The notes under the pieces: generated by a model | Told to the model about the DNA's origin: nothing | What the model saw: only the letters and a program-made list of their open reading frames with translations | Database searches by the model: none | Origin: Rhodobacteraceae bacterium IMCC1335 | GTDB lineage: Bacteria; Pseudomonadota; Alphaproteobacteria; Rhodobacterales; Rhodobacteraceae | DNA: 64,000 bases | Reading direction: 5' to 3' | Assembly: GCA_039640495.1 (NCBI GenBank) | Contig: CP046864.1 | Location: 1,612,001-1,676,000, forward strand | Part shown: positions 1-64,000 of the stretch, in pieces | Numbering within the stretch: position 1 is the stretch's first letter | Layout of the letters: each line of letters starts with the position of its first letter | Made by a program: the position numbers and the translations under genes

Positions 1-1
1 T

Positions 2-991
2 TTTGGCAAAGGCGGAGAAAAGCCGGCCGTTACCGATGCGGACCTGCTTTTGGGCAAGCTGGATCCAGACCGCTTTGCTGGCGGATCTTTACCGCTTGAT
101 GGCGCAGAGGCGCAAAAGGTAATGGGCAATGTTTTGGGCGCACCTTTAAATATGCCCGCGATCACTGCGGCGTTTGGGTTGGCTGAAGTGGTTGATGAAA
201 ATATGGCGAATGCGGCGCGGGTACACGCGGTGGAAACGGGCGAAGATCTCTCTGGCTATACGATGATCGCTTTTGGCGGGGCTGCACCTTTGCACGCGGG
301 TCGTCTTTGCGAAAAACTGGGCATTCGCCGGGCCTTGGTGCCGCCGGGCGCGGGGGTTGGCTCGGCAATTGGGTTTTTACGCGCGCCCTTCAGCTTTGAA
401 GCAACGCGCTCTGTCTATATGAAGCTTGCGCAGTTTGATTCCCAAAGAATCAAAACGCTGTTGGATGAATTGCAAATGGAGGCGGCTGGATTTGTTGCCC
501 GCTGTACCTCTGACAGCCCGATCGTTTTGGAATTTAAAGCCTATATGCGTTACGCAGGCCAAGGTTGGGAAATTCCGATTGGTTTAGACGCGGATTGCGC
601 TAAGGCGCCTGACGCAGCCGTTTTTGAGAACCGCTTTACCGATGAATATGCCAAATTATTTGGGCGCCCAGTCGCCGGGCTGGATATTGAAGTGACGGTT
701 TGGTCGGTGAACGCGGCCACGACGCCTGCTGCCGTGGCGCGGGTGCCGGAAAGTGCCGCGCGCATTCACGCGATAGCCCCTAAAAACCGCAGTCTTTTTG
801 AACCCGCGGTGGAAGCGTTTGTGGAAGCGGCGGAAATACCGCGTGCTCATTTGCGCTGCGAAGATATGATTGCTGGGCCCGCCGCAATAACCGAGGATGA
901 AACAACGATTATTGTGCCCTCAAGCTGCGTTGCCACATGCCTAGCAGATGGCTGTATCGATCTGCGTTTGAAAGGAGCCAGCGATGCTTAA
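2..991 (+). CDS. hyuA: Hydantoinase/oxoprolinase subunit A, 3' part
   Basis: This is the C-terminal part of an ATP-dependent N-methylhydantoinase/5-oxoprolinase A subunit; the gene begins before the window and the frame is open from base 2. Seen: a GKGGEKPAVTDADLLLGKLDPD stretch across the left edge, typical of the family (usually P-x-VTDANLVLGRLDP), then the SGYTMIAFGGAAPLHAG segment (about residue 85 of the visible part), characteristic of the HyuA ATPase-like fold. About 330 of the usual roughly 690 residues are visible. It overlaps hyuB by 8 nt, so the two are translationally coupled. By family knowledge, A and B subunits together hydrolyse cyclic amides such as hydantoins or 5-oxoproline with ATP in the cytoplasm. 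The exact substrate cannot be read from sequence. Confidence 0.93.
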   Translation, partial: FGKGGEKPAVTDADLLLGKLDPDRFAGGSLPLDGAEAQKVMGNVLGAPLNMPAITAAFGLAEVVDENMANAARVHAVETGEDLSGYTMIAFGGAAPLHAGRLCEKLGIRRALVPPGAGVGSAIGFLRAPFSFEATRSVYMKLAQFDSQRIKTLLDELQMEAAGFVARCTSDSPIVLEFKAYMRYAGQGWEIPIGLDADCAKAPDAAVFENRFTDEYAKLFGRPVAGLDIEVTVWSVNAATTPAAVARVPESAARIHAIAPKNRSLFEPAVEAFVEAAEIPRAHLRCEDMIAGPAAITEDETTIIVPSSCVATCLADGCIDLRLKGASDA

Positions 992-2687
992 ATCTGATGT
1001 GGCCTATCAAATTATGTGGAACCGTTTGATTTCGGTCGTTGAAGAGCAAGCGCAAGCGCTTATACGCACCGCTTTTTCAACCTCTGTGCGCGAGGCGGGG
1101 GATTTGTCGGCCGGGGTCTATGATCAGCACGGGCGGATGCTTGCCCAAGCGGTGACGGGCACGCCGGGGCATGTCAATGCAATGGCAGATGCCGTGGCGC
1201 ATTTTATACGGCGTATCGGGCCGGATAATATTTATGAAGGCGATATCTATATTACCAATGACCCATGGGAGGGTACGGGCCATCTGCATGATATAACCAT
1301 GGTATCACCTTCTTTTTTAAGCGGAAATTTGGTGGGTTTTTTCGCCTGTACAGCCCATGTTGTTGATATTGGTGGGCGAGGGTTCGGTGCAGACGCTGCC
1401 AGCGTTTACGAAGAAGGCCTCTACCTGCCGATACTTAAATTTGCCGAGAGAGGCGTTATTGATCAAACGCTGATACGCATTATTCGTGGAAACGTACGGC
1501 AACCGGATCAGTTGATTGGTGATATCTATGCTTTGGCAAGCTGTAATGAGATTGGGCATCGCCGCTTGGTCGATATGATGCAGGAATTTGATCTTACGGA
1601 TCTGACGGGCATCGCACAATTTATCCTTGATCATTCGCGCCGCGCAACGCTTGAGGCGATTGCCGCGCTGCCGCGCCAAACGGCGCAGGGTGCCCTAACG
1701 ATCGATGGCTTTGATACTCCAATAACGATAAAGGCCAAGATTACCATTCACGAAGATCGCATTATCACCGATTTTGCAGGAAGCTCGCCGGTCGATAAAA
1801 AAGGCATTAATTGCCCCCTTGTTTATACAAAAGCCTATGCCTGTTATGCGCTGAAAGTCGCGATTGCGCCCAAGATTCCGAATAATGCAGCATCGCTTGC
1901 GCCGTTTGAGGTGCGGGCAACTGAAAACTCGATCGTACACGCGGCGCATCCAGCGCCTGTAGCCTTGCGCCATATTATTGGTCATTTTGTGCCTGATGCT
2001 GTGTTTAATGCATTTGATCAGATTGTGCCGGGCGTGGTGCCAGCCGAAGGGGCGGGATGTTTGTGCAATTTTCAGATGTCATTGCGCGCGCGCCCCGATC
2101 TTGACGCTGAAGCGGGTAGGGCGCGGTTTGAGGTTCTGACGTTCAATTCGGGTGGTTCGGGCGCGCGCCCCAATCATGATGGATTGAATGCTACAGCCTT
2201 TCCCTCTGGTGTGATGACAATGCCCGTTGAGTCCACAGAACATGCGGGCCCAGTGATCATTTGGCGTAAAGAGCTGCGGCCTGATTCCGGCGGTGCGGGC
2301 AAACACCGCGGTGGCTTGGGGCAATATATGGAGGTGGGCGCGCGCGACGGGTATGAGTTTGACCTTCAGGCCATGCTGGATCGGGTAAACCACCCTGCCT
2401 TAGGCAGACGGGGGGCTGCAGCGGGTGCAAAAACCAGCATTGCTCAGGATGATGGCGCTGTTATGCAGGGAAAAGGCAAGCAATTTGTGGCCCATGATCG
2501 GCGCGTATTGATGGCATTTCCGGGCGGTGGTGGCTATGGCGATCCGAAAGATCGCCCGCGTGCTTTGGTGAAAAGAGATCTTGCGCGTGGCTATATTTCA
2601 GCGTCAAGTGCAGAAACGCTTTATGGCTTGAGCAAGGCGGATATCGCTGCTGTCAAAGCCTTGGTGCAGGAAGGCAAAGAGCCATGA
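984..2687 (+). CDS. hyuB: Hydantoinase/oxoprolinase subunit B
   Basis: A 567-residue HyuB-type subunit, full length for the family. Seen: N-terminal SVREAGDLSAGVYD and the NDPWEGTGHLHDITMVSP segment (about residues 90-110), both conserved in HyuB, plus a glycine-rich C-terminal AFPGGGGYGDP motif near residue 510. It overlaps hyuA by 8 nt (ATG at 984 inside the hyuA end; AAAGGAG stands upstream as ribosome binding site) and overlaps the next gene by 4 nt (ATGA). Role: partner of HyuA in ATP-dependent opening of a cyclic amide. The following FAD amine oxidase suggests the released product is an N-substituted amino acid, for example sarcosine from N-methylhydantoin; that is inference. Confidence 0.94.
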   Translation: MLKSDVAYQIMWNRLISVVEEQAQALIRTAFSTSVREAGDLSAGVYDQHGRMLAQAVTGTPGHVNAMADAVAHFIRRIGPDNIYEGDIYITNDPWEGTGHLHDITMVSPSFLSGNLVGFFACTAHVVDIGGRGFGADAASVYEEGLYLPILKFAERGVIDQTLIRIIRGNVRQPDQLIGDIYALASCNEIGHRRLVDMMQEFDLTDLTGIAQFILDHSRRATLEAIAALPRQTAQGALTIDGFDTPITIKAKITIHEDRIITDFAGSSPVDKKGINCPLVYTKAYACYALKVAIAPKIPNNAASLAPFEVRATENSIVHAAHPAPVALRHIIGHFVPDAVFNAFDQIVPGVVPAEGAGCLCNFQMSLRARPDLDAEAGRARFEVLTFNSGGSGARPNHDGLNATAFPSGVMTMPVESTEHAGPVIIWRKELRPDSGGAGKHRGGLGQYMEVGARDGYEFDLQAMLDRVNHPALGRRGAAAGAKTSIAQDDGAVMQGKGKQFVAHDRRVLMAFPGGGGYGDPKDRPRALVKRDLARGYISASSAETLYGLSKADIAAVKALVQEGKEP

Positions 2688-3898
2688 ACACGCTGCATCC
2701 ACCCCAAAACGTAACCTATGATATTGTAATCGTAGGTGGGGCTATTATGGGCGCTTCCGCGGCATGGTTTTTGTCGGATGACGCCGATTTCACGGGTTCG
2801 GTTTTGGTAGTCGAAAAAGATACAAGCTATGAGTTTTCATCCACGATGAAGAGTAATTCTTGCATTCGTCAGCAATTTTCAAGCCCGCTCAACGTGCGTA
2901 TTTCCCAATTCGGTGCAGATTTTATTCAAAACCTGCCCAGTTACATGAAGGGCGATCCGCGCGCTCCAAAGTTAAAGATCAACAGCTTTGGCTATCTATA
3001 TTTGGCGAATACCCTTTCCGGCGCTGCTGTTTTGCGCGAAAATCAAGCGGTTCAAATTGCCTGCGGTGCGGCAACGCAGCTTATGACGCCCGCGCAGATT
3101 AAAGCAGCTTATCCCTTTTACAACATCGATGATATTGTTCTGGGTTCCATCAATCTTATCGATGAAGGCTATTGGGATGGTGTTGCGGTGTTTGATTGCT
3201 GGCGCAGATTGGCGCGCGATCGGGGCGTTGAATTTATTCAAAACGAAGTGGTCGGGATGAGCAAAAATGCAGCAGGCACCCGCGTAGAGAGCGTGATGTT
3301 GAAAACCGGTGAGGTGATATCATGCGGGCAAGTGTTGAACGCATCCGGGCCCCGCGCGATAGAAACCGCAAAAATGGCTGGGGCGCAGATTCCCGTGGAA
3401 CCGCGCAAAAGATATAGTTGGATATTTTCAGCGCAAAAACCTTTGGATCAACCGCTGCCGCTGACTATCGATCCCTCTGGGGTTCATATGCGCGATAATG
3501 GCGGGGGAACCTATCTTTGCGGTGGGCGTTCATTTCATGATCAAGCGGTGGAATATGATGATTTTGACATGGATCATTCGCTTTGGGAGGCCCATATTTG
3601 GCCTATTTTAGCGGCGCGTATTCCCCAGTTTGATGCGATAAAAATTCAATCAGAATGGGCCGGGCATTACGCGTATAATTGCTTCGATCAGAATGCGATT
3701 ATAGGGCCCCATACGGTTGTAGAAAATTTCTTTTTTATAAATGGGTTTTCTGGTCACGGGTTGCAGCAATCTCCGGCGATGGGGCGGGCAATCGCTGAAA
3801 TTATGGTCCATGGCGCCTATCAAACGCTTGATTTGACTGCTTTCGGATTTGACCGATTTGCCGCGAACCGCCCAATTTTGGAAAAAGCTGTTATCTAA
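2684..3898 (+). CDS. FAD-dependent oxidoreductase, DAO family
   Basis: A 404-residue D-amino-acid-oxidase/sarcosine-oxidase family flavoprotein. Seen: N-terminal dinucleotide-binding motif VIVGGAIMGASAAW (about residues 15-28), an acidic residue ending the second strand (VVEKD), and a C-terminal FAD motif INGFSGHGLQQSPAMGR near residue 360, usual for DAO enzymes. There is no signal peptide, so it is cytoplasmic. It overlaps hyuB by 4 nt and is the last gene of the operon. Members oxidise secondary or tertiary amines of N-alkyl amino acids, giving imine and hydrogen peroxide or passing electrons on. Coupling to HyuAB suggests N-methyl amino acid turnover. The exact substrate is unknown. Confidence 0.88.
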   Translation: MNTLHPPQNVTYDIVIVGGAIMGASAAWFLSDDADFTGSVLVVEKDTSYEFSSTMKSNSCIRQQFSSPLNVRISQFGADFIQNLPSYMKGDPRAPKLKINSFGYLYLANTLSGAAVLRENQAVQIACGAATQLMTPAQIKAAYPFYNIDDIVLGSINLIDEGYWDGVAVFDCWRRLARDRGVEFIQNEVVGMSKNAAGTRVESVMLKTGEVISCGQVLNASGPRAIETAKMAGAQIPVEPRKRYSWIFSAQKPLDQPLPLTIDPSGVHMRDNGGGTYLCGGRSFHDQAVEYDDFDMDHSLWEAHIWPILAARIPQFDAIKIQSEWAGHYAYNCFDQNAIIGPHTVVENFFFINGFSGHGLQQSPAMGRAIAEIMVHGAYQTLDLTAFGFDRFAANRPILEKAVI

Positions 3899-4066
3899 TA
3901 AACCTGCGGTAAAGCGGGGTGCCAGGTTAGTTTACCAAACTTGCATTTTGTATTTTTGGGGAGGTTTGTTTCCTTGGCTTCTTTTGCTGTAATTGATTGT
4001 GAAACCGGTGTGCGCAGATTACTGTTTTATAAAATCCAAGCTGAATTGAAATAAAGGGCGAGTGAA

Positions 4067-4903
4067 ATGAAAAAGCTAGTTTTAACGGGGGCAGCGGGGC
4101 GCCTTGGATCTTACCTGCGCGAGCCATTATCAAAAATGTGCGATGAGTTGGTTTCAACTGATTTGTTGGATGATATCGGCAATCTCTACCCTGGTGAAAT
4201 CTATGCGCAAGGGGATTTGGCCAGCTTAGATGATATGATGCGTATTCTGCAGGGCGCCGATATGGTGATCCATATGGGTGCATTTGTCGATGAGGGGCCC
4301 TTTGAAAAACTATTGGGCCCAAACTTTATCGGGGCTTATAATATTTGGGAGGCAGCCTATCAAAACGGGCTAAAAAGAGTGGTTTATGCCAGCTCCATTC
4401 ACGCGGTCGGAATGCACCCTATTACAGAAACTCTCGATGCCGATAGCCGGCATCGCCCCGATACGTTTTACGGCTTGGCAAAATGTTTCGCAGAAGATCT
4501 AGGCTCGATGTATTGGGATAAGCGGGGGCTTGAAAGCGTGCATATGCGTATTTTATCTTGTGCTCAGGTCACCAGCGCGCGCGCGCTTGGAACTTGGTTA
4601 TCCTATGATGATCTGATCCAACTGACCAAGCGCTGTATCGATACACCTGTCACAGGTTTTGCCGTTGTGTATGGTGTTTCAAACAATGACCGCGCTGCCG
4701 TCGATAATAGCAAAGCGTCCTTTCTCGGCTTTCGTCCAAAAGATAATGCAGAGCAATTCGCCGAAAAGATATTGGCTGAAACCGATGTCTTGGACAGTCA
4801 AGATCCGGGTCATATGTGCCATGGTGGCCCTTTTGCTAAGGTTGATCTTGGCGAAAGTGGTCTGGCCACAATGACGATTATTGACGATAAGAAGGTCATT
4901 TAA
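4067..4903 (+). CDS. udh: NAD-dependent epimerase/dehydratase, uronate dehydrogenase-like
   Basis: A 278-residue short-chain (extended SDR) enzyme. Seen: N-terminal LTGAAGRLGSYLRE (GxxGxxG NAD motif, residues 5-18), the catalytic tyrosine and lysine in FYGLAKCFAEDL (about residue 139), and a C-terminal FLGFRPKDNAEQFAEKI that closely resembles the end of Agrobacterium-type uronate dehydrogenase as I remember it, as do the HxGAFVDEGPFE and SSIHAVGMHP segments. Uronate dehydrogenase oxidises D-galacturonate or D-glucuronate to the aldaro-lactone. RBS AGGGCGAG precedes the ATG. No other uronate genes are nearby, so the substrate remains open; a related aldose or sugar-acid dehydrogenase is the alternative. 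Confidence 0.72.
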   Translation: MKKLVLTGAAGRLGSYLREPLSKMCDELVSTDLLDDIGNLYPGEIYAQGDLASLDDMMRILQGADMVIHMGAFVDEGPFEKLLGPNFIGAYNIWEAAYQNGLKRVVYASSIHAVGMHPITETLDADSRHRPDTFYGLAKCFAEDLGSMYWDKRGLESVHMRILSCAQVTSARALGTWLSYDDLIQLTKRCIDTPVTGFAVVYGVSNNDRAAVDNSKASFLGFRPKDNAEQFAEKILAETDVLDSQDPGHMCHGGPFAKVDLGESGLATMTIIDDKKVI

Positions 4904-5052
4904 GCGGCTGTCGGTCTTCCATTTTTTCTCTGTCCTCGATTGATAACTTAACGTAACTTTTAGGTCGCTTTGAGCCTGTGATCTGATTTGCCTTAAATAG
5001 TTTTGACAACAGCCCTGCCGTCAAATCGAGGTTGCACGAGGTTTTCAAACCA

Positions 5053-5964
5053 TCATTTTCGACCCCGTTTTAACGGCGCCATCCCTGGTTTCTCTTTGGT
5101 TTTAGCCTCCCGCCACATCGTGTAAAGACCGGCGGCTACCACTAAGCCAGCGCCCGCCAATGCCAAATGCGTTGGCCAATCGCCATAGACCAAAAAGCCG
5201 AATAAGAGCGCCCATAAGAGGCCCGTATAGCGAAAGGGCGCGACAAAGGATAACTCGCCCACCCGAGCCGCTAAAACGCTGAAAAAATACGCTGCGCAAA
5301 TGAGCAGAGAGCAAGCAACCAAATACCATGTCTGCATCCGCTCTACTGGCACCCATTCGATATAAAGCATTGAAATTGAGGCATAAATAAAAACGCTGAG
5401 CGCGGCAAAAAAGGTAATCATAAGGCTGGGAATATGTGCGCTCATGGAGCGGGTCACGAGCTCTCGCAAGGTAATAAACAAAACCGCGATCAACGCATAG
5501 TAGGAATAATTGCTAAACCCCTCAGCGCCAGGGCGTACAATCATAAGCATACCCAAAAACCCGATGCCGATGGCAATCATGCGCCGCCACCCCAACAATT
5601 CGTCTAAAAACAGTGCAGCACCAAGGGCAACCGTGAGGGGCAGCAATTGTAAAATAGCCGTGGCATTCGCAATCGGCATATTGATCAGGGCATTCAAGAA
5701 AAAATAAGTTGCGCAAACGTCTGCGGCGCAGCGCAAAGCGATTAAGCCCCAGTCTTTTCGGGCGTATCTTATCGTCCAAGCTCGATAAAATTGGCACAAG
5801 CCCGCAATCATCAACAGCGCCACAGCCCCGCGCAGCATTAAAATTTGTGACAGCGGTAACTGAGCCCCGAGCAGTTTGACAAACAGATCATTGGTGGTGA
5901 AAGCCGCCATGCTCAACACCATCAACATGGCACCTTTTATATTCTCTGTTTTTTTTTCGGGCAT
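5053..5964 (-). CDS. EamA/DMT family transporter
   Basis: A 303-residue integral membrane protein with about ten hydrophobic helices in two repeated halves, the usual size and layout of EamA (drug/metabolite transporter) carriers. Seen: GAMLMVLSMAAFTTNDLFVKLLG at the start (first EamA repeat), NATAILQLLPLTVALGAALFLDE around residue 100 and FSVLAARVGELSFVAPFRYTGL around 230, both typical half-repeat signatures. The tail is basic. It is convergent with the uronate-dehydrogenase-like gene. Family members move metabolites or amino acids, mostly outward; the cargo cannot be told from sequence. Confidence 0.88.
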   Translation of the reverse strand: MPEKKTENIKGAMLMVLSMAAFTTNDLFVKLLGAQLPLSQILMLRGAVALLMIAGLCQFYRAWTIRYARKDWGLIALRCAADVCATYFFLNALINMPIANATAILQLLPLTVALGAALFLDELLGWRRMIAIGIGFLGMLMIVRPGAEGFSNYSYYALIAVLFITLRELVTRSMSAHIPSLMITFFAALSVFIYASISMLYIEWVPVERMQTWYLVACSLLICAAYFFSVLAARVGELSFVAPFRYTGLLWALLFGFLVYGDWPTHLALAGAGLVVAAGLYTMWREAKTKEKPGMAPLKRGRK

Positions 5965-6156
5965 AGTGCATTCCTATGAAGCAAACCGCTGCTTCAAATC
6001 TGTAGGATCAGTTTGTGCAATAGGCGAGCTTAAACTGAACGCTTAGGGTTTTTTAAAATATGGCTGCAAATTAAATTTTTACTTTGATAGACTTATCAGA
6101 GCTGTGGGCGGATCCGGTATTTCTTTGTTCTGTTAAAGATGAAGCGCCAAAGATCA

Positions 6157-6615
6157 TCAGCGCAGGCCCATCTTTCGCGAGCGGTGTTTGAGGTCAGATA
6201 AGGCTTGATCCTTCATCTGAAAGGCGCTCAGCGCGTGGGCAATGTGCTGCGGGATGGGAACGCCATGCGGGCAGGGCTTTTGTTGCACGTGCATTTCGAT
6301 TAATTCGCATAGCGCCACGGTGTTTTGTGCGCAGATCATTTCAGCATAGAGATGAAACAATTTATCCGTTTGCGATATGAGATGGATGTTTACTGCAAGC
6401 GCATCCGCGTCTTTTACCTCTTTCAAAAAATATTTATGCTCTTCGACCAAATAGATCGTGCAGCCTGTTGCCTGGCGATACGCGCGGTCAAAGCCCACTT
6501 CATCTTGTAGTGCATCTACCCCATGGCTAAACACCAGGCCATAATATGCATCTTGCATATGCCCATTATAATCGATCCAATCTGAGTGAACCTTGGTATG
6601 ATACGTAAAAGCCAT
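6157..6615 (-). CDS. Thioesterase, hotdog fold (4-hydroxybenzoyl-CoA thioesterase type)
   Basis: A 152-residue hotdog-fold acyl-CoA thioesterase. Seen: WIDYNGHMQDAYYGLVFS near residue 13, where D and the following NGHM match the active-site loop of the 4-hydroxybenzoyl-CoA thioesterase/YbgC group, and AFTYHTKVHSDW at the start as in that group. Such proteins hydrolyse acyl-CoA in the cytoplasm. The NGHMQDAYY form recalls the betainyl-CoA thioesterases of carnitine degradation, but no carnitine genes are visible here, so that remains a guess. It is a single gene on the minus strand following the EamA gene by about 190 nt. Confidence 0.8.
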   Translation of the reverse strand: MAFTYHTKVHSDWIDYNGHMQDAYYGLVFSHGVDALQDEVGFDRAYRQATGCTIYLVEEHKYFLKEVKDADALAVNIHLISQTDKLFHLYAEMICAQNTVALCELIEMHVQQKPCPHGVPIPQHIAHALSAFQMKDQALSDLKHRSRKMGLR

Positions 6616-6972
6616 CTGAAATCTCTACCTTTTCTGTATCTAGATCATCATTTTGGGCGCGTTTGAACCTATTTTATGATGGGATGGTGTTGCGTAAAAG
6701 TCAGGGGCAAGGCGGTTGGCGCGGCTCTGCGTTAAAAAGGCCGCGCCTGCGCATAAATATCGCAGATCAATATTTACAGGGCATGTGCTGGCATCTGATC
6801 GTTTTGGTCTGCGCGCTTGGGGCTGCTTGCCGTGCCGGGGCTGTGCGCTCAGGGCTTTGGGCTTGAAAGAATTGTAAAAATGGCTTTGGGTATAAGCAGA
6901 AGTTACGTGTAGTTGCTGCCGTTAATGAATGGCCAAACAAGGCGCGGTTTGAAAAATGGCATAGGGCGGTAT
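6616..6972. other. Intergenic region, no gene recognised
   Basis: About 360 bases between the divergent thioesterase and TIGR03084-like genes. It should hold both promoters. A 67-codon frame on the plus strand has no recognisable product and no good ribosome binding site, so I do not call it. No hairpin or repeat stood out. Confidence 0.5.
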
Positions 6973-7773
6973 ATGCAGCAAGCTGATGATTATTTAAAAG
7001 AAGTTGAGGCGCTTGCCGATTTATTGAGCGGCCAGCCGGAGGATGTTTTCCAATTGGAAACCTTGTTTAAATCTTGGACGGTCAATGACGTGATCGGTCA
7101 TCTTCATATGTTTGATCTCGCCGCGCTCGCCGCATTGGAAAGTGACGCGGCCTTTGACGCTTTTTTTGCCCCAATTCAAACGAATTTGAACCAAGGTTTA
7201 ACGTTGTTGCAGTGCCAATATCCGTTTCTAGGATCTTTGAGCGGCATCGGATTATTTCAAAAATGGCACGCCACGGCGCAGGTGGTCAGCGCGGCCTATC
7301 GCTCAGCGAACCCCAAGCAGAGGGTGAAATGGGCTGGGCCAGAAATGAGCGCACTATCCTGCATAACGGCCCGGCAAATGGAAACTTGGGCGCATGGACA
7401 AGCGGTTTTTGACGTGTTGGGCAGGCCACGCCAAGCGCATGATCGGATCCGCAATATTTGCCATTTAGGCGCGGTAACGTTTGCGTGGACGTTTCAAAAC
7501 AGAGGTTTGCCGGTGCCAGACGAGGCTCCATATGTGTGCCTTACTGCGCCATCAGGGACGGTTTGGACGTGGAATTCTCCAAGCAAAACCCAATATGTGA
7601 AGGGCAAGGCGGTGGACTTCGCGCAAGTCGTAACGCAAGTGCGCAACATCGAAGATACCGATTTGCAATTGGTCGGCGCTAACGCGATAAGCTGGATGGA
7701 ACTTGCCCAATGTTTTGCCGGCAAGCCGGAAACGCCACCTGCCAAGAATACGCGTTTCACGCGCAGACTCTAA
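6973..7773 (+). CDS. TIGR03084-like protein, maleylpyruvate isomerase/DinB N-terminal fold
   Basis: A 266-residue cytoplasmic protein resembling the TIGR03084 family (DinB/MDMPI-like four-helix N-terminal domain plus a small C-terminal domain). Seen: QADDYLKEVEALADLL at the start, W(T)VNDVIGHLHMFD near residue 42 with the family's metal-site histidine, and ARQMETWAHGQAVFDVLG near residue 135, whose histidine is the second conserved position. I chose ATG 6973 rather than the upstream TTG 6913 because family members begin right at the QxDD helix. The function of the family is not established; metal-dependent or mycothiol/glutathione-type isomerase chemistry is suggested only by fold. Confidence 0.75.
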   Translation: MQQADDYLKEVEALADLLSGQPEDVFQLETLFKSWTVNDVIGHLHMFDLAALAALESDAAFDAFFAPIQTNLNQGLTLLQCQYPFLGSLSGIGLFQKWHATAQVVSAAYRSANPKQRVKWAGPEMSALSCITARQMETWAHGQAVFDVLGRPRQAHDRIRNICHLGAVTFAWTFQNRGLPVPDEAPYVCLTAPSGTVWTWNSPSKTQYVKGKAVDFAQVVTQVRNIEDTDLQLVGANAISWMELAQCFAGKPETPPAKNTRFTRRL

Positions 7774-8054
7774 TCATTATTCACGTCGCATATACGTTAA
7801 TCACGGCAGTCAAATCGACATAAAAATTTTAATTTAAGATATTTATGCGTGTCGTGACGTTCGGCGCAATGGCTTGATGATCGCGCGTTTTTAAGATTTT
7901 TAGAGGTTAAAAAGCACCACAGGCATAGGCCACCTGAAAATTTAAAGATAAATTTTCCACTCAAATAAAAAAATGGAGTTTTGTGATAAATTTTGTTGTT
8001 TTGGGATTTTTGTCGACATACGCTGATCCAATTAAAGTAATATGGGAGGCTTGA

Positions 8055-9032
8055 ATGACTACAACAACAAAACTGTCAGCGCTTACGGTTGCTACGACGT
8101 TTCTTGTCGGAGCTGCGGTAAGCCAAGCAATGGCGGAAGATTGCTACAGAGGCACTTTAGATGCCGCTTATTGTGATAGAAATATGGATCAAGTGGCGGA
8201 TTTGCCCCTAGATGAAAAAGACTGGGTTGATCCTAAAACCATTATTTTCACTTATACACCGGTAGAAGATCCGGCGGTATATGCTAATATCTGGACGCCC
8301 TTTATTAAGCATCTTGAAGCTTACACGGATAGAAAAGTTGTGTTCTTCCCCGTGGAATCAAATGCAGCACAATTAGAGGCCATGCGCTCTGGTCGTTTGC
8401 ATGTGGCAGGCTTTAATACCGGCTCTAACCCGATTGCGGTCAGCTGTGCAGGCTTTGTTCCATTTGCGATGCACGCGAAAGATGATGGCTCGTACGGGTA
8501 TGAGATGGAAATTATTGTGCATGCGGATAGCGAAATTAAATCGCCATCTGAAATTAAGGGACGCACAATGGCCTTTACATCGCCAACCTCCAACTCCGGT
8601 TTCAAAGCACCTTCCGCGATCTTGAAAGGTGAATTTGATTTAATCGCTGATCGGGATTTCACACCCACATATTCGGGCAAGCATGATAATTCGATCTTGG
8701 GTGTGTATAATGGTGATTATGAAATAGCTGCGGTTGCGAACTCTGTGTTGCAACGTATGGTGCGCCGAGGCGTTATCGAAGCCGATAAAATCAGAACGGT
8801 TTATCAATCACCAACTTTCCCAACTACAGGTTATGGGCATGCGCATAATTTGCACCCAGAGTTGGTTGGAAAAATCAAATCAGCATTTTTCACGTTCGAT
8901 TTCGATTCAGATCCGGTTTACAAAAAAGAATTTGCGAAAGCCGACCGTTTTGTCGGTATTCGGCATAAAAATGACTGGGCTGTGATCCGCCAAATCGATG
9001 CAGCGAATGGCGTAAGCTACGACTGTAAATAA
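8055..9032 (+). CDS. phnD: Phosphonate-type ABC transporter substrate-binding protein
   Basis: A 325-residue periplasmic binding protein of the PhnD family. Seen: cleavable signal peptide (MTTTTKLSALTVATTF..., cleavage after AMA near residue 27), then FTYTPVEDPAVYANIWTPFIKHLE (PhnD N-lobe), and the ligand loop AFTSPTSNSGFKAP near residue 175, which corresponds to the S-T-S-G phosph(on)ate-binding loop. RBS GGGAGG lies before the ATG. First gene of phnDCEE; a strong hairpin separates it from phnC. PhnD proteins bind phosphonates, phosphite or related phosphorus compounds. No C-P lyase or phosphonatase gene follows, so the ligand is unknown. Confidence 0.92.
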   Translation: MTTTTKLSALTVATTFLVGAAVSQAMAEDCYRGTLDAAYCDRNMDQVADLPLDEKDWVDPKTIIFTYTPVEDPAVYANIWTPFIKHLEAYTDRKVVFFPVESNAAQLEAMRSGRLHVAGFNTGSNPIAVSCAGFVPFAMHAKDDGSYGYEMEIIVHADSEIKSPSEIKGRTMAFTSPTSNSGFKAPSAILKGEFDLIADRDFTPTYSGKHDNSILGVYNGDYEIAAVANSVLQRMVRRGVIEADKIRTVYQSPTFPTTGYGHAHNLHPELVGKIKSAFFTFDFDSDPVYKKEFAKADRFVGIRHKNDWAVIRQIDAANGVSYDCK

Positions 9033-9041
9033 ATATTGAGC

Positions 9042-9078
9042 CGAGCCAGGTTAAGTTAGAACCTGGCTCGCTTTTTTT
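9042..9078 (+). terminator. Strong hairpin between phnD and phnC
   Basis: Eleven-base perfect arms (CGAGCCAGGTT at 9042-9052, AACCTGGCTCG at 9060-9070) with loop AAGTTAG, followed by CTTTTTTT. It has the form of a factor-independent terminator only 9 nt after the phnD stop. Since phnC follows closely without another obvious start region, it probably acts as a partial terminator or mRNA stabiliser that makes binding protein exceed permease. Confidence 0.9.
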
Positions 9079-9102
9079 GACTTATAAAGACAGAGAGATA
9101 GA

Positions 9103-9906
9103 ATGCTTCAATTAAGTGATTTAAAGAAACGCTACGATACAGGTGATTATGCACTTAAAGGTGTTACTCTTGATGTCCCGCAAGGGCAGGTACTGGCCCT
9201 GATTGGTCCCTCTGGGGCTGGTAAATCAACGCTTATCCGCTGCGTCAATCGGTTGGTTGAACCAAGTTCGGGCAGCGTAAAGCTGAAAGATTTAGAATTA
9301 ACGCGGCTGTCGTCTACAGCGCTGCGGCGCGCACGCCGTAAAATGGGTATGATTTTTCAGGAATATGCGCTTGTTGAACGGCTCACCGTGATGGAAAATG
9401 TTCTCTCTGGCCGTCTGGGCTATGTGGGTTTTTGGCGGAGCTATTTCCGAAAATTCTCAAGCGCCGATATTCAGGAAGCGTATCGTTTGCTCGATCGCGT
9501 GGGGCTTAAACATATGGCCGATAAACGCGCGGATGAGCTTTCCGGTGGGCAAAGGCAGCGGGTGGGTATTTGCCGTGCCTTGATTCAAGATCCTGATGTA
9601 TTGCTTGTGGATGAGCCCACAGCCAGCCTTGATCCAAAAACATCGCGTCAAATCATGCGGCTGATACAGGAACTGTGCCAAGAGCGCGGGCTTACCGCGA
9701 TCATTAACATACATGACGTGTTTTTGGCGCAAATGTTCTCGCAACGTGTGGTTGGGCTCGAACTTGGCGCAGTTGTTTATGATGGCCCGCCGGATGGTTT
9801 GTCGCCCGAGGTGCTGACGCGCATCTACGGTGAGGAAGATTGGTCTGCCACCATCAAGGCGAGCGAAGACGACCATGATGATGACGATACAACAGAAGAG
9901 TTTTGA
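9103..9906 (+). CDS. phnC: Phosphonate-type ABC transporter ATP-binding protein
   Basis: A 267-residue ABC ATPase of the PhnC family. Seen: Walker [13 protein letters not shown] (about residues 33-44), Q-loop [19 protein letters not shown] (family-typical), signature [15 protein letters not shown] near residue 146, Walker [14 protein letters not shown]. Energises import by the PhnE pair in the inner membrane. The C-terminus carries an unusual acidic tail of about 15 residues ([15 protein letters not shown]) past the normal end of the domain. It ends 2 nt before the PhnE start. Confidence 0.94.
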
Positions 9907-9908
9907 AA

Positions 9909-10724
9909 ATGAAAAACACTTCGCAAAATACGGCCTATCCGAGTGCTTGGAAAAAAGCCCCATTCATCGAAAATGATTTTTTACGGTGGTTGCTTTTTCT
10001 CGGCGTTGCAATTTATTTGGCAGCGGCTCTGGGAACGATGGATATCGATATCCAACGTATCAAAGAAGGCTTGCCGCGCGCGAAACGCTTCTTAGATTCG
10101 TTCTTCCCCCCTAATTTTGCCGATAACCGGGGCGTCGTTTGGGAAGGGATTGCCGAAAGCATTTGGATGGCAATTATTTCCACGGTTGCGGGAATCGCGC
10201 TATCCATACCGGTTGGTCTTGGCGCGGCTCGGAACTTGGCACCGGCTTGGGTGTACTTATTCTGCCGAGGCATCATCGCAGGCTCGCGAACCTTTCCCGA
10301 AATTATCTTGGCGATTTTCGCGGTGAAGCTATTTGGCTTTGGGCCTTTTGCGGGTTTCGTTGCTCTGGCTTTGGGAACGATTGGATTTTACGCAAAACTG
10401 CTTGCCGAAGATATCGAGAATTGCAGTGCATCTCAGGCCGAGGCGGTCAAAGCCACTGGCGCGAATTGGTTTCAATGGGTAAATTATTCCATTCAGCCAC
10501 AAGTGATGCCCCGAATGATCGGCCTATCGATTTATCGGTTAGACATCAATTTCCGCGAATCAGCCGTTGTCGGCATCGTCGGAGGAGGCGGTATTGGCGC
10601 CACTTTGAACACAGCCTTCTCTCGGTATGAGTTCGACACGGCTGCCGCAATTCTATTGATCATAATCTTGATCGTAATGGGATTGGAATATTCCTCAAGC
10701 TTTATGAGAAAGTGGGTGCAATAA
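9909..10724 (+). CDS. phnE: Phosphonate-type ABC transporter permease
   Basis: A 271-residue inner-membrane permease of the PhnE type with about six membrane helices. Seen: ESIWMAIISTVAGIALSIPVGLGAARN (start of the BPD transmembrane domain), the EAA coupling loop around QAEAVKATGANWFQW (near residue 180), and SAVVGIVGGGGIGATL near the end. ATG 9909 is preferred over TTG 9903: AGAAGAG lies 8 nt before it. Overlaps the second PhnE by 1 nt (TAATG). Forms the channel with the next gene product. Confidence 0.93.
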   Translation: MKNTSQNTAYPSAWKKAPFIENDFLRWLLFLGVAIYLAAALGTMDIDIQRIKEGLPRAKRFLDSFFPPNFADNRGVVWEGIAESIWMAIISTVAGIALSIPVGLGAARNLAPAWVYLFCRGIIAGSRTFPEIILAIFAVKLFGFGPFAGFVALALGTIGFYAKLLAEDIENCSASQAEAVKATGANWFQWVNYSIQPQVMPRMIGLSIYRLDINFRESAVVGIVGGGGIGATLNTAFSRYEFDTAAAILLIIILIVMGLEYSSSFMRKWVQ

Positions 10725-11536
10725 TGCCTTCATATCAAACCAGCGTCGGTGAATCCTGGAAGCACCGCACCACTAAAGAGCAGTGGATCCGGTGGTTCTT
10801 TTGGCTGGTCAGCTTAGCCATCATTGCCTATTCGTGGCAGATGATTTCGGAAAAAACCATTTGGTTTTTTGTTGCGGATGCGCCGGGGCAAGGTGCGGAT
10901 ATGGTCGCGCGTATGATTCCACCCAAATGGTCTTATCTCGATCAATTGTGGAAACCCGTCTGGGATACGCTTAATATTGCAACATTGGGCACTGTCATTG
11001 CGATGGTCATCGCAGGCCCCGTCGCGTTTGCAGCAGCGCGAAATACCACACCGCATATTATCGTGCGAACGATTGCGCTTTTTATCATCGTTTCTTCAAG
11101 ATCAGTAAACTCATTGATCTGGGCGCTTATCTTGGTGTTCATCCTTGGGCCAGGCGTGCTGGCCGGAACGATTGCAATTGGCTTACGATCGGTCGGATTT
11201 TGCGCCAAATTGATTTATGAATCGATTGAAGAAATTGATCATACGCAAGTTGAGGCAATCGAGGCCACTGGCGCTAATAAAGCGCAGCAAATGATCTTTG
11301 GGATTTTACCGCAAGTGCTGCCGACCATTGCAGGCGTTGCAATTTACCGCTGGGACATCAATATTCGCGAGTCAACTATTTTAGGACTGGTTGGAGCCGG
11401 TGGCATCGGCTTGCAATTGAACGGATCGCTGAACACGCTGGCCTGGACGCAAGTTTCGATGATCCTCATCGTGATTCTGATCACCGTGTTTATTTCTGAA
11501 TGGGTGTCTGCAAAGGTGCGCGGTGCGATCATTTAA
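10724..11536 (+). CDS. phnE: Phosphonate-type ABC transporter permease, second copy
   Basis: A 270-residue PhnE-family permease, paralogous to the preceding one. Seen: TLNIATLGTVIAMVIAGPVAFAAARNT, the coupling loop TQVEAIEATGANKAQQ near residue 175, and STILGLVGAGGIGLQL near 225. The ATG at 10724 overlaps the stop of the upstream gene, so I prefer it to GTG 10712. Two PhnE genes in a row are common in alphaproteobacteria and presumably form a heterodimeric channel. It is the last gene of the operon and is followed by a terminator at 11661. Confidence 0.93.
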   Translation: MPSYQTSVGESWKHRTTKEQWIRWFFWLVSLAIIAYSWQMISEKTIWFFVADAPGQGADMVARMIPPKWSYLDQLWKPVWDTLNIATLGTVIAMVIAGPVAFAAARNTTPHIIVRTIALFIIVSSRSVNSLIWALILVFILGPGVLAGTIAIGLRSVGFCAKLIYESIEEIDHTQVEAIEATGANKAQQMIFGILPQVLPTIAGVAIYRWDINIRESTILGLVGAGGIGLQLNGSLNTLAWTQVSMILIVILITVFISEWVSAKVRGAII

Positions 11537-12017
11537 ATTGCAAAGCGAGGTCGGTAAATTATAGCATGGATAATATTCCAAGACGGGCCTTTGATGCCGA
11601 CTTAAACTGGCGAAGAGGGGTTGAGCTTCTTTCCGAGGCGTGATCAACAAATAAAATAATAAAAGGGGGTAATCCATCGTGGTACGAAGGGTTGCCCTTT
11701 TTTGTAAACCGTATCCCAATCAAGGCTTCCATCGGCTTAGCTCACCACACCTTTGCGTTCAGTTAAAAAGTTTCGGCTGCCTGCACTTTTATTAAGAGCT
11801 TTTGCAAGGAGTTTATTGATGAGAGTTGCCCATTCATTATTTGAATAAAAAAAATTAAGTAAGTAATAAAAATTTATAAAAAACATTTCTATTGAAATAA
11901 AATTACTTCGAAATAGTTAATATTGTCAGAAACCGGCTTTCGAGTCGTTTTTGGGGATATGTTTAGGTTTTTGGCGGGGTGACAGACCCTGTTGTAAACG
12001 AATAGGAGTTTTAAAAA
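11537..12017 (+). other. Intergenic region between phn and tct operons
   Basis: About 480 bases without a gene. It holds the terminator at 11661-11703; the rest is AT-rich, in particular 11830-11930, and probably contains the tctC promoter. No operator could be recognised. Confidence 0.55.
11661..11703 (+). terminator. Factor-independent terminator of the phn operon
   Basis: The arms GGTAATCC and GGGTTGCC pair over 8 positions (two G-T wobbles), extended outward by AAAAGGG against CTTTTTTT and inward by TCG/CGA. The 3' arm runs into a T stretch. It lies 125 nt after the second phnE stop. Confidence 0.8.
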
Positions 12018-12986
12018 ATGAGACTAGACTTGAAGAGCCTCTTTACACCTCTGTTGGCTGCGTCTTTGGCTTTGGCGACAGGTTTGCCTGCATTGGCCGG
12101 CGATTGGAAACCACAAAAGCCAGTTGAAATGGTTATTATGGCAGGTCAGGGTGGGGGTGCCGATCGGCTTGCGCGACTGTTTCAAAGCATCATTCAAAAG
12201 GAAAACTTAGCAGATATGCCCGTTTTGCCAGTGAATAAAGGCGGCGGATCTGGCGCGGAAGCGCTGCGGTATCTGAAAGACAAAGCCGGTGATAATCATG
12301 TGATTATGGCCACGCTAAACAGTTATTACACCACGCCCTTGCGGACAGATATTGGGGTGAATATCGAAGAGTTTACCCCGATAGCGCGGATGGCGCTGGA
12401 TACGTTTGTGCTTTGGGTCCACGCAGATACGGGCATCACCACGATCGAAGAATATGTTGCCGCGGTGAAAGCCGAAGGTGGCGCTTGGAAAATGGGTGGC
12501 ACGGGAACTGGACAGGAAGACAGCCTGGTGACAGCTATGCTGGAAGAAGAGTTCGATATCTCGGTGACTTATGTTCCCTTCAAAGGGGGCGGAGCGGTAG
12601 CAAAGAGTCTTGTTGGCGGGGTCATAAACTCGTCTGTGAACAACCCCTCTGAGGCTTTGGGTTTTTACAAAGCGGGAAAACTTGTGCCGATCGCGGCCTT
12701 CACGCCAAGCCGGATTGATGTGTTTCCGGAAACACCGACCATGCGCGAATTGGGTCATGATTTGGTATATTGGATGCAACGCTCTTTCGTGGCGCCCAAA
12801 GATATGGCCCCAGACGCAGTGGATTATTATACAGCTATGTTTGAAAAATTGGCGGCCTCTTCTGAATGGCAGACCTACACAAAAGAAAAAGCTTTGATGG
12901 CAGATTTCCTAACGGGAGACGCGTTGCAGTCTTATTTCTTGGATGAACGTGCCAAACATGCGCAATTGCTAAACGTTTCAAACTGA
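12018..12986 (+). CDS. tctC: Tripartite tricarboxylate transporter substrate-binding protein
   Basis: A 322-residue TctC/Bug-type periplasmic binding protein. Seen: signal peptide with cleavage after ALA near residue 27, then PVEMVIMAGQGGGADRLAR and VNKGGGSGAEALRYLK, the two N-lobe loops that usually hold the ligand carboxylate, and FKGGGAVAKSLVGGVIN near residue 190. RBS AGGAG precedes the ATG. First gene of tctCBA. Bug proteins bind citrate, other carboxylates or amino acids; the ligand is not predictable here. Confidence 0.92.
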   Translation: MRLDLKSLFTPLLAASLALATGLPALAGDWKPQKPVEMVIMAGQGGGADRLARLFQSIIQKENLADMPVLPVNKGGGSGAEALRYLKDKAGDNHVIMATLNSYYTTPLRTDIGVNIEEFTPIARMALDTFVLWVHADTGITTIEEYVAAVKAEGGAWKMGGTGTGQEDSLVTAMLEEEFDISVTYVPFKGGGAVAKSLVGGVINSSVNNPSEALGFYKAGKLVPIAAFTPSRIDVFPETPTMRELGHDLVYWMQRSFVAPKDMAPDAVDYYTAMFEKLAASSEWQTYTKEKALMADFLTGDALQSYFLDERAKHAQLLNVSN

Positions 12987-13014
12987 TCAGTTTTGAACGG
13001 AATTTAAAAAACCA

Positions 13015-13038
13015 GGCGGTCGCGATTGCGCGGCCGTC
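13015..13038 (+). terminator. Hairpin between tctC and tctB
   Basis: The arms GGCGGTCGCG and CGCGGCCGTC pair over ten positions (two wobbles) around the loop ATTG. No T-run follows, so it more likely protects the tctC 3' end or dampens expression than ends transcription. Confidence 0.6.
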
Positions 13039-13060
13039 ATATTAATATAAGGGCGCTCAA

Positions 13061-13552
13061 ATGTTGCTTGCTGATCGTGTCATCGCGTGTTTTCTAATAT
13101 TTTTATCGCTATATTTTATGTGGTATGCCAGCGAGTTGCCCATCGGATGGAATGGTATGACGGGTGGTCCGGGTGGCGGGGCCTTTGGGTTTTGGCTTTC
13201 AGCCATTATGATGCTGGCATCGTTAGGTATTTTACGCCGAAGTTATAAATCAAAATCGGAAAGCGAAGGTTCGTTTTTTGATCCCGAAATGCTGCGATCT
13301 GTGGTTATCGTGACGCTGGCCTTGGTGGTAACCGTGGCGCTTTTGCCTTGGATTGGGGCCTATATAGCGCTTCCCGCTTTTACCTTGTGGTATTTGCGTT
13401 TTTTTGGCGGGCATGGATGGGGGCTAAGCCTTTTTATGGCCATCGCCAGCGCCGTATTCTTTTTCTTTTTCTTTGAGGTGACGCTCAGAATTCTTTTGCC
13501 TAAAGGCATCACAGAGTCTGTCTTTATCCCGCTTTACGCGCAGTTTTTCTAA
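13061..13552 (+). CDS. tctB: Tripartite tricarboxylate transporter small permease
   Basis: A 163-residue membrane protein with four predicted hydrophobic helices, the size and layout of TctB. Seen: first helix VIACFLIFLSLYFMWYASELPIGW, an AFGFWLSAIMMLASLGI second helix, and two C-terminal helices. TctB families are poorly conserved; its place between tctC and tctA, 11 nt before tctA, settles the call. It works with TctA in the inner membrane. Confidence 0.9.
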   Translation: MLLADRVIACFLIFLSLYFMWYASELPIGWNGMTGGPGGGAFGFWLSAIMMLASLGILRRSYKSKSESEGSFFDPEMLRSVVIVTLALVVTVALLPWIGAYIALPAFTLWYLRFFGGHGWGLSLFMAIASAVFFFFFFEVTLRILLPKGITESVFIPLYAQFF

Positions 13553-13563
13553 AGGAACCCAAG

Positions 13564-15084
13564 ATGGATTTACTAAACCAGTTGGCGAATGGCTTTGCGA
13601 TTTCTTTGCAACCTTTAAACCTGGTGATCGTGTTCATTGGTGTTTTTGCAGGTTTATTTATCGGGGCTATGCCGGGGCTTGGATCGGTGAATGGTGTTGC
13701 GATTGTGCTGCCTTTAACCTTTATCGTGCCTCCATCCTCGGCTATTATTTTGCTTGCAGCGATTTATTATGGCGCGATGTATGGCGGCGCAGTAAGCTCT
13801 ATTTTGCTTGGTATTCCTGGCGCATCAACCGCCGTGGCAACCACGTTTGATGGCCGGCCAATGGCGCAACAGGGCAAAGCCGGGCTGGCGCTTTTAACGG
13901 CGGCGGCCGCCTCTTTTATTGGCGGAACAATTTCGATCATCTTATTTACACTTTTCGCAGAACCGTTGGCGGATCTGGCATTGGCCTTTGGACCAGCAGA
14001 AGAATTTACCCTGGTTTTGTTGGCCTTCACCACATTTGTTGGGCTGGGCGGTGATGATGTCTATAAAACGATCATTATGATCTGTTTAGGTTTGATTTTA
14101 TCGACGGTTGGTTTGGATATGATATCTGGGCAACCTCGGATGATTTTCTTTGATCAACCCGGCTTTTATTCGGGCATCAGTTTTCTGGTTTTGGCGATTG
14201 GCACCTATGGGGTGGGGGAAATTTTATATACGATTGAAACGCAGAAAACGGCCCCCTCAGTGACGTCGGCGAAATTGTCTTTCAAAGATATTTGGTCTGG
14301 TTTGAAAGAGGTGAATAAGCTTTGGAAAACGATGAGCTTTGGTTCTTTTCTGGGGTTTTTCGTGGGTATGTTGCCTGCTGCAGGCGCCACCCCTGCTGCG
14401 CTTATGTCTTACGGGGTGGCAAAATTATCGTCAAAAACCCCTGAAAAATTTGGAAAAGGCGCGGTTGAAGGCGTGGCCGCCCCAGAAACCGCCAATAATG
14501 CGGCATCAACAGGATCACTATTGCCGATGTTGACGCTTGGAATACCTGGTTCCCCGACCACGGCTTTGCTGCTTGGGGGCATGGTGATGTGGGGGCTGGT
14601 CCCGGGGCCCATGCTGTTCATTGAACAATCCGAGTTTGTTTGGAGTTTGATATCCTCACTCTATACCGCCAATGTTATGGCCGTTATTGTCAATTTGGCG
14701 TTAATTCCAGTTTTTGTTTGGGCGTTGCGGATGCCGTTTAGCGTATTGTGCGCGATGGTGTTTTTGCTTTGCTTGGTTGGAGGCTACGCACCGAGCCAAA
14801 AAATTCATGATGTTTGGTTGATTATTGGCTTTGGCATCTGCGGGTATATTTTGCGAAAAGCGGATTATCCCTTGGCCCCTTTGGTTTTGGCCTTGGTGCT
14901 GGGGGGGTTAATGGAAAAAAGCTTTCGGCAAACATTGATTGCCGAGCAAGGAAACATTTTCGCCTTCGTTGAGCGGCCATTATCCGCAACCTTTTTAGGT
15001 ATAAGTATCATTTTGTTTCTATTGCCTTTTTTAAAGTTTTTTCTATCTCGAAAACGGGCTGCCTCGGTCAGCTCGCAATCGTAG
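13564..15084 (+). CDS. tctA: Tripartite tricarboxylate transporter large permease
   Basis: A 506-residue inner-membrane protein with about twelve helices, full length for TctA. Seen: IGAMPGLGSVNGVAIVLP near residue 38 (conserved TctA loop G-x-LPGLG), YYGAMYGGAVSSILLGIPG near 75 (family signature), and a second related motif VGMLPAAGATPAALMSYG near 265 with TLGIPGSPTTALLLGG near 325. It is the main transport channel, driven by ion gradients, receiving ligand from TctC. A short RBS (AAGGAA) lies before the ATG. Confidence 0.95.
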   Translation: MDLLNQLANGFAISLQPLNLVIVFIGVFAGLFIGAMPGLGSVNGVAIVLPLTFIVPPSSAIILLAAIYYGAMYGGAVSSILLGIPGASTAVATTFDGRPMAQQGKAGLALLTAAAASFIGGTISIILFTLFAEPLADLALAFGPAEEFTLVLLAFTTFVGLGGDDVYKTIIMICLGLILSTVGLDMISGQPRMIFFDQPGFYSGISFLVLAIGTYGVGEILYTIETQKTAPSVTSAKLSFKDIWSGLKEVNKLWKTMSFGSFLGFFVGMLPAAGATPAALMSYGVAKLSSKTPEKFGKGAVEGVAAPETANNAASTGSLLPMLTLGIPGSPTTALLLGGMVMWGLVPGPMLFIEQSEFVWSLISSLYTANVMAVIVNLALIPVFVWALRMPFSVLCAMVFLLCLVGGYAPSQKIHDVWLIIGFGICGYILRKADYPLAPLVLALVLGGLMEKSFRQTLIAEQGNIFAFVERPLSATFLGISIILFLLPFLKFFLSRKRAASVSSQS

Positions 15085-15344
15085 AAAGGGGGCTTTTCTT
15101 GGTGCAAATAGACCGTCGTGTTGACCAGATATTCAGTTGTTATATCTGCTGCTCATTAAGGCATATTTTGGGATTTCCTGCCTTATTTCAGAGTGTAATT
15201 TTTAATCAAAGTGCGGTTTTTTTAAAAACCTTTAACTTACGCTCTGCACGAGAGGTATGTCACAAAATCTTAAAAGATGTATCGCAGGCAGCGTTTAAAA
15301 CGCGTTTAAGACCTTCAGGTTCGCGTTAGAAAGAGGGATGTTAC

Positions 15345-16178
15345 ATGCTTAAAAATATTCTTGTGGCCTATAATGGTTTGCCTGGATCCGATGCGGCGTT
15401 GAAAGGCGCTGTGCAGGTTCAACAGCGCTTTGATGCGGATCTCACCGGTTTATTTGCGCATGGCAATCCGTTTTTATCGCGGCAGTTGCACAAGGCGTGG
15501 ATGCCACAAAAAATGCAGGATGCAATCGTGGAGGCTGCGGATAGCCCCAGTGATGATATTCGAGAAAAATTTGATCAGATATGTCAGTTAGTTCCAACTG
15601 AAAAGAAAACATGGATAAATAGCGGGGGATCTGTTCAAACCACCGTTGCGCGGTATTCTCGTCTGTTTGATCTGACAATTTTGGGAATGCATGAAAAAAG
15701 CTTTGCGCATAACCTATCGCATTTAGAGCTTTTTCCAGACCGAATTGCTCTGGAAAGTGGGCGGCCGGTTTTGGTGTTTCCATCAAATCCTCCCATGGAT
15801 TGCTTTGATAAAACCATCGTGATTGCGTGGGATGGCAAGCGGGCGGCGGCGCGGGCGCTGGCTGATGCTAAACTATTTTTAAGAGCGGGCCATAATGTTG
15901 ATCTTGTGTCGATCGGGCGCATGCCGCTTGCCGAGGCAACCCCAGGCGTTGATATTGAGAAGCTTTTTAAAAACCATGGCTGGAACGTTACAATTAGTGA
16001 GATACCGCTGTCTAAAAAGACCATTTCGCAAACTCTTGTAGAGCATTGCCGCAACGTTGATGCTGGCCTTTTGGTGATGGGCGCTTACGAACATTCGCCG
16101 CTTCGCGAAGGGTTATTTGGGGGCGTGACACAGGATATTTCGCTTGGCGCCGAAATACCCGTATTGATGAGCCATTAG
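15345..16178 (+). CDS. Universal stress protein, two UspA domains
   Basis: A 277-residue cytoplasmic protein made of two UspA-like halves. Seen: LKNILVAYNGLPGSDAALKGAV at the start, a second start DKTIVIAWDGKRAAARAL near residue 150, and the C-terminal nucleotide-loop LLVMGAYEHSPLREGLFGGVTQDI (G-x2-G-x9-G-type pattern, here G-A-Y...G-x-F-G-G). It lies 260 nt after tctA on the same strand, like the UspA proteins (TeaD type) that accompany some TRAP transporters. A regulatory role for the transporter is inference. Confidence 0.88.
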   Translation: MLKNILVAYNGLPGSDAALKGAVQVQQRFDADLTGLFAHGNPFLSRQLHKAWMPQKMQDAIVEAADSPSDDIREKFDQICQLVPTEKKTWINSGGSVQTTVARYSRLFDLTILGMHEKSFAHNLSHLELFPDRIALESGRPVLVFPSNPPMDCFDKTIVIAWDGKRAAARALADAKLFLRAGHNVDLVSIGRMPLAEATPGVDIEKLFKNHGWNVTISEIPLSKKTISQTLVEHCRNVDAGLLVMGAYEHSPLREGLFGGVTQDISLGAEIPVLMSH

Positions 16179-16261
16179 CCCTTTTACAGCTTCAATATAC
16201 GGTTGCCTCACCTTCACATGCGTTTGGAGCGCTGCGCTGGCTGGGCAACCCAGACGTCTTA

Positions 16262-16834
16262 TCAAGGTTGCCAGTCTATCGGGTAGATGGCTTCATTCCG
16301 TCTCATGAAAAAAGGCGTTAGCGGCCCGTTATAGGTTGCCTTGATCGATGGGCCCAGGATCGTCACGCCAGCCTCTTGCAAGTGGCGCTTAAGATGCGCA
16401 GCGCGAGTTTGATAATTTTTGTCGGTAGACCTGCCAGAATATTGTATCACCGCGTAATATCCGCCGGGCACCGTAACCAATTTTACGGAGCCGTGTGAAG
16501 GTGCTGGGGCCGTTTCTTTGGTAAAGGCTTGAGGCAAATAAAATTGCATTTGCGTTGTACCGTTTTGGTCGGTTTGCGTGACCGGAATGGTCATTGAAAT
16601 TTTCGAAGAGGTTTCATTGCTGCCCGAAATATACGAAAACAATCGGCGAAATGCCGAATTGCTGCCGTGACCCTGAATGGTTTGAACAGCAAGCCGGTCT
16701 TTATATTGACGAATTTCATACGCGTCATTTGTTTCCAAAATTTTATATTCTGTCTCTTCATAGGCCATTGCGCCTCCGGAAAATAACACCCAAACCATAA
16801 GGCCGGTGGTCAATATGCGAGAGATTTCTATCAT
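16262..16834 (-). CDS. SOUL-family haem-binding protein
   Basis: A 190-residue protein of the SOUL/HBP family. Seen: hydrophobic N-terminus (ILTTGLMVWVLFSGGAMA, probable signal peptide cut near residue 24), then YKILETNDAYEIRQY (SOUL start: E-x-x-x-YEIR-x-Y), FRRLFSYISGSNETSSKISMTIPV near residue 62 (core KI-x-MT-x-PV motif) and FFMRRNEAIYPI near the end. Such proteins bind haem or tetrapyrroles. It is probably exported. It is transcribed away from a ferric-iron binding protein, which fits an iron or haem theme. Confidence 0.9.
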   Translation of the reverse strand: MIEISRILTTGLMVWVLFSGGAMAYEETEYKILETNDAYEIRQYKDRLAVQTIQGHGSNSAFRRLFSYISGSNETSSKISMTIPVTQTDQNGTTQMQFYLPQAFTKETAPAPSHGSVKLVTVPGGYYAVIQYSGRSTDKNYQTRAAHLKRHLQEAGVTILGPSIKATYNGPLTPFFMRRNEAIYPIDWQP

Positions 16835-17003
16835 AATATAAATATAGCTTTTGGATATGTTGTATCAATTATGTAGCTATTAGTATCTGTTAAAATTTAA
16901 TTTTCACCTTTTTATGAAGATGTGGAGGGTTCTTTTTTTGCAAAAAGAGTTGAGGAAGAATTTTTTTCTTAGTATTTTTGTCAACAATTATTCTTTACAA
17001 AAA

Positions 17004-17033
17004 TTGTCAAGAAATATATTGATGGTCTATTAA
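17004..17033 (+). promoter_or_regulatory. Possible promoter and direct repeats upstream of the iron-binding protein
   Basis: TTGTCA (17004-17009) and TATTAA (17028-17033) with an 18-nt spacer resemble a housekeeping promoter, placed 24 nt before the start codon. The heptamer TTGTCAA occurs again at 16978-16984, 26 nt upstream, as a direct repeat in an otherwise AT-rich 220-nt region shared with the SOUL gene. An iron regulator site is possible but I could not match it to a known Fur, Irr or RirA consensus. Confidence 0.4.
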
Positions 17034-17056
17034 CTGAAAAAATATGGAATTATGAC

Positions 17057-18061
17057 ATGAAATCTTTTGTAAAACTGATCGCGGCAGGTCTCGTTCTCAC
17101 AAGCGCTGCTGAAGCCGAGGACGTGAACGTTTATTCTTATCGTCAACCCGAATTGATCAAGCCACTTACCGATGCGTTCACAAAAAAAACGGGTATCAAA
17201 GTGAACGCGGCTTACCTTAAAAAAGGTATGGTCGAGCGGATGAAAGCAGAAGGCAAACGCAGCCCTGTTGATGTGATGCTAACCGTCGATATTTCGCGCC
17301 TTGCGGCTTTGTTAGACGCGGGGTTAACGCAGCCGGTTGAGAGCGCATTACTGGAAGAGAACGTACCCAGCCTGTATCGGGATCCGGGCAAGGAATGGTT
17401 TGGGTTAACCACGCGGGCTCGTATTGTTTATGCAAGCAAAGAGCGTGTTGCTGCGGGCGAGGTGACAACCTATGAAGATCTTGCTGATCCAAAATGGCGC
17501 GGTAGGCTTTGCACGCGTTCGGGCACCAATGCCTATAATTTGGCGCTTATGTCGGCGGTGATTTATCACCACGGTGAGGCAGGTGCACAAACTTGGCTTG
17601 AGGGTGTTAAGGCAAATTTGGCGCGCAAACCTCAGGGCAATGATCGTGCGCAGGTTAAGGCCATCTGGGCGGGTGAATGCGATATTTCTATTGGAAACAC
17701 TTATTATATGGGTAACATGCTTGCGGATTCTGAACAAAAATCTTGGGCAGACAGCGTCAATGTGTTGTTTCCAAAGTTTGAAAATGGCGGTACGCATGTA
17801 AATATTTCCGGTATAGCCATGGCAAAACATGCGCCAAATAGAGAAAACGCGCTTAAGTTTATGGAGTTTTTGACATCTCCTGATGCGCAAGAAGTCTATG
17901 CGACTGCCAATTATGAATATCCAATCGCTCCGAACACCGAACCAGCAGAATTGGTTAAGGGTTGGGGTAGCTTTCAGGCAGATGATGTGAATCTGATGGA
18001 ATTGGCCGCGCGGCGCAAGCTTGCCTTGAAAATCACTGAAGTTGTGGATTTTGACGGGTAA
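17057..18061 (+). CDS. fbpA: Ferric iron ABC transporter substrate-binding protein
   Basis: A 334-residue periplasmic Fe(III)-binding protein of the FbpA/AfuA/FutA type. Seen: signal peptide (MKSFVKLIAAGLVLTSAAEA), then VNVYSYRQPELIKPL at the mature start, VDVMLTVDISRL near residue 75, GLTTRARIVYASKERV near 118, and IGNTYYMGNML near 215 whose tyrosine pair supplies iron ligands in the family. No fbpB or fbpC gene follows; it stands alone. It would deliver iron to a permease encoded elsewhere. Confidence 0.9.
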   Translation: MKSFVKLIAAGLVLTSAAEAEDVNVYSYRQPELIKPLTDAFTKKTGIKVNAAYLKKGMVERMKAEGKRSPVDVMLTVDISRLAALLDAGLTQPVESALLEENVPSLYRDPGKEWFGLTTRARIVYASKERVAAGEVTTYEDLADPKWRGRLCTRSGTNAYNLALMSAVIYHHGEAGAQTWLEGVKANLARKPQGNDRAQVKAIWAGECDISIGNTYYMGNMLADSEQKSWADSVNVLFPKFENGGTHVNISGIAMAKHAPNRENALKFMEFLTSPDAQEVYATANYEYPIAPNTEPAELVKGWGSFQADDVNLMELAARRKLALKITEVVDFDG

Positions 18062-18074
18062 GCACATCGTGCTG

Positions 18075-18096
18075 GGCCCAGTATTAAAGCTGGGCC
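18075..18096 (+). terminator. Hairpin after the iron-binding protein gene
   Basis: GGCCCAG (18075-18081) pairs with CTGGGCC (18090-18096) around an 8-nt loop, 13 nt after the stop. No T-run follows. Probably a transcript 3' end or stabiliser for the single gene. Confidence 0.5.
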
Positions 18097-18295
18097 GGCC
18101 TATCACGCCGCGTTCCTGTCAAATTAAATCACGGCCGGGTAGGGGCGGTTTTGGGCCGGGGTAGATGAAGCTCTGTTAAAGAGATCTTTTTTCTTTTGCA
18201 ATTCGTTGCAGCCCTAGCCCAGCTTCAGCGGCGCGCAAGCAGGTAAAAGCCTTACTAAGATCCGTCGGTATTGTCTGAATGAGAAGAGGTGTCAC

Positions 18296-18775
18296 ATGTT
18301 AGAAAATCCATTAGGTATCAGAGGGGCGGCGCCGGTTGGCTTAGTCCAAGACCTAACCCCTGATGAGGCGCTTTGTATCCGGTATTTGCGGCTTTGGTGA
18401 GCGGGGCCAGAGGCGCAAGCGGAAATTTGGAATGAATTTTCACGAAGTTTAGGACCAACCCCCGCAAAACAAGCGTTTTCGGCGTTTGAAAGCGTGTTTG
18501 CAATCTGTTCTAGCCATGACCACAGACCCTTCATTTTAAATTGTGTGAATTGTAAATCCCTAGGCGGAGATGAATCGGGATTTGTTAATTTTCTGGACTA
18601 CGCTGTGGAGGGGCAGCGTGAAGATGCTTTTTTAATGGCCTGCAATTTAGTACGCCCCGAAGTTGCACTAATCCTGCTGGATTTCGCGATGGACCTTGCC
18701 CTCAATCTACGCCTGATTGCCTTAAATATCGGGGTCGTGCAGGCGCAGCCTCCGCTTTGCAAACACTGGCATTGA
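18296..18775 (+). pseudogene. Hypothetical Cys-rich protein with in-frame TGA at codon 35
   Basis: An ATG at 18296 with good RBS (AGAAGAGG) opens a frame MLENPLGIRGAAPVGLVQDL...YLRLW that meets TGA at 18398-18400. The same frame then stays open for 124 more codons (AGPEAQAEIWNEF... to LCKHWH, stop at 18773). Codon use and composition on both sides look alike, and the joined product of about 159 residues resembles an uncharacterised Rhodobacterales protein family as I remember it. Cys/His are frequent (CSSHDH, NCVNC, LCKHWH), which hints at metal binding. Either a nonsense mutation, a sequence error, or recoding of TGA. No recognised domain; function unknown. Confidence 0.65.
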
Positions 18776-19438
18776 GCTGATAAACTGTGTCAGCTGGCCA
18801 GATTCAAGTTAAAAAATTTTTCTCTTTAGAGTTATGAGCTTTTCGCGCTATTGATTTTGAGTCTCAATTCACCTGATCGGCAAAAGAAAATGGTCAGCCA
18901 GAATTGAATTGAGATGCCTAGATCTCGATAGAAATTGTTTGATTTTCAACTCGAATTTCGTGTGTTTAAGCTGTTATTTGTGATTTCATGATACGTAAAT
19001 TGATGCTCAGAATAGACATACGATTGCAACGCATTTTAACAATGAAACTTTTCTTAAGCCTCATTGATTTAGTGATTGAAACGTAAAATTAAAAAGCTTG
19101 GGGCTAGCTCTGTCTAACCGCAGATTAAAATTATGTCAGAGCTTGGCCAGCTTTTGTCCTTAACGAGAACCGCTGGGCCCATATGCTTTGCATTATACAA
19201 AATTAAGCCCGCCCAAAGGAAAATGAGCAGCCAGCTTCGCCGCCTTACCTTGCGGGCGCGGTTCAACACGTCTGTCGCTTATAAACGTGATCAAAGACTT
19301 GCGTCGATCCGGTGTTCAAAAGCGTGCTTTTAGGAATTGAACAGTCAGAATGGCGAAGACAGGAATAAGACCCGATTTGCTTGCGCTCTCATGGTCCAGT
19401 TCGAGCTTAATCGGACCCTTCTTATTGAAGCGGTAAGC
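18776..19438. other. Intergenic region, no gene recognised
   Basis: About 660 AT-rich bases between the broken gene and the end of the methyltransferase gene. A 66-codon frame at 19133-19333 has no recognisable product. A loose inverted repeat (TCTCAATTC near 18860 and GAATTGAGA near 18905) is visible. Nothing else supported. Confidence 0.45.
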
Positions 19439-20806
19439 TCAACTTGCGGGTAAAACTCGGGTAACCACCTGTTTGGTATAAAGAGACACTGCGAGGACTT
19501 CATATCGCAAATCAAAGAGCGCGCAAAACTCATTTAACGCCTTAAACTCATCCTGCTGCCAACCCTGGTTGATAATCAATTCATCAAAAATGATCACCGT
19601 CTGTTCATCTATGACGGATCGCGCATTTTTAAGCGCGCTCAAGGTTGATCCGTATAGATCTGCATCAAGGTTTATCAACGCAGCTTTGGTGCGTTCGCTA
19701 GCAAAAAAGCTTGGTAAAGTCTTGTCAAACTCACCGACGATGAACTCACCTCCGGGGACATCTGGTACTTTTCCAAAGCTGCTATATGACCCTTTGGGAA
19801 CAGATCGCCAATCTGCGGGCAGGCCCTCAAACGTATCAAATCCAAACCCTTTTTTATAACTCTTCATCAGATACCTGAACGAGTCTCCCATCCAAACGCC
19901 AAACTCATAAAAGGGACGTGACCGGTCTGATAAAGATACAGCAAGGTCAAAAATCGACCAGCGGTTAAAATGTAAGCTGGGCTGTTCTTTCAAAGACAAC
20001 ACCCATTCGATGCTTTTCAAGATTGGATCGTCAGACAATTCGCTATTCATTAATGAGTCAAAATGGCTTCGGTCGCCCTTGAATGCGTTCATACCGGCTA
20101 GGGTGAAAATTGCATCACGATACATGGGCTCTGCTTTAAGGCACATTTCCACAATCGCCTGGGCAGTTTCTGCATCGCTTACCGTAGAATGCAGGTTCCA
20201 ATAGGCGCGAAAACTGTTTTCATCGATGTCAATCGCTTTCAAAAAACAATCCTGAGCGCCCTTAATATCGGCGCGATCGTTCAATAGGTTGCCATAATTA
20301 TTATAGGCAGGCGAGAAGAGCGGGTTGATCTTAAGAGCCGCTTTTAAATGCTGCTCTGATCTATCCAGCAATCCAAGCGACTTGAGAGATACGGCCACGT
20401 TGTTGTGATAGTTGACCTTGTTGTCCCGTTGCATGTTTTGCTCTGAGGGGCAGGGTTTGATTTCTATCGCTTGTTCATAATGGAAAATTGCTTTTACGTC
20501 ATGGCCCAGTTTCGAATAGCTTTCGGCCATAATATTGTGAAGAAAGATTGACTCGGGAAACTCGCTCAAAAGCTGTCCTGCAGATGTAACAACAGATTCG
20601 TACTCGCCTTTTTGAAACAGATTGATCAATAGCTTTGACAAGATAGGATTGATCAAAGGCTGAGAATCTGACGCACCGCCCGTTTCGATCTCGATCAGCG
20701 CTTCCTGGGCTAAAATGGAAGAGGTCTCTTCAAGAGAGGCTGCAACGGATGAACAGGTCATAGATGCCGATAGATCGGATGTTCTGTTAAGGTCAAAAGC
20801 TGCCAT
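19439..20806 (-). CDS. TPR-TylF/MycF-type O-methyltransferase fusion
   Basis: A 455-residue two-part protein. Residues about 60-230 form TPR-like repeats (FLHNIMAESYSKLGHDVKAIFHYEQAIEI, NNVAVSLKSLGLLDRSEQHLKAALKINP, AYNNYGNLLNDRADIKGAQDCFLKAIDI). Residues about 275-450 form a TylF/macrocin-O-methyltransferase domain: YEFGVWMGDSFRYL (SAM-binding), GFDTFEGLPADW, LINLDADLYGSTLSAL and VIIFDELI (metal-site acidic residues). Such enzymes methylate sugar hydroxyls with SAM and Mg2+. The TPR part suggests a protein or glycan-assembly partner. Single gene, target unknown; RBS AAGGAG upstream. Confidence 0.85.
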   Translation of the reverse strand: MAAFDLNRTSDLSASMTCSSVAASLEETSSILAQEALIEIETGGASDSQPLINPILSKLLINLFQKGEYESVVTSAGQLLSEFPESIFLHNIMAESYSKLGHDVKAIFHYEQAIEIKPCPSEQNMQRDNKVNYHNNVAVSLKSLGLLDRSEQHLKAALKINPLFSPAYNNYGNLLNDRADIKGAQDCFLKAIDIDENSFRAYWNLHSTVSDAETAQAIVEMCLKAEPMYRDAIFTLAGMNAFKGDRSHFDSLMNSELSDDPILKSIEWVLSLKEQPSLHFNRWSIFDLAVSLSDRSRPFYEFGVWMGDSFRYLMKSYKKGFGFDTFEGLPADWRSVPKGSYSSFGKVPDVPGGEFIVGEFDKTLPSFFASERTKAALINLDADLYGSTLSALKNARSVIDEQTVIIFDELIINQGWQQDEFKALNEFCALFDLRYEVLAVSLYTKQVVTRVLPAS

Positions 20807-20992
20807 TGCGTATCTCCTTCAGGAATAGAAACGACCGCAGGCGATTTTGTTTAGCGCTTTAGGGATTTAAATTTTGATTTTGATAGAATTTTAATATTTG
20901 AAACAGGTTACTTGAAGCAGATTTTATTAAAAACTATCTAATACGGCTGCCACGAGAAACGCTTAAAAACATCTCAGGTGGTTAAACTGGGC

Positions 20993-21565
20993 TTATCTGC
21001 CCCAGCTGCGCAGGGGACCACAATCGACATGAACAAAATTTGAACGTGAATAGCTCCCAACGCCGCCAGCCTTGCAAGAATTAGCAGCTTTGGAAAGTTG
21101 CCGCACTGAACGCGATGACAATCGAAGATCCGCAGCTTGCCCAGAGATATGCAATGACTTCTTGGCCACCAATCGCGATTGACGGCGCAGCATCGCATTG
21201 GTTTTAGCGCTACGATACCCAGAAAGCAGTTGATACGGCTCATCCGTGTCCAAAAGGCGGTGACTGGCTGCCATGATGTCGATCGTGCGCACATCAATTT
21301 GCTTAATTTCATTGCGACGCCAATCTCGCATAATGCGATTGATTTCGTCGATAGCCTCAGGAATATATTGCCCGTCAATCCAGTAGATCGTATTCACCCG
21401 CTCGCCGCTGCGCTTTGAATACAAATTCAGGCTACGAATATCGCCTGATCTGCGCAGGAAACCAGCCGCTTTCGAAAACGTAGGCGCTGCTGATACGAGC
21501 GTTGCTGCAAATGCACCAAGCAAAAAGCGTCGCGATAGCGCGGTGCAGTTTTGCGTGTGATCCAT
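20993..21565 (-). CDS. DUF882/YcbK-type M15 peptidase
   Basis: A 190-residue exported protein of the DUF882/YcbK group of M15-like murein peptidases. Seen: twin-arginine-like signal (SRRFLLGAFAATLVSAAP), LNLYSKRSGERVNTIYW, the QLLSGYRSAKTN motif, and zinc ligands in SLHISGQAADLR (H-x6-D) and HVDCG near the C-terminus. Predicted to cut peptidoglycan peptides in the periplasm. I chose ATG 21565, which gives a normal-length signal peptide; ATG 21586 and 21649 are in frame too. Divergent from an L,D-transpeptidase gene. Confidence 0.85.
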   Translation of the reverse strand: MDHTQNCTALSRRFLLGAFAATLVSAAPTFSKAAGFLRRSGDIRSLNLYSKRSGERVNTIYWIDGQYIPEAIDEINRIMRDWRRNEIKQIDVRTIDIMAASHRLLDTDEPYQLLSGYRSAKTNAMLRRQSRLVAKKSLHISGQAADLRLSSRSVRQLSKAANSCKAGGVGSYSRSNFVHVDCGPLRSWGR

Positions 21566-21853
21566 TCCCGAAAACCCTTTGTCCATATTTCTACCAGGCG
21601 ATCGAAACCCGTTCACCCACGCCACGCTTCTTGCCATAAAAGAGAGCATTAGCCAAGATTTTATTTACCGATAGTTTGTATCTGACCTTTTTCAGGGCAA
21701 TTTTTGCCGTTGGTATGCGGTCTTTTTAATCTAAAAGCCTAGAAATTTTGATAACTTTTAAAGAGCCGTCACCAAAAAGTGACGTGATCTGTGCTTCCAA
21801 TCAACTACATATGCTATATAAAGATATGTGAAATACCAAGGGTGGGAAAGGCG

Positions 21854-23476
21854 ATGGTCGGCCAGCAGCTTGAGCAGATAAAAAGATCATTTTTTATTAA
21901 ATTGGGTTTTTTATGTGTCATTTTTTTTATTTTTTTCACGCAGAGCCTACGGGCTGAGCTGACTGATTTTGCGTTTAAATTGGGTTTGCTAGAAAAAGTG
22001 GCTGGTGAAAAAGCCGTTGAAGATTTTTACCAAAACCGGAATTTCAGGCCCGTCTGGATAGGGCAGGGTCCAGCCGCTACTGAGCGCCGAACGGCTTTAT
22101 TCACAGCGCTTGAACAGGCTGATTTGCACGCGTTGCCGAAGAGGCGCTACAGGGCTGATTTAAGGCTTTTCAAAAAGCGCGGCCAAGATGGAAGGCAGTT
22201 GGGTATCTTAGAAGGCCAACTTACAATGGCGTTTTTACGATATGCAAAAGACGTCCATGCGGGTCTTTTAAATCCAAGCAAAGTAGACGAATTGATTTTC
22301 CGCAAGCTGCCGCGCATTAATCCAAGCGAGCTTTTGCAACGGGTTGTTTCAGAACCAGCAAAAGCTGTTTTTAACAGCCTGCCACCGCAAAGCGACGCCT
22401 ATAAGAATCTGATGAAGGCGCGGCAGAAACTGCTTAAGGCGCGCCTGAATGCGCCGTGGGGGCCGGTTCTGTTAGATGAGCGGCTGGCCAAAGGTGCCGA
22501 GGGAGATCGGGTTGTTCAACTTCGCGATCGACTTATATCACAGGGCTATTTGAAGCACACGGCTTCTGCGCGGTTCGATGGTGATTTGCGGTTGGCGCTT
22601 CAACGCTTTCAAAAAGACCACGGGTTATCGCCCGATGGCATTGCCGGCAGCAATACGATTGCTGAGTTGAACGTTCCAATATCGCAGCGCTTGCAATCTA
22701 TAGAAGTTGCCATGGAGCGGGAACGCTGGATTAATCATCCGCAACAAAATCGTCAAATTGTGGTGAATTTAACTGATTACACGGTCAAGCTTATAGAAAA
22801 TGGCACGGTAAAATTTCAAACCCGCTCGGTCGTGGGCGCGGATATTGATGATCAGCGCAGTCCAGAGTTTTCAGATGTAATGGAATATATGGTTATAAAT
22901 CCGACTTGGAATGTTCCAAAATCGATCACGCTAAATGAATATTTGCCTGAGCTACAGGAAGATCCAAGTGCGCATAGCTATCTTACGCTTTATGATCAAG
23001 ACGGGCAGGTTGTTGATCGAGACTTTGTTGATTTTTTGGCCTATGATCAAGACAGCTTCCCTTATGATTTAAAGCAGCTGCCATCGCAAACAAACGCGCT
23101 TGGGTTGGTAAAGTTTATGTTGCCCAACCCGCATAACATTTATTTGCATGACACGCCGTCTAAAGCCTTATTCGCGAAAGAGACGCGGGCTTTCAGCCAT
23201 GGTTGTATCCGCCTGCATCAGCCTTTTGATTTTGCTTTTGAGCTTCTGTCAGATCAAAGCTATGATCCCGTTGGCGATTTTTTTCGACTTTTAGATGCGG
23301 GCAAAGAGGCCAGCATTATCCTCAAGAATCCAGTTCCTGTTCACATTATTTATCGCACCGCCGTTGCAGAATATGACGGACGGATTGGGTTCAGACGGGA
23401 TATTTATGGCCGCGATGCGCGTATTTTTGAGGCCTTACGGATGGCAGGGCTGGCGTTAGAGGCCACGCAAGGCTAA
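21854..23476 (+). CDS. L,D-transpeptidase, YcbB/LdtD type
   Basis: A 540-residue periplasmic cell-wall enzyme. Seen: N-terminal membrane anchor or signal ([21 protein letters not shown]), [13 protein letters not shown] near residue 60, a peptidoglycan-binding domain near 215-270 ([14 protein letters not shown]...[18 protein letters not shown]), and the YkuD catalytic domain with FSHGCIRL, catalytic Cys about residue 451. It makes 3-3 cross-links in peptidoglycan. ATG 21854 has GGGAAAGG upstream; an in-frame GTG at 21791 would add 21 residues before the anchor and looks less likely. Confidence 0.9.
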
Positions 23477-23487
23477 ACCAATCTGAG

Positions 23488-24609
23488 ATGGAAAAAAAAA
23501 TCGCGTATACCCTTAAAGATATTGCGGCGTCTCTCGGCCTTACGCTGGTGGGGGATCCGTACATGCGCGTGCACAGCGTCTCAGAGCCCAGTAGCGCCAA
23601 GCAAGGCCAGTTGGCTCTGGCCATGTCGCCCGCCTATGAAGCTCAACTTGGCGAAGGAGCGGCTGAAATGGCGATGCTGCGCGAAGGGGCGGATTGGCAA
23701 GCGCTTGGATTGCGCGCTGCGCTTTTGGCGCCGCGCCCGAAATTTGCTTTGTCGGGTTTATCCGCGATGCTTGATCCCGGGCAATCAGTGCCGCAGGGCA
23801 TTCACCCATCTGCAGTGATTGATCCGAGCGCTAAGCTTGGACAAAATCTTTGCATCGGTCCTTTCAGTTATATCGGTCCAAACGCTGAATTAGGCGATGC
23901 CTGTTTGATAGGCCCTCATTGTCATATCGGCGCTTCCAGCGTTTTGGGTGATCATGCGCGCCTGCGAGAGGGTGTTAAAATTGGCGCGCGTGTCAAGATT
24001 GGGGATCGCTTTATCGCGCAGCCAGGGGTTGTTATTGGGGCGGATGGCTTTTCGTTCGTGACCCAAGAAATTTCGGGCGTGGAGGCTGCCCGTGCAACCT
24101 TGGGCGATCAAACCGCCTCTGTTCAGCAGCAAAGCTGGGCACGGGTGCATTCTTTGGGCAGCGTTACGATTGGAGATGATGTCGAACTGGGGGCCAATAC
24201 ATGCGTTGATTGCGGTACAATCCGCGATACTGTCCTTGGTGATGGTGTGAAATGCGACAATCTGGTGCAAATTGGCCATAACGTGACGGTCGATCAGCAT
24301 AGTTTGATTTGCGCGCAAGTGGCGATTGCGGGATCAACCCGAATTGGCAAACATGTTGTGCTGGGCGGGCAAACGGGGGTGAGCGATAATTTATTTATTG
24401 GAGATCACGTGATCACGGGCGGCGCAACGAAAGTGCTGTCTAATGTTCCTGCGGGGCGCGTTATGCTGGGCTATCCGGCTATGAAGATGGATAGCCACCT
24501 TGAGGCGTATAAGGCCTTGCGCCGCTTGCCGCGCTTGATGCGCGATTTTGCAGAGTTCAAAGCCCGGTTTTTAAATCAAAAAGATGAATCTTTTAAGGAT
24601 AAGAATTAG
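23488..24609 (+). CDS. lpxD: UDP-3-O-acylglucosamine N-acyltransferase
   Basis: A 373-residue LpxD, slightly longer than the usual 340-350. Seen: N-terminal uridine-binding domain ([18 protein letters not shown]...), then many hexapeptide repeats forming the left-handed helix ([15 protein letters not shown]..., [27 protein letters not shown]), the catalytic-site segment [12 protein letters not shown] (His), and [11 protein letters not shown] near the end. Transfers a 3-hydroxyacyl chain from acyl carrier protein onto the lipid A precursor in the cytoplasm. It lies 11 nt after the transpeptidase gene and 12 nt before an acyl carrier protein gene. Confidence 0.94.
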
Positions 24610-24621
24610 AAGGTTGAAATC

Positions 24622-24879
24622 ATGGATATAGAAAATAAAGTCATTGAAATCATAGCGGAACTTGCAGTTCTTGAAGTTGAAGACGTATCCTTAGATAGCA
24701 GTTTAGACAGTTTGGGGATCGATAGTCTGGGGCTGGTCGAAAGTATTTTCGCAATAGAGGAAACCTTTGACATTCAAATACCCTTCAACGCGAATGATCT
24801 CCAAAATAGTGAGTTTGACATCTCTTCGGTAGCAACAATCATTGCCGGAATTCAAGAATTGGTGGCAAAAAAGCCGTGA
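24622..24879 (+). CDS. Acyl carrier protein, dedicated type
   Basis: An 85-residue acyl carrier protein. Seen: acidic four-helix sequence with the phosphopantetheine site GIDSLGLVE, Ser about residue 35. It differs from a housekeeping AcpP (no EEFD-type helix; it has FDIQIPFNANDLQN). It overlaps the ketoacyl synthase start by 4 nt (GTGA/TGA region at 24876) and follows lpxD by 12 nt, so all three are probably co-transcribed. Likely carries a special acyl chain for lipid A, comparable in idea to rhizobial AcpXL, but it is shorter and its chain is unknown. Confidence 0.9.
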   Translation: MDIENKVIEIIAELAVLEVEDVSLDSSLDSLGIDSLGLVESIFAIEETFDIQIPFNANDLQNSEFDISSVATIIAGIQELVAKKP

Positions 24880-26084
24880 AAAGGGTTGTGATTACAGGCG
24901 CAGGCACAATCAACGCGCTTGGGCATAGTGTCAAAGAAACGTTCGAGGCGATGCGTGAGGGGCGCTGCGGCATCGCTCCGGTCATGTTTCGCGATGTAGA
25001 GCGGTTGTCAATTCAGATCGGAGGGCAGGTTCGTAACTTTACTCCCGAAGAGGTGTTCAATCGCCAGCAATTGGTTCTTTATGATCGGTTTACGCAATTC
25101 AGTTTATTGGCTGCGAAAGAGGCGTTAGAGCAATCTGGATTGGTCTTTACCGGGGAGCTTGCCGCGACATCCGGTGTGGTTTTGGGCACTGCTGGCGGCG
25201 GGGTGAGCACCTGGGATGATAATTATCGCGCCGTATATGAAGAAGGTAAGAACCGGGTGCATCCGTTTGTGGTGCCCAAGCTGATGAATAATGCAGCGGC
25301 CAGCCATATTTCGATGGAATATAATTTGAAAGGCCCCAGCTTTACGGTGTCAACCGCTTGTGCCAGCTCCAATCATGCCATGGCGCAAGCTTTTCAATTG
25401 GTCCGCTCAGGCATGTCGCCCGCAATGGTAACGGGGGGATCTGAATCCATGCTTTGTTTTGGCGGTGTTAAAGCTTGGGAAGGGTTGCGGGTGATGAGCC
25501 GAGATGCCTGCCGCCCTTTTTCGGCCAATCGAAATGGCATGGTACAGGGCGAAGGTGCCGCGATATTTGTGTTTGAAGAATTGGAACATGCGAAGGCCCG
25601 CAAAGCCGAAATTCTGGCTGAAGTCGTCGGCTATGCGATGTCTTCGGATGCTGCTGATATTGTGATGCCTTCTAAACAGGGGGCTGAACGTGCAATCGCG
25701 GGTGCGCTAAAAAATGCAGGTCTTAATCCAGAAGATGTTGGCTATATCAATGCGCATGGCACGGGCACTGCTGCGAATGACAAAACCGAATGCGCAGCCG
25801 TGGCAACGGTGTTCGGGCGCCACGCGGATGATTTGATGATCAGTTCTACCAAATCCATGCATGGCCATGTGATCGGCGGCACCGGGGCTGTTGAGCTTTT
25901 GGCCTGTATCATGGCATTGCGCGATAGCGTTGTCGCCCCGACAATCGGTTACGAAGAGGCAGATCCGGAATGCGCGCTGGACGTTGTGCCCAACATTGCG
26001 CGGGAGGCCTCGGTGAGCGTGGCGCTCAGCAATGCCTTTGCATTTGGTGGTCTAAATGCTGTTATTGCGTTGCGAAAGTTTTAA
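24876..26084 (+). CDS. Beta-ketoacyl-ACP synthase II-like
   Basis: A 402-residue FabF-type condensing enzyme, full length. Seen: RVVITGAGTINALG at the start, catalytic triad Cys162 in VSTACASSNHA, His in NAHGTGTAANDKTE (about residue 303), His in STKSMHGHVIGGTGAVE (about 338), and NAFAFGGLNAVI at the end. Starts with GTG overlapping the ACP stop. Elongates acyl chains on ACP. Next to lpxD and its own ACP it probably serves hydroxyacyl or long-chain supply for lipid A rather than bulk fatty acid synthesis; inference. Confidence 0.93.
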   Translation: MKRVVITGAGTINALGHSVKETFEAMREGRCGIAPVMFRDVERLSIQIGGQVRNFTPEEVFNRQQLVLYDRFTQFSLLAAKEALEQSGLVFTGELAATSGVVLGTAGGGVSTWDDNYRAVYEEGKNRVHPFVVPKLMNNAAASHISMEYNLKGPSFTVSTACASSNHAMAQAFQLVRSGMSPAMVTGGSESMLCFGGVKAWEGLRVMSRDACRPFSANRNGMVQGEGAAIFVFEELEHAKARKAEILAEVVGYAMSSDAADIVMPSKQGAERAIAGALKNAGLNPEDVGYINAHGTGTAANDKTECAAVATVFGRHADDLMISSTKSMHGHVIGGTGAVELLACIMALRDSVVAPTIGYEEADPECALDVVPNIAREASVSVALSNAFAFGGLNAVIALRKF

Positions 26085-26141
26085 CCCAATATAAAAGCGT
26101 AAATGTATCGCAGATCTATGCCTGCCGGTTATTGTGACAGG

Positions 26142-26315
26142 CTAAAACCCTTTGCCGAGCCCGTTTAACGTATTCTTAAGGCGTGCAGGAACATAGCCTT
26201 GCTGCCCATTTTGCCAGTTTTTGGGTTTGGTGTTCATGCCCAAATAAGGTTTGGCAAAATATCCCCCTATTCCCATCGCGGATAACAGAATAACGATCAA
26301 AAGAAATTGCTTCAT
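26142..26315 (-). CDS. Small membrane-anchored protein, 57 aa
   Basis: A small open frame with a good ribosome binding site (AGGA, 7 nt before the ATG). The product starts MKQFLLIVILLSAMGIGGYF (one membrane helix or uncleaved signal) followed by a hydrophilic tail (KPKNWQNGQQGYVPARLKNTLNGL). The clean N-in anchor plus RBS support a real gene. It sits between the convergent ketoacyl synthase gene and mnmA; same strand as, and downstream of, mnmA by 45 nt. No known family recognised; function unknown. Confidence 0.65.
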   Translation of the reverse strand: MKQFLLIVILLSAMGIGGYFAKPYLGMNTKPKNWQNGQQGYVPARLKNTLNGLGKGF

Positions 26316-26360
26316 TTCTAGATCCTAAAAGCTTTTCATGTGATTGAAAAGCATCTGCGT

Positions 26361-27497
26361 TTACGCGCGCTTGGTGATCCAGCCACCGCCCAAGACACGG
26401 GTGCTGTCAGTGTCATAAAACACGCAGGCTTGCCCTGGGGCAACGCCTTCTTCGGGGTTTAAAAGTTCGACTTCGCCGGTCGTCTCGCTGAGCGGTTTTA
26501 CAAGCGCCTCTTTCGGCCCTCGCGTAGAGCGCAATTTAACCGAGAGATGCCATTCTGCCCGATCTGCAAACGGAGTATCTCCCAACCAATTGATACCCAT
26601 AATGGGCACTTTGCGCACGGCCAATAAGTGCTTTGGCCCCACAATAACCTGCTTTTTTTCAACGTCCAAGCCAATCACGTAAATCGGGTCAGCTAAGCCA
26701 CCAATCCCCAGACCTCTGCGTTGCCCAATCGTATAATGGATCAAGCCGTGATGCTGGCCCAATATTGTACCATCCACCCCCACTATATCCCCCGGTTCAG
26801 CGGAACCGGGGCGCAACTTCTCAATCACCGCTGCATAATTTCCATCTGGAACAAAGCAAATATCTTGACTGTCTGGTTTGCTGGCGACATCAAGCCCATA
26901 TTTGTGGGCTAAGGCGCGTGTTTGTGCTTTCGAAGTCAAATGTCCAAGCGGAAAACGCAGAAAGTCAACTTGAGGTTGGGTGGTGGAGAATAGGAAATAG
27001 CTTTGGTCGCGCGTGGCATCGCCAGCCTGATGCAATTCGGCTTTATTTGGGCCTTGTTTGCGCTGAATATAATGGCCGGTCGCCATGCAATCCGCCTCAA
27101 GATCCCGCGCTGTTTGCATCAGATCTTTGAATTTCACCCGCTCATTGCAGCGAATGCAGGGCACTGGCGTTGCCCCGGCCAAATAACTATCTGCAAAGTC
27201 ATCGATCACAGCCTCTTGAAAGATGTTTTCATAATCCAGCACGTAATGTGGAAAACCCATATTCTCAGCCACGCGGCGCGCGTCATGAATATCAATACCG
27301 GCGCAACACGCACCTTTCTTTGCCAAAGCCGCCCCATGATCGTAAAGTTGCAGGGTAACGCCAACCACATCATAGCCTTCACTCGCCAATTGCGCGGCCA
27401 CAACAGAACTGTCGACACCGCCAGACATGGCCACGACGACGCGTGTTTCCGCAGGCGGTTTTGCAAACCCTAAAGAATTGAGGGGCGAGTCCGTCAC
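26361..27497 (-). CDS. mnmA: tRNA-specific 2-thiouridylase
   Basis: A 378-residue MnmA, full length. Seen: ATP pyrophosphatase loop [18 protein letters not shown] near residue 20, the [18 protein letters not shown] region, first catalytic cysteine in [11 protein letters not shown] near residue 113 and second in [13 protein letters not shown] near 210, and the C-terminal barrel GLGIGG...YVIGLD. Transfers sulfur to U34 of tRNA Lys, Glu and Gln in the cytoplasm. Divergent from sciP. Confidence 0.96.
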
Positions 27498-27613
27498 GAG
27501 AGTTCCTTTTTGTTTACGTTTAAAAAGATCACATTTTAAACATTTTTATCGTGACGGTTCATTAGACATTAAGCCGCCTAACCGCAATCTTTTCTTTGGG
27601 AAAAGGGGGTACT

Positions 27614-27895
27614 ATGCGGTTTAGAAAAGATATGAAAACTGGCGCGGGGTTGGTGCGCCTTGCGGATGGCTCACTTTTAAGCGACGCGGATTTGCCGCCT
27701 CGGGACACAACGCGGTGGGTGGCCTCGCGCAAATTGGCAGTGGTGCGTGCCGTAATTTATCAATTACGGACGCAAGAAGAAGTTCTTGAAACCTACAGCA
27801 TCAGCGAAGAAGAATTTTGTGATTGGGTGAATTGCTTGGCGACCAATGGCCCCTCTGGTTTAAAAATAACGTCGCGCAGCAATATTTCACGCTAG
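27614..27895 (+). CDS. sciP: CtrA inhibitor SciP-like protein (DUF1153)
   Basis: A 93-residue DUF1153 protein. Seen: LPPRDTTRWVASRKLAVVRAV in the middle and EEVLETYSISEEEFCDWVN, matching the SciP helix-turn-helix core (LP-x-x-DT-x-RWV-x-x-RKA, ...SxEEFxxW). ATG 27614 follows GGGGG by 4 nt; the TTG at 27596 is less likely. In Caulobacter SciP blocks CtrA-driven transcription during G1. Here it stands 83 nt upstream of ctrA on the same strand. Confidence 0.88.
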   Translation: MRFRKDMKTGAGLVRLADGSLLSDADLPPRDTTRWVASRKLAVVRAVIYQLRTQEEVLETYSISEEEFCDWVNCLATNGPSGLKITSRSNISR

Positions 27896-27978
27896 AGTTA
27901 AGTTAATTACGTTATGGTAACGAGTGGTTAACCTTTATGGTGAAGCTTTGGTGACGCGCGTAAGTATTGGAGATTTTG
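27896..27978 (+). promoter_or_regulatory. sciP-ctrA spacer with TTAA half-sites
   Basis: Three TTAA tetramers lie at 27898, 27903 and 27928 (the last as GGTTAACC). They look like CtrA half-sites, but no pair has the full TTAA-N7-TTAA spacing, so a CtrA autoregulatory site is only a possibility. The GGAG before the ctrA ATG serves as ribosome binding site. Confidence 0.35.
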
Positions 27979-28695
27979 ATGCGTATTCTATTGGTTGAAG
28001 ACGATGCGACAACATCGAAAAGTATCGAGATGTTGCTATCTCATGCTAGTTTGAACGTGTATACGACAGATCTTGGCGAAGAAGCGATCGACTTGGCCAA
28101 ACTGTATGATTTTGACCTGATACTTCTAGATTTGAAACTGCCGGATATGAGCGGGCATGAGGTGTTACGACAATTGCGCTTGGCGCGGATTGATACGCCA
28201 ACACTGATATTATCGGGCGATGATAACACAGATAGCAAAATTCGGGGTCTGGGCTCTGGTGCAGATGATTATTTGATCAAACCCTTTCACCGTGAAGAGC
28301 TGGTTGCGCGGATCCATGCGATTATCCGGCGGTCGAAAGGGCATTCTCAATCGATCATTGAAACAGGTAAAATAGCACTTAATTTGGATGCAAAAACCGT
28401 AGAGGTGGATGGAAAAAGCGTACATCTGACTGGAAAAGAATATCAAATGCTAGAACTTCTTTCGCTGCGCAAGGGAACCACATTGACCAAAGAGATGTTT
28501 CTAAATCATCTATATGGCGGGATGGATGAGCCGGAACTTAAAATAATAGATGTCTTTATTTGCAAATTGCGTAAGAAATTATCGCGTGCCTGCGCGAATG
28601 AAAATTACATCGAAACGGTTTGGGGCAGGGGCTATGTTTTGAAAGACCCCAAACCCAGCCAAAACGAACCGGTTGCTCTGGCTGTTGGTGCCTAA
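27979..28695 (+). CDS. ctrA: Cell-cycle response regulator CtrA
   Basis: A 238-residue OmpR-family response regulator, very like alphaproteobacterial CtrA. Seen: [20 protein letters not shown] start, phospho-acceptor Asp51 in [18 protein letters not shown] (same number as Caulobacter CtrA), [22 protein letters not shown] with the conserved Lys, and a winged-helix domain [17 protein letters not shown]...[12 protein letters not shown]...[10 protein letters not shown]. Controls cell cycle, motility and gene-transfer-agent genes in Rhodobacterales. I take ATG 27979, not the in-frame upstream start at 27967. Confidence 0.96.
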
Positions 28696-28755
28696 GCAAA
28701 TTTAAGATTCTTCTCTGGACCGCGGTTTCAAGCCACTCTATCACAGAACCAATAG

Positions 28756-32990
<4,235 letters not shown>

Positions 32991-33088
32991 TCGTAATATA
33001 CGCATTTTGTTCTCAAATGTTCCCAAAATATCTTTACATCTGCCCAAAAAAATGAGAACAAATCATAAACACGAGTCGGGATGATAAA

Positions 33089-33208
33089 ATGCATGAAATA
33101 AAAACAATTCTGAAACAGTCTGGTGAACATGTGATCAAAGACATGTTTGGTGCGGTGTCTTTGATGTTTATACTGGTCGTGGCCTTGCATCTTCCGGGCT
33201 GGTCGTGA
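33089..33208 (+). CDS. Small single-helix membrane protein, 39 aa
   Basis: A 39-codon frame with RBS-like GGGA about 8 nt before the ATG. The product (MHEIKTILKQSGEHVIKDMFG then AVSLMFILVVALHLPGW) is an amphipathic N-terminus plus one membrane helix. Short proteins of this shape recur in Rhodobacterales as I remember, but I cannot name a family. It lies 100 nt after recG. Function unknown. Confidence 0.55.
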   Translation: MHEIKTILKQSGEHVIKDMFGAVSLMFILVVALHLPGWS

Positions 33209-33434
33209 CCCTGGCTGAAAATTCGAATTCATTGTTATATAGCGAAAAAAGAGCTCAGACCAACAAGCCGAGCACGTCTTTATCAGAGAAATAGCTTCTT
33301 CAAGAGGGGGATGACGTAAATCCCAGCACGTCTATTTTAGGGTAAAATTAATCCGATCCTTCAGACAATGTTGCTATATGATTAGCTAGCTGTATTTTAC
33401 ACCTAAATTTTGAGACCTTAGCTGATGGGTATTC
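33209..33434. other. Intergenic region, no gene recognised
   Basis: About 225 bases between the small membrane protein and the convergent alcohol dehydrogenase gene. No clear terminator hairpin or gene. Confidence 0.4.
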
Positions 33435-34580
33435 TTAACAACATTCGAGTAATAGCTCCCGGGTATTCTCCGGCGTCATTTCCACGGGGTTTCCGCCCGT
33501 GCTGGGATCACTTAGAGCCCCCGCAACAACGCGATCAATATCAATATCTGCAATACCAAGCCCGATCAGCGTTTTTGGGATATGCAACGAAGCGTTAAGA
33601 TCATCCACAAATGCGCAAAATCCATCATAACCGCCTTGAATGTTAAGATAGTTTGCGGCGGCGGATAATTTTTTCTCAATAGCGGTTTTGTTAAATTGCA
33701 AAACAGCCGGCATACATACTGCGTTCGTTGTGCCATGATGCGTATGATACATGGCCCCGATCGGATGCGATAAGGCGTGAATGGCGCCCAGACCTTTTTG
33801 AAAGGCTGTCGCCCCCATCGCCGCGGCCGACATCATATGCGCCCGAGCTTCAAGGTCGCTGCCATCAGCATAAGCGCGGGGCAAAAAAGTTTTTACAAGC
33901 CGCATGCCTTCCAGTGCTATGCCCTGCGACATCGGGTGGTAATGGGGCGAACAAAACGCTTCTACGCAATGCGCAAACGCATCCAAGCCGGTGCCCGCTG
34001 TGATGAATTTTGGCATCCCAACGGTAAGTTCGGGATCACAAATCACCACGCTTGGTAACAACTTTGGGTGAAATATGATTTTCTTTTCTTCGGTTATGGA
34101 ATTGGTAATCACCGAGGCGCGGCCCACTTCTGATCCTGTTCCGGCCGTGGTTGGCACAGCCACAATTGGCGCAATTGCATCGGCATCTGCGCGTGTCCAC
34201 CAATCTCCGATATCTTCGAAATGCCACAAAGGGCGTGTTTGACCGGCCAGAAACGCCACCAGCTTTCCCAGATCAAGTCCGGAGCCTCCTCCAAAAGCCA
34301 CAACTCCATCATGTTCGCCTTCCTTAAAAGCGGCAACGCCTGCGGCGGCATTTTTCTCATTCGGGTTTGGATCCACATCGGCAAAAAGAGCCCGGCCAAG
34401 GCCAGCTGCCTCAAGCAGGTCTAAAGTATGGGTTGTGATCTCCATCGGGGCCAAGCCGCGATCCGTGATCAAAAGTGGTTTTTTTATTCCGGCTGCTGCG
34501 CAGGCTTCGGCGATTTCAGAAATGCGGCCCGCACCAAAGCGAATGGCGGTTGGATAAGACCAGTTTGCAACGATGCTCAT
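33435..34580 (-). CDS. Iron-containing alcohol dehydrogenase
   Basis: A 381-residue group III (Fe-ADH) dehydrogenase. Seen: NAD-binding VVAFGGGSGLDLGKLVAFL near residue 95, VPTTAGTGSEVGRASVI near 140, and the metal site D-x3-H (GTGLDAFAHCVEAF, about 195) with two later histidines (GAIHALSHPIGAMYHTHHG, about 265). Oxidises an alcohol to an aldehyde with NAD in the cytoplasm. Last gene of the minus-strand amine operon, 4 nt after the aldehyde dehydrogenase stop; the pair should oxidise an alcohol to an acid stepwise. Confidence 0.93.
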   Translation of the reverse strand: MSIVANWSYPTAIRFGAGRISEIAEACAAAGIKKPLLITDRGLAPMEITTHTLDLLEAAGLGRALFADVDPNPNEKNAAAGVAAFKEGEHDGVVAFGGGSGLDLGKLVAFLAGQTRPLWHFEDIGDWWTRADADAIAPIVAVPTTAGTGSEVGRASVITNSITEEKKIIFHPKLLPSVVICDPELTVGMPKFITAGTGLDAFAHCVEAFCSPHYHPMSQGIALEGMRLVKTFLPRAYADGSDLEARAHMMSAAAMGATAFQKGLGAIHALSHPIGAMYHTHHGTTNAVCMPAVLQFNKTAIEKKLSAAANYLNIQGGYDGFCAFVDDLNASLHIPKTLIGLGIADIDIDRVVAGALSDPSTGGNPVEMTPENTRELLLECC

Positions 34581-34584
34581 GATT

Positions 34585-35958
34585 CTAGACCTTCTTGAAG
34601 TGATATGATTTAGGACGCGTTAGATTGTGAAATCCGATAACGGATAACCCTCCACCACGGCCAGTATCTTTGCAACCGGTCCAGCACAGGGCAGGGTCAA
34701 GATAATCGGCGCGGTTTAAAAAAACGGTTCCCGTTTCGATTTGATCGGCGATGGTTTCGGCGCGAGCTCTGTTTTGGGTCCATAAAGAGGCCGTTAATCC
34801 AAAATTGCTATCATTCATAAGCGCTATCGCCTCTGCATCGTTTTTAACGGGCATGATCCCGACCACAGGGCCAAAGCTTTCTTCGCGCATGATGCGCATA
34901 TCATGGCTGACATTGGTAAGAATTTGAGGCATCAGATAGGCCCCATTATCCTCAGGGAAAGCTTCGGGTTTGATATGGGCCGTCGCTCCTGCCGCGATGG
35001 CCTCTTTGGTTTGGGCGCGGACCAGATCGGCAAAGCGGGTTTGAGCCATCGGACCGAGCGTTGTTTCTGGATCAAGCGGGTGTCCCAGCTTATAGCCATT
35101 TACGGTGGCAACGGCTTTTCCAACAAAGCTCTCAAACAAAGCTTCCTGCACATAAATACGTTCAATGCCGCAGCAGCATTGGCCGGAATTGAACATCGCA
35201 CCATCGATCAGCGTGTCTACGGCAGCGTCAAGGTGAGCGTCTTCCATCACATAGCCAGGATCCTTTCCGCCAAGCTCTAAGCCAAGACCGGTAAATGTGC
35301 CGCTGGCGGCGCTTTCCATCGCTTTGCCACCTGCAACCGAGCCGGTGAAGTTGACAAATCCAAAGGCGCGCTCTGAAATTAACGCTGATGTTGTCTCATG
35401 ATCTAAAAAAAGGTTTTGAAATACGTCTTTTGGTACGCCGGCACCGTGAAAGGCTTGCGCAAGACGTTCGCCCACCAAAGGCGTTTGCGAAGCGTGCTTT
35501 AAGATCACCGTATTTCCGGCAATAAGCGCCGGTGCAATGGTGTTGATTGCGGTCATGTAGGGGTAATTCCACGGCGCAACCACCAGAACCACGCCATGCG
35601 GCACCCGCTTGATAACGCGGCGAAACGCATCACTGTCTTCGATTTCTATATCCGCCAATGCGTTTTGGGCAATCTGCGCCATATAGGATGCGCGCTCGTC
35701 AAACCCGCCAAACTCACCGCCATAGCGGATAGGGCGCCCCATTTGCCAAGCCAGTTCTGGAACGATCTCGTCATTCATCGCGCCAATTGCCGCCACACCT
35801 GCTTTGACCAGTGAAATCCGCTCGCTTAAAGAACGTTTTGCCCATTCCCCTTGCGCAACTTTTGCGGCACGAGCGGCAGTTTTCGCATCGGCATAGGCAA
35901 GCGTTTGACGCGTGGCATAAATCGATCCGTCAATCGGCGAAATACATTGAATGGTCAT
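34585..35958 (-). CDS. NAD-dependent aldehyde dehydrogenase
   Basis: A 457-residue ALDH-family enzyme. Seen: VVAPWNYPYMTAINTIAPALIAGNTVILK (residues about 125-152), FVNFTGSVAGGKAM near 200, general base Glu in LELGGKDPGYV, catalytic Cys in FNSGQCCCGIERIYV (about 265), and EESFGPVVGI near 365. The ATG at 35958 is right for the family; the frame is open further upstream but overlaps the glutamine-synthetase-like gene. Gap of 4 nt to that gene. Similar in role to PuuC: oxidation of a gamma-glutamyl-aminoaldehyde is inferred from context. Confidence 0.93.
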   Translation of the reverse strand: MTIQCISPIDGSIYATRQTLAYADAKTAARAAKVAQGEWAKRSLSERISLVKAGVAAIGAMNDEIVPELAWQMGRPIRYGGEFGGFDERASYMAQIAQNALADIEIEDSDAFRRVIKRVPHGVVLVVAPWNYPYMTAINTIAPALIAGNTVILKHASQTPLVGERLAQAFHGAGVPKDVFQNLFLDHETTSALISERAFGFVNFTGSVAGGKAMESAASGTFTGLGLELGGKDPGYVMEDAHLDAAVDTLIDGAMFNSGQCCCGIERIYVQEALFESFVGKAVATVNGYKLGHPLDPETTLGPMAQTRFADLVRAQTKEAIAAGATAHIKPEAFPEDNGAYLMPQILTNVSHDMRIMREESFGPVVGIMPVKNDAEAIALMNDSNFGLTASLWTQNRARAETIADQIETGTVFLNRADYLDPALCWTGCKDTGRGGGLSVIGFHNLTRPKSYHFKKV

Positions 35959-35962
35959 TTTC

Positions 35963-37327
35963 TTAGGCCCTTTCAAAACCACGCGCGATTTCCCAATCGG
36001 TGACAACGCGGTCAAATTCTTCTTGTTCCCATTCGGCGGCGCGGGTGTAGTGATCGACAACCGCATCTCCCAAACACTTTCGCAGGAATGTTGAATTGCG
36101 CAATGTTTCGGTTGCGGCGCGCAAGGTTTGCGGAATATCCGCCGCCTCTGTCGCTGCATAGACATCACCGGTTGTGGCTGGGGGCAGGGGCAATTCATCC
36201 TCGATCCCCTTCAGACCAGCGGCCAACATCACAGCTTGCGCCAGGTAAGGGTTTAAATCTGAGCCACCGATCCGACATTCAACGCGGATGCCTTTTGTGC
36301 CTTCGCCGCATAAACGAAATCCAGCTGTACGATTGTCAACCGACCAGACGGTTTTTGTGGGCGCGAAAGTGCCTTTGGCAAAGCGCTTATAGCTATTGAT
36401 ATAAGGCGCAAGAAAATAGGTGTAATCGGGCGCGTATTTGATCAAACCTGCCATATAATGGCTCATCAGTTTTGACATGCCATACGGGCCTTCGCCGTCA
36501 TAAAAGGCGGGTGCGCCGTCTTTCCACAGGGATTGATGAACATGGCTGGATGAGCCAACCCGATCCTTGTGCCATTTGGGCAAAAAGGTTGCCGCGCGGC
36601 CATTTTGCCAAGCAATTTCTTTGATCGCATGTTTCGCGATGGAATGATAATCGGCGCAATCCAAGGCCGGTGAATAGCGGATATTCAGCTCTTCTTGCCC
36701 TGCCTCTGCTTCTCCTTTTGAATTTTCAACCGGCAAGCCGGCCTTATAGAGGTGGTTACGGATTGGGCGCATAACACCCTCTTCCTTCGTGGTCTGTAAA
36801 ATATGGTAGTCTTCATTATAGCCACTGATAGGCTCTAGGTTTTGAAAGCCGTCTTTGCGTATGTCATCAAAGCTTTTTTCGAACAGGAAAAATTCAAGCT
36901 CGGTTGCCATTTTAGCGTCTAACCCCATCGCATTGAAGCGCGCGATCTGCCTTTTCAGCATGGCGCGGGGCGCATGCGCTACCTCCTGATGCGTGTGGTG
37001 ATCCAAAATATCGCACAGCACAAGCGCGGTTCCCTCTAGCCAGGGAAGCAGGCGGATGGTCGAGAGGTCTGGCTTCATTACGTAATCGCCATAACCGGTT
37101 TCCCAGCTTGTTGATGCATAACCATCCGGGGTGGCCATTTCGAGATCCGTGGCCAATAGGTAATTGCAACAATGCGTTTCTTCAAAAGAGGTTTCCACAA
37201 AATTTGCGGCGTGAAAGCGCTTTCCCATCAAACGCCCTTGCATATCAACGAAACAGGCCAGAACGGTATCTATTGTGCCGTCTGAGACTTGGGTTTTTAA
37301 GGTTTCAAAGGTAAATTGTCCGGGCAT
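35963..37327 (-). CDS. Glutamine synthetase-like gamma-glutamylamide ligase
   Basis: A 454-residue glutamine-synthetase-fold ligase closer to PuuA/GlnA-like amine ligases than to GlnA. Seen: N-terminal beta-grasp (VLACFVDMQGRLMGKRF), metal ligands in MATELEFFLFE (about residue 142), EAGQEELNIRYS (about 212), HVHQSLW (about 275), and RVECRIGGSDLNPYLAQAV near 350. It lacks the Tyr adenylylation loop region typical of GlnA's C-terminus as far as I can see. Expected to join glutamate to an amine with ATP. Sits between a TRAP binding protein and two dehydrogenases. Confidence 0.9.
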   Translation of the reverse strand: MPGQFTFETLKTQVSDGTIDTVLACFVDMQGRLMGKRFHAANFVETSFEETHCCNYLLATDLEMATPDGYASTSWETGYGDYVMKPDLSTIRLLPWLEGTALVLCDILDHHTHQEVAHAPRAMLKRQIARFNAMGLDAKMATELEFFLFEKSFDDIRKDGFQNLEPISGYNEDYHILQTTKEEGVMRPIRNHLYKAGLPVENSKGEAEAGQEELNIRYSPALDCADYHSIAKHAIKEIAWQNGRAATFLPKWHKDRVGSSSHVHQSLWKDGAPAFYDGEGPYGMSKLMSHYMAGLIKYAPDYTYFLAPYINSYKRFAKGTFAPTKTVWSVDNRTAGFRLCGEGTKGIRVECRIGGSDLNPYLAQAVMLAAGLKGIEDELPLPPATTGDVYAATEAADIPQTLRAATETLRNSTFLRKCLGDAVVDHYTRAAEWEQEEFDRVVTDWEIARGFERA

Positions 37328-37349
37328 AGATATGTCTTTCGTTGAGGGT

Positions 37350-37376
37350 AAGGGGGCAGCCCATTGCTGCCCCCTT
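37350..37376 (-). terminator. Strong hairpin between dctP and the glutamine-synthetase-like gene
   Basis: Eleven-base perfect arms (AAGGGGGCAGC / GCTGCCCCCTT) around a 5-nt loop, 9 nt after the binding-protein stop on the minus strand. It is followed by TACC rather than T-run, so it probably stabilises or attenuates the message rather than ending it. Confidence 0.75.
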
Positions 37377-37385
37377 TGTGATCGA

Positions 37386-38417
37386 TTAGCCGTAGCGGTA
37401 GGGACGACCCGCTTTCACCATATCGGCATTATATTTCTTAAAGATATCAACAACGCGACGTTTGGTTTCGCTTTCTGCCGCAATTTCTTCCCAAAACTCT
37501 TGGGCGGCCGTTTCAACCGTTGCCCATTCCTCATCTGGGATTGTGGTCAGCTGGAGTTTTGTTCCATTGACGCGCAGGTTGGCTTCACCGCCCCAATACC
37601 ACCATTGGCGGTAATAATGCGATTGGTCGCAACACACGCGGAACAGCGTCTGCAGGTCTTCGGGCAATTCATTCCAGCGCTCCATATTGGCAAAGAAGGA
37701 TCCCGCCCAAGCGCCTGAAATATTATTGGTCAGGAAGTAATTGGTTACATCAGCCCATCCCACGGTGTAATCTTCCGTGATGCCAGACCATGCGATCCCA
37801 TCCAGTTCGCCGGTTTGCACAGCCACTTCAATATCTTCCCAAGGCAGGTTCACAGGAACAACGCCAAACTGGCTGAGGAAACGCCCCGCAGTTGGAAAGG
37901 TAAAGATCCGCTTACCTTTCATGTCATCCAAGCTGCGGATGGGATCTTTGGTGGCAAAGTGGCAGGGATCCCAAGAGCCTGCAGAAATATGCTTTACGCC
38001 AACGGCAGAATATTCCTCATCCCAAATTTCGTTTAAGCCATATTGGTTAAACAGCACCGGCACATCGAGCGAATAGCGCGATCCGAATGGAAAATAGCCC
38101 CCAAACACGGTTACTTCGGTGGGCGAGGCCATCGAATCATCATCGGATTGAACAGCATCAATGGTGCCGCGCTGCATGGCTTGGAACAATTCACCCGTGG
38201 GCACCAGCTGATCGGCGAAGAACAATTCGATTTGCATCCGGTCGCCAGCAATTTTGTTGAACATATCAATGGCGGGTACGATTACTTCCGCTGCGAGAGA
38301 CGCACCGGCATAGGTTTGCATCCGCCATTTAATGGTGCTTTGGGCCAGCGCCGGAGTGGCAAGGGCCGCAGGTGCAGCGATCGCTGCACCTTGAATAAAC
38401 TTACGTCTGGTAGTCAT
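37386..38417 (-). CDS. dctP: TRAP transporter substrate-binding protein, DctP family
   Basis: A 343-residue TRAP binding protein of the larger COG4663-like (FcbT1/mannitol-chloroaromatic) type. Seen: twin-arginine signal TTRRKFIQGAAIAAPAALATPALA, then IKWRMQTYAGASLAAEVIVPAID, MQRGTIDAVQSDDDSM, and MKGKRIFTFPTAGRFLSQFGVVPVNLPW (about 165), the binding-site arginine region. Delivers substrate to DctQM. Placed between dctM and the ligase gene, so the imported compound is probably the ligase's amine. Ligand unknown. Confidence 0.92.
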   Translation of the reverse strand: MTTRRKFIQGAAIAAPAALATPALAQSTIKWRMQTYAGASLAAEVIVPAIDMFNKIAGDRMQIELFFADQLVPTGELFQAMQRGTIDAVQSDDDSMASPTEVTVFGGYFPFGSRYSLDVPVLFNQYGLNEIWDEEYSAVGVKHISAGSWDPCHFATKDPIRSLDDMKGKRIFTFPTAGRFLSQFGVVPVNLPWEDIEVAVQTGELDGIAWSGITEDYTVGWADVTNYFLTNNISGAWAGSFFANMERWNELPEDLQTLFRVCCDQSHYYRQWWYWGGEANLRVNGTKLQLTTIPDEEWATVETAAQEFWEEIAAESETKRRVVDIFKKYNADMVKAGRPYRYG

Positions 38418-38462
38418 GTCAGTCTCCTTGGTTGGGTTGCGACCACGTTTTATGCGGTTCTG

Positions 38463-39791
38463 TTAAGGTTGGTTATAAACATAATCAGGAAGCCAAGTAG
38501 CGATGCTTGGGAAAATCATGATCAATATTAGCGCACAGACCATAATCAAAACAAAGGGCGTAATAGAGGCATAGATGTCTTTTAAAGAAATTTCTGGCGG
38601 CGCCATCGCGCGCATAAGAAAAAGGTTATAGCCGAAAGGCGGCGTCATATAAGCAATCTGAGTGGTGATAGTGTAGAGAATGCCATACCAGATCAAATCA
38701 AAGCCCAAAGCGCCCACCAAAGGAACATATAGCGGTGCAACGATCACCAGCATCGCCGTATCATCCAAAAAAGTGCCCATCAAAATAAAACTAAGTTGCA
38801 TCAGGATCAGGATCATCAGCGGACTTAAATTTAGGCGCTCGGTGAACACGCTTTCGATTGCTTTAACGGCGCCAAGCCCGTCAAATACCGCCCCAAAGGC
38901 CAGCGCCGCCAAAATAATCCACATGAACATGCAGGTGATCCCAAGCGTGTTTCTAACAGAGTTTTCGAACACTTCTCTGGTCATACGGCCTTTTAGGATT
39001 GCGGCAAGGAAGGCTGCCATCGCCCCTATTGCGGAACTTTCCACAAGTGATGTCCAGCCATTCACAAATGGCACCATCATGGCGGCAAAGATGGTCACCG
39101 GCAGCAATCCAGCCCGCAAAAGCCGCATCTTTTCGGCTTTTGGAATATCGCGCTCGCTGGCATCCAGAACGGGGCCAAGTATAGGGTTTATGCGGCACCG
39201 CACAGTAATATAGAGGATGAATAAGGCCGCCATCATCAATCCGGGTATGACACCGGCCAACCAGAGCTGTCCAACCGGTTGACGCGCGATCATCGCATAG
39301 AGCACCAGAACCACCGAGGGCGGCACCAAAATGCCAAGGCTAGATCCGGCTTGGATCACGCCGGTGACCATGCGTTTGTCATAGCCTCGTTTCAAAAGTT
39401 CGGGCAGGGCAATCGTTGCGCCAATCGCCATACCGGCAACGCTAAGCCCATTCATCGCTGAAATCAGCACCATTAACCCGATGGTTCCGATCGCCAAGCC
39501 GCCGCGAAGGCCGCCCATCCAAACGTGGAACATCTTGTAAAGATCATCCGCAATTTTACTTTCTGACAGCACATAACCCATAAAAATAAACATGGGCAGC
39601 GTCAGCAATGGGTACCATTTCATCAATTTCATCGCGGCAGAAAAGCCTATGTCAAAACCGCCTTTATCCCCCCAAAGCAGCAATGCAGCCGCCACTGCAA
39701 CAAACCCGATTGCGCCAAACACCCGTTGCCCTGTGAGCAGCATCAGCATCATGGTGGAAAACATCAGCGTGGCGATCATTTCATATGGCAT
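38463..39791 (-). CDS. dctM: TRAP transporter large permease
   Basis: A 442-residue inner-membrane protein with about twelve helices, full length for DctM. Seen: LPMFIFMGYVLSESKIADDLYKMFHVWMG near residue 65, GLSVAGMAIGATIALPELLKRGY, SSLGILVPPSVVLVLYAMI and FLDDTAMLVIVAPLYVPL near 345, all typical. Overlaps dctQ by 1 nt. Takes the ligand from DctP using a sodium or proton gradient. Confidence 0.95.
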   Translation of the reverse strand: MPYEMIATLMFSTMMLMLLTGQRVFGAIGFVAVAAALLLWGDKGGFDIGFSAAMKLMKWYPLLTLPMFIFMGYVLSESKIADDLYKMFHVWMGGLRGGLAIGTIGLMVLISAMNGLSVAGMAIGATIALPELLKRGYDKRMVTGVIQAGSSLGILVPPSVVLVLYAMIARQPVGQLWLAGVIPGLMMAALFILYITVRCRINPILGPVLDASERDIPKAEKMRLLRAGLLPVTIFAAMMVPFVNGWTSLVESSAIGAMAAFLAAILKGRMTREVFENSVRNTLGITCMFMWIILAALAFGAVFDGLGAVKAIESVFTERLNLSPLMILILMQLSFILMGTFLDDTAMLVIVAPLYVPLVGALGFDLIWYGILYTITTQIAYMTPPFGYNLFLMRAMAPPEISLKDIYASITPFVLIMVCALILIMIFPSIATWLPDYVYNQP

Positions 39792-40360
39792 CAGATCGCT
39801 TCGCCCTTAACGCGCAAAATATCTTTAAACAATTCTGACAGGCATTGCAGCAGCATCAAAAACATGCCCACGATCATCAAAGCTTTAACGGGCCACATGT
39901 AAGGGCGCCAAGCCGTTGATGAGCGCTCCATCCGGCCAATTTCTTCCGCACCGGTGATCAATCCTGCAAAAAATGAGAACGGCTCGGTGCCCCAATATCC
40001 CAATGAATAGGCCGTAGAACTTATTGCGCCGTAAAGCAGAACCCCAAGATAGAAGATCAAAAACAAAACAGTCAGCAAATCAAACCAAGCTTTTTTGCGC
40101 AAAGACCACGTGCCGTAAAATAAATCCATGCGCACGTCCGATTCCATTTGTAGGGAATAAGGCCCCCCTAAAATATAATAGGCCACCATGGTAAATTGGG
40201 CCATTTCTAACGTCCATAAAGAGGGGAGGAAAAATGTTTTGCTGATCGAAGACCATAATAAAATGCCCATCAGAACAAAAATACCGTACATCACAATACG
40301 CCCAATCCGCAAATTGACCCGGTCAATCGACGAGATATAAAGCTGCATCAGGCGCGACAT
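39791..40360 (-). CDS. dctQ: TRAP transporter small permease
   Basis: A 189-residue membrane protein with four helices (IVMYGIFVLMGILLW, MVAYYILGGPYSLQMESDVRMDLFYG, LTVLFLIFYLGVLLYGAI, PVKALMIVGMFLMLLQ). The ESDVRMDLFYG stretch is the usual DctQ mid-loop. It overlaps the amidohydrolase end by 13 nt and dctM by 1 nt. Confidence 0.92.
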   Translation of the reverse strand: MSRLMQLYISSIDRVNLRIGRIVMYGIFVLMGILLWSSISKTFFLPSLWTLEMAQFTMVAYYILGGPYSLQMESDVRMDLFYGTWSLRKKAWFDLLTVLFLIFYLGVLLYGAISSTAYSLGYWGTEPFSFFAGLITGAEEIGRMERSSTAWRPYMWPVKALMIVGMFLMLLQCLSELFKDILRVKGEAI

Positions 40361-41127
40361 TGTACATCTCCGACCACGCCTAAGCGGATGCAGGCTTGAT
40401 CAATCCATTTTGCAATCATTTTTGCCATGGCGTTTTGTTGATCGTCTGTTGCGATTAAATCATTGCGGATTTCTAGCATAACGTTGAGATGGCCGTGCGC
40501 AATCGCGTGTTCTTGCAGGGTATGTGTTACGCCGTCCTCAGGCCCATAGGGGGCGTTACGCTTTATATTCTGGTCGCGTTTTTCGTTAGAAATATCCAGC
40601 ATTGCATCCGCTAGCCGGGTATCTGCATCGTGCAGAACGCCTATTTGCAAGGATCTTGGCTTACCAAAAAAAATAGGTGTAAAGCTATGAACCGTTACCA
40701 AAATGGGATCAGGTCGCCGCATCATGGCTTGATGCAGTTGCTCGCGAAAAGGCTCATAAAACAGCTTGACCCGCTGTGATTTTTCGGAAGCTGTGAGATC
40801 TTTATTTCCAGGTATATCGATTAACTCGCTGCGCGTTGGCATTGCGCTTGTCGCGTTTGGAGGTCGGTTACAGTCATATAACAAACGCGACGCTTGGCTG
40901 GCCACCAAAACTGCGTTCAATAGGTGAGAAAGCTTTTGTGCAACACCTAAAGCTCCTGGATCCCAGGCCGCATGGCTGCTCTGGTCTTCCGATGTCAGAC
41001 CCAAAGCGTTGTAGTCATCAGGGATGTAAGAAGAGGCGTGCTCGCAGGCCAGCACAATGGAGGACCCGCCAGATGGGTTTATCGTGGCAACATAGTCACT
41101 GAAATATTCAAACGGCGTGCTGGTCAT
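40348..41127 (-). CDS. N-formylglutamate amidohydrolase-family protein
   Basis: A 259-residue metal-dependent amidohydrolase of the FGase (HutG-II) family. Seen: IVLACEHASSYIPDDYNALGL near residue 25 (zinc-site EHAS), AAWDPGALGVAQKL, VLVASQASRLLYDCNRPP near 80, VTVHSFTPIFFGKPR near 145, and HLNVMLEIRNDLI near 220. ATG 41127 has GAGGA 4 nt upstream and matches the family start. The family hydrolyses N-formylglutamate; no histidine-degradation genes are here, so I infer it hydrolyses an amide made in this cluster, such as a gamma-glutamyl or N-acyl glutamate bond. First gene of the operon. Confidence 0.85.
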   Translation of the reverse strand: MTSTPFEYFSDYVATINPSGGSSIVLACEHASSYIPDDYNALGLTSEDQSSHAAWDPGALGVAQKLSHLLNAVLVASQASRLLYDCNRPPNATSAMPTRSELIDIPGNKDLTASEKSQRVKLFYEPFREQLHQAMMRRPDPILVTVHSFTPIFFGKPRSLQIGVLHDADTRLADAMLDISNEKRDQNIKRNAPYGPEDGVTHTLQEHAIAHGHLNVMLEIRNDLIATDDQQNAMAKMIAKWIDQACIRLGVVGDVQCRA

Positions 41128-41186
41128 GATTCCTCTTTCAGGTACAAGGCTCTTGCCAAAACATGCTTCTGTCAACACAATAGTGA

Positions 41187-41196
41187 TAATTAATTA
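41187..41196. promoter_or_regulatory. Palindrome in the divergent promoter region of the amine cluster
   Basis: TAATTAATTA is a perfect 10-bp palindrome between the divergent amidohydrolase and RpiR genes (41128-41247). It may be an operator of the RpiR regulator, but AT-rich palindromes arise easily and this is weak evidence. Confidence 0.25.
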
Positions 41197-41247
41197 CCCA
41201 GTGCTAAGAATATGTTATTTATTTATCAAAACTGAAGGGGCGTGCCT

Positions 41248-42120
41248 ATGATGGAAGCCAGTTTAACAATTTCGGATCGCATTCAGAATAAGCTTGATGA
41301 TTTAACGCGCGCAGAGCGGCAATTGGCACTTTCAATTCTTGAGAATTACCCCGCATCGGGTTTGGGGCCTCTCAGTGCCTTGGCCAAAGATGCGAAAGTA
41401 TCCGTTCCAACCGTTGCCCGTATGGTGCAAAAACTTGGCTTTCAAGGCTATTCAGAGTTTCAAACAGAGCTGCGCAAAGAGCTTCGGGCGAAGGTAAAAA
41501 GCCCCATTGCAAAACATGATGCTTGGTCAGAGGGCGCGCCTTCAGAACATCTGTTGAATAGGTTTACCGAGTCGGTGATCGATAATATCCGCCATACGCT
41601 GGGGCAAATTGATTCCGGTGCGTTTGATGACGCCTGCCGTATCGCGGCCAACACAAACCACCATCTTTATATTGTGGGGGGGCGGATTTCGCATATTTTG
41701 GCGGAATATCTGTTTTTACATATGCAGCTTATCCGACCCAAAATTACGCATATTCAATCGACGTCGAATACCTGGCCTCATTACTTGCTTGATGTCAAAG
41801 CGGGCGATGTTTTCATTATTTTCGATATGCGGCGATATGAAAATAATACGCTGAAACTGGCAGAAATGGCCTATGAAAGAGACGCGAAAATCATCTTATT
41901 CACCGATCAATGGCGCTCGCCTATTCATCGGATGGCGGAGCAAAGCTTTGGCAGCCGCATCGTCGTGCCCTCGGCGTGGGATTCTGCGATTACGCCGTTG
42001 CTTTTGCTTGAAACGATGATTTCTACCGTTCAAGCGATCACTTGGGGCGATACAAAAGATAGGATGGAAGCGCTTGAAGAGATGTTTGACCAGACGAAGC
42101 TTTTCCGAAAATTTACGTGA
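41248..42120 (+). CDS. RpiR/MurR-family transcriptional regulator
   Basis: A 290-residue regulator. Seen: N-terminal helix-turn-helix of the HTH_6 type (LTRAERQLALSILENYPASGLGPLSALAKDAKVSVPTVARMVQKLGF, residues about 17-65) and a C-terminal SIS-like domain (HHLYIVGGRISHILAEYLFLHM, FIIFDMRRYENNTLKLAEMAYERDAKIILFTD). Start ATG 41248 is 7 nt after a GGGG box; GTG 41242 is the alternative. Divergent from the amidohydrolase-TRAP-ligase operon, so probably its regulator. The effector may be a catabolic intermediate rather than a sugar phosphate. Confidence 0.9.
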   Translation: MMEASLTISDRIQNKLDDLTRAERQLALSILENYPASGLGPLSALAKDAKVSVPTVARMVQKLGFQGYSEFQTELRKELRAKVKSPIAKHDAWSEGAPSEHLLNRFTESVIDNIRHTLGQIDSGAFDDACRIAANTNHHLYIVGGRISHILAEYLFLHMQLIRPKITHIQSTSNTWPHYLLDVKAGDVFIIFDMRRYENNTLKLAEMAYERDAKIILFTDQWRSPIHRMAEQSFGSRIVVPSAWDSAITPLLLLETMISTVQAITWGDTKDRMEALEEMFDQTKLFRKFT

Positions 42121-42420
42121 TGATCTGGCAAGGTAAAATACGACCTCAATCGTAAGCTTATATTAGGAAACCGATTTTGTGCCCGGATCAGCACAGCGCA
42201 TGCAGAGAGGTTGAAACCTTTTAAACCTTCTGGCGCAATGAAGGCTACGAAATAATTTTTCGTAATTTACATAGTTTGAGTTTCAGAAGGTTTTTTAGGG
42301 GATAAAAAATCGCTTAAAAAATTGACGGTTTTTCACATTTTAAGGCTGTTTGAGAATCTATTTATTGACCAAATGATCAAATAACGTGATGGTTGCGTAG
42401 TACCTCAGAAGGAGAAATTT
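42121..42420 (+). other. Leader region of the BMP transporter operon
   Basis: Three hundred bases with no gene. Two hairpins stand in a row: CCTTC/GAAGG at 42226-42244 and TACGAAA/TTTCGTA at 42246-42264. They may end the RpiR transcript or form part of a leader. I could not match them to a purine or other riboswitch. Confidence 0.4.
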
Positions 42421-43413
42421 ATGAATATTTCACAAAAAATGGGGCGGCGGTTGTTTACCACTGCAGCGCTCGCCGTGGGATTGCTGGCAAGCGCCGGGAC
42501 TGTTGCCGCGGAAAAAGTTAAGGTGGCCGCGATTTATACTTTGCCCGTCGAACAGCAATGGATAAGTCGCATTCATAAGGCTTTAAACACTGCCGCCGAA
42601 AGCGGAACCATCGAATATACGTTTTCAGAAAACGTGGCCAATACGGATTATGAGCGGGTGATGCGCGAATATGCCGAACAAGGACATGATTTGATTGTTG
42701 GCGAGGTGTTTGGCCTTGAGCGGGCCGCGCGCAAAGTGGCGAAAGATTATTCGGAAACCGCGTTTTTAATGGGCTCGTCTTTCGGCCCCGTGGCACCGAA
42801 CTTCTCGGTGTTTGACAATTGGATACATGAACCCTCTTATTTGACGGGTATGGTCGCCGGTTCAATGACCAAATCAAATATGATTGGCATGGTGGGTGGC
42901 TATGCTATTCCTGAGGTGAACCGCTTGATGCATGCCTTCATGGATGGCGCACGCGCAGTGAACCCTGATGTGAAGTTCCTCGTGAACTTTATTGACAGCT
43001 GGTACGATCCGCCCAAAGCCAAAGAAAGCGCCTTTGCGATGATGGATGCGGGTGCTGATATTATGTATGCAGAGCGCTTTGGCGTTGCGGATGCGGCCGT
43101 AGAGCGGGGGGTAAAAGCGATTGGGAATGTGATTGACACGTCCGGCGATTATCCTGGAACGATTTTGGCATCGGCGATTTGGCATATGGAAGCAACCATA
43201 GACAAAGCCATCGCCAAGGTGGCCTCAGATGATTTTGAGGCGGCTGATTATGGTCAGTATAGTTTCATGGCCTTTGGCGGGGGATCTATGGTTCTGGATG
43301 AGGGACTGGTGCCGGCTGACGTTGCTGCCGCAGTGAAAGCCACCGAAAAAGACATTCTCGACGGCCTGTTTCGTGTGAATGTGAACGATGCGCGACCTGC
43401 GTCTGACGGATAA
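42421..43413 (+). CDS. BMP-family ABC transporter substrate-binding protein
   Basis: A 330-residue lipobox-free periplasmic binding protein of the BMP (basic membrane protein/nucleoside) family. Seen: signal peptide ending near AGTVAAE, then KVKVAAIYTLPVEQQWISRIHKAL, GHDLIVGEVFGLERAARKVA, NWIHEPSYLTGMVAGSMTKSNMIGMVGG near residue 140 (family core), and a GSMVLDEGLVP near the end. BMP proteins bind purine or pyrimidine nucleosides and similar compounds. RBS AAGGAGA. A strong hairpin follows before the ATPase gene. Confidence 0.92.
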   Translation: MNISQKMGRRLFTTAALAVGLLASAGTVAAEKVKVAAIYTLPVEQQWISRIHKALNTAAESGTIEYTFSENVANTDYERVMREYAEQGHDLIVGEVFGLERAARKVAKDYSETAFLMGSSFGPVAPNFSVFDNWIHEPSYLTGMVAGSMTKSNMIGMVGGYAIPEVNRLMHAFMDGARAVNPDVKFLVNFIDSWYDPPKAKESAFAMMDAGADIMYAERFGVADAAVERGVKAIGNVIDTSGDYPGTILASAIWHMEATIDKAIAKVASDDFEAADYGQYSFMAFGGGSMVLDEGLVPADVAAAVKATEKDILDGLFRVNVNDARPASDG

Positions 43414-43419
43414 AAGAGC

Positions 43420-43451
43420 AGGCCGGCCCGTAGAGAGGGCCGGCCTTTTTT
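43420..43451 (+). terminator. Strong terminator-like hairpin between the BMP gene and its ATPase
   Basis: Ten-base perfect arms (AGGCCGGCCC / GGGCCGGCCT) with a 7-nt loop and a T-run (TTTTT), 6 nt after the BMP stop and 4 nt before the ATPase start codon. It must be partly read through for the ABC genes to be expressed from the same promoter. Confidence 0.88.
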
Positions 43452-43454
43452 AAA

Positions 43455-44972
43455 ATGTATTCTGATAAAATATTAGCCTTAAAAGGCCTGTCCAAAACCT
43501 TTGGAACCATCGCTGCCAATTGCGATGTTGATCTTGATCTGCACCGCGGAGAGATATTGGCGTTGCTGGGTGAAAATGGGGCAGGAAAAACCACTTTGAT
43601 GAATATGTTGTTCGGGCATTACATGCCGGATGCGGGGCAAATCGAAGTGGCTGATGCCAATCAACGGTTTTTACCGCTGACGCTTGGGCATCCTCAGGCA
43701 GCGATTGCCGCGGGGATTGGTATGGTGCATCAACATTTCACATTGGCCGAAAATTTGGATGCGGTTGATAATATTATGTTGGGCGCTGAACCTATGACCT
43801 TATTGCCCAGAAAGCGCGCCGCCGCCGAAAAGAAGATCCGCACGATTATGGCTCAAAGCGGTCTGACGGCTCCTATAAATGTTGCAGTGGGTAAATTGAC
43901 GGTTGGCGAACGTCAGCGTGTTGAAATTTTAAAAGCCCTTTATCGCGATGTAAAAATACTCGTTTTGGATGAGCCGACCGCGGTTTTAACGCCGCAAGAG
44001 GCGGATGCGCTGTTTGAAAATATTCGGGCCATGGCGCAGGATGGGCTATCGGTTATTTTTATTTCGCATAAATTGCGCGAGGTTTTGGCATTTTCGCATC
44101 GCATAACCGTTTTACGCCATGGCAAAAATGCAGGAGAAATTCAAACTGATCAGGCGGATGAGCAGAAAATTGCGCGAATGATGGTGGGGTCAGAAACGCT
44201 GTCCCACACTCGCGAACTGCAAGAAAATGGGCCTGCTTTACTGCGGTTTAAAAGGGTTTCAGTGCAAGGGCGCGCGCGCCGCGACAGTTTGAAAAATGTT
44301 GATCTGACCGTTTTCTCTGGTGAGATCCTAGGGATCGCGGGCGTCTCGGGCAATGGCCAGACAGCCTTGGCTGGCGTGATCTCTGGCATGCTCTCAATCG
44401 AGAGCGGAGAGGTCTTGATAGAAGAGCAACCACTGTTGGACATCACCCCCGCCGCGATGATTTCGCGCGGCGTTGGGCGCATTCCAGAAGATCGCCATCG
44501 AGATGGAATTGTGGGATCGATGAGTGTTGCTGAGAATATGGTTATAGAGCAGTTGGACGACCCAACTTTACAACGAAATGGATTGCTGAGGCGCGATGCG
44601 ATCCGCGATTATGCCGAGACGCTATTGTCAGAATATGACGTGCGAGGGCCAGGGGCGCAGGCTTCGGCACGCTTGTTGTCAGGCGGCAATATCCAAAAAT
44701 TGATTTTGGCGCGGGTGTTTGATCGCAGCCCCAAGCTTATTCTTGCTAATCAACCCACTCGCGGATTGGATATGGGGGCAGCCTCTGAGGTGGCGCGGCG
44801 GCTTCTTGAGGCCCGCGGGCGCGGCGCCGGCATTGTTTTGATTTCCGAAGATTTAGACGAAATTCTGAAGCTGGCTGATCGCATTTTGGTGGTTCATGAT
44901 GGCGCGTTTTCCATTGCAAAAACGCGTGACCGTGCGCAATTGGGTTTGATGATGGCAGGGCAGGCGGCATGA
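43455..44972 (+). CDS. ABC transporter ATP-binding protein, two nucleotide-binding domains
   Basis: A 505-residue double ATPase of the sugar/nucleoside type (RbsA/NupA-like). Seen in domain 1: Walker A LLGENGAGKTTLMNML near residue 38, signature LTVGERQRVEILKAL, Walker B VLDEPTAVLTP. Domain 2 has a degenerate loop GVSGNGQTALAG near 302 and signature LLSGGNIQKLILARV near 412, as usual for this type. No RBS distance problem: it starts 4 nt after the terminator-like hairpin. Overlaps the first permease by 4 nt. Confidence 0.94.
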   Translation: MYSDKILALKGLSKTFGTIAANCDVDLDLHRGEILALLGENGAGKTTLMNMLFGHYMPDAGQIEVADANQRFLPLTLGHPQAAIAAGIGMVHQHFTLAENLDAVDNIMLGAEPMTLLPRKRAAAEKKIRTIMAQSGLTAPINVAVGKLTVGERQRVEILKALYRDVKILVLDEPTAVLTPQEADALFENIRAMAQDGLSVIFISHKLREVLAFSHRITVLRHGKNAGEIQTDQADEQKIARMMVGSETLSHTRELQENGPALLRFKRVSVQGRARRDSLKNVDLTVFSGEILGIAGVSGNGQTALAGVISGMLSIESGEVLIEEQPLLDITPAAMISRGVGRIPEDRHRDGIVGSMSVAENMVIEQLDDPTLQRNGLLRRDAIRDYAETLLSEYDVRGPGAQASARLLSGGNIQKLILARVFDRSPKLILANQPTRGLDMGAASEVARRLLEARGRGAGIVLISEDLDEILKLADRILVVHDGAFSIAKTRDRAQLGLMMAGQAA

Positions 44973-46042
44973 TCAGAATTGAAGCTAGAGAATCCGCTTC
45001 ATCTTTTATGAAATTGGGCATTCCCGTTTTATCTGCCTGCGTGGCGTTGCTCTTGGCGGCAATTCCGTTGATGTTTGCAGGCGCCCCTGTTGGGGCCTCA
45101 TACGCGCAGATGTTTATGGGCGTTTTTGGTTCAAAATTTGCGTTTTCCGAAATGCTCACGCGGGCCACGCCATTGATATTTACGGGGCTTGCTGCCGCCT
45201 TGGCCTTTCGGGCCAAACTGTGGAATATTGGCGCGGAAGGCCAGCTTTATTTGGGCGCTTTGGCCGCAGCAGCGATTGGCACTGGGGTGCTGGATATTTC
45301 AGGGCTGCTGTTGATCCCAGTGATTATTATATGCGGCTGTGCAGCAGGTGCCTTTGGCATGGCGGTGCCCGCAGCGCTGAAAATTCGCTTTGGGGCAGAT
45401 GAGGTGGTCACCACATTGCTGTTGAATTTTATTATCTTAATTTTTCTTCAATATATGTTGGAGGGGCCGCTAAAAGATCCGATGGGTCTTGGTTGGCCGC
45501 AGACAGCGCCTATCTTGGATCAAGGCATGTTGCCGCCTTTGATGGAGCGTATGCGCATTCATTACGGGTTTGTTATCGCCCTGATCTGCGCGGCCGTGGC
45601 GCAATTTATGCTGTTGCGGTCGGTTTGGGGGTTCAAACTGCGCGCGGTTGGTGAAAATAGAAATGCCGCCGGACATGCGGGCATACCGGTCAATCGAAGC
45701 TTGTTGACGGCGGCCGCTATTTCGGGGGCGTTGGCAGGCTTGGCGGGTGTGAGCGAAGTAGCCGGCCTTAAAGGTTATCTGACCGCAGATCTTTCCCCAG
45801 GTTTTGGCTATACTGGCATTGTCGTCGCGATGCTTGCGGGGTTGTCTCCCGGCGGGGTGGTCGTGTCGGCGCTTTTTATCGCTTCGGTTTTTGTGGGGGC
45901 CGATAGCATGAGCCGCGCTATGGGCGTGTCGTCTTATCTTGCCGATTTGGTTGTGGCAACGGCCTTACTCTGTGTTTTGGTTGGTGGCTTTGTCGCGCGT
46001 TATAAATTTGTGCGGGTGCGCCGACAATTGGAACGGCTTTGA
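44969..46042 (+). CDS. ABC transporter permease, nucleoside type
   Basis: A 357-residue BPD_transp_2 permease with about nine helices. Seen: TPLIFTGLAAALAFRAKLWNIGAEGQLYLGAL near residue 70 (the NIGAEGQ motif of nucleoside/sugar permeases), FGADEVVTTLLLNFI near 150, and AAISGALAGLAGVSEV near 250. Overlaps the ATPase stop by 4 nt. Confidence 0.93.
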   Translation: MIRIEARESASSFMKLGIPVLSACVALLLAAIPLMFAGAPVGASYAQMFMGVFGSKFAFSEMLTRATPLIFTGLAAALAFRAKLWNIGAEGQLYLGALAAAAIGTGVLDISGLLLIPVIIICGCAAGAFGMAVPAALKIRFGADEVVTTLLLNFIILIFLQYMLEGPLKDPMGLGWPQTAPILDQGMLPPLMERMRIHYGFVIALICAAVAQFMLLRSVWGFKLRAVGENRNAAGHAGIPVNRSLLTAAAISGALAGLAGVSEVAGLKGYLTADLSPGFGYTGIVVAMLAGLSPGGVVVSALFIASVFVGADSMSRAMGVSSYLADLVVATALLCVLVGGFVARYKFVRVRRQLERL

Positions 46043-46044
46043 TC

Positions 46045-46986
46045 ATGGATATTCTTCAAATTTTGCTCAGCGAAAGCTTTTGGTCTGCCTCGATCAGGAT
46101 CGCAACACCGCTTATCTTTGGCGTTCTGGGCGCCTTAATTTGCGAAAAATCCGGTGTTTTGAATCTTGGAATCGAAGGCATTTTCGTGGCTGGTGCAATG
46201 GTGGGTTGGATGGCGGTTTGGTTGGGCGCTGGCTTATGGGGCGGGGTGCTTGCCGCAGCCCTTGCAGGAGCGTTTTTTGGATTGCTGCATGGTATTTTAA
46301 CGGTCCCGCTGGGCCTAAGCCAACACGTGTCGGGCTTGGGAATCACGCTTTTTGCCACCTCTGTCAGCTATTTTTCTTACCGCACGGCGCTTCCTACCGT
46401 GTCGTCGCCGCCGCGCATAACGCCGTTTCGACCGTTGGATATTCCGATTTTGTCAGATTTGCCTTTTATCGGCCCGATTTTGTTTCAGCAAACGGCGCTT
46501 ACCTTCTTGGCGCTTTTTTGCGTTGCCGTGGTTTGGTATATTTTTAACAAAACCGCGCTGGGTGTTGCTTTAAAGGCGGTTGGTGACAATCCGAACTCAG
46601 TGGATGCGCAAGGATTAAGCGTTTATACGCTGCGCATCGGCGCCGTGATGGCCGGATCGGCTTTGATGGCGCTTGGCGGCGCGTTTTTAACGATGTCTGC
46701 CTTTGATGCCTTCTTTTTTGGCATGGTAAATGGCCGTGGCTGGATTTGCATCGCATTGGTTATTTTCGCCAGTTGGCGGCCTGGAAAGGCGCTTTTGGGG
46801 GCGATTTTATTTGGAGCTTTTGATGCTTTGCAGGTACGCCTACAAACCGAGGTTGGCGGGTCTGTGCCCAGCCAAGTTTTTCTGGCGGCTCCATACGTCT
46901 TATCGATCATTGCCCTTGTGATCGCGGCAAGAAGCGCGGATTATCCACGGGCCTTGTTAACCCCTTGGTTTAAAGGCCAACGATAG
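46045..46986 (+). CDS. ABC transporter permease, nucleoside type, second subunit
   Basis: A 313-residue BPD_transp_2 permease partner of the previous gene. Seen: ATPLIFGVLGALICEKSGVLNLGIEGIFVAGAM near residue 20 (NLGIEG motif), GLSQHVSGLGITLFATSVSYF near 90, and GLSVYTLRIGAVMAGSALMALGGAFLTM near 190. I chose ATG 46045 over TTG 46039. It ends 8 nt before the deaminase-like gene. Confidence 0.93.
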   Translation: MDILQILLSESFWSASIRIATPLIFGVLGALICEKSGVLNLGIEGIFVAGAMVGWMAVWLGAGLWGGVLAAALAGAFFGLLHGILTVPLGLSQHVSGLGITLFATSVSYFSYRTALPTVSSPPRITPFRPLDIPILSDLPFIGPILFQQTALTFLALFCVAVVWYIFNKTALGVALKAVGDNPNSVDAQGLSVYTLRIGAVMAGSALMALGGAFLTMSAFDAFFFGMVNGRGWICIALVIFASWRPGKALLGAILFGAFDALQVRLQTEVGGSVPSQVFLAAPYVLSIIALVIAARSADYPRALLTPWFKGQR

Positions 46987-46994
46987 GAGCTGCT

Positions 46995-48281
46995 ATGTTT
47001 GATTTATTGGTAAAGAATGCGGTTCTGCCCGATGGGCGCAGCGGCTTGGATATTGGGTGCAAAGGCGATCGCATTGTGGCGTTAGAGCGCGATATTTCAG
47101 CCGAGGCTCGGCAGGTGATTGAGGCCGAAGGCTGCTTGCTTGCGCCGCCGTTTGTCGATCCGCATTTTCATATGGACGCCACGCTTTCTTTAGGCACGCC
47201 TCGGATGAATATGTCGGGCACATTGCTTGAAGGTATTGAACTTTGGGGAGAGCTGAAGGCGGTGCAAAGCATCGATGATATCATTGAGCGCGCGCTGCGC
47301 TATTGTGATTTGGCGGTTTCAATGGGCATTGGCGCAATCCGCTCGCATGTGGATACTTGCGATCCAAAGCTAACCGGTGTGCAGGCTCTTTTAGAGGTGC
47401 GCAACCAGGTAAAAGATTATCTGGATTTGCAGCTGGTTGCCTTCCCACAAGATGGCGTGCTGCGCGATCCTGCGGCGCTTGAACTCACCATTCGAGCTTT
47501 GGATATGGGGGTGGATATTGTCGGTGGTATCCCTCATTTTGAACGGACGATGGCCGATGGCGCAGAATCGGTGCGGGTCTTATGCGAGCTTGCCGCAAAG
47601 CGCGGTTTGAGGGTGGATATGCATTGCGATGAAAGCGATGACCCGATGAGCCGACATATTGAAACTTTGGCCTTTGAAACGCAGCGCCTCGGACTGCAAG
47701 GGCGGGTTGCCGGGTCGCATCTGACATCAATGCATTCTATGGATAACTACTATGTGTCCAAGCTTATCCCACTTATTGTTGAGGCTGGCATTGGCGTTAT
47801 TCCTAATCCTTTGATCAATATCATGCTGCAGGGGCGGCATGACAGTTACCCGAAGCGACGCGGCCAAACGCGGGTACGCGAGCTGCGCGATGCGGGGGTG
47901 ACGGTTGGCTTTGGTTCGGATTGCGTGATGGACCCTTGGTATTCTTTGGGCCGGGCAGATATGCTGGATGTGGCGTTTGTGGGGTTGCATGCGGGTCAAT
48001 TATCAAGCCGTGAGGATATGGCCTGGTGCTTCACCGCAATCACTGAAAACTCAGCGCAAATCATGGGGCTTGAGGACTATGGTATCGCAAAAGGCTGCTT
48101 CGCTGATTTCAACTTGTTGCAAGCGAAAGACAGCATTGAGGCGATTAGATTGCGAGCACATCGGTTGCAGGTTGTTCGGCGGGGAAAAATTATCGCGCGC
48201 AATGCTCCGCTAAGCAGCGAAATGGATTTGCCCGGTCGCCCCACAACCATTGATCCGTCAAGCTTTGCCCCCAAATCTTGA
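46995..48281 (+). CDS. codA: Cytosine deaminase-like amidohydrolase
   Basis: A 428-residue amidohydrolase aligned throughout with E. coli CodA as I remember it, at a constant offset of minus 4. Seen: metal ligands His57 and His59 (DPHFHMD), Gln152, His210 and Glu213 (HCDE), His242 (GSHLTSMHS), Asp309 and Trp315 (FGSDCVMDPWY). CodA's Asp314 is Cys310 here and His312 is Ser308. RBS GGAG. Directly follows the BMP importer genes, so it likely deaminates the imported base. Cytosine is the default guess; the changed residue near substrate C5 could allow another pyrimidine or azole. Confidence 0.85.
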   Translation: MFDLLVKNAVLPDGRSGLDIGCKGDRIVALERDISAEARQVIEAEGCLLAPPFVDPHFHMDATLSLGTPRMNMSGTLLEGIELWGELKAVQSIDDIIERALRYCDLAVSMGIGAIRSHVDTCDPKLTGVQALLEVRNQVKDYLDLQLVAFPQDGVLRDPAALELTIRALDMGVDIVGGIPHFERTMADGAESVRVLCELAAKRGLRVDMHCDESDDPMSRHIETLAFETQRLGLQGRVAGSHLTSMHSMDNYYVSKLIPLIVEAGIGVIPNPLINIMLQGRHDSYPKRRGQTRVRELRDAGVTVGFGSDCVMDPWYSLGRADMLDVAFVGLHAGQLSSREDMAWCFTAITENSAQIMGLEDYGIAKGCFADFNLLQAKDSIEAIRLRAHRLQVVRRGKIIARNAPLSSEMDLPGRPTTIDPSSFAPKS

Positions 48282-48438
48282 TCCAAAGGGCGACGTATTC
48301 AGAGGTTTAAAATTATAACCCTTTCTCTGCCCTATACTTGAAAAGCGGTTAACGCGTTGCAAAGCGGCTATTCTTGTTTTGTGGCTTTGAAAAAGCGTAT
48401 GGTTAAGCCTTGGTGGTTTGGCAATCGAAGGGTATGAG

Positions 48439-48899
48439 ATGAAACAAATTATTTATATGCTTTTTCTTTACGTTTTCAGCTTTACTCAAGCGGTTGCGCT
48501 CAGCTGCGTTAGGCCTGATGTTGTCGAAAGTTATCTAAACAGTGTTTATAGCGAAAATAGCGTGGTTATCTTAAAAGGAACTATATCCTTCAAACAACCG
48601 GTTTGGAAAAACAGCAGACATTTGAAACCTTGACGACGCAAGGGCAGTTTGATGGTTTTATGCTTCATCATCGTGGATTTGAAATTCCGTATTCAGAACC
48701 GATCACTTTGATTTTTGAGTGTTTTGCGGAATGGTGTGGCAGTCTTGCGGCTGAGGAAAAAATTATTGCTTTTGCCGCAGTGGAAGATTTTGAACTTAGA
48801 TTGCGCGTTCAACCCTGCAATTTAACTGTTTTCCCGGTAGAGTGCGATGAAAATGCGCAACGCTTGCTTGGGTGCCACCTTCAAGGGCAATGTCATTGA
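48439..48899 (+). pseudogene. Small secreted protein, frameshifted
   Basis: Frame 1 starts at ATG 48439 (GAAGGG RBS) with a signal peptide (MKQIIYMLFLYVFSFTQAVA) and LSCVRPDVVESYLNSVYS...VVILKGTISF, then meets TGA at about 48631-48633. Frame 3 carries on from about 48580-48603 with TTQGQFDGFMLHHRGFEIPYSEPITLIFECFAEWCGSL... to stop 48897. Together they resemble a conserved Rhodobacterales periplasmic protein with an SCxRPD start and a CxGPWCGS-like centre, as I remember that family. A single-base deletion between about 48575 and 48605 would restore the frame. Function unknown. Confidence 0.7.
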
Positions 48900-49300
48900 A
48901 ACGCGTTGCGCGGCCTCATCGACAAACACTGTCATAATTCTTGATCTACGGCCCCGTTTGAGCGGGGTCCTCTGGTTTTTAAATGCTATTAAAAAACCCT
49001 CATTGGCGGCGTATTTTTTGAAATATCTCAGTGCGTTGGCGGGTGTGTTTGGTATGTCGCGCTAAATATCCTTTTCCGGATTGCAGTACAAAAACAGATA
49101 GCAGGCCAAAAAAAGCTCCCTAAAGTCTAGGCTTTATTAGACCGCATGGTCAGAGCGGACTGATAGGCCGCAAGTTTCAAACCGGGCTAAAGCTTTGGAG
49201 ACGGGCGTTTAGGAGGATGCGTGTGCCTCGTACTCTGCCGCTGGCATCCTAGTTCTTTTTCAGCCTTTTACCATGAAATGCAAGATTTACCGGTGTGGCA
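48900..49300. other. Intergenic region with one hairpin
   Basis: About 400 bases between the frameshifted gene and the putA end. It holds the hairpin at 48950-48970 and nothing else I can support; the frame at 48847-49065 is a shadow of AT-rich sequence. Confidence 0.45.
48950..48980 (+). terminator. Terminator-like hairpin after the frameshifted gene
   Basis: GGCCCCG and CGGGGTCC pair (one bulged T) around TTTGAG, followed by TCTGGTTTTT. It would end transcripts of the broken upstream gene. Confidence 0.5.
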
Positions 49301-52300
49301 CTAGCTTGCCAATAAAGCTGTATTTCCTCCTGCAGCTGTAGTGTCAATGCAAACCGAACGCTCTTTCATCAGCCAGATCTCAAAGGTTTCATCCATCAAA
49401 ATGGGTACGATTGCTCCGTCTCTGGTGATTAAAGCTTTGCGGATATGATGCCCATCTGGGCCCGAATAGACCACCGCATCTAATTGTGGCACTGCGCTTA
49501 GATCCTGTGAACTTATATCCGCTGCAATCGCGCAGCAGCCCAAGGCCAAGGCGCGCTTGGCCAGCTGCTCGGCGCCTGGTCCCAAACAAAGCACCCGCTG
49601 CCGAGGTGTAAGGTGGTATTGATTTAATTCGCCGGTGGGCCCCGGCAGGTTTATGGGCTTTGACCCTGAAAAAGCGGTTTGCTCTTGGTGTTGAAAGGTG
49701 CGCGCAAGTTGTGCTGCGTTCATTTTAGGTGGTTTGGTTGGAATCGATTTCAAAAGCGTTTGTTTTGCAAATCGCGGCACATAACGGGGGCCACCCGCTT
49801 TGGGGCCAGTGCCGCTTAATCCGTGCCCCCCAAAAGGTTGAGAGCCGACAACCGCGCCGATCTGATTGCGGTTGATATAAAGATTTCCAACATCGATCTG
49901 AGAGATGACGCGTTGCACGCGTTCATCAATGCGGCTGTGAAATCCGAAGGTAAGCCCAAAACCACAGCCGTTAATATCGCGTATCACACGGTCTAAATCC
50001 TTTATGTCAAAGCTTGCAAAATGCAAAACTGGGCCGAATATCTCTTCTGGAAGATCTTGAATTCCGGTAACAGATAAAACGGTTGGCGCGACAAAACATC
50101 CAGTTTCAGGGGCGATTGTGGCGAACAAAACGTGGCGCTCTTGAATATATCGGGTGATCTTTTCTTGAGAGGCTTGATCTATAACCGGGCCAATATCACA
50201 GGCGGCCTCTGCCGGGTCCCCAATGCAAAGCGCGCGCATTGCTCCGAACAACATATCTTGAAAATCCTCGGCTATATCCTGTTGCACGTAAAGCATGCGC
50301 AAGGCAGAGCAGCGCTGGCCAGCCGATTGAAACGCGCTGATGATCACATCCCTTACAGCTTGTTCAAGCAGCGCCGTACTGTCGACGATCATTGCATTTA
50401 AACCACCGGTTTCCGCAATTAGTGGAATATGGGGGGGCAGGTGCTGCGCCATAAGGCGATTGATTGTTTGAGCGGTTTTGGTTGAGCCGGTGAAACAAAC
50501 ACCTGTTATTTTATCCGAACTGCATAAGCGGGCACCCAAGCTTGGGCCATCGCCCGCGATTAGGTGGAACGCCGCAGCTGGAACGCCAGCCTCATACATC
50601 AATTGAGTGGCCAAATATGCAATCATACTGGTGTTTTCTGCGGGTTTCGCCAATACTGCATTACCGGCTGCCAACGCTGCTGCAATCTGCCCGGTGAAAA
50701 TTGCCAATGGAAAATTCCATGGGCTGATGCAGCTGAAAACGCCGGCCTCTGCATCGGAAAGCGCCTCTGCCTGGCACGCATAATAGCGCAGAAAGTCAAC
50801 TGCCTCGCGCAATTCTCCAATGCAGTCGGGCAGGGTTTTGCCCGCTTCCTGCGTTAAAAGAGCAAAAAACTCTTCTGCATGTTTTTCGAACAGTTCAGCG
50901 ATCCCGCGCAAAACATTGGCGCGTTCGTTTGATGTTGCCCCCCAAGGCTGCGCAGCATCTATTTTTTCTTGAGCTTGCTCTGGCGATAAAAATCGCACTT
51001 GCCCAAGGCTTTTGCCGGTGGCCGGATTATACACCTGCTGGATAGCGCCTTCTTGGCCGAAGGACCATCTTCTTGGCATGGTTCTGGCGGTTTGTAATCT
51101 TTCCAGAATGTCTGGGTTGGCCAGATCATAACCGGCTGAGTTTTGTCTCTCTGGGGCAAAGAGATCTTTGGGGTGTTTCAGGGCAGGGCCGGGCATGCCT
51201 AATTTATCAAACGGATCCGCCGCCACCAATCTGGATGCAACAGTGGCATCAAAAATTTGATTTACGAAAGACGAATTCGCCCCGTTTTCAAGCAATCTAC
51301 GTACCAGATAGGCCAGAAGATCACGGTGTTGCCCGACAGGTGCATAGACCCGACAGGGCGTACCAAATGCCTTTGAAACTTGATGATGCAAGGCTTCTCC
51401 CATGCCATGCAAGCGTTGAAATTCAAAATCTGTCATCTGCTTTTTCTGAGCCAGATGCAAAATCGCAGCGATCGTATGCGCATTATGCGTGGCAAATTGT
51501 GGATAGATCCGGTCTGACATAGCGAGCAGTTTAGCGGCGCAACAAATATAACTTATATCAGTGTGATGCTTGGCGCTGTAAACGGGAAATCCGGGAAGCC
51601 CCTCTGCTTGCGCCAGCTTTATCTCGCTATCCCAATAGGCGCCTTTGACAAGCCGTATCATGATGCGTCGATTGAGATGCTTGGAGAGTTCATAGAGCCA
51701 ATCAATAACAAAGGCGGCGCGCTTTCCATAGGCTTGCACCACCACGCCAAACCCATCCCAACCGGCCAAACTTGGATTTGATAAAACGCGTTCAATCACG
51801 TCTAAGGATAGATCCAGCCTAGCGGCCTCTTCTGCATCGATATTCATGCCAATATTTGCCGATTTTGCCAAGACGGCTAAAGATAGCAGGCGCGGGGCCA
51901 ATTCGGATAAAACTTGCTGGCGGTGAAGCGGGTCATAATTGGGGTGAAGGGCGGATAACTTGATGGAAATACCGGGGTTTAAACGTGGGTCTGAGCTGGT
52001 TGCGGCTTTGGCGATTTGCGCAATCGCATCCGCATAGGCCATATGATAGGCTTTCGCATCCTGCTCATGCATCGCAGCCTCGCCCAACATATCATAACTG
52101 TGATAAAACGTGCTGGCGCTGGCTTTGCGGGCGCGTTTGAGCGCGTCTTGGATCGTTTCTCCAAGTACAAATTGTTGCCCCATTTCGCGCATAAGATGGG
52201 CCACTGCCTGCCGGATGACAGGTTCGCCTAAGCGCTTTATCGCCCCGCGTAACAAGCCTACGATACCCTGTTCCGGGACCATCAAAACTTTTCCTGTGAA

Positions 52301-52666
52301 AAACAAAGCCCAAGATGAAGCATTGATGAGTTTTGACGGGCTTTTCCCCAAATGTTTGCGCCATTGTGAGGGCGCAATTTTATCTTCGATTAACGCGTCG
52401 ATGGTTGTGCCATCAGGCACGCGAAGAAGTGCCTCTGCCAAGCACATCAAGGCCACCCCCTCTTCAGATGATAGGCCATATTCCATCAAAAATAATTCCA
52501 TGACCGACGGATGGGCGCTTTTTCGTAATTGGGTGACCATCTCCGTCGCATGCCTTGCGATTTTGGTGCGATCGGTTTGGCAGGACGCAAGCGGCAGCAG
52601 ATCTTTTAACGCCTCTTCATCCCTGATGAAACTTGCCGCGCGGATTTTGGCTCTTAGGTTTTGCAT
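49301..52666 (-). CDS. putA: Bifunctional proline dehydrogenase/P5C dehydrogenase
   Basis: A 1121-residue PutA. Seen: proline dehydrogenase half with ISIKLSALHPNYDP near residue 225, GFGVVVQAYGKRAAFVIDWL, RLVKGAYWDSEIKLAQAEG near 340; P5C dehydrogenase half with ISPWNFPLAIFTGQIAAALAAGNAVLAKPAE near 640, IAETGGLNAMIVDSTAL, catalytic Cys in SAGQRCSALRML near 790, and EEIFGPVLHFASF. No ribbon-helix-helix domain at the N-terminus, so it is not itself a repressor. Oxidises proline to glutamate at the membrane. Start ATG 52666 lies inside the C-terminal part of the ornithine cyclodeaminase gene (13-nt overlap). Confidence 0.95.
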   Translation of the reverse strand: MQNLRAKIRAASFIRDEEALKDLLPLASCQTDRTKIARHATEMVTQLRKSAHPSVMELFLMEYGLSSEEGVALMCLAEALLRVPDGTTIDALIEDKIAPSQWRKHLGKSPSKLINASSWALFFTGKVLMVPEQGIVGLLRGAIKRLGEPVIRQAVAHLMREMGQQFVLGETIQDALKRARKASASTFYHSYDMLGEAAMHEQDAKAYHMAYADAIAQIAKAATSSDPRLNPGISIKLSALHPNYDPLHRQQVLSELAPRLLSLAVLAKSANIGMNIDAEEAARLDLSLDVIERVLSNPSLAGWDGFGVVVQAYGKRAAFVIDWLYELSKHLNRRIMIRLVKGAYWDSEIKLAQAEGLPGFPVYSAKHHTDISYICCAAKLLAMSDRIYPQFATHNAHTIAAILHLAQKKQMTDFEFQRLHGMGEALHHQVSKAFGTPCRVYAPVGQHRDLLAYLVRRLLENGANSSFVNQIFDATVASRLVAADPFDKLGMPGPALKHPKDLFAPERQNSAGYDLANPDILERLQTARTMPRRWSFGQEGAIQQVYNPATGKSLGQVRFLSPEQAQEKIDAAQPWGATSNERANVLRGIAELFEKHAEEFFALLTQEAGKTLPDCIGELREAVDFLRYYACQAEALSDAEAGVFSCISPWNFPLAIFTGQIAAALAAGNAVLAKPAENTSMIAYLATQLMYEAGVPAAAFHLIAGDGPSLGARLCSSDKITGVCFTGSTKTAQTINRLMAQHLPPHIPLIAETGGLNAMIVDSTALLEQAVRDVIISAFQSAGQRCSALRMLYVQQDIAEDFQDMLFGAMRALCIGDPAEAACDIGPVIDQASQEKITRYIQERHVLFATIAPETGCFVAPTVLSVTGIQDLPEEIFGPVLHFASFDIKDLDRVIRDINGCGFGLTFGFHSRIDERVQRVISQIDVGNLYINRNQIGAVVGSQPFGGHGLSGTGPKAGGPRYVPRFAKQTLLKSIPTKPPKMNAAQLARTFQHQEQTAFSGSKPINLPGPTGELNQYHLTPRQRVLCLGPGAEQLAKRALALGCCAIAADISSQDLSAVPQLDAVVYSGPDGHHIRKALITRDGAIVPILMDETFEIWLMKERSVCIDTTAAGGNTALLAS

Positions 52667-53733
52667 CGTCCATCCTCTTGAGAGCGTTGAAGCATTCCGT
52701 AAAGGTCACGCGGATCATCTGGGTCGGCCAAAAGATCTAAGTTTTGGTAATACTCAGTTTTTTGGATTTGATCGTAAACATAACGCAGGGCTGAGAAATC
52801 TTCAGTGGCAAAGCCAACGCTGTCGAATAACGTGATTTGATCAACCGATCAGCGGCCCGCTGCATCGCCTCGGATAACTTGCCAAAGTTCAGTGGCCGGG
52901 TGATCCTGTGTAAGCGTTTGAATTTCGCCTTCTATTCGGGTTTGTGGCAAATACTCGACAAAAACATCAGAGCGTAGAAGGATATCGCGATGTAGTTCTG
53001 TTTTGCCGGGGCAATCACCGCCTATCGCGTTAATATGTATTCCGGCTCCAACCATATTATCGGTCAAAACCGTTGCGTTTTGTTTGTCTGCGGTACAAGT
53101 GGTGATAATATCAGCACCAGTTACGGCCTGCTCGGGGCTCGCAGAAATCACGATATTAAATCCCAATTTATCAAGGTGCTGCGCGGTTTTTTGTGTGGCA
53201 AGCGGATCAATGTCAAAGAGGCGTATTCTGGTTATGCCAAGCATTTCATGAAAAGCGATTGCTTGAAATTCGCATTGCGCCCCAGCGCCAATCATTGCCA
53301 TTATGCGGGCAGATTTGGGGGCCAAATAGCGCGCGGCAAGCGCGCTTGTTGCAGCCGTGCGCAAGGCGGTCAGTAGTGTCATTTCTGACATCAACACAGG
53401 ATAGCCGTTAGACAAATTTGCCAACACGCCGAACGCCGTTACGGTTTGCAGGCCTCGAGCCATATTGGCCGGATGACCATTAACATATTTAAATCCATAT
53501 TGCTGCCCATCCGATGTCGGCATAAGCTCAATAACGCCATCCCGCGCATACGCCGCCACGCGTGGTGTTTTGTCAAATAATGGCCAACGATTGAAATCCT
53601 CTTCTATGTAAGCAGCAAGGCCAATGATCATTTCATTGACGCCGACTTCATGGATCAGACGCATCATATTATGCACCGACACAAAAGGCACCATGGCCCG
53701 CGGGGAGGGGCAAGAAACGTTCATATCATTCAC
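52654..53733 (-). pseudogene. ocd: Ornithine cyclodeaminase, interrupted by in-frame TGA
   Basis: The open part (53733 down to 52849) gives 294 residues: PFVSVHNMMRLIHEVG, ALRTAATSALAARYLAPKSARIMAMIGAGAQCEFQA (NAD motif GAGAQ) and TELWQVIRGDAAGR, then TGA at 52851-52849. The same frame continues 64 codons (VDQITLFDSVGFATEDFSALRYVYDQI...) to a TAA at 52656-52654. That tail is the normal Ocd C-terminus, and the joined length of about 359 matches the usual 350. Ocd converts ornithine to proline and ammonia. Context: arginase upstream (8-nt overlap), putA downstream. The truncated protein lacks its last fifth; activity is doubtful. Confidence 0.88.
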
Positions 53734-54655
53734 CCTTTTTGTGGCGTTTCAAGGTTTTTTGACCCAAAAGAGAACCTGCGAGATCGCAGAGCAACGCGGC
53801 TGTTTTGTCTTCAACATCCAAGTACGGGTTCAGCTCGGATAGCTCGAGCGAGGTGGCCAGACCGCTCTCACAGATCATATCCATGATCAGATGCGCCTCT
53901 CTGCCGCTGGCTCCACCTGGAACGGTCGTTCCAACAGCTGGCGCGATTTCTGGATCCAAGAAGTCAATATCGAGGCTTATATGCAACCGGCCCTTGGCCG
54001 CGGCGACCCGGTCGAGGAAACCCGCAATGGGTTTTACAACGCCAAGCGCTTTTAGGCGCTGCATATCATACACGTCTAAACCCAATTCATTGATAACATT
54101 ATGCTCGGCGTCATCCACCGATCTAAGCCCCATCATACAGATATTGGCAGGGTCAATTGGCGCCATAAGCGGTGGAAATATATCTACGAAACCGTGCAAG
54201 CCCAATGCATAGGCCATTGGCGTGCCGTGAAGGTTACCGCTGAGACTGCTCGACAATGTGTTTAAATCAGGATGGGCATCCAACCAAAGAACAAATTGGG
54301 GTTGGTCCGCGTGCGCGGCAGCTTGCGCGATCCCGCTAAGCGTGCCGGCCGCCATCGAATGATCGCCACCCAAAAAAATTGGAAAGCTATCCTGGGAGGC
54401 AAGATCAAAAGCTAGGGCTTGTATATGCTGCGTCCAAGCCACTATCTCGGGAAGTTTCCTCAGATGTGCAGGCCCTGCCGTTGGCACGATGGAAGAGGGC
54501 TGCACCATGTTGCCCAAATCGTTTAACGCTCCTCCGAGGTCGCTGATAACCTCGCAAAGCCCTGCGGTTCGAAGAGAATCCGGGCCCATTAAACATCCGC
54601 TACGGCCGCTTCCCGCCTCAACCGGCAAGCCTAAAATTGTGAAATGTTTAGACAT
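53726..54655 (-). CDS. Arginase
   Basis: A 309-residue arginase/ureohydrolase. Seen: GLPVEAGSGRSGCLMGPDSLR near residue 9, metal-site motifs FLGGDHSMAAGT (about 97), WLDAHPDLNTLSSS (about 125) and SLDIDFLDPEIAPAVGTTVPGG (about 230). Hydrolyses arginine to ornithine and urea with Mn2+. ATG 54655 has GGATC upstream; ATG 54667 is also in frame. Overlaps the ocd start by 8 nt. Together with Ocd and PutA it would take arginine to glutamate. Confidence 0.94.
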   Translation of the reverse strand: MSKHFTILGLPVEAGSGRSGCLMGPDSLRTAGLCEVISDLGGALNDLGNMVQPSSIVPTAGPAHLRKLPEIVAWTQHIQALAFDLASQDSFPIFLGGDHSMAAGTLSGIAQAAAHADQPQFVLWLDAHPDLNTLSSSLSGNLHGTPMAYALGLHGFVDIFPPLMAPIDPANICMMGLRSVDDAEHNVINELGLDVYDMQRLKALGVVKPIAGFLDRVAAAKGRLHISLDIDFLDPEIAPAVGTTVPGGASGREAHLIMDMICESGLATSLELSELNPYLDVEDKTAALLCDLAGSLLGQKTLKRHKKGE

Positions 54656-54717
54656 CAGATGATCCATTTATTGTAAGATGGGAAGAAGATGTCAGCATTT
54701 AACTTGACCAATAAGCT

Positions 54718-54745
54718 AAATTATTGTCCAAAAAGACGATAATTT
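54718..54745. promoter_or_regulatory. Inverted repeat, probable Lrp-type operator
   Basis: AAATTATTGTC and GACGATAATTT are 11-base arms with one mismatch, separated by CAAAAA, located between the divergent arginase and Lrp genes. Size, AT-rich arms and position fit an Lrp/AsnC-family operator controlling both directions. Confidence 0.6.
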
Positions 54746-54773
54746 GTAAAAAATGTTCATAGGTTTCATCAAA

Positions 54774-55202
54774 ATGATGAGTATAGATGAAGTTGATAGA
54801 AAACTACTTGCTCGGTTAAAGATTGATGGGCGGGCCTCGGTAACCACATTATCGGGTGTATTGGGCTTAGCGCGTGGCACGGTGCAAAGCCGTTTAACGC
54901 GCCTGATTCAGACACGAGTGATTAAGCGCTTTACGGTGGAATTAAACGCACCAGAAACACATGATTTGGTGCGCGCGATTATGATGATTGAAGTGCGGGG
55001 GAATACGGCCAATTCGGTTCAAAAAGCCTTGCAGCGGATGCCCGAGATCACTTCGCTGCATCGTACCTGCGGGGTTTGGGATTTGGTGGTAGGGATCGAA
55101 ACCATCAATCTGGTTGAGTTTGATGGTATATTGGCTCGTATTCGAGAGTTGGCGGGCGTTTCAAATTCCGAAACCTGTCCGTTGTTGCGCCAAATCGGTT
55201 AG
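54774..55202 (+). CDS. Lrp/AsnC-family transcriptional regulator
   Basis: A 142-residue Lrp family protein. Seen: IDEVDRKLLARLKIDGRASVTTLSGVLGLARGTVQSRLTRLIQTRVIKRFTVEL (winged helix-turn-helix, residues about 3-55) and an AsnC ligand-binding domain (RAIMMIEVRGNTANSVQKALQRMPEITSLHRTCGVWDLVVGIE). The ATG pair at 54774/54777 follows AGG by about 10 nt and fits the family start better than 54753. Divergent from arginase, ocd and putA, so likely their arginine- or ornithine-responsive activator. Confidence 0.92.
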   Translation: MMSIDEVDRKLLARLKIDGRASVTTLSGVLGLARGTVQSRLTRLIQTRVIKRFTVELNAPETHDLVRAIMMIEVRGNTANSVQKALQRMPEITSLHRTCGVWDLVVGIETINLVEFDGILARIRELAGVSNSETCPLLRQIG

Positions 55203-55524
55203 GTTGCGGAGCATTATGCTGGGCTTTTCGATCCTTGCACCGTTACGAATTGCGGTAAATTTGCGGGAAACTGGTTTTGGTTTGCGCGTCATTCGGGATT
55301 GTGCAGCGCGCGCTCTGCGCTGCTTATCAATGACGTTATGCCGAGCGAGAAGTTGATCGCTTACCTTATTGCGAAGATTTGTATGCCGCGTGGCGCATTT
55401 TTTAGCTTGCTTTGGGTGTTTCAGACGATCTTTGCGGCTTTTTCAAAAATGCAATGGTGTTTAAATCCAAGGTCCGCCATCGAAATCTGACTTTTTGAAT
55501 TTTCAATCTGTAAGATGCATCGCG
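55203..55524. other. Intergenic region, no gene recognised
   Basis: About 320 bases between the convergent Lrp gene and the end of the dpp operon. A 64-codon frame (55299-55490) and an extension of another are not supported by RBS or recognisable product. Confidence 0.45.
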
Positions 55525-56334
55525 CTAAAGCATTTTTGGGGCGGCATTTAACAGCATCCGGGTATAATCTTGTTTCGGATTTGTGAATAAATCTTTTGGG
55601 CTTGCTTCTTCGACCAGCGCACCTTTGTTCAACACGCCTATGCGGTTTGCGACGCTCGACACCACCGCCAAATCATGCGTGATAAACAAATAAGTGAGGG
55701 AAAATTCTTTTTGAAGCGATTTAAAAAGGTTTAAAACCTGCGCCTGAACGGAAACATCCAATGCAGAGGTTGGCTCATCACAGATAATAACTTCAGGTTG
55801 CGAGGACAGGGCGCGGGCAATTGAAATACGTTGTCTTTGCCCACCGGAAAATTCATGTGGATATTTTTTAGCGTCGCTTGGTGAAAGCCCGACTTGCTCT
55901 AAAAGTTCATCCACGCGTTTGGCTTGATTTTTTGCGCCTTGGATAAGATCAAAACTTTGAATCGGTTCTGCCAAAATATCACCAACGCGCCAACGCGGAT
56001 TTAGGCTGGCATAGGGGGATTGAAACACCATTTGAATGCGTCGCCGCATCGATTGTTGGCTTTGTGGGCTTAAGTTTCGATCGTTTAAATTGTGATTGTC
56101 GAGGGTGATGGTTCCTGCCGAGGGGGCAAGCAGACCCACCGCCATTTTGGCAATCGTTGATTTTCCGGACCCGCTTTCTCCGACCAAGGCGTAGGTGGTG
56201 CCTTTCTCAACGCTGAAACTGACATCATCCACCGCGGTAAGAAACCGCTTGGGCCGAAAGGTTAATTGCCGCACAATCCACGGATCTGATAGGTCATAAC
56301 GGCGAGTCAGATTTTTGGCGGTTATGAAACTCAT
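55525..56334 (-). CDS. dppF: Peptide ABC transporter ATP-binding protein, DppF type
   Basis: A 269-residue oligopeptide/dipeptide ATPase. Seen: Walker A ALVGESGSGKSTIAKMAVGLL near residue 48, MVFQSPYASLNPRW (Opp/Dpp hallmark), signature FSGGQRQRISIARAL near 150, Walker B VIICDEPTSALDVSVQ and FITHDLAVV. ATG 56334 overlaps the DppD stop (ATGA). Last gene of the operon. Confidence 0.93.
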   Translation of the reverse strand: MSFITAKNLTRRYDLSDPWIVRQLTFRPKRFLTAVDDVSFSVEKGTTYALVGESGSGKSTIAKMAVGLLAPSAGTITLDNHNLNDRNLSPQSQQSMRRRIQMVFQSPYASLNPRWRVGDILAEPIQSFDLIQGAKNQAKRVDELLEQVGLSPSDAKKYPHEFSGGQRQRISIARALSSQPEVIICDEPTSALDVSVQAQVLNLFKSLQKEFSLTYLFITHDLAVVSSVANRIGVLNKGALVEEASPKDLFTNPKQDYTRMLLNAAPKML

Positions 56335-57290
56335 ATTCCTTGTCTCGTTTCTTCCAACAGCCAGCACGCCGCGGTATTTTTCATCATCGGTGGGCGTTCC
56401 TGGCTACATTTTTCGATGCCTTGTGTGCAGCGGGGATGAAAAGCGCAGCCTGTTGGAATTGCGTCCAATTTGGGCATGGAGCCAGGGATTTGATAGAGGC
56501 TTTGCCCAAATGAAGAAGGGTCGATCTTGGGTGTTGAGGCCACCAAACCTTGCGTATAAGGGTGTTGTGAAGATCTTAAAACTTGGTTCGTGCTGCCAAT
56601 TTCAGCAAGGCGGCCCGCATAGAGCACGCCAACCCTATCGGCGGTTTCTGAAATTACGCCCATATCATGCGTGATTAAAATAATCGAAGTGCCGCGGCCG
56701 CGACATAGTTTCTTCAACAGCTCCAAAATTTGCGCCTGAACAGAGACGTCAAGAGCGGTGGTGGGTTCATCTGCAATAATCAAAGATGGCTCTGGGGCAA
56801 GGGCAAGGGCGATTACCACGCGTTGGCGCATGCCTCCTGAAAACGTATGTGGATAGGCATTCAGCCGTTCAGGGTCGATCCCTACTTCAATCAGGCCTTT
56901 GCGGGCCCTGTCGATTGCCTGCGCCCGCGACATCTGTTTATGCCGCAAGATGGTTTCAACCAATTGATCGCCAATTTTCTTTAACGGGTTCAAGCTGACC
57001 AATGGATCTTGGAAGATCATTGAAATTTCGCATCCGCGCAATGTTTCGGGGTTTTGATCAATCCGTCGGCCCTTAAACCAAATCTCGCCTTTTGACAGGC
57101 GGCCCGGCGGATCGATCAAGCCTAAAATCGCCGCCCCCATCATTGATTTTCCAGCGCCAGATTCTCCCACCAGCCCCAATATTTCACCCGGTTGCACGTC
57201 AATCGACAAATCATCGACTGCTTTTAAAGCACCGCCCCGGGTTTTGAATTCTACGCTGATATTTTTGACCTCAAGCAATGGCTGCGTCAT
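56331..57290 (-). CDS. dppD: Peptide ABC transporter ATP-binding protein, DppD type
   Basis: A 319-residue ATPase. Seen: Walker [22 protein letters not shown] near residue 40, [17 protein letters not shown], signature [15 protein letters not shown], Walker [17 protein letters not shown], and the C-terminal oligo_HPY region with [14 protein letters not shown] near 295, typical of DppD/OppD. ATG 57290 overlaps dppC stop by 1 nt; the frame open further upstream lies inside dppC. Confidence 0.93.
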
Positions 57291-58195
57291 TATTTTAACC
57301 TCGGATTCAATTTGTCGCGTAGCCAATCGCCAAATAAGTTGACGGAAAGCGCCAAGGCCAAAAGCGTGCTGGCAGGAAACAACAAAATCCACCATTCGCC
57401 GGAAAATAGAAAATCTTGGCCAACGCGGATCAGTGTGCCAAGGCTTGGCTCTGTGCGTGGCGCGCCAACCCCTAAAAAGGACAGCGTGGCTTCGGCGATA
57501 ATCGCCAAAGCCAAGGTGATCGTGGCAATCACCAAAACGGGGTTCAAAACGTTGGGCAAAATATGTCTGATCATGATTTGCCACCGGTTCAAGCCTATTA
57601 AACGTGCTGCTGCGATATATTCTTTTTCCTTTTCAACCAGGGTTGATCCGCGCACTGTGCGCGCAAATGGAACCCATTCAGACAGGCCAATAGAAACGAT
57701 CAATACGGTGATGGCCATCTCATCGCGCAATTCTGGTGGTAAAATTCCACGCGCCACCCCAAAGATGAGCATCGCAATTAAAATAGAGGGGAAAGTCATT
57801 TGGATATCCGCAAAGCGCATGATCAAATTATCCAGCCAGCCCCCAATATAGCCGGCGATCAAGCCGAGCAAGACGCCCATCACGGTGGCGAGGGCAACAG
57901 CCATTGCCCCCACGAAAAGCGAGATACGCAGCCCGTAGAGAATTGCAGAAAATAAATCGCGGCCTTGATCGTCAGTGCCCATCCAAAACACATCTCCGGT
58001 GAAAAGATTTGGCTCCATCGGTGGGGTGAACCCGTTCATAAGGTTTAGGCTGGCGGCGTCGAAAGGATTGGTTGGTGCTATAACACCCGCGAAAACAGCC
58101 GAGAGGATCAGAAACAAAACGATTAAAAACGATACCAGTGCAACAGGGCTGCGCACGAAATCATAAAAAAAATCAGAAGCAAAGAAACGTTTCAT
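57290..58195 (-). CDS. dppC: Peptide ABC transporter permease, DppC type
   Basis: A 301-residue permease. Seen: N-terminal OppC_N helix (VALVSFLIVLFLILSAVFAGVIAP), MGTDDQGRDLFSAILYGLRISLFVGA near residue 75 (DppC hallmark), and coupling-loop LIGLNRWQIMIRHILPNVLNP near 195. Works with DppB. Three nt after the dppB stop. Confidence 0.93.
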   Translation of the reverse strand: MKRFFASDFFYDFVRSPVALVSFLIVLFLILSAVFAGVIAPTNPFDAASLNLMNGFTPPMEPNLFTGDVFWMGTDDQGRDLFSAILYGLRISLFVGAMAVALATVMGVLLGLIAGYIGGWLDNLIMRFADIQMTFPSILIAMLIFGVARGILPPELRDEMAITVLIVSIGLSEWVPFARTVRGSTLVEKEKEYIAAARLIGLNRWQIMIRHILPNVLNPVLVIATITLALAIIAEATLSFLGVGAPRTEPSLGTLIRVGQDFLFSGEWWILLFPASTLLALALSVNLFGDWLRDKLNPRLK

Positions 58196-58198
58196 AGG

Positions 58199-59182
58199 CT
58201 AAGCTTCTCCGCTCAGCTGAGAGTCGCGCAAGCGCGGATCAATCGCGAGATATAAAAGATCTACTGCCAGATTGATCAATACGAACAGCACACCGACCAG
58301 CAGTAAATATGCGCTCATCACCGGGATATCCACGAAATAAACCGCGTTAATGAATAACAACCCTACGCCCGGCCATTGGAACACGGTTTCCGTGATGATG
58401 GCGAATGCTACGATCGAGCCAAGCTGGAGCCCAGCAATCGTGGTTACGGGGATCAAGGTATTGGGCAGGGCGTGCTTAAAATAAACGCTGCGCTCAGACA
58501 GCCCAAGCGCGCGGGCAAACCGCACATAATCTTGGCGTAAAACCTCCAGCATTTCCGAGCGGGTCAGCCGCATGATTAAGGTCAATTGGTAAAGGCCAAG
58601 CGTTATGCTGGGCAGGATCAGTGATTTCAGCCCCGATAGGGTCAGAAATCCGGTTGACCACCACCCAAGCTCGACAACCTCGCCGCGTCCAAATGAGGGC
58701 AGCCATTGCAGTTCAACCGCAAAGACCCATATCAACAGCACACCGATTAAAAATGTGGGCAGTGACACGCCAATAAGCGACAGAGACAATATGACATTTG
58801 CAAACAGCCCTCCGCGCCGGATTGCAGTATAAATACCCGTAACCACCCCCAAGATCAGAGCTAATAGCGCCGATGTGAAAGCCAATTCCAAAGTTGCCGG
58901 TAACCGGCTTGAAATTAATTCGGCAACGGGCAGGGCGCCGCGATAAGAATTGCCAAAATCAAAATGCAAGGCCTTCCAGACAAATCCGAAATATTGCACA
59001 TAAACCGGATCGTTCAGGCCCAAAGCTTCTTCTAAATCCGCCCGCTGTTGAACCGTCGCTTCTTGCGCCAGCAGGTTATCGACGGGGCTGCCCACATATC
59101 GAAAGATGAGAAAAGAAATCAGTGCGACGATAAATAAAACCAGAACCGCCTGGCCCAAACGCCTGAGTAAGATCAATACCAT
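58199..59182 (-). CDS. dppB: Peptide ABC transporter permease, DppB type
   Basis: A 327-residue permease. Seen: MVLILLRRLGQAVLVLFIVALISFLIFR at the start, LGLNDPVYVQYFGFVWKALHFDFGNSYR near residue 50 and RFARALGLSERSVYFKHALPNTLIPVTT near 215 (coupling loop). Standard DppB length. A hairpin at 59291-59314 separates it from dppA. Confidence 0.93.
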   Translation of the reverse strand: MVLILLRRLGQAVLVLFIVALISFLIFRYVGSPVDNLLAQEATVQQRADLEEALGLNDPVYVQYFGFVWKALHFDFGNSYRGALPVAELISSRLPATLELAFTSALLALILGVVTGIYTAIRRGGLFANVILSLSLIGVSLPTFLIGVLLIWVFAVELQWLPSFGRGEVVELGWWSTGFLTLSGLKSLILPSITLGLYQLTLIMRLTRSEMLEVLRQDYVRFARALGLSERSVYFKHALPNTLIPVTTIAGLQLGSIVAFAIITETVFQWPGVGLLFINAVYFVDIPVMSAYLLLVGVLFVLINLAVDLLYLAIDPRLRDSQLSGEA

Positions 59183-59290
59183 TATAGCTTTTCGTTTATA
59201 AAATATGCAGCTGTGGTCTAAACAGGATCTGTCTAAGCTTTGGCCGCCTTGTGATGTAACGTGATTATACGTGGGTCCACATGAAAGCGA

Positions 59291-59314
59291 CCAGCCGCTT
59301 TGATAGGCGGCTGG
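59291..59314 (-). terminator. Hairpin between dppA and dppB
   Basis: CCAGCCGC and GCGGCTGG form an 8-base perfect stem around TTTGATAG, 12 nt after the dppA stop on the minus strand; no strong T-run follows. Probably stabilises the dppA message or attenuates the permease genes. Confidence 0.65.
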
Positions 59315-59326
59315 TGGCCATGGCTC

Positions 59327-60871
59327 TTAGTTCATTTTCAAGAATTGAAAATGCGGCTGATCTTCAGGCTGTACGGCAAATTCAATATTGCTTTTCATTC
59401 CCCAGTTCAGCACTTGGTTATGGATCGGCAGATACATTTGTGCATCCTGAACCTTGCTCCAAATAGACGCGATCGTTGCATCACGCTTGGCCAAATCAGT
59501 CTCAGATTCAAGGCTTGCAATCATCGCATCGACATCAGCATCCGAAAATCCGGTTGGGTTCCATGATCCGCGATCATTGGTTTGTGTATGCACCAGATAG
59601 TTAAAGATATAATGTGAATCAAACGTTGGAACGCCCCATCCTAGCATGTAGAAATCCGCTTCGCCGCCTTTGGCGATTGGGAAATGCTGAGCTTTTGGTT
59701 TGGCGTCTAAGGTCACGTTAATACCAATCTGCCCCATCATCCCAACAGCGGCTTGACAGATGGCTTCATCGTTAATGTAGCGATCATTGGGGCAATTCAG
59801 CGTAATATCAAACCCATCCGCAAGGCCGGCTTCTGCCATCAATGCTTTTGCAGCTTCAATATCGTAAGTTGGGTAGGCATTCAGCGCCTCTGTCCAACCA
59901 TTCACAAAGGGCGGCATGATCACGCCGGTTGGATCTGACTGGCCGCGCATCACAACTTGCTTGATGGCATCACGGTTGATCGCGATATTCATAGCCTGAC
60001 GAACCTTAAGATTGCTGGTTGGGCCTTCTTTCGTGTCTAAACCGAAAAAGATCACGCGGTTTTGCGCGGCGGTTCCAACGCTCAACCCGTCGGTTGCGCT
60101 GACCCGTCCAAGATCCTGAACTGGAACATCTTGGATGATATCCACTTCCCCAGATAGCAAAGCCGCAACGCGCGTTGCCGCGGATTGGATCGGCGTATAA
60201 ATAAGCTCAGAAACCTGATTGGGGTAAATATCTTTGCCCCAGTAATTCGGATTGGCGGTTAAAACCGTTTTTTCATCCACTGAGCGGCTCACCAGCATGA
60301 AGGCGCCAGTGCCATTGGTATTCATCGTCGCAAAATTTGTCTCGCCTTTCGCAACGTCATGCGGGGTCATCACATCATTGGCTTCGGCCCAGCCTTTGTC
60401 CATGATGAACATATTTGTCAAATTGTTGATAAGTAGCGGGTTTGCACCATGGGTTTCGATATCCACCGTATGAGAATCAACTGCGCGCACCTCTTTCACC
60501 GATGACAGCAATTCTTTCATTTCCGAACCATCGGCCATTGCACGGTTTAAGGAAAACACCACATCTTCAGAATCAAAGGCTGCGCCATCATGATAGCTGA
60601 CGCCCTGGCGCAATTTGAATCGCCAGATATTGGGATTATCCGGCAGAGCCGCCCATTCGGTGGCCAAAACAGGAATAATCGCACCCGACATATCACGCTG
60701 CAGCAGCGGGTCATACATTTGATGCGCCAGCGCATGGGTTGGGCCTTCATTCTGTGAATGTGGATCCAAGGTGATTGAATCGCCTGCGCGCGCCCAGCGG
60801 ATGGTTTCTGCCGAAGCAGACACCGCTGTTAGCGCCAGCGCCGCCGCTGTTACCAAGAGTTTGTTCATCAT
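59327..60871 (-). CDS. dppA: Peptide ABC transporter substrate-binding protein
   Basis: A 514-residue family-5 extracellular binding protein. Seen: signal peptide MMNKLLVTAAALALTAVSASA, then IRWARAGDSITLDPHSQNEGPT, WRFKLRQGVSYHDGAAFDSEDVVFSLNRA near residue 85 (SBP_bac_5 signature), and IAINRDAIKQVVMRGQSDPTG near 300. Binds peptides or similar ligands. First gene of dppABCDF on the minus strand; start M1 or M2 is ambiguous. Confidence 0.93.
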   Translation of the reverse strand: MMNKLLVTAAALALTAVSASAETIRWARAGDSITLDPHSQNEGPTHALAHQMYDPLLQRDMSGAIIPVLATEWAALPDNPNIWRFKLRQGVSYHDGAAFDSEDVVFSLNRAMADGSEMKELLSSVKEVRAVDSHTVDIETHGANPLLINNLTNMFIMDKGWAEANDVMTPHDVAKGETNFATMNTNGTGAFMLVSRSVDEKTVLTANPNYWGKDIYPNQVSELIYTPIQSAATRVAALLSGEVDIIQDVPVQDLGRVSATDGLSVGTAAQNRVIFFGLDTKEGPTSNLKVRQAMNIAINRDAIKQVVMRGQSDPTGVIMPPFVNGWTEALNAYPTYDIEAAKALMAEAGLADGFDITLNCPNDRYINDEAICQAAVGMMGQIGINVTLDAKPKAQHFPIAKGGEADFYMLGWGVPTFDSHYIFNYLVHTQTNDRGSWNPTGFSDADVDAMIASLESETDLAKRDATIASIWSKVQDAQMYLPIHNQVLNWGMKSNIEFAVQPEDQPHFQFLKMN

Positions 60872-61456
60872 TATCGAATCTCCCTATTTCGTTATAAAAT
60901 TCTAGCGCAAATAACTAACCAATCGCAGATCATTTTCAAAGCCAAAACCGTCTTCCGCTCTGTTTAATTTCAATTCGAGTTCAGACAGAGCCTAGCTTAG
61001 AAGGTTTTGCCGCCATAATTTTTTTGGGTCTTCCGCACCTTTCAGCAAGGTTGGTTGGAACTGCGTTTCAGTTTTACCCCATTCCCACCTTGTAGGCAGA
61101 ATGCACTAAATCCTTTCGAGTGGTGGCTAATGAATAGCTGTTCGTTTGCAAACAAGGTGTTGTTGTTGAAACAAAAGCACCGTGGAAAAATATGAATGTT
61201 TGCGAGGCTGGCGTCGGTGTATTTTTTGGAAAATACATTTAGATCTCAAAAAGCCAAAACACCCACAAGAAATGGTTGAAATTGATTTAAGACTTCTGGC
61301 AAGTGATTAGAGGCTGCGTTTCAGAGACTTTGCCAATTATACCGTTGAAATATCCTGGAGCCGATGAATACAGAGAATGATTGCCTGCGCAGGCGCATTT
61401 ATCTGAAAAACCTTCAAGCATACTCTACTGTAAATTTTTATGGCAGCATGGGCTAT
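60872..61456. other. Region between chemoreceptor and dppA, no gene recognised
   Basis: About 585 bases holding the dppA promoter and the 3' end of the chemoreceptor transcript. No open frame with recognisable product, repeat or clear hairpin was found. Confidence 0.45.
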
Positions 61457-63661
61457 TTATTCACTTTTGAATTTTGAAACTTGGCTTTCAATTTTTTCAA
61501 CCATTTTGTTGAATTCATCGGAGGTGGCGGCCAGTTCTGTGGATGCGGCGCTGCTTTCGCTTGCCGCTCCGTCAAGTTTTTTCATCGCTTCATTTATTTC
61601 GTTAACCCCTTTTGCTTGCTCTTCTGAGGCCGAGGCAATTTCTTGAACTAATTGTGCGGTCTCTTGAATATTGGGAACCACGCTTTCGACCAATTGGCCC
61701 GCTTCTTCTGCGATCTGCAGGCTATTTTCAGCCAGGTCACTGATTTCTTTAGCCGCAATCTGACTGTCTTCGGCCAAACTTCGGACCGAGTCTGCCACAA
61801 CCGCAAACCCATTTCCGGCCTCTCCCACGCGGGCCGCTTCGATCATCGCATTCAAAGCCAGCAGATCCGTTTGGTAAGCAAAATCCTGAATCAAGGTCAC
61901 CTTACCCGCAATTTCTTTCATTGCCAAAACGGTCTGCTTCACCGCTTCGCTGCCTTCAGTGGTTGAGGAGGCCGCCTGCGAGGCAAGCGTGTTGGTCGAT
62001 TGGGCATTATCAGCGTTTTGGGTGATCGAGACGCTGATTTGCGTTAGTGCAGCGCTGGTTTCCTCAATGGAACCTGCCTGCGTTCCCGCGTTGGTTTTAA
62101 AACTTTCCGCGGTGGCATTCAATTGCAACGACGCCGTTGAAACCGATGTTACAGCGGTTTTTATATCCTGCATGATCAACTGAATGCGCTGAATAAATCC
62201 GTTTAAAGAGGCAGCTGTTTGGCCAATTTCATTGCTACCAAAATCGGGCAGTCTGAGTGTTAAATCCCCTTCACCGGCACGAAGATTTTCGACAGCATCC
62301 AGCATTTGGTTGATGGGTTTAGAAATCACTTGCCGCGAAAATATAACGATCACAGCGGCGATGACGGCAATGATCAGTGCGACAAATATTAAAATAGTAT
62401 TGCGCATGTTATGCGTTGCCGCAAAAGCTTCGGCTTCATCAATTTCGCTTAAAATTGCCCAATCTACATCCTTAATCGCCAAGGGTTTAAACGCCGATAA
62501 TACAGAAATGTTTCGATAGTCCTCTATGATTAATGATGCGGTTTCACCTTTTAAGGCCATTTGCGAGGCTGTTGTATCCACTTTTTGGCGGCCAATGACG
62601 CTCCCTGATTTTTCAATTTCACGCAGTAAATTTTGCTCCATTCCGAGGTTTTCCATTTGTGCGAGGTAACCAGAGGGATCTTCAATCAAGAAGCGGGATT
62701 CATTTTTAAGCGTAAGATCCGAACCGACCATATAGGTTTCGCCGCTTTCCCCCAAACCCATATCCCGCCAATTCTGGTTGTTGGTCATAATATTGTTGAT
62801 CTGATCCACAGGCATTTGAAACGCTGCAACGCCCAATAACTTATCCTGCTCAAATATTGGCGAGACGATGAAGGAAGCGGGTGCGTTGTAAGAGGGCGCA
62901 TAAGGCGAAAAATCAATCAAATATGTGAAGCTTGGCGCTTTAGCTGTTTTGGCAATTTGAAAGGCTTTCCCCAAATTGCTGGTGGCAAAGGGCCCTGTGA
63001 GCAACGAGGTTGCATAATCGGCTTCTTTGAACACGGAATACACGATATGCCCCGTATCAATATCAATTAGAAAAATGTCGTAATAGCCGAATTTTTCTAG
63101 AAAATTTTGAAAGACCGGGTGATAGCGCTCATGATGGTCACTGTACCGGCTGTTATCGCTTGCACGAGCAAGCTTATGTTTTGACCCCAGTTGATTGGGA
63201 TTATTTGCAATATATAAATCCTGAAGGGTCTGGGTACTTTTTTCGTTTGGAAAATAATCGATGAAATGAGGCGTGGTTTGTGAATTATCAGCAAGTTTCG
63301 GTAAAAAATCCCCTTGGTAATATTCCGCGACGCGGGTTTGCAGCGCGGCCTCGGCGTCCGGCGTAAGGTTGCGCTCTTCTGCGATTGTTTTAAAGGCTTC
63401 TGCGAAATCCTTCATCGCTGAAATGACCATGTGGTTTTCCGAAAAAGTTTCAATTTGATGCCTGATCTGCGAAAAGTAATTTTCCACCTGGGCCGCTTTC
63501 ATTTCGCGCGTTGCGATGAGTTTGTTGAAGGCTTGCTTTTCAAGTTCGCGTTGGGCAATGTCGATTGATATCGAAGATACTAAAACGATCGAAAGTAAGA
63601 TAAGCGGCAAAAGTGCGGTTAATACTTTCGTACCTATGTTTAAATTGCGCCAGACGGTCAT
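61457..63661 (-). CDS. Methyl-accepting chemotaxis protein
   Basis: A 734-residue chemoreceptor. Seen: membrane helix near residues 13-33 ([22 protein letters not shown]), a large periplasmic sensor (residues about 40-390; its [27 protein letters not shown] and [25 protein letters not shown] segments are dCache-like), second helix near 395-415 ([20 protein letters not shown]), HAMP, then the MCP signalling domain with tip [41 protein letters not shown] near 600. It probably senses small organic ligands. Stands next to the dpp operon. Confidence 0.94.
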
Positions 63662-64000
63662 GATGTAAGCCCTTTTTAATAAAAATTAATAAAAGTAATT
63701 TTGAGACTTTTATGCGCTATTTATTCAATAAAAAATGCGCAATTCTAAACTTTTTGAGTATTCTTAATATTAGGTTGCAGAACGAATTATTAGTGTAAAA
63801 CGAAGTTGATAGGCATCGGGGCGTGAATGAGTTGTCTAAAAATGTGTATTTTTGAGTGTTTGCGTTTAAAATAATAATACCAGTATTGATATTTTTAGCA
63901 TTGTTTCAAGCGTTTTCAGAAAATTTTTGAGGTTAAAAGAAAGGTTTGCGGTGTAAATCTTTGGGAACATGCGCTTTGCGTTTAAAAAATTTAACCCCCG
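63662..64000. other. Upstream region of the chemoreceptor, no gene recognised
   Basis: The last 340 bases are strongly AT-rich and should contain the chemoreceptor promoter, reading leftward. No gene or repeat is supported; any gene beginning further right is outside the window. Confidence 0.4.

Follow-up and report, generated by a model that had tools for sequence, protein, structure and literature searches.

The closest described system is a single operon of Phaeobacter (Roseobacter) sp. MED193, MED193_10021-10056 (PMC10132767). In order, it is reported to encode an RpiR regulator (MED193_10021), a gamma-glutamylglycine amidohydrolase (GGAH, MED193_10026), the TRAP transporter proteins EtoV (10031), EtoW (10036) and EtoX (10041), an ethanolamine gamma-glutamylase (ETAGA, 10046), a gamma-glutamylacetaldehydeamide dehydrogenase (GAADDH, 10051) and a gamma-glutamylethanolamide dehydrogenase (GETADH, 10056) (PMC10132767). 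EtoX binds ethanolamine with a Kd of 7.9 ± 1.9 µM and does not bind phosphorylethanolamine, glycerol phosphates or phosphocholine, and five of the operon proteins are up on phosphorylethanolamine (PMC10132767, Table 2). EtoX is also up when no phosphorus source is added (the -P column of the same table gives 2.14). The induction of MED193 EtoX is therefore not purely substrate-driven, which counts against the interpretation given below.

Citing Vetting et al., the same paper refers to Chromohalobacter salexigens and to Agrobacterium tumefaciens C58. C. salexigens, a different organism again, has an ethanolamine pathway at Csal_0678, the TRAP binding protein, and its neighbours; a 2022 review tables the enzymes of this species as PF00120, PF00465, PF00171 and PF05013, PF00465 being labelled an iron-dependent dehydrogenase and PF05013 a formylglutamate amidohydrolase (PMC9397018). 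The same route has been proposed for Streptomyces coelicolor SCO1610-1615 (GlnA4), with a glutamine synthetase (GS)-like ligase, a dehydrogenase, an aldehyde dehydrogenase (ALDH) and release to glycine and glutamate by an enzyme of the PF05013 (FGase) family (PMC6529630). Clusters of this type have a permease in place of the TRAP transporter, the permease being absent in S. coelicolor itself, and according to the figure legend the alcohol is oxidised by a short-chain dehydrogenase (PMC6529630). The accessible portions of the literature on the pathway yielded no in vitro assay of the alcohol dehydrogenase, the ALDH or the hydrolase, and this also counts against the interpretation.

The window analysed here is a stretch of 64,000 nt from contig CP046864.1 of Rhodobacteraceae bacterium IMCC1335, and coordinates are positions in this window unless stated otherwise. 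Open reading frames and Pfam searches show that positions 33435-42120 contain a compact operon of seven minus-strand genes, divergent from an RpiR regulator gene on the plus strand. The gene families, the divergent regulator and the close spacing (4-58 nt, or overlaps) had all been recognised in the initial annotation, and all are borne out; the measured gaps, from the FGase gene to the iron-type alcohol dehydrogenase (Fe-ADH) gene, are -13, -1, 45, 58, 4 and 4 nt. On the basis of orthology, gene order and conserved motifs, we are highly confident that this cluster represents the Rhodobacteraceae operon for gamma-glutamyl ethanolamine utilisation, of the EtoVWX type.

The MED193 operon was recovered in our genome scan (locus L060), and all eight of its genes match those of the window in protein family, order and orientation, with identities, calculated as percentages over aligned residues, of 44.7-88.6%. 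The RpiR-family regulator (41242..42120, plus strand; Pfam HTH_6 and SIS) is 49.3% identical to its counterpart MED193_10021. On the minus strand, the FGase-family hydrolase (40348..41127; PF05013), a putative GGAH, is 44.7% identical. The TRAP proteins are closer, at 64.0% for the small permease DctQ (EtoV; 39791..40360; PF04290), 80.0% for the large permease DctM (EtoW; 38463..39791; PF06808) and 88.6% for DctP (EtoX; 37386..38417; PF03480), which by orthology would be the ethanolamine-binding protein. The GS-fold ligase (35963..37327; PF00120, Gln-synt_C), a putative ethanolamine gamma-glutamylase, is 73.5% identical. The ALDH (34585..35958; PF00171, Aldedh), predicted to convert gamma-glutamyl-aminoacetaldehyde to gamma-glutamylglycine, and the Fe-ADH (33435..34580; PF00465 and PF25137), a putative gamma-glutamylethanolamide dehydrogenase, are 74.3% and 73.8% identical respectively. 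The two operons, from different organisms, differ in the length of the DctM reading frame (500 aa in MED193, 442 aa in the window) and in the divergence of the FGase and RpiR sequences; that these two are less conserved than the other six genes counts against the interpretation.

All four enzyme families tabled for C. salexigens are likewise present in the window. The cluster had been put forward as undescribed, with the Fe-ADH and the FGase-type release as new steps. Neither part of this claim holds: the same eight-gene operon has been published in MED193 (PMC10132767), PF00465 is in print for C. salexigens and so is PF05013 (PMC9397018), and FGase-family release has been proposed (PMC6529630). 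The operon is thus already known, and represents one more instance of a described and widespread arrangement rather than a new kind of pathway.

In the proposed mechanism, the TRAP transporter would import ethanolamine, and the GS-like ligase would use ATP to join it to glutamate as gamma-glutamylethanolamide. The Fe-ADH would then oxidise the alcohol of this compound to the aldehyde, the ALDH would convert the aldehyde to gamma-glutamylglycine, and the FGase-family hydrolase would release glutamate and glycine, with the RpiR protein as the presumed regulator of the operon. This is the mechanism predicted in the initial annotation, and it is very probably right, since every step matches the gamma-glutamyl ethanolamine pathway as set out in the published text. 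Ethanolamine, the substrate it had named first, is also the reported ligand of the orthologous MED193 EtoX. The case shows that the logic of a pathway can be read from sequence. Ethanolamine derived from membrane phospholipids is a source of nitrogen and carbon in the sea, and the operon would open this source to a bacterium that lacks the ammonia-lyase route. The Eut ammonia-lyase route was itself rejected as an explanation, as EutB (PF06751) gave no match at E <= 0.001 in the window's own genome; among 14 control genomes, the same search found a match in E. coli only.

The best solved chain for DctP is by far 4uab (636.7 bits, E 9.1e-191; the next scores 73.6 bits), which we take to be Csal_0678 with ethanolamine. 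The sequence of 4xf5 is identical to that of 4uab, and 4xf5 presumably holds 2-amino-1-propanol; this would favour the same route with another small amino alcohol, such as 2-aminopropanol or 3-aminopropanol, as the main natural substrate. Such a substrate would also be compatible with the affinity test of MED193 EtoX, which in the accessible text names no other amino alcohol (PMC10132767). We consider it very unlikely, in view of the high identity of DctP to a protein with micromolar affinity for ethanolamine and the increase of MED193 operon proteins on phosphorylethanolamine. In pairwise alignments, Phe 172 of DctP and a Phe in 4uab align with an Arg of the TRAP protein 4yzz, which we infer to be the equivalent of the carboxylate-selective Arg usual in TRAP binding proteins. 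This substitution fits the published description of Csal_0678 as binding ethanolamine and having no such Arg (PMC4646407), ethanolamine being described elsewhere as a surprising TRAP ligand (PMC5812351). A broader scheme, in which the FGase-family enzyme hydrolyses gamma-glutamyl amino acids broadly and amino alcohols such as 2-aminopropanol are also processed by the operon, yielding alanine as well as glycine, seems to us unlikely.

The ligase falls far below the cut-offs of three NCBIfam models. It scores 240.4 bits against GlnA (TIGR00653, cut-off 429.15) and 195.8 bits against gamma-glutamylputrescine synthetase (PuuA, NF045547, cut-off 650), and it is also far below the cut-off for type III GS. 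The Puu putrescine pathway follows a similar logic of gamma-glutamyl ligase and ALDH, but uses the PuuB oxidase and the PuuD amidase, both of which are replaced in the window operon; the putrescine reading was rejected on the ligase score. Four other GS homologues in the same genome share only 26-31% identity with the ligase, whose closest solved structure is 5dm3 (763.8 bits), presumably Csal_0679. At G000:C1:2223073-2224140 in the same genome, a further GS-family gene gives two adjacent matches (L006 and L007), each in a 497-aa open frame, and probably encodes a single divergent GS that carries an insertion.

For the two dehydrogenases, solved structures offer only general relatives (best 8zrl for the Fe-ADH, 228.1 bits, and 3vz0 for the ALDH, 237.7 bits). 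The Fe-ADH passes no NCBIfam model, the best being 4-hydroxybutyrate dehydrogenase (359.9 bits against a cut-off of 500), and this counts against its specific assignment. The motifs LDAFAH, HALSH and HHG of the Fe-ADH, and ELGGK and GQCC of the ALDH, which serve in metal binding and catalysis, are intact.

The Pfam name of the hydrolase family, N-formylglutamate amidohydrolase, invites another reading, in which the hydrolase deformylates N-formylglutamate as HutG does, the ligase is an ordinary enzyme for glutamine or putrescine, and chance has placed the genes side by side. The window FGase has no NCBIfam match at E <= 0.001, the HutG model TIGR02017 included, and among solved structures it matches only 2odf, named hypothetical protein Atu2144, at the same threshold. 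A second FGase-family gene elsewhere in the genome (L105, G000:C1:3456511-3457206) fits the Pfam FGase model better (238.2 bits, against 123 for the window FGase) and matches TIGR02017 weakly (103.9 bits, below the cut-off of 278.75). Close to it are pyrF and a gene for DNA polymerase IV; given these neighbours and the score below the cut-off, its identity as HutG is likewise not established. The HutG reading, and with it a role in histidine degradation, was rejected on the NCBIfam scores and on this better-fitting second gene. Together with the ligase scores, the separate GS homologues and the conserved gene order described next, this makes a chance assembly of HutG-type and ordinary ligase genes extremely improbable.

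Of the 587 stretches confirmed in the genome scan, the best 80 were kept as loci. The full eight-gene order, judged by order and strand, is found in 63 of these 80, and the arrangement is therefore not due to chance; in a few of the loci with full order (L067, L078, L086) DctP is separated from the ligase by a longer gap. Contig ends truncate ten of the other 17, and the remaining seven (L022, L039, L043, L046, L049, L054 and L069) lack at least one gene despite full flanks, which counts against the interpretation. A DctP relative at E <= 1e-60 is present in 68 of the 120 family genomes drawn, the window's own included. Among 12 family genomes hand-picked from the 32 matches of this search with at most 77% identity, eight have the full order and four do not, the latter again counting against the interpretation; L098, L099 and L100 show the TRAP genes only, and L103 lacks the ligase, ALDH and Fe-ADH. 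When plasmids were searched with the ligase, 686 records were retrieved; 21 have an identity of 60-80%, the highest being that of Ruegeria sp. B32 (75.6%).

In L022, L039, L046, L054 and L069, ethanolamine-type TRAP genes occur with no ligase within about 9 kb, an observation also counted against the interpretation. In L022 they lie downstream of adenine-deaminase and penicillin-amidase genes. Ten ORFs scanned from four of these loci (five from L022, three from L069, one each from L039 and L046, none from L054) revealed no common partner. Nine of them encode a penicillin amidase, an adenine deaminase, two ABC permeases, an FAD oxidoreductase, the L069 FGase, a molybdopterin-binding protein, a cyclase and an M24 peptidase; the tenth, which lies opposite the DctP gene in L046, has no match and is probably not a true gene.

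Some of the gene starts differ from the longest possible frames. The longest ALDH ORF (537 aa, start 36198) overlaps the ligase gene, and ATG 35958 is the likely start; from there the protein has 457 aa, and 4 nt separate its gene from that of the ligase. The true start of RpiR may be an ATG 6-9 nt inside the annotated 41242 start. The longest FGase ORF reaches GTG 41178, and the alternative ATG 41127, which gives 259 aa, is the likelier start because GTG 41178 overlaps a TTGACA element (41170..41175, minus strand) resembling a -35 box upstream of the operon. In a MAFFT alignment of the RpiR-FGase intergenic region, comprising the window and those 21 of the 80 loci with an RpiR identity of 72% or more, TTGACA is present in 20 of the 22 rows and TTGAC in all 22. 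It is from this conservation only that a promoter-like role is suggested, the element being absent from the list of a consensus promoter scan. That scan found 8 sites against a mean of 13.2 in shuffled sequences, that is, fewer than the shuffles, and terminator-like sites number 17 against 11.9.

Adjoining the RpiR gene, at 42421-48281 on the plus strand, the window encodes a BMP/PnrA-like binding protein, an ABC ATPase, two permeases and an amidohydrolase. The amidohydrolase is cytosine-deaminase-like (PRK07572, 757.9 bits against a cut-off of 438), and the set probably serves the uptake and deamination of nucleobases or nucleosides.
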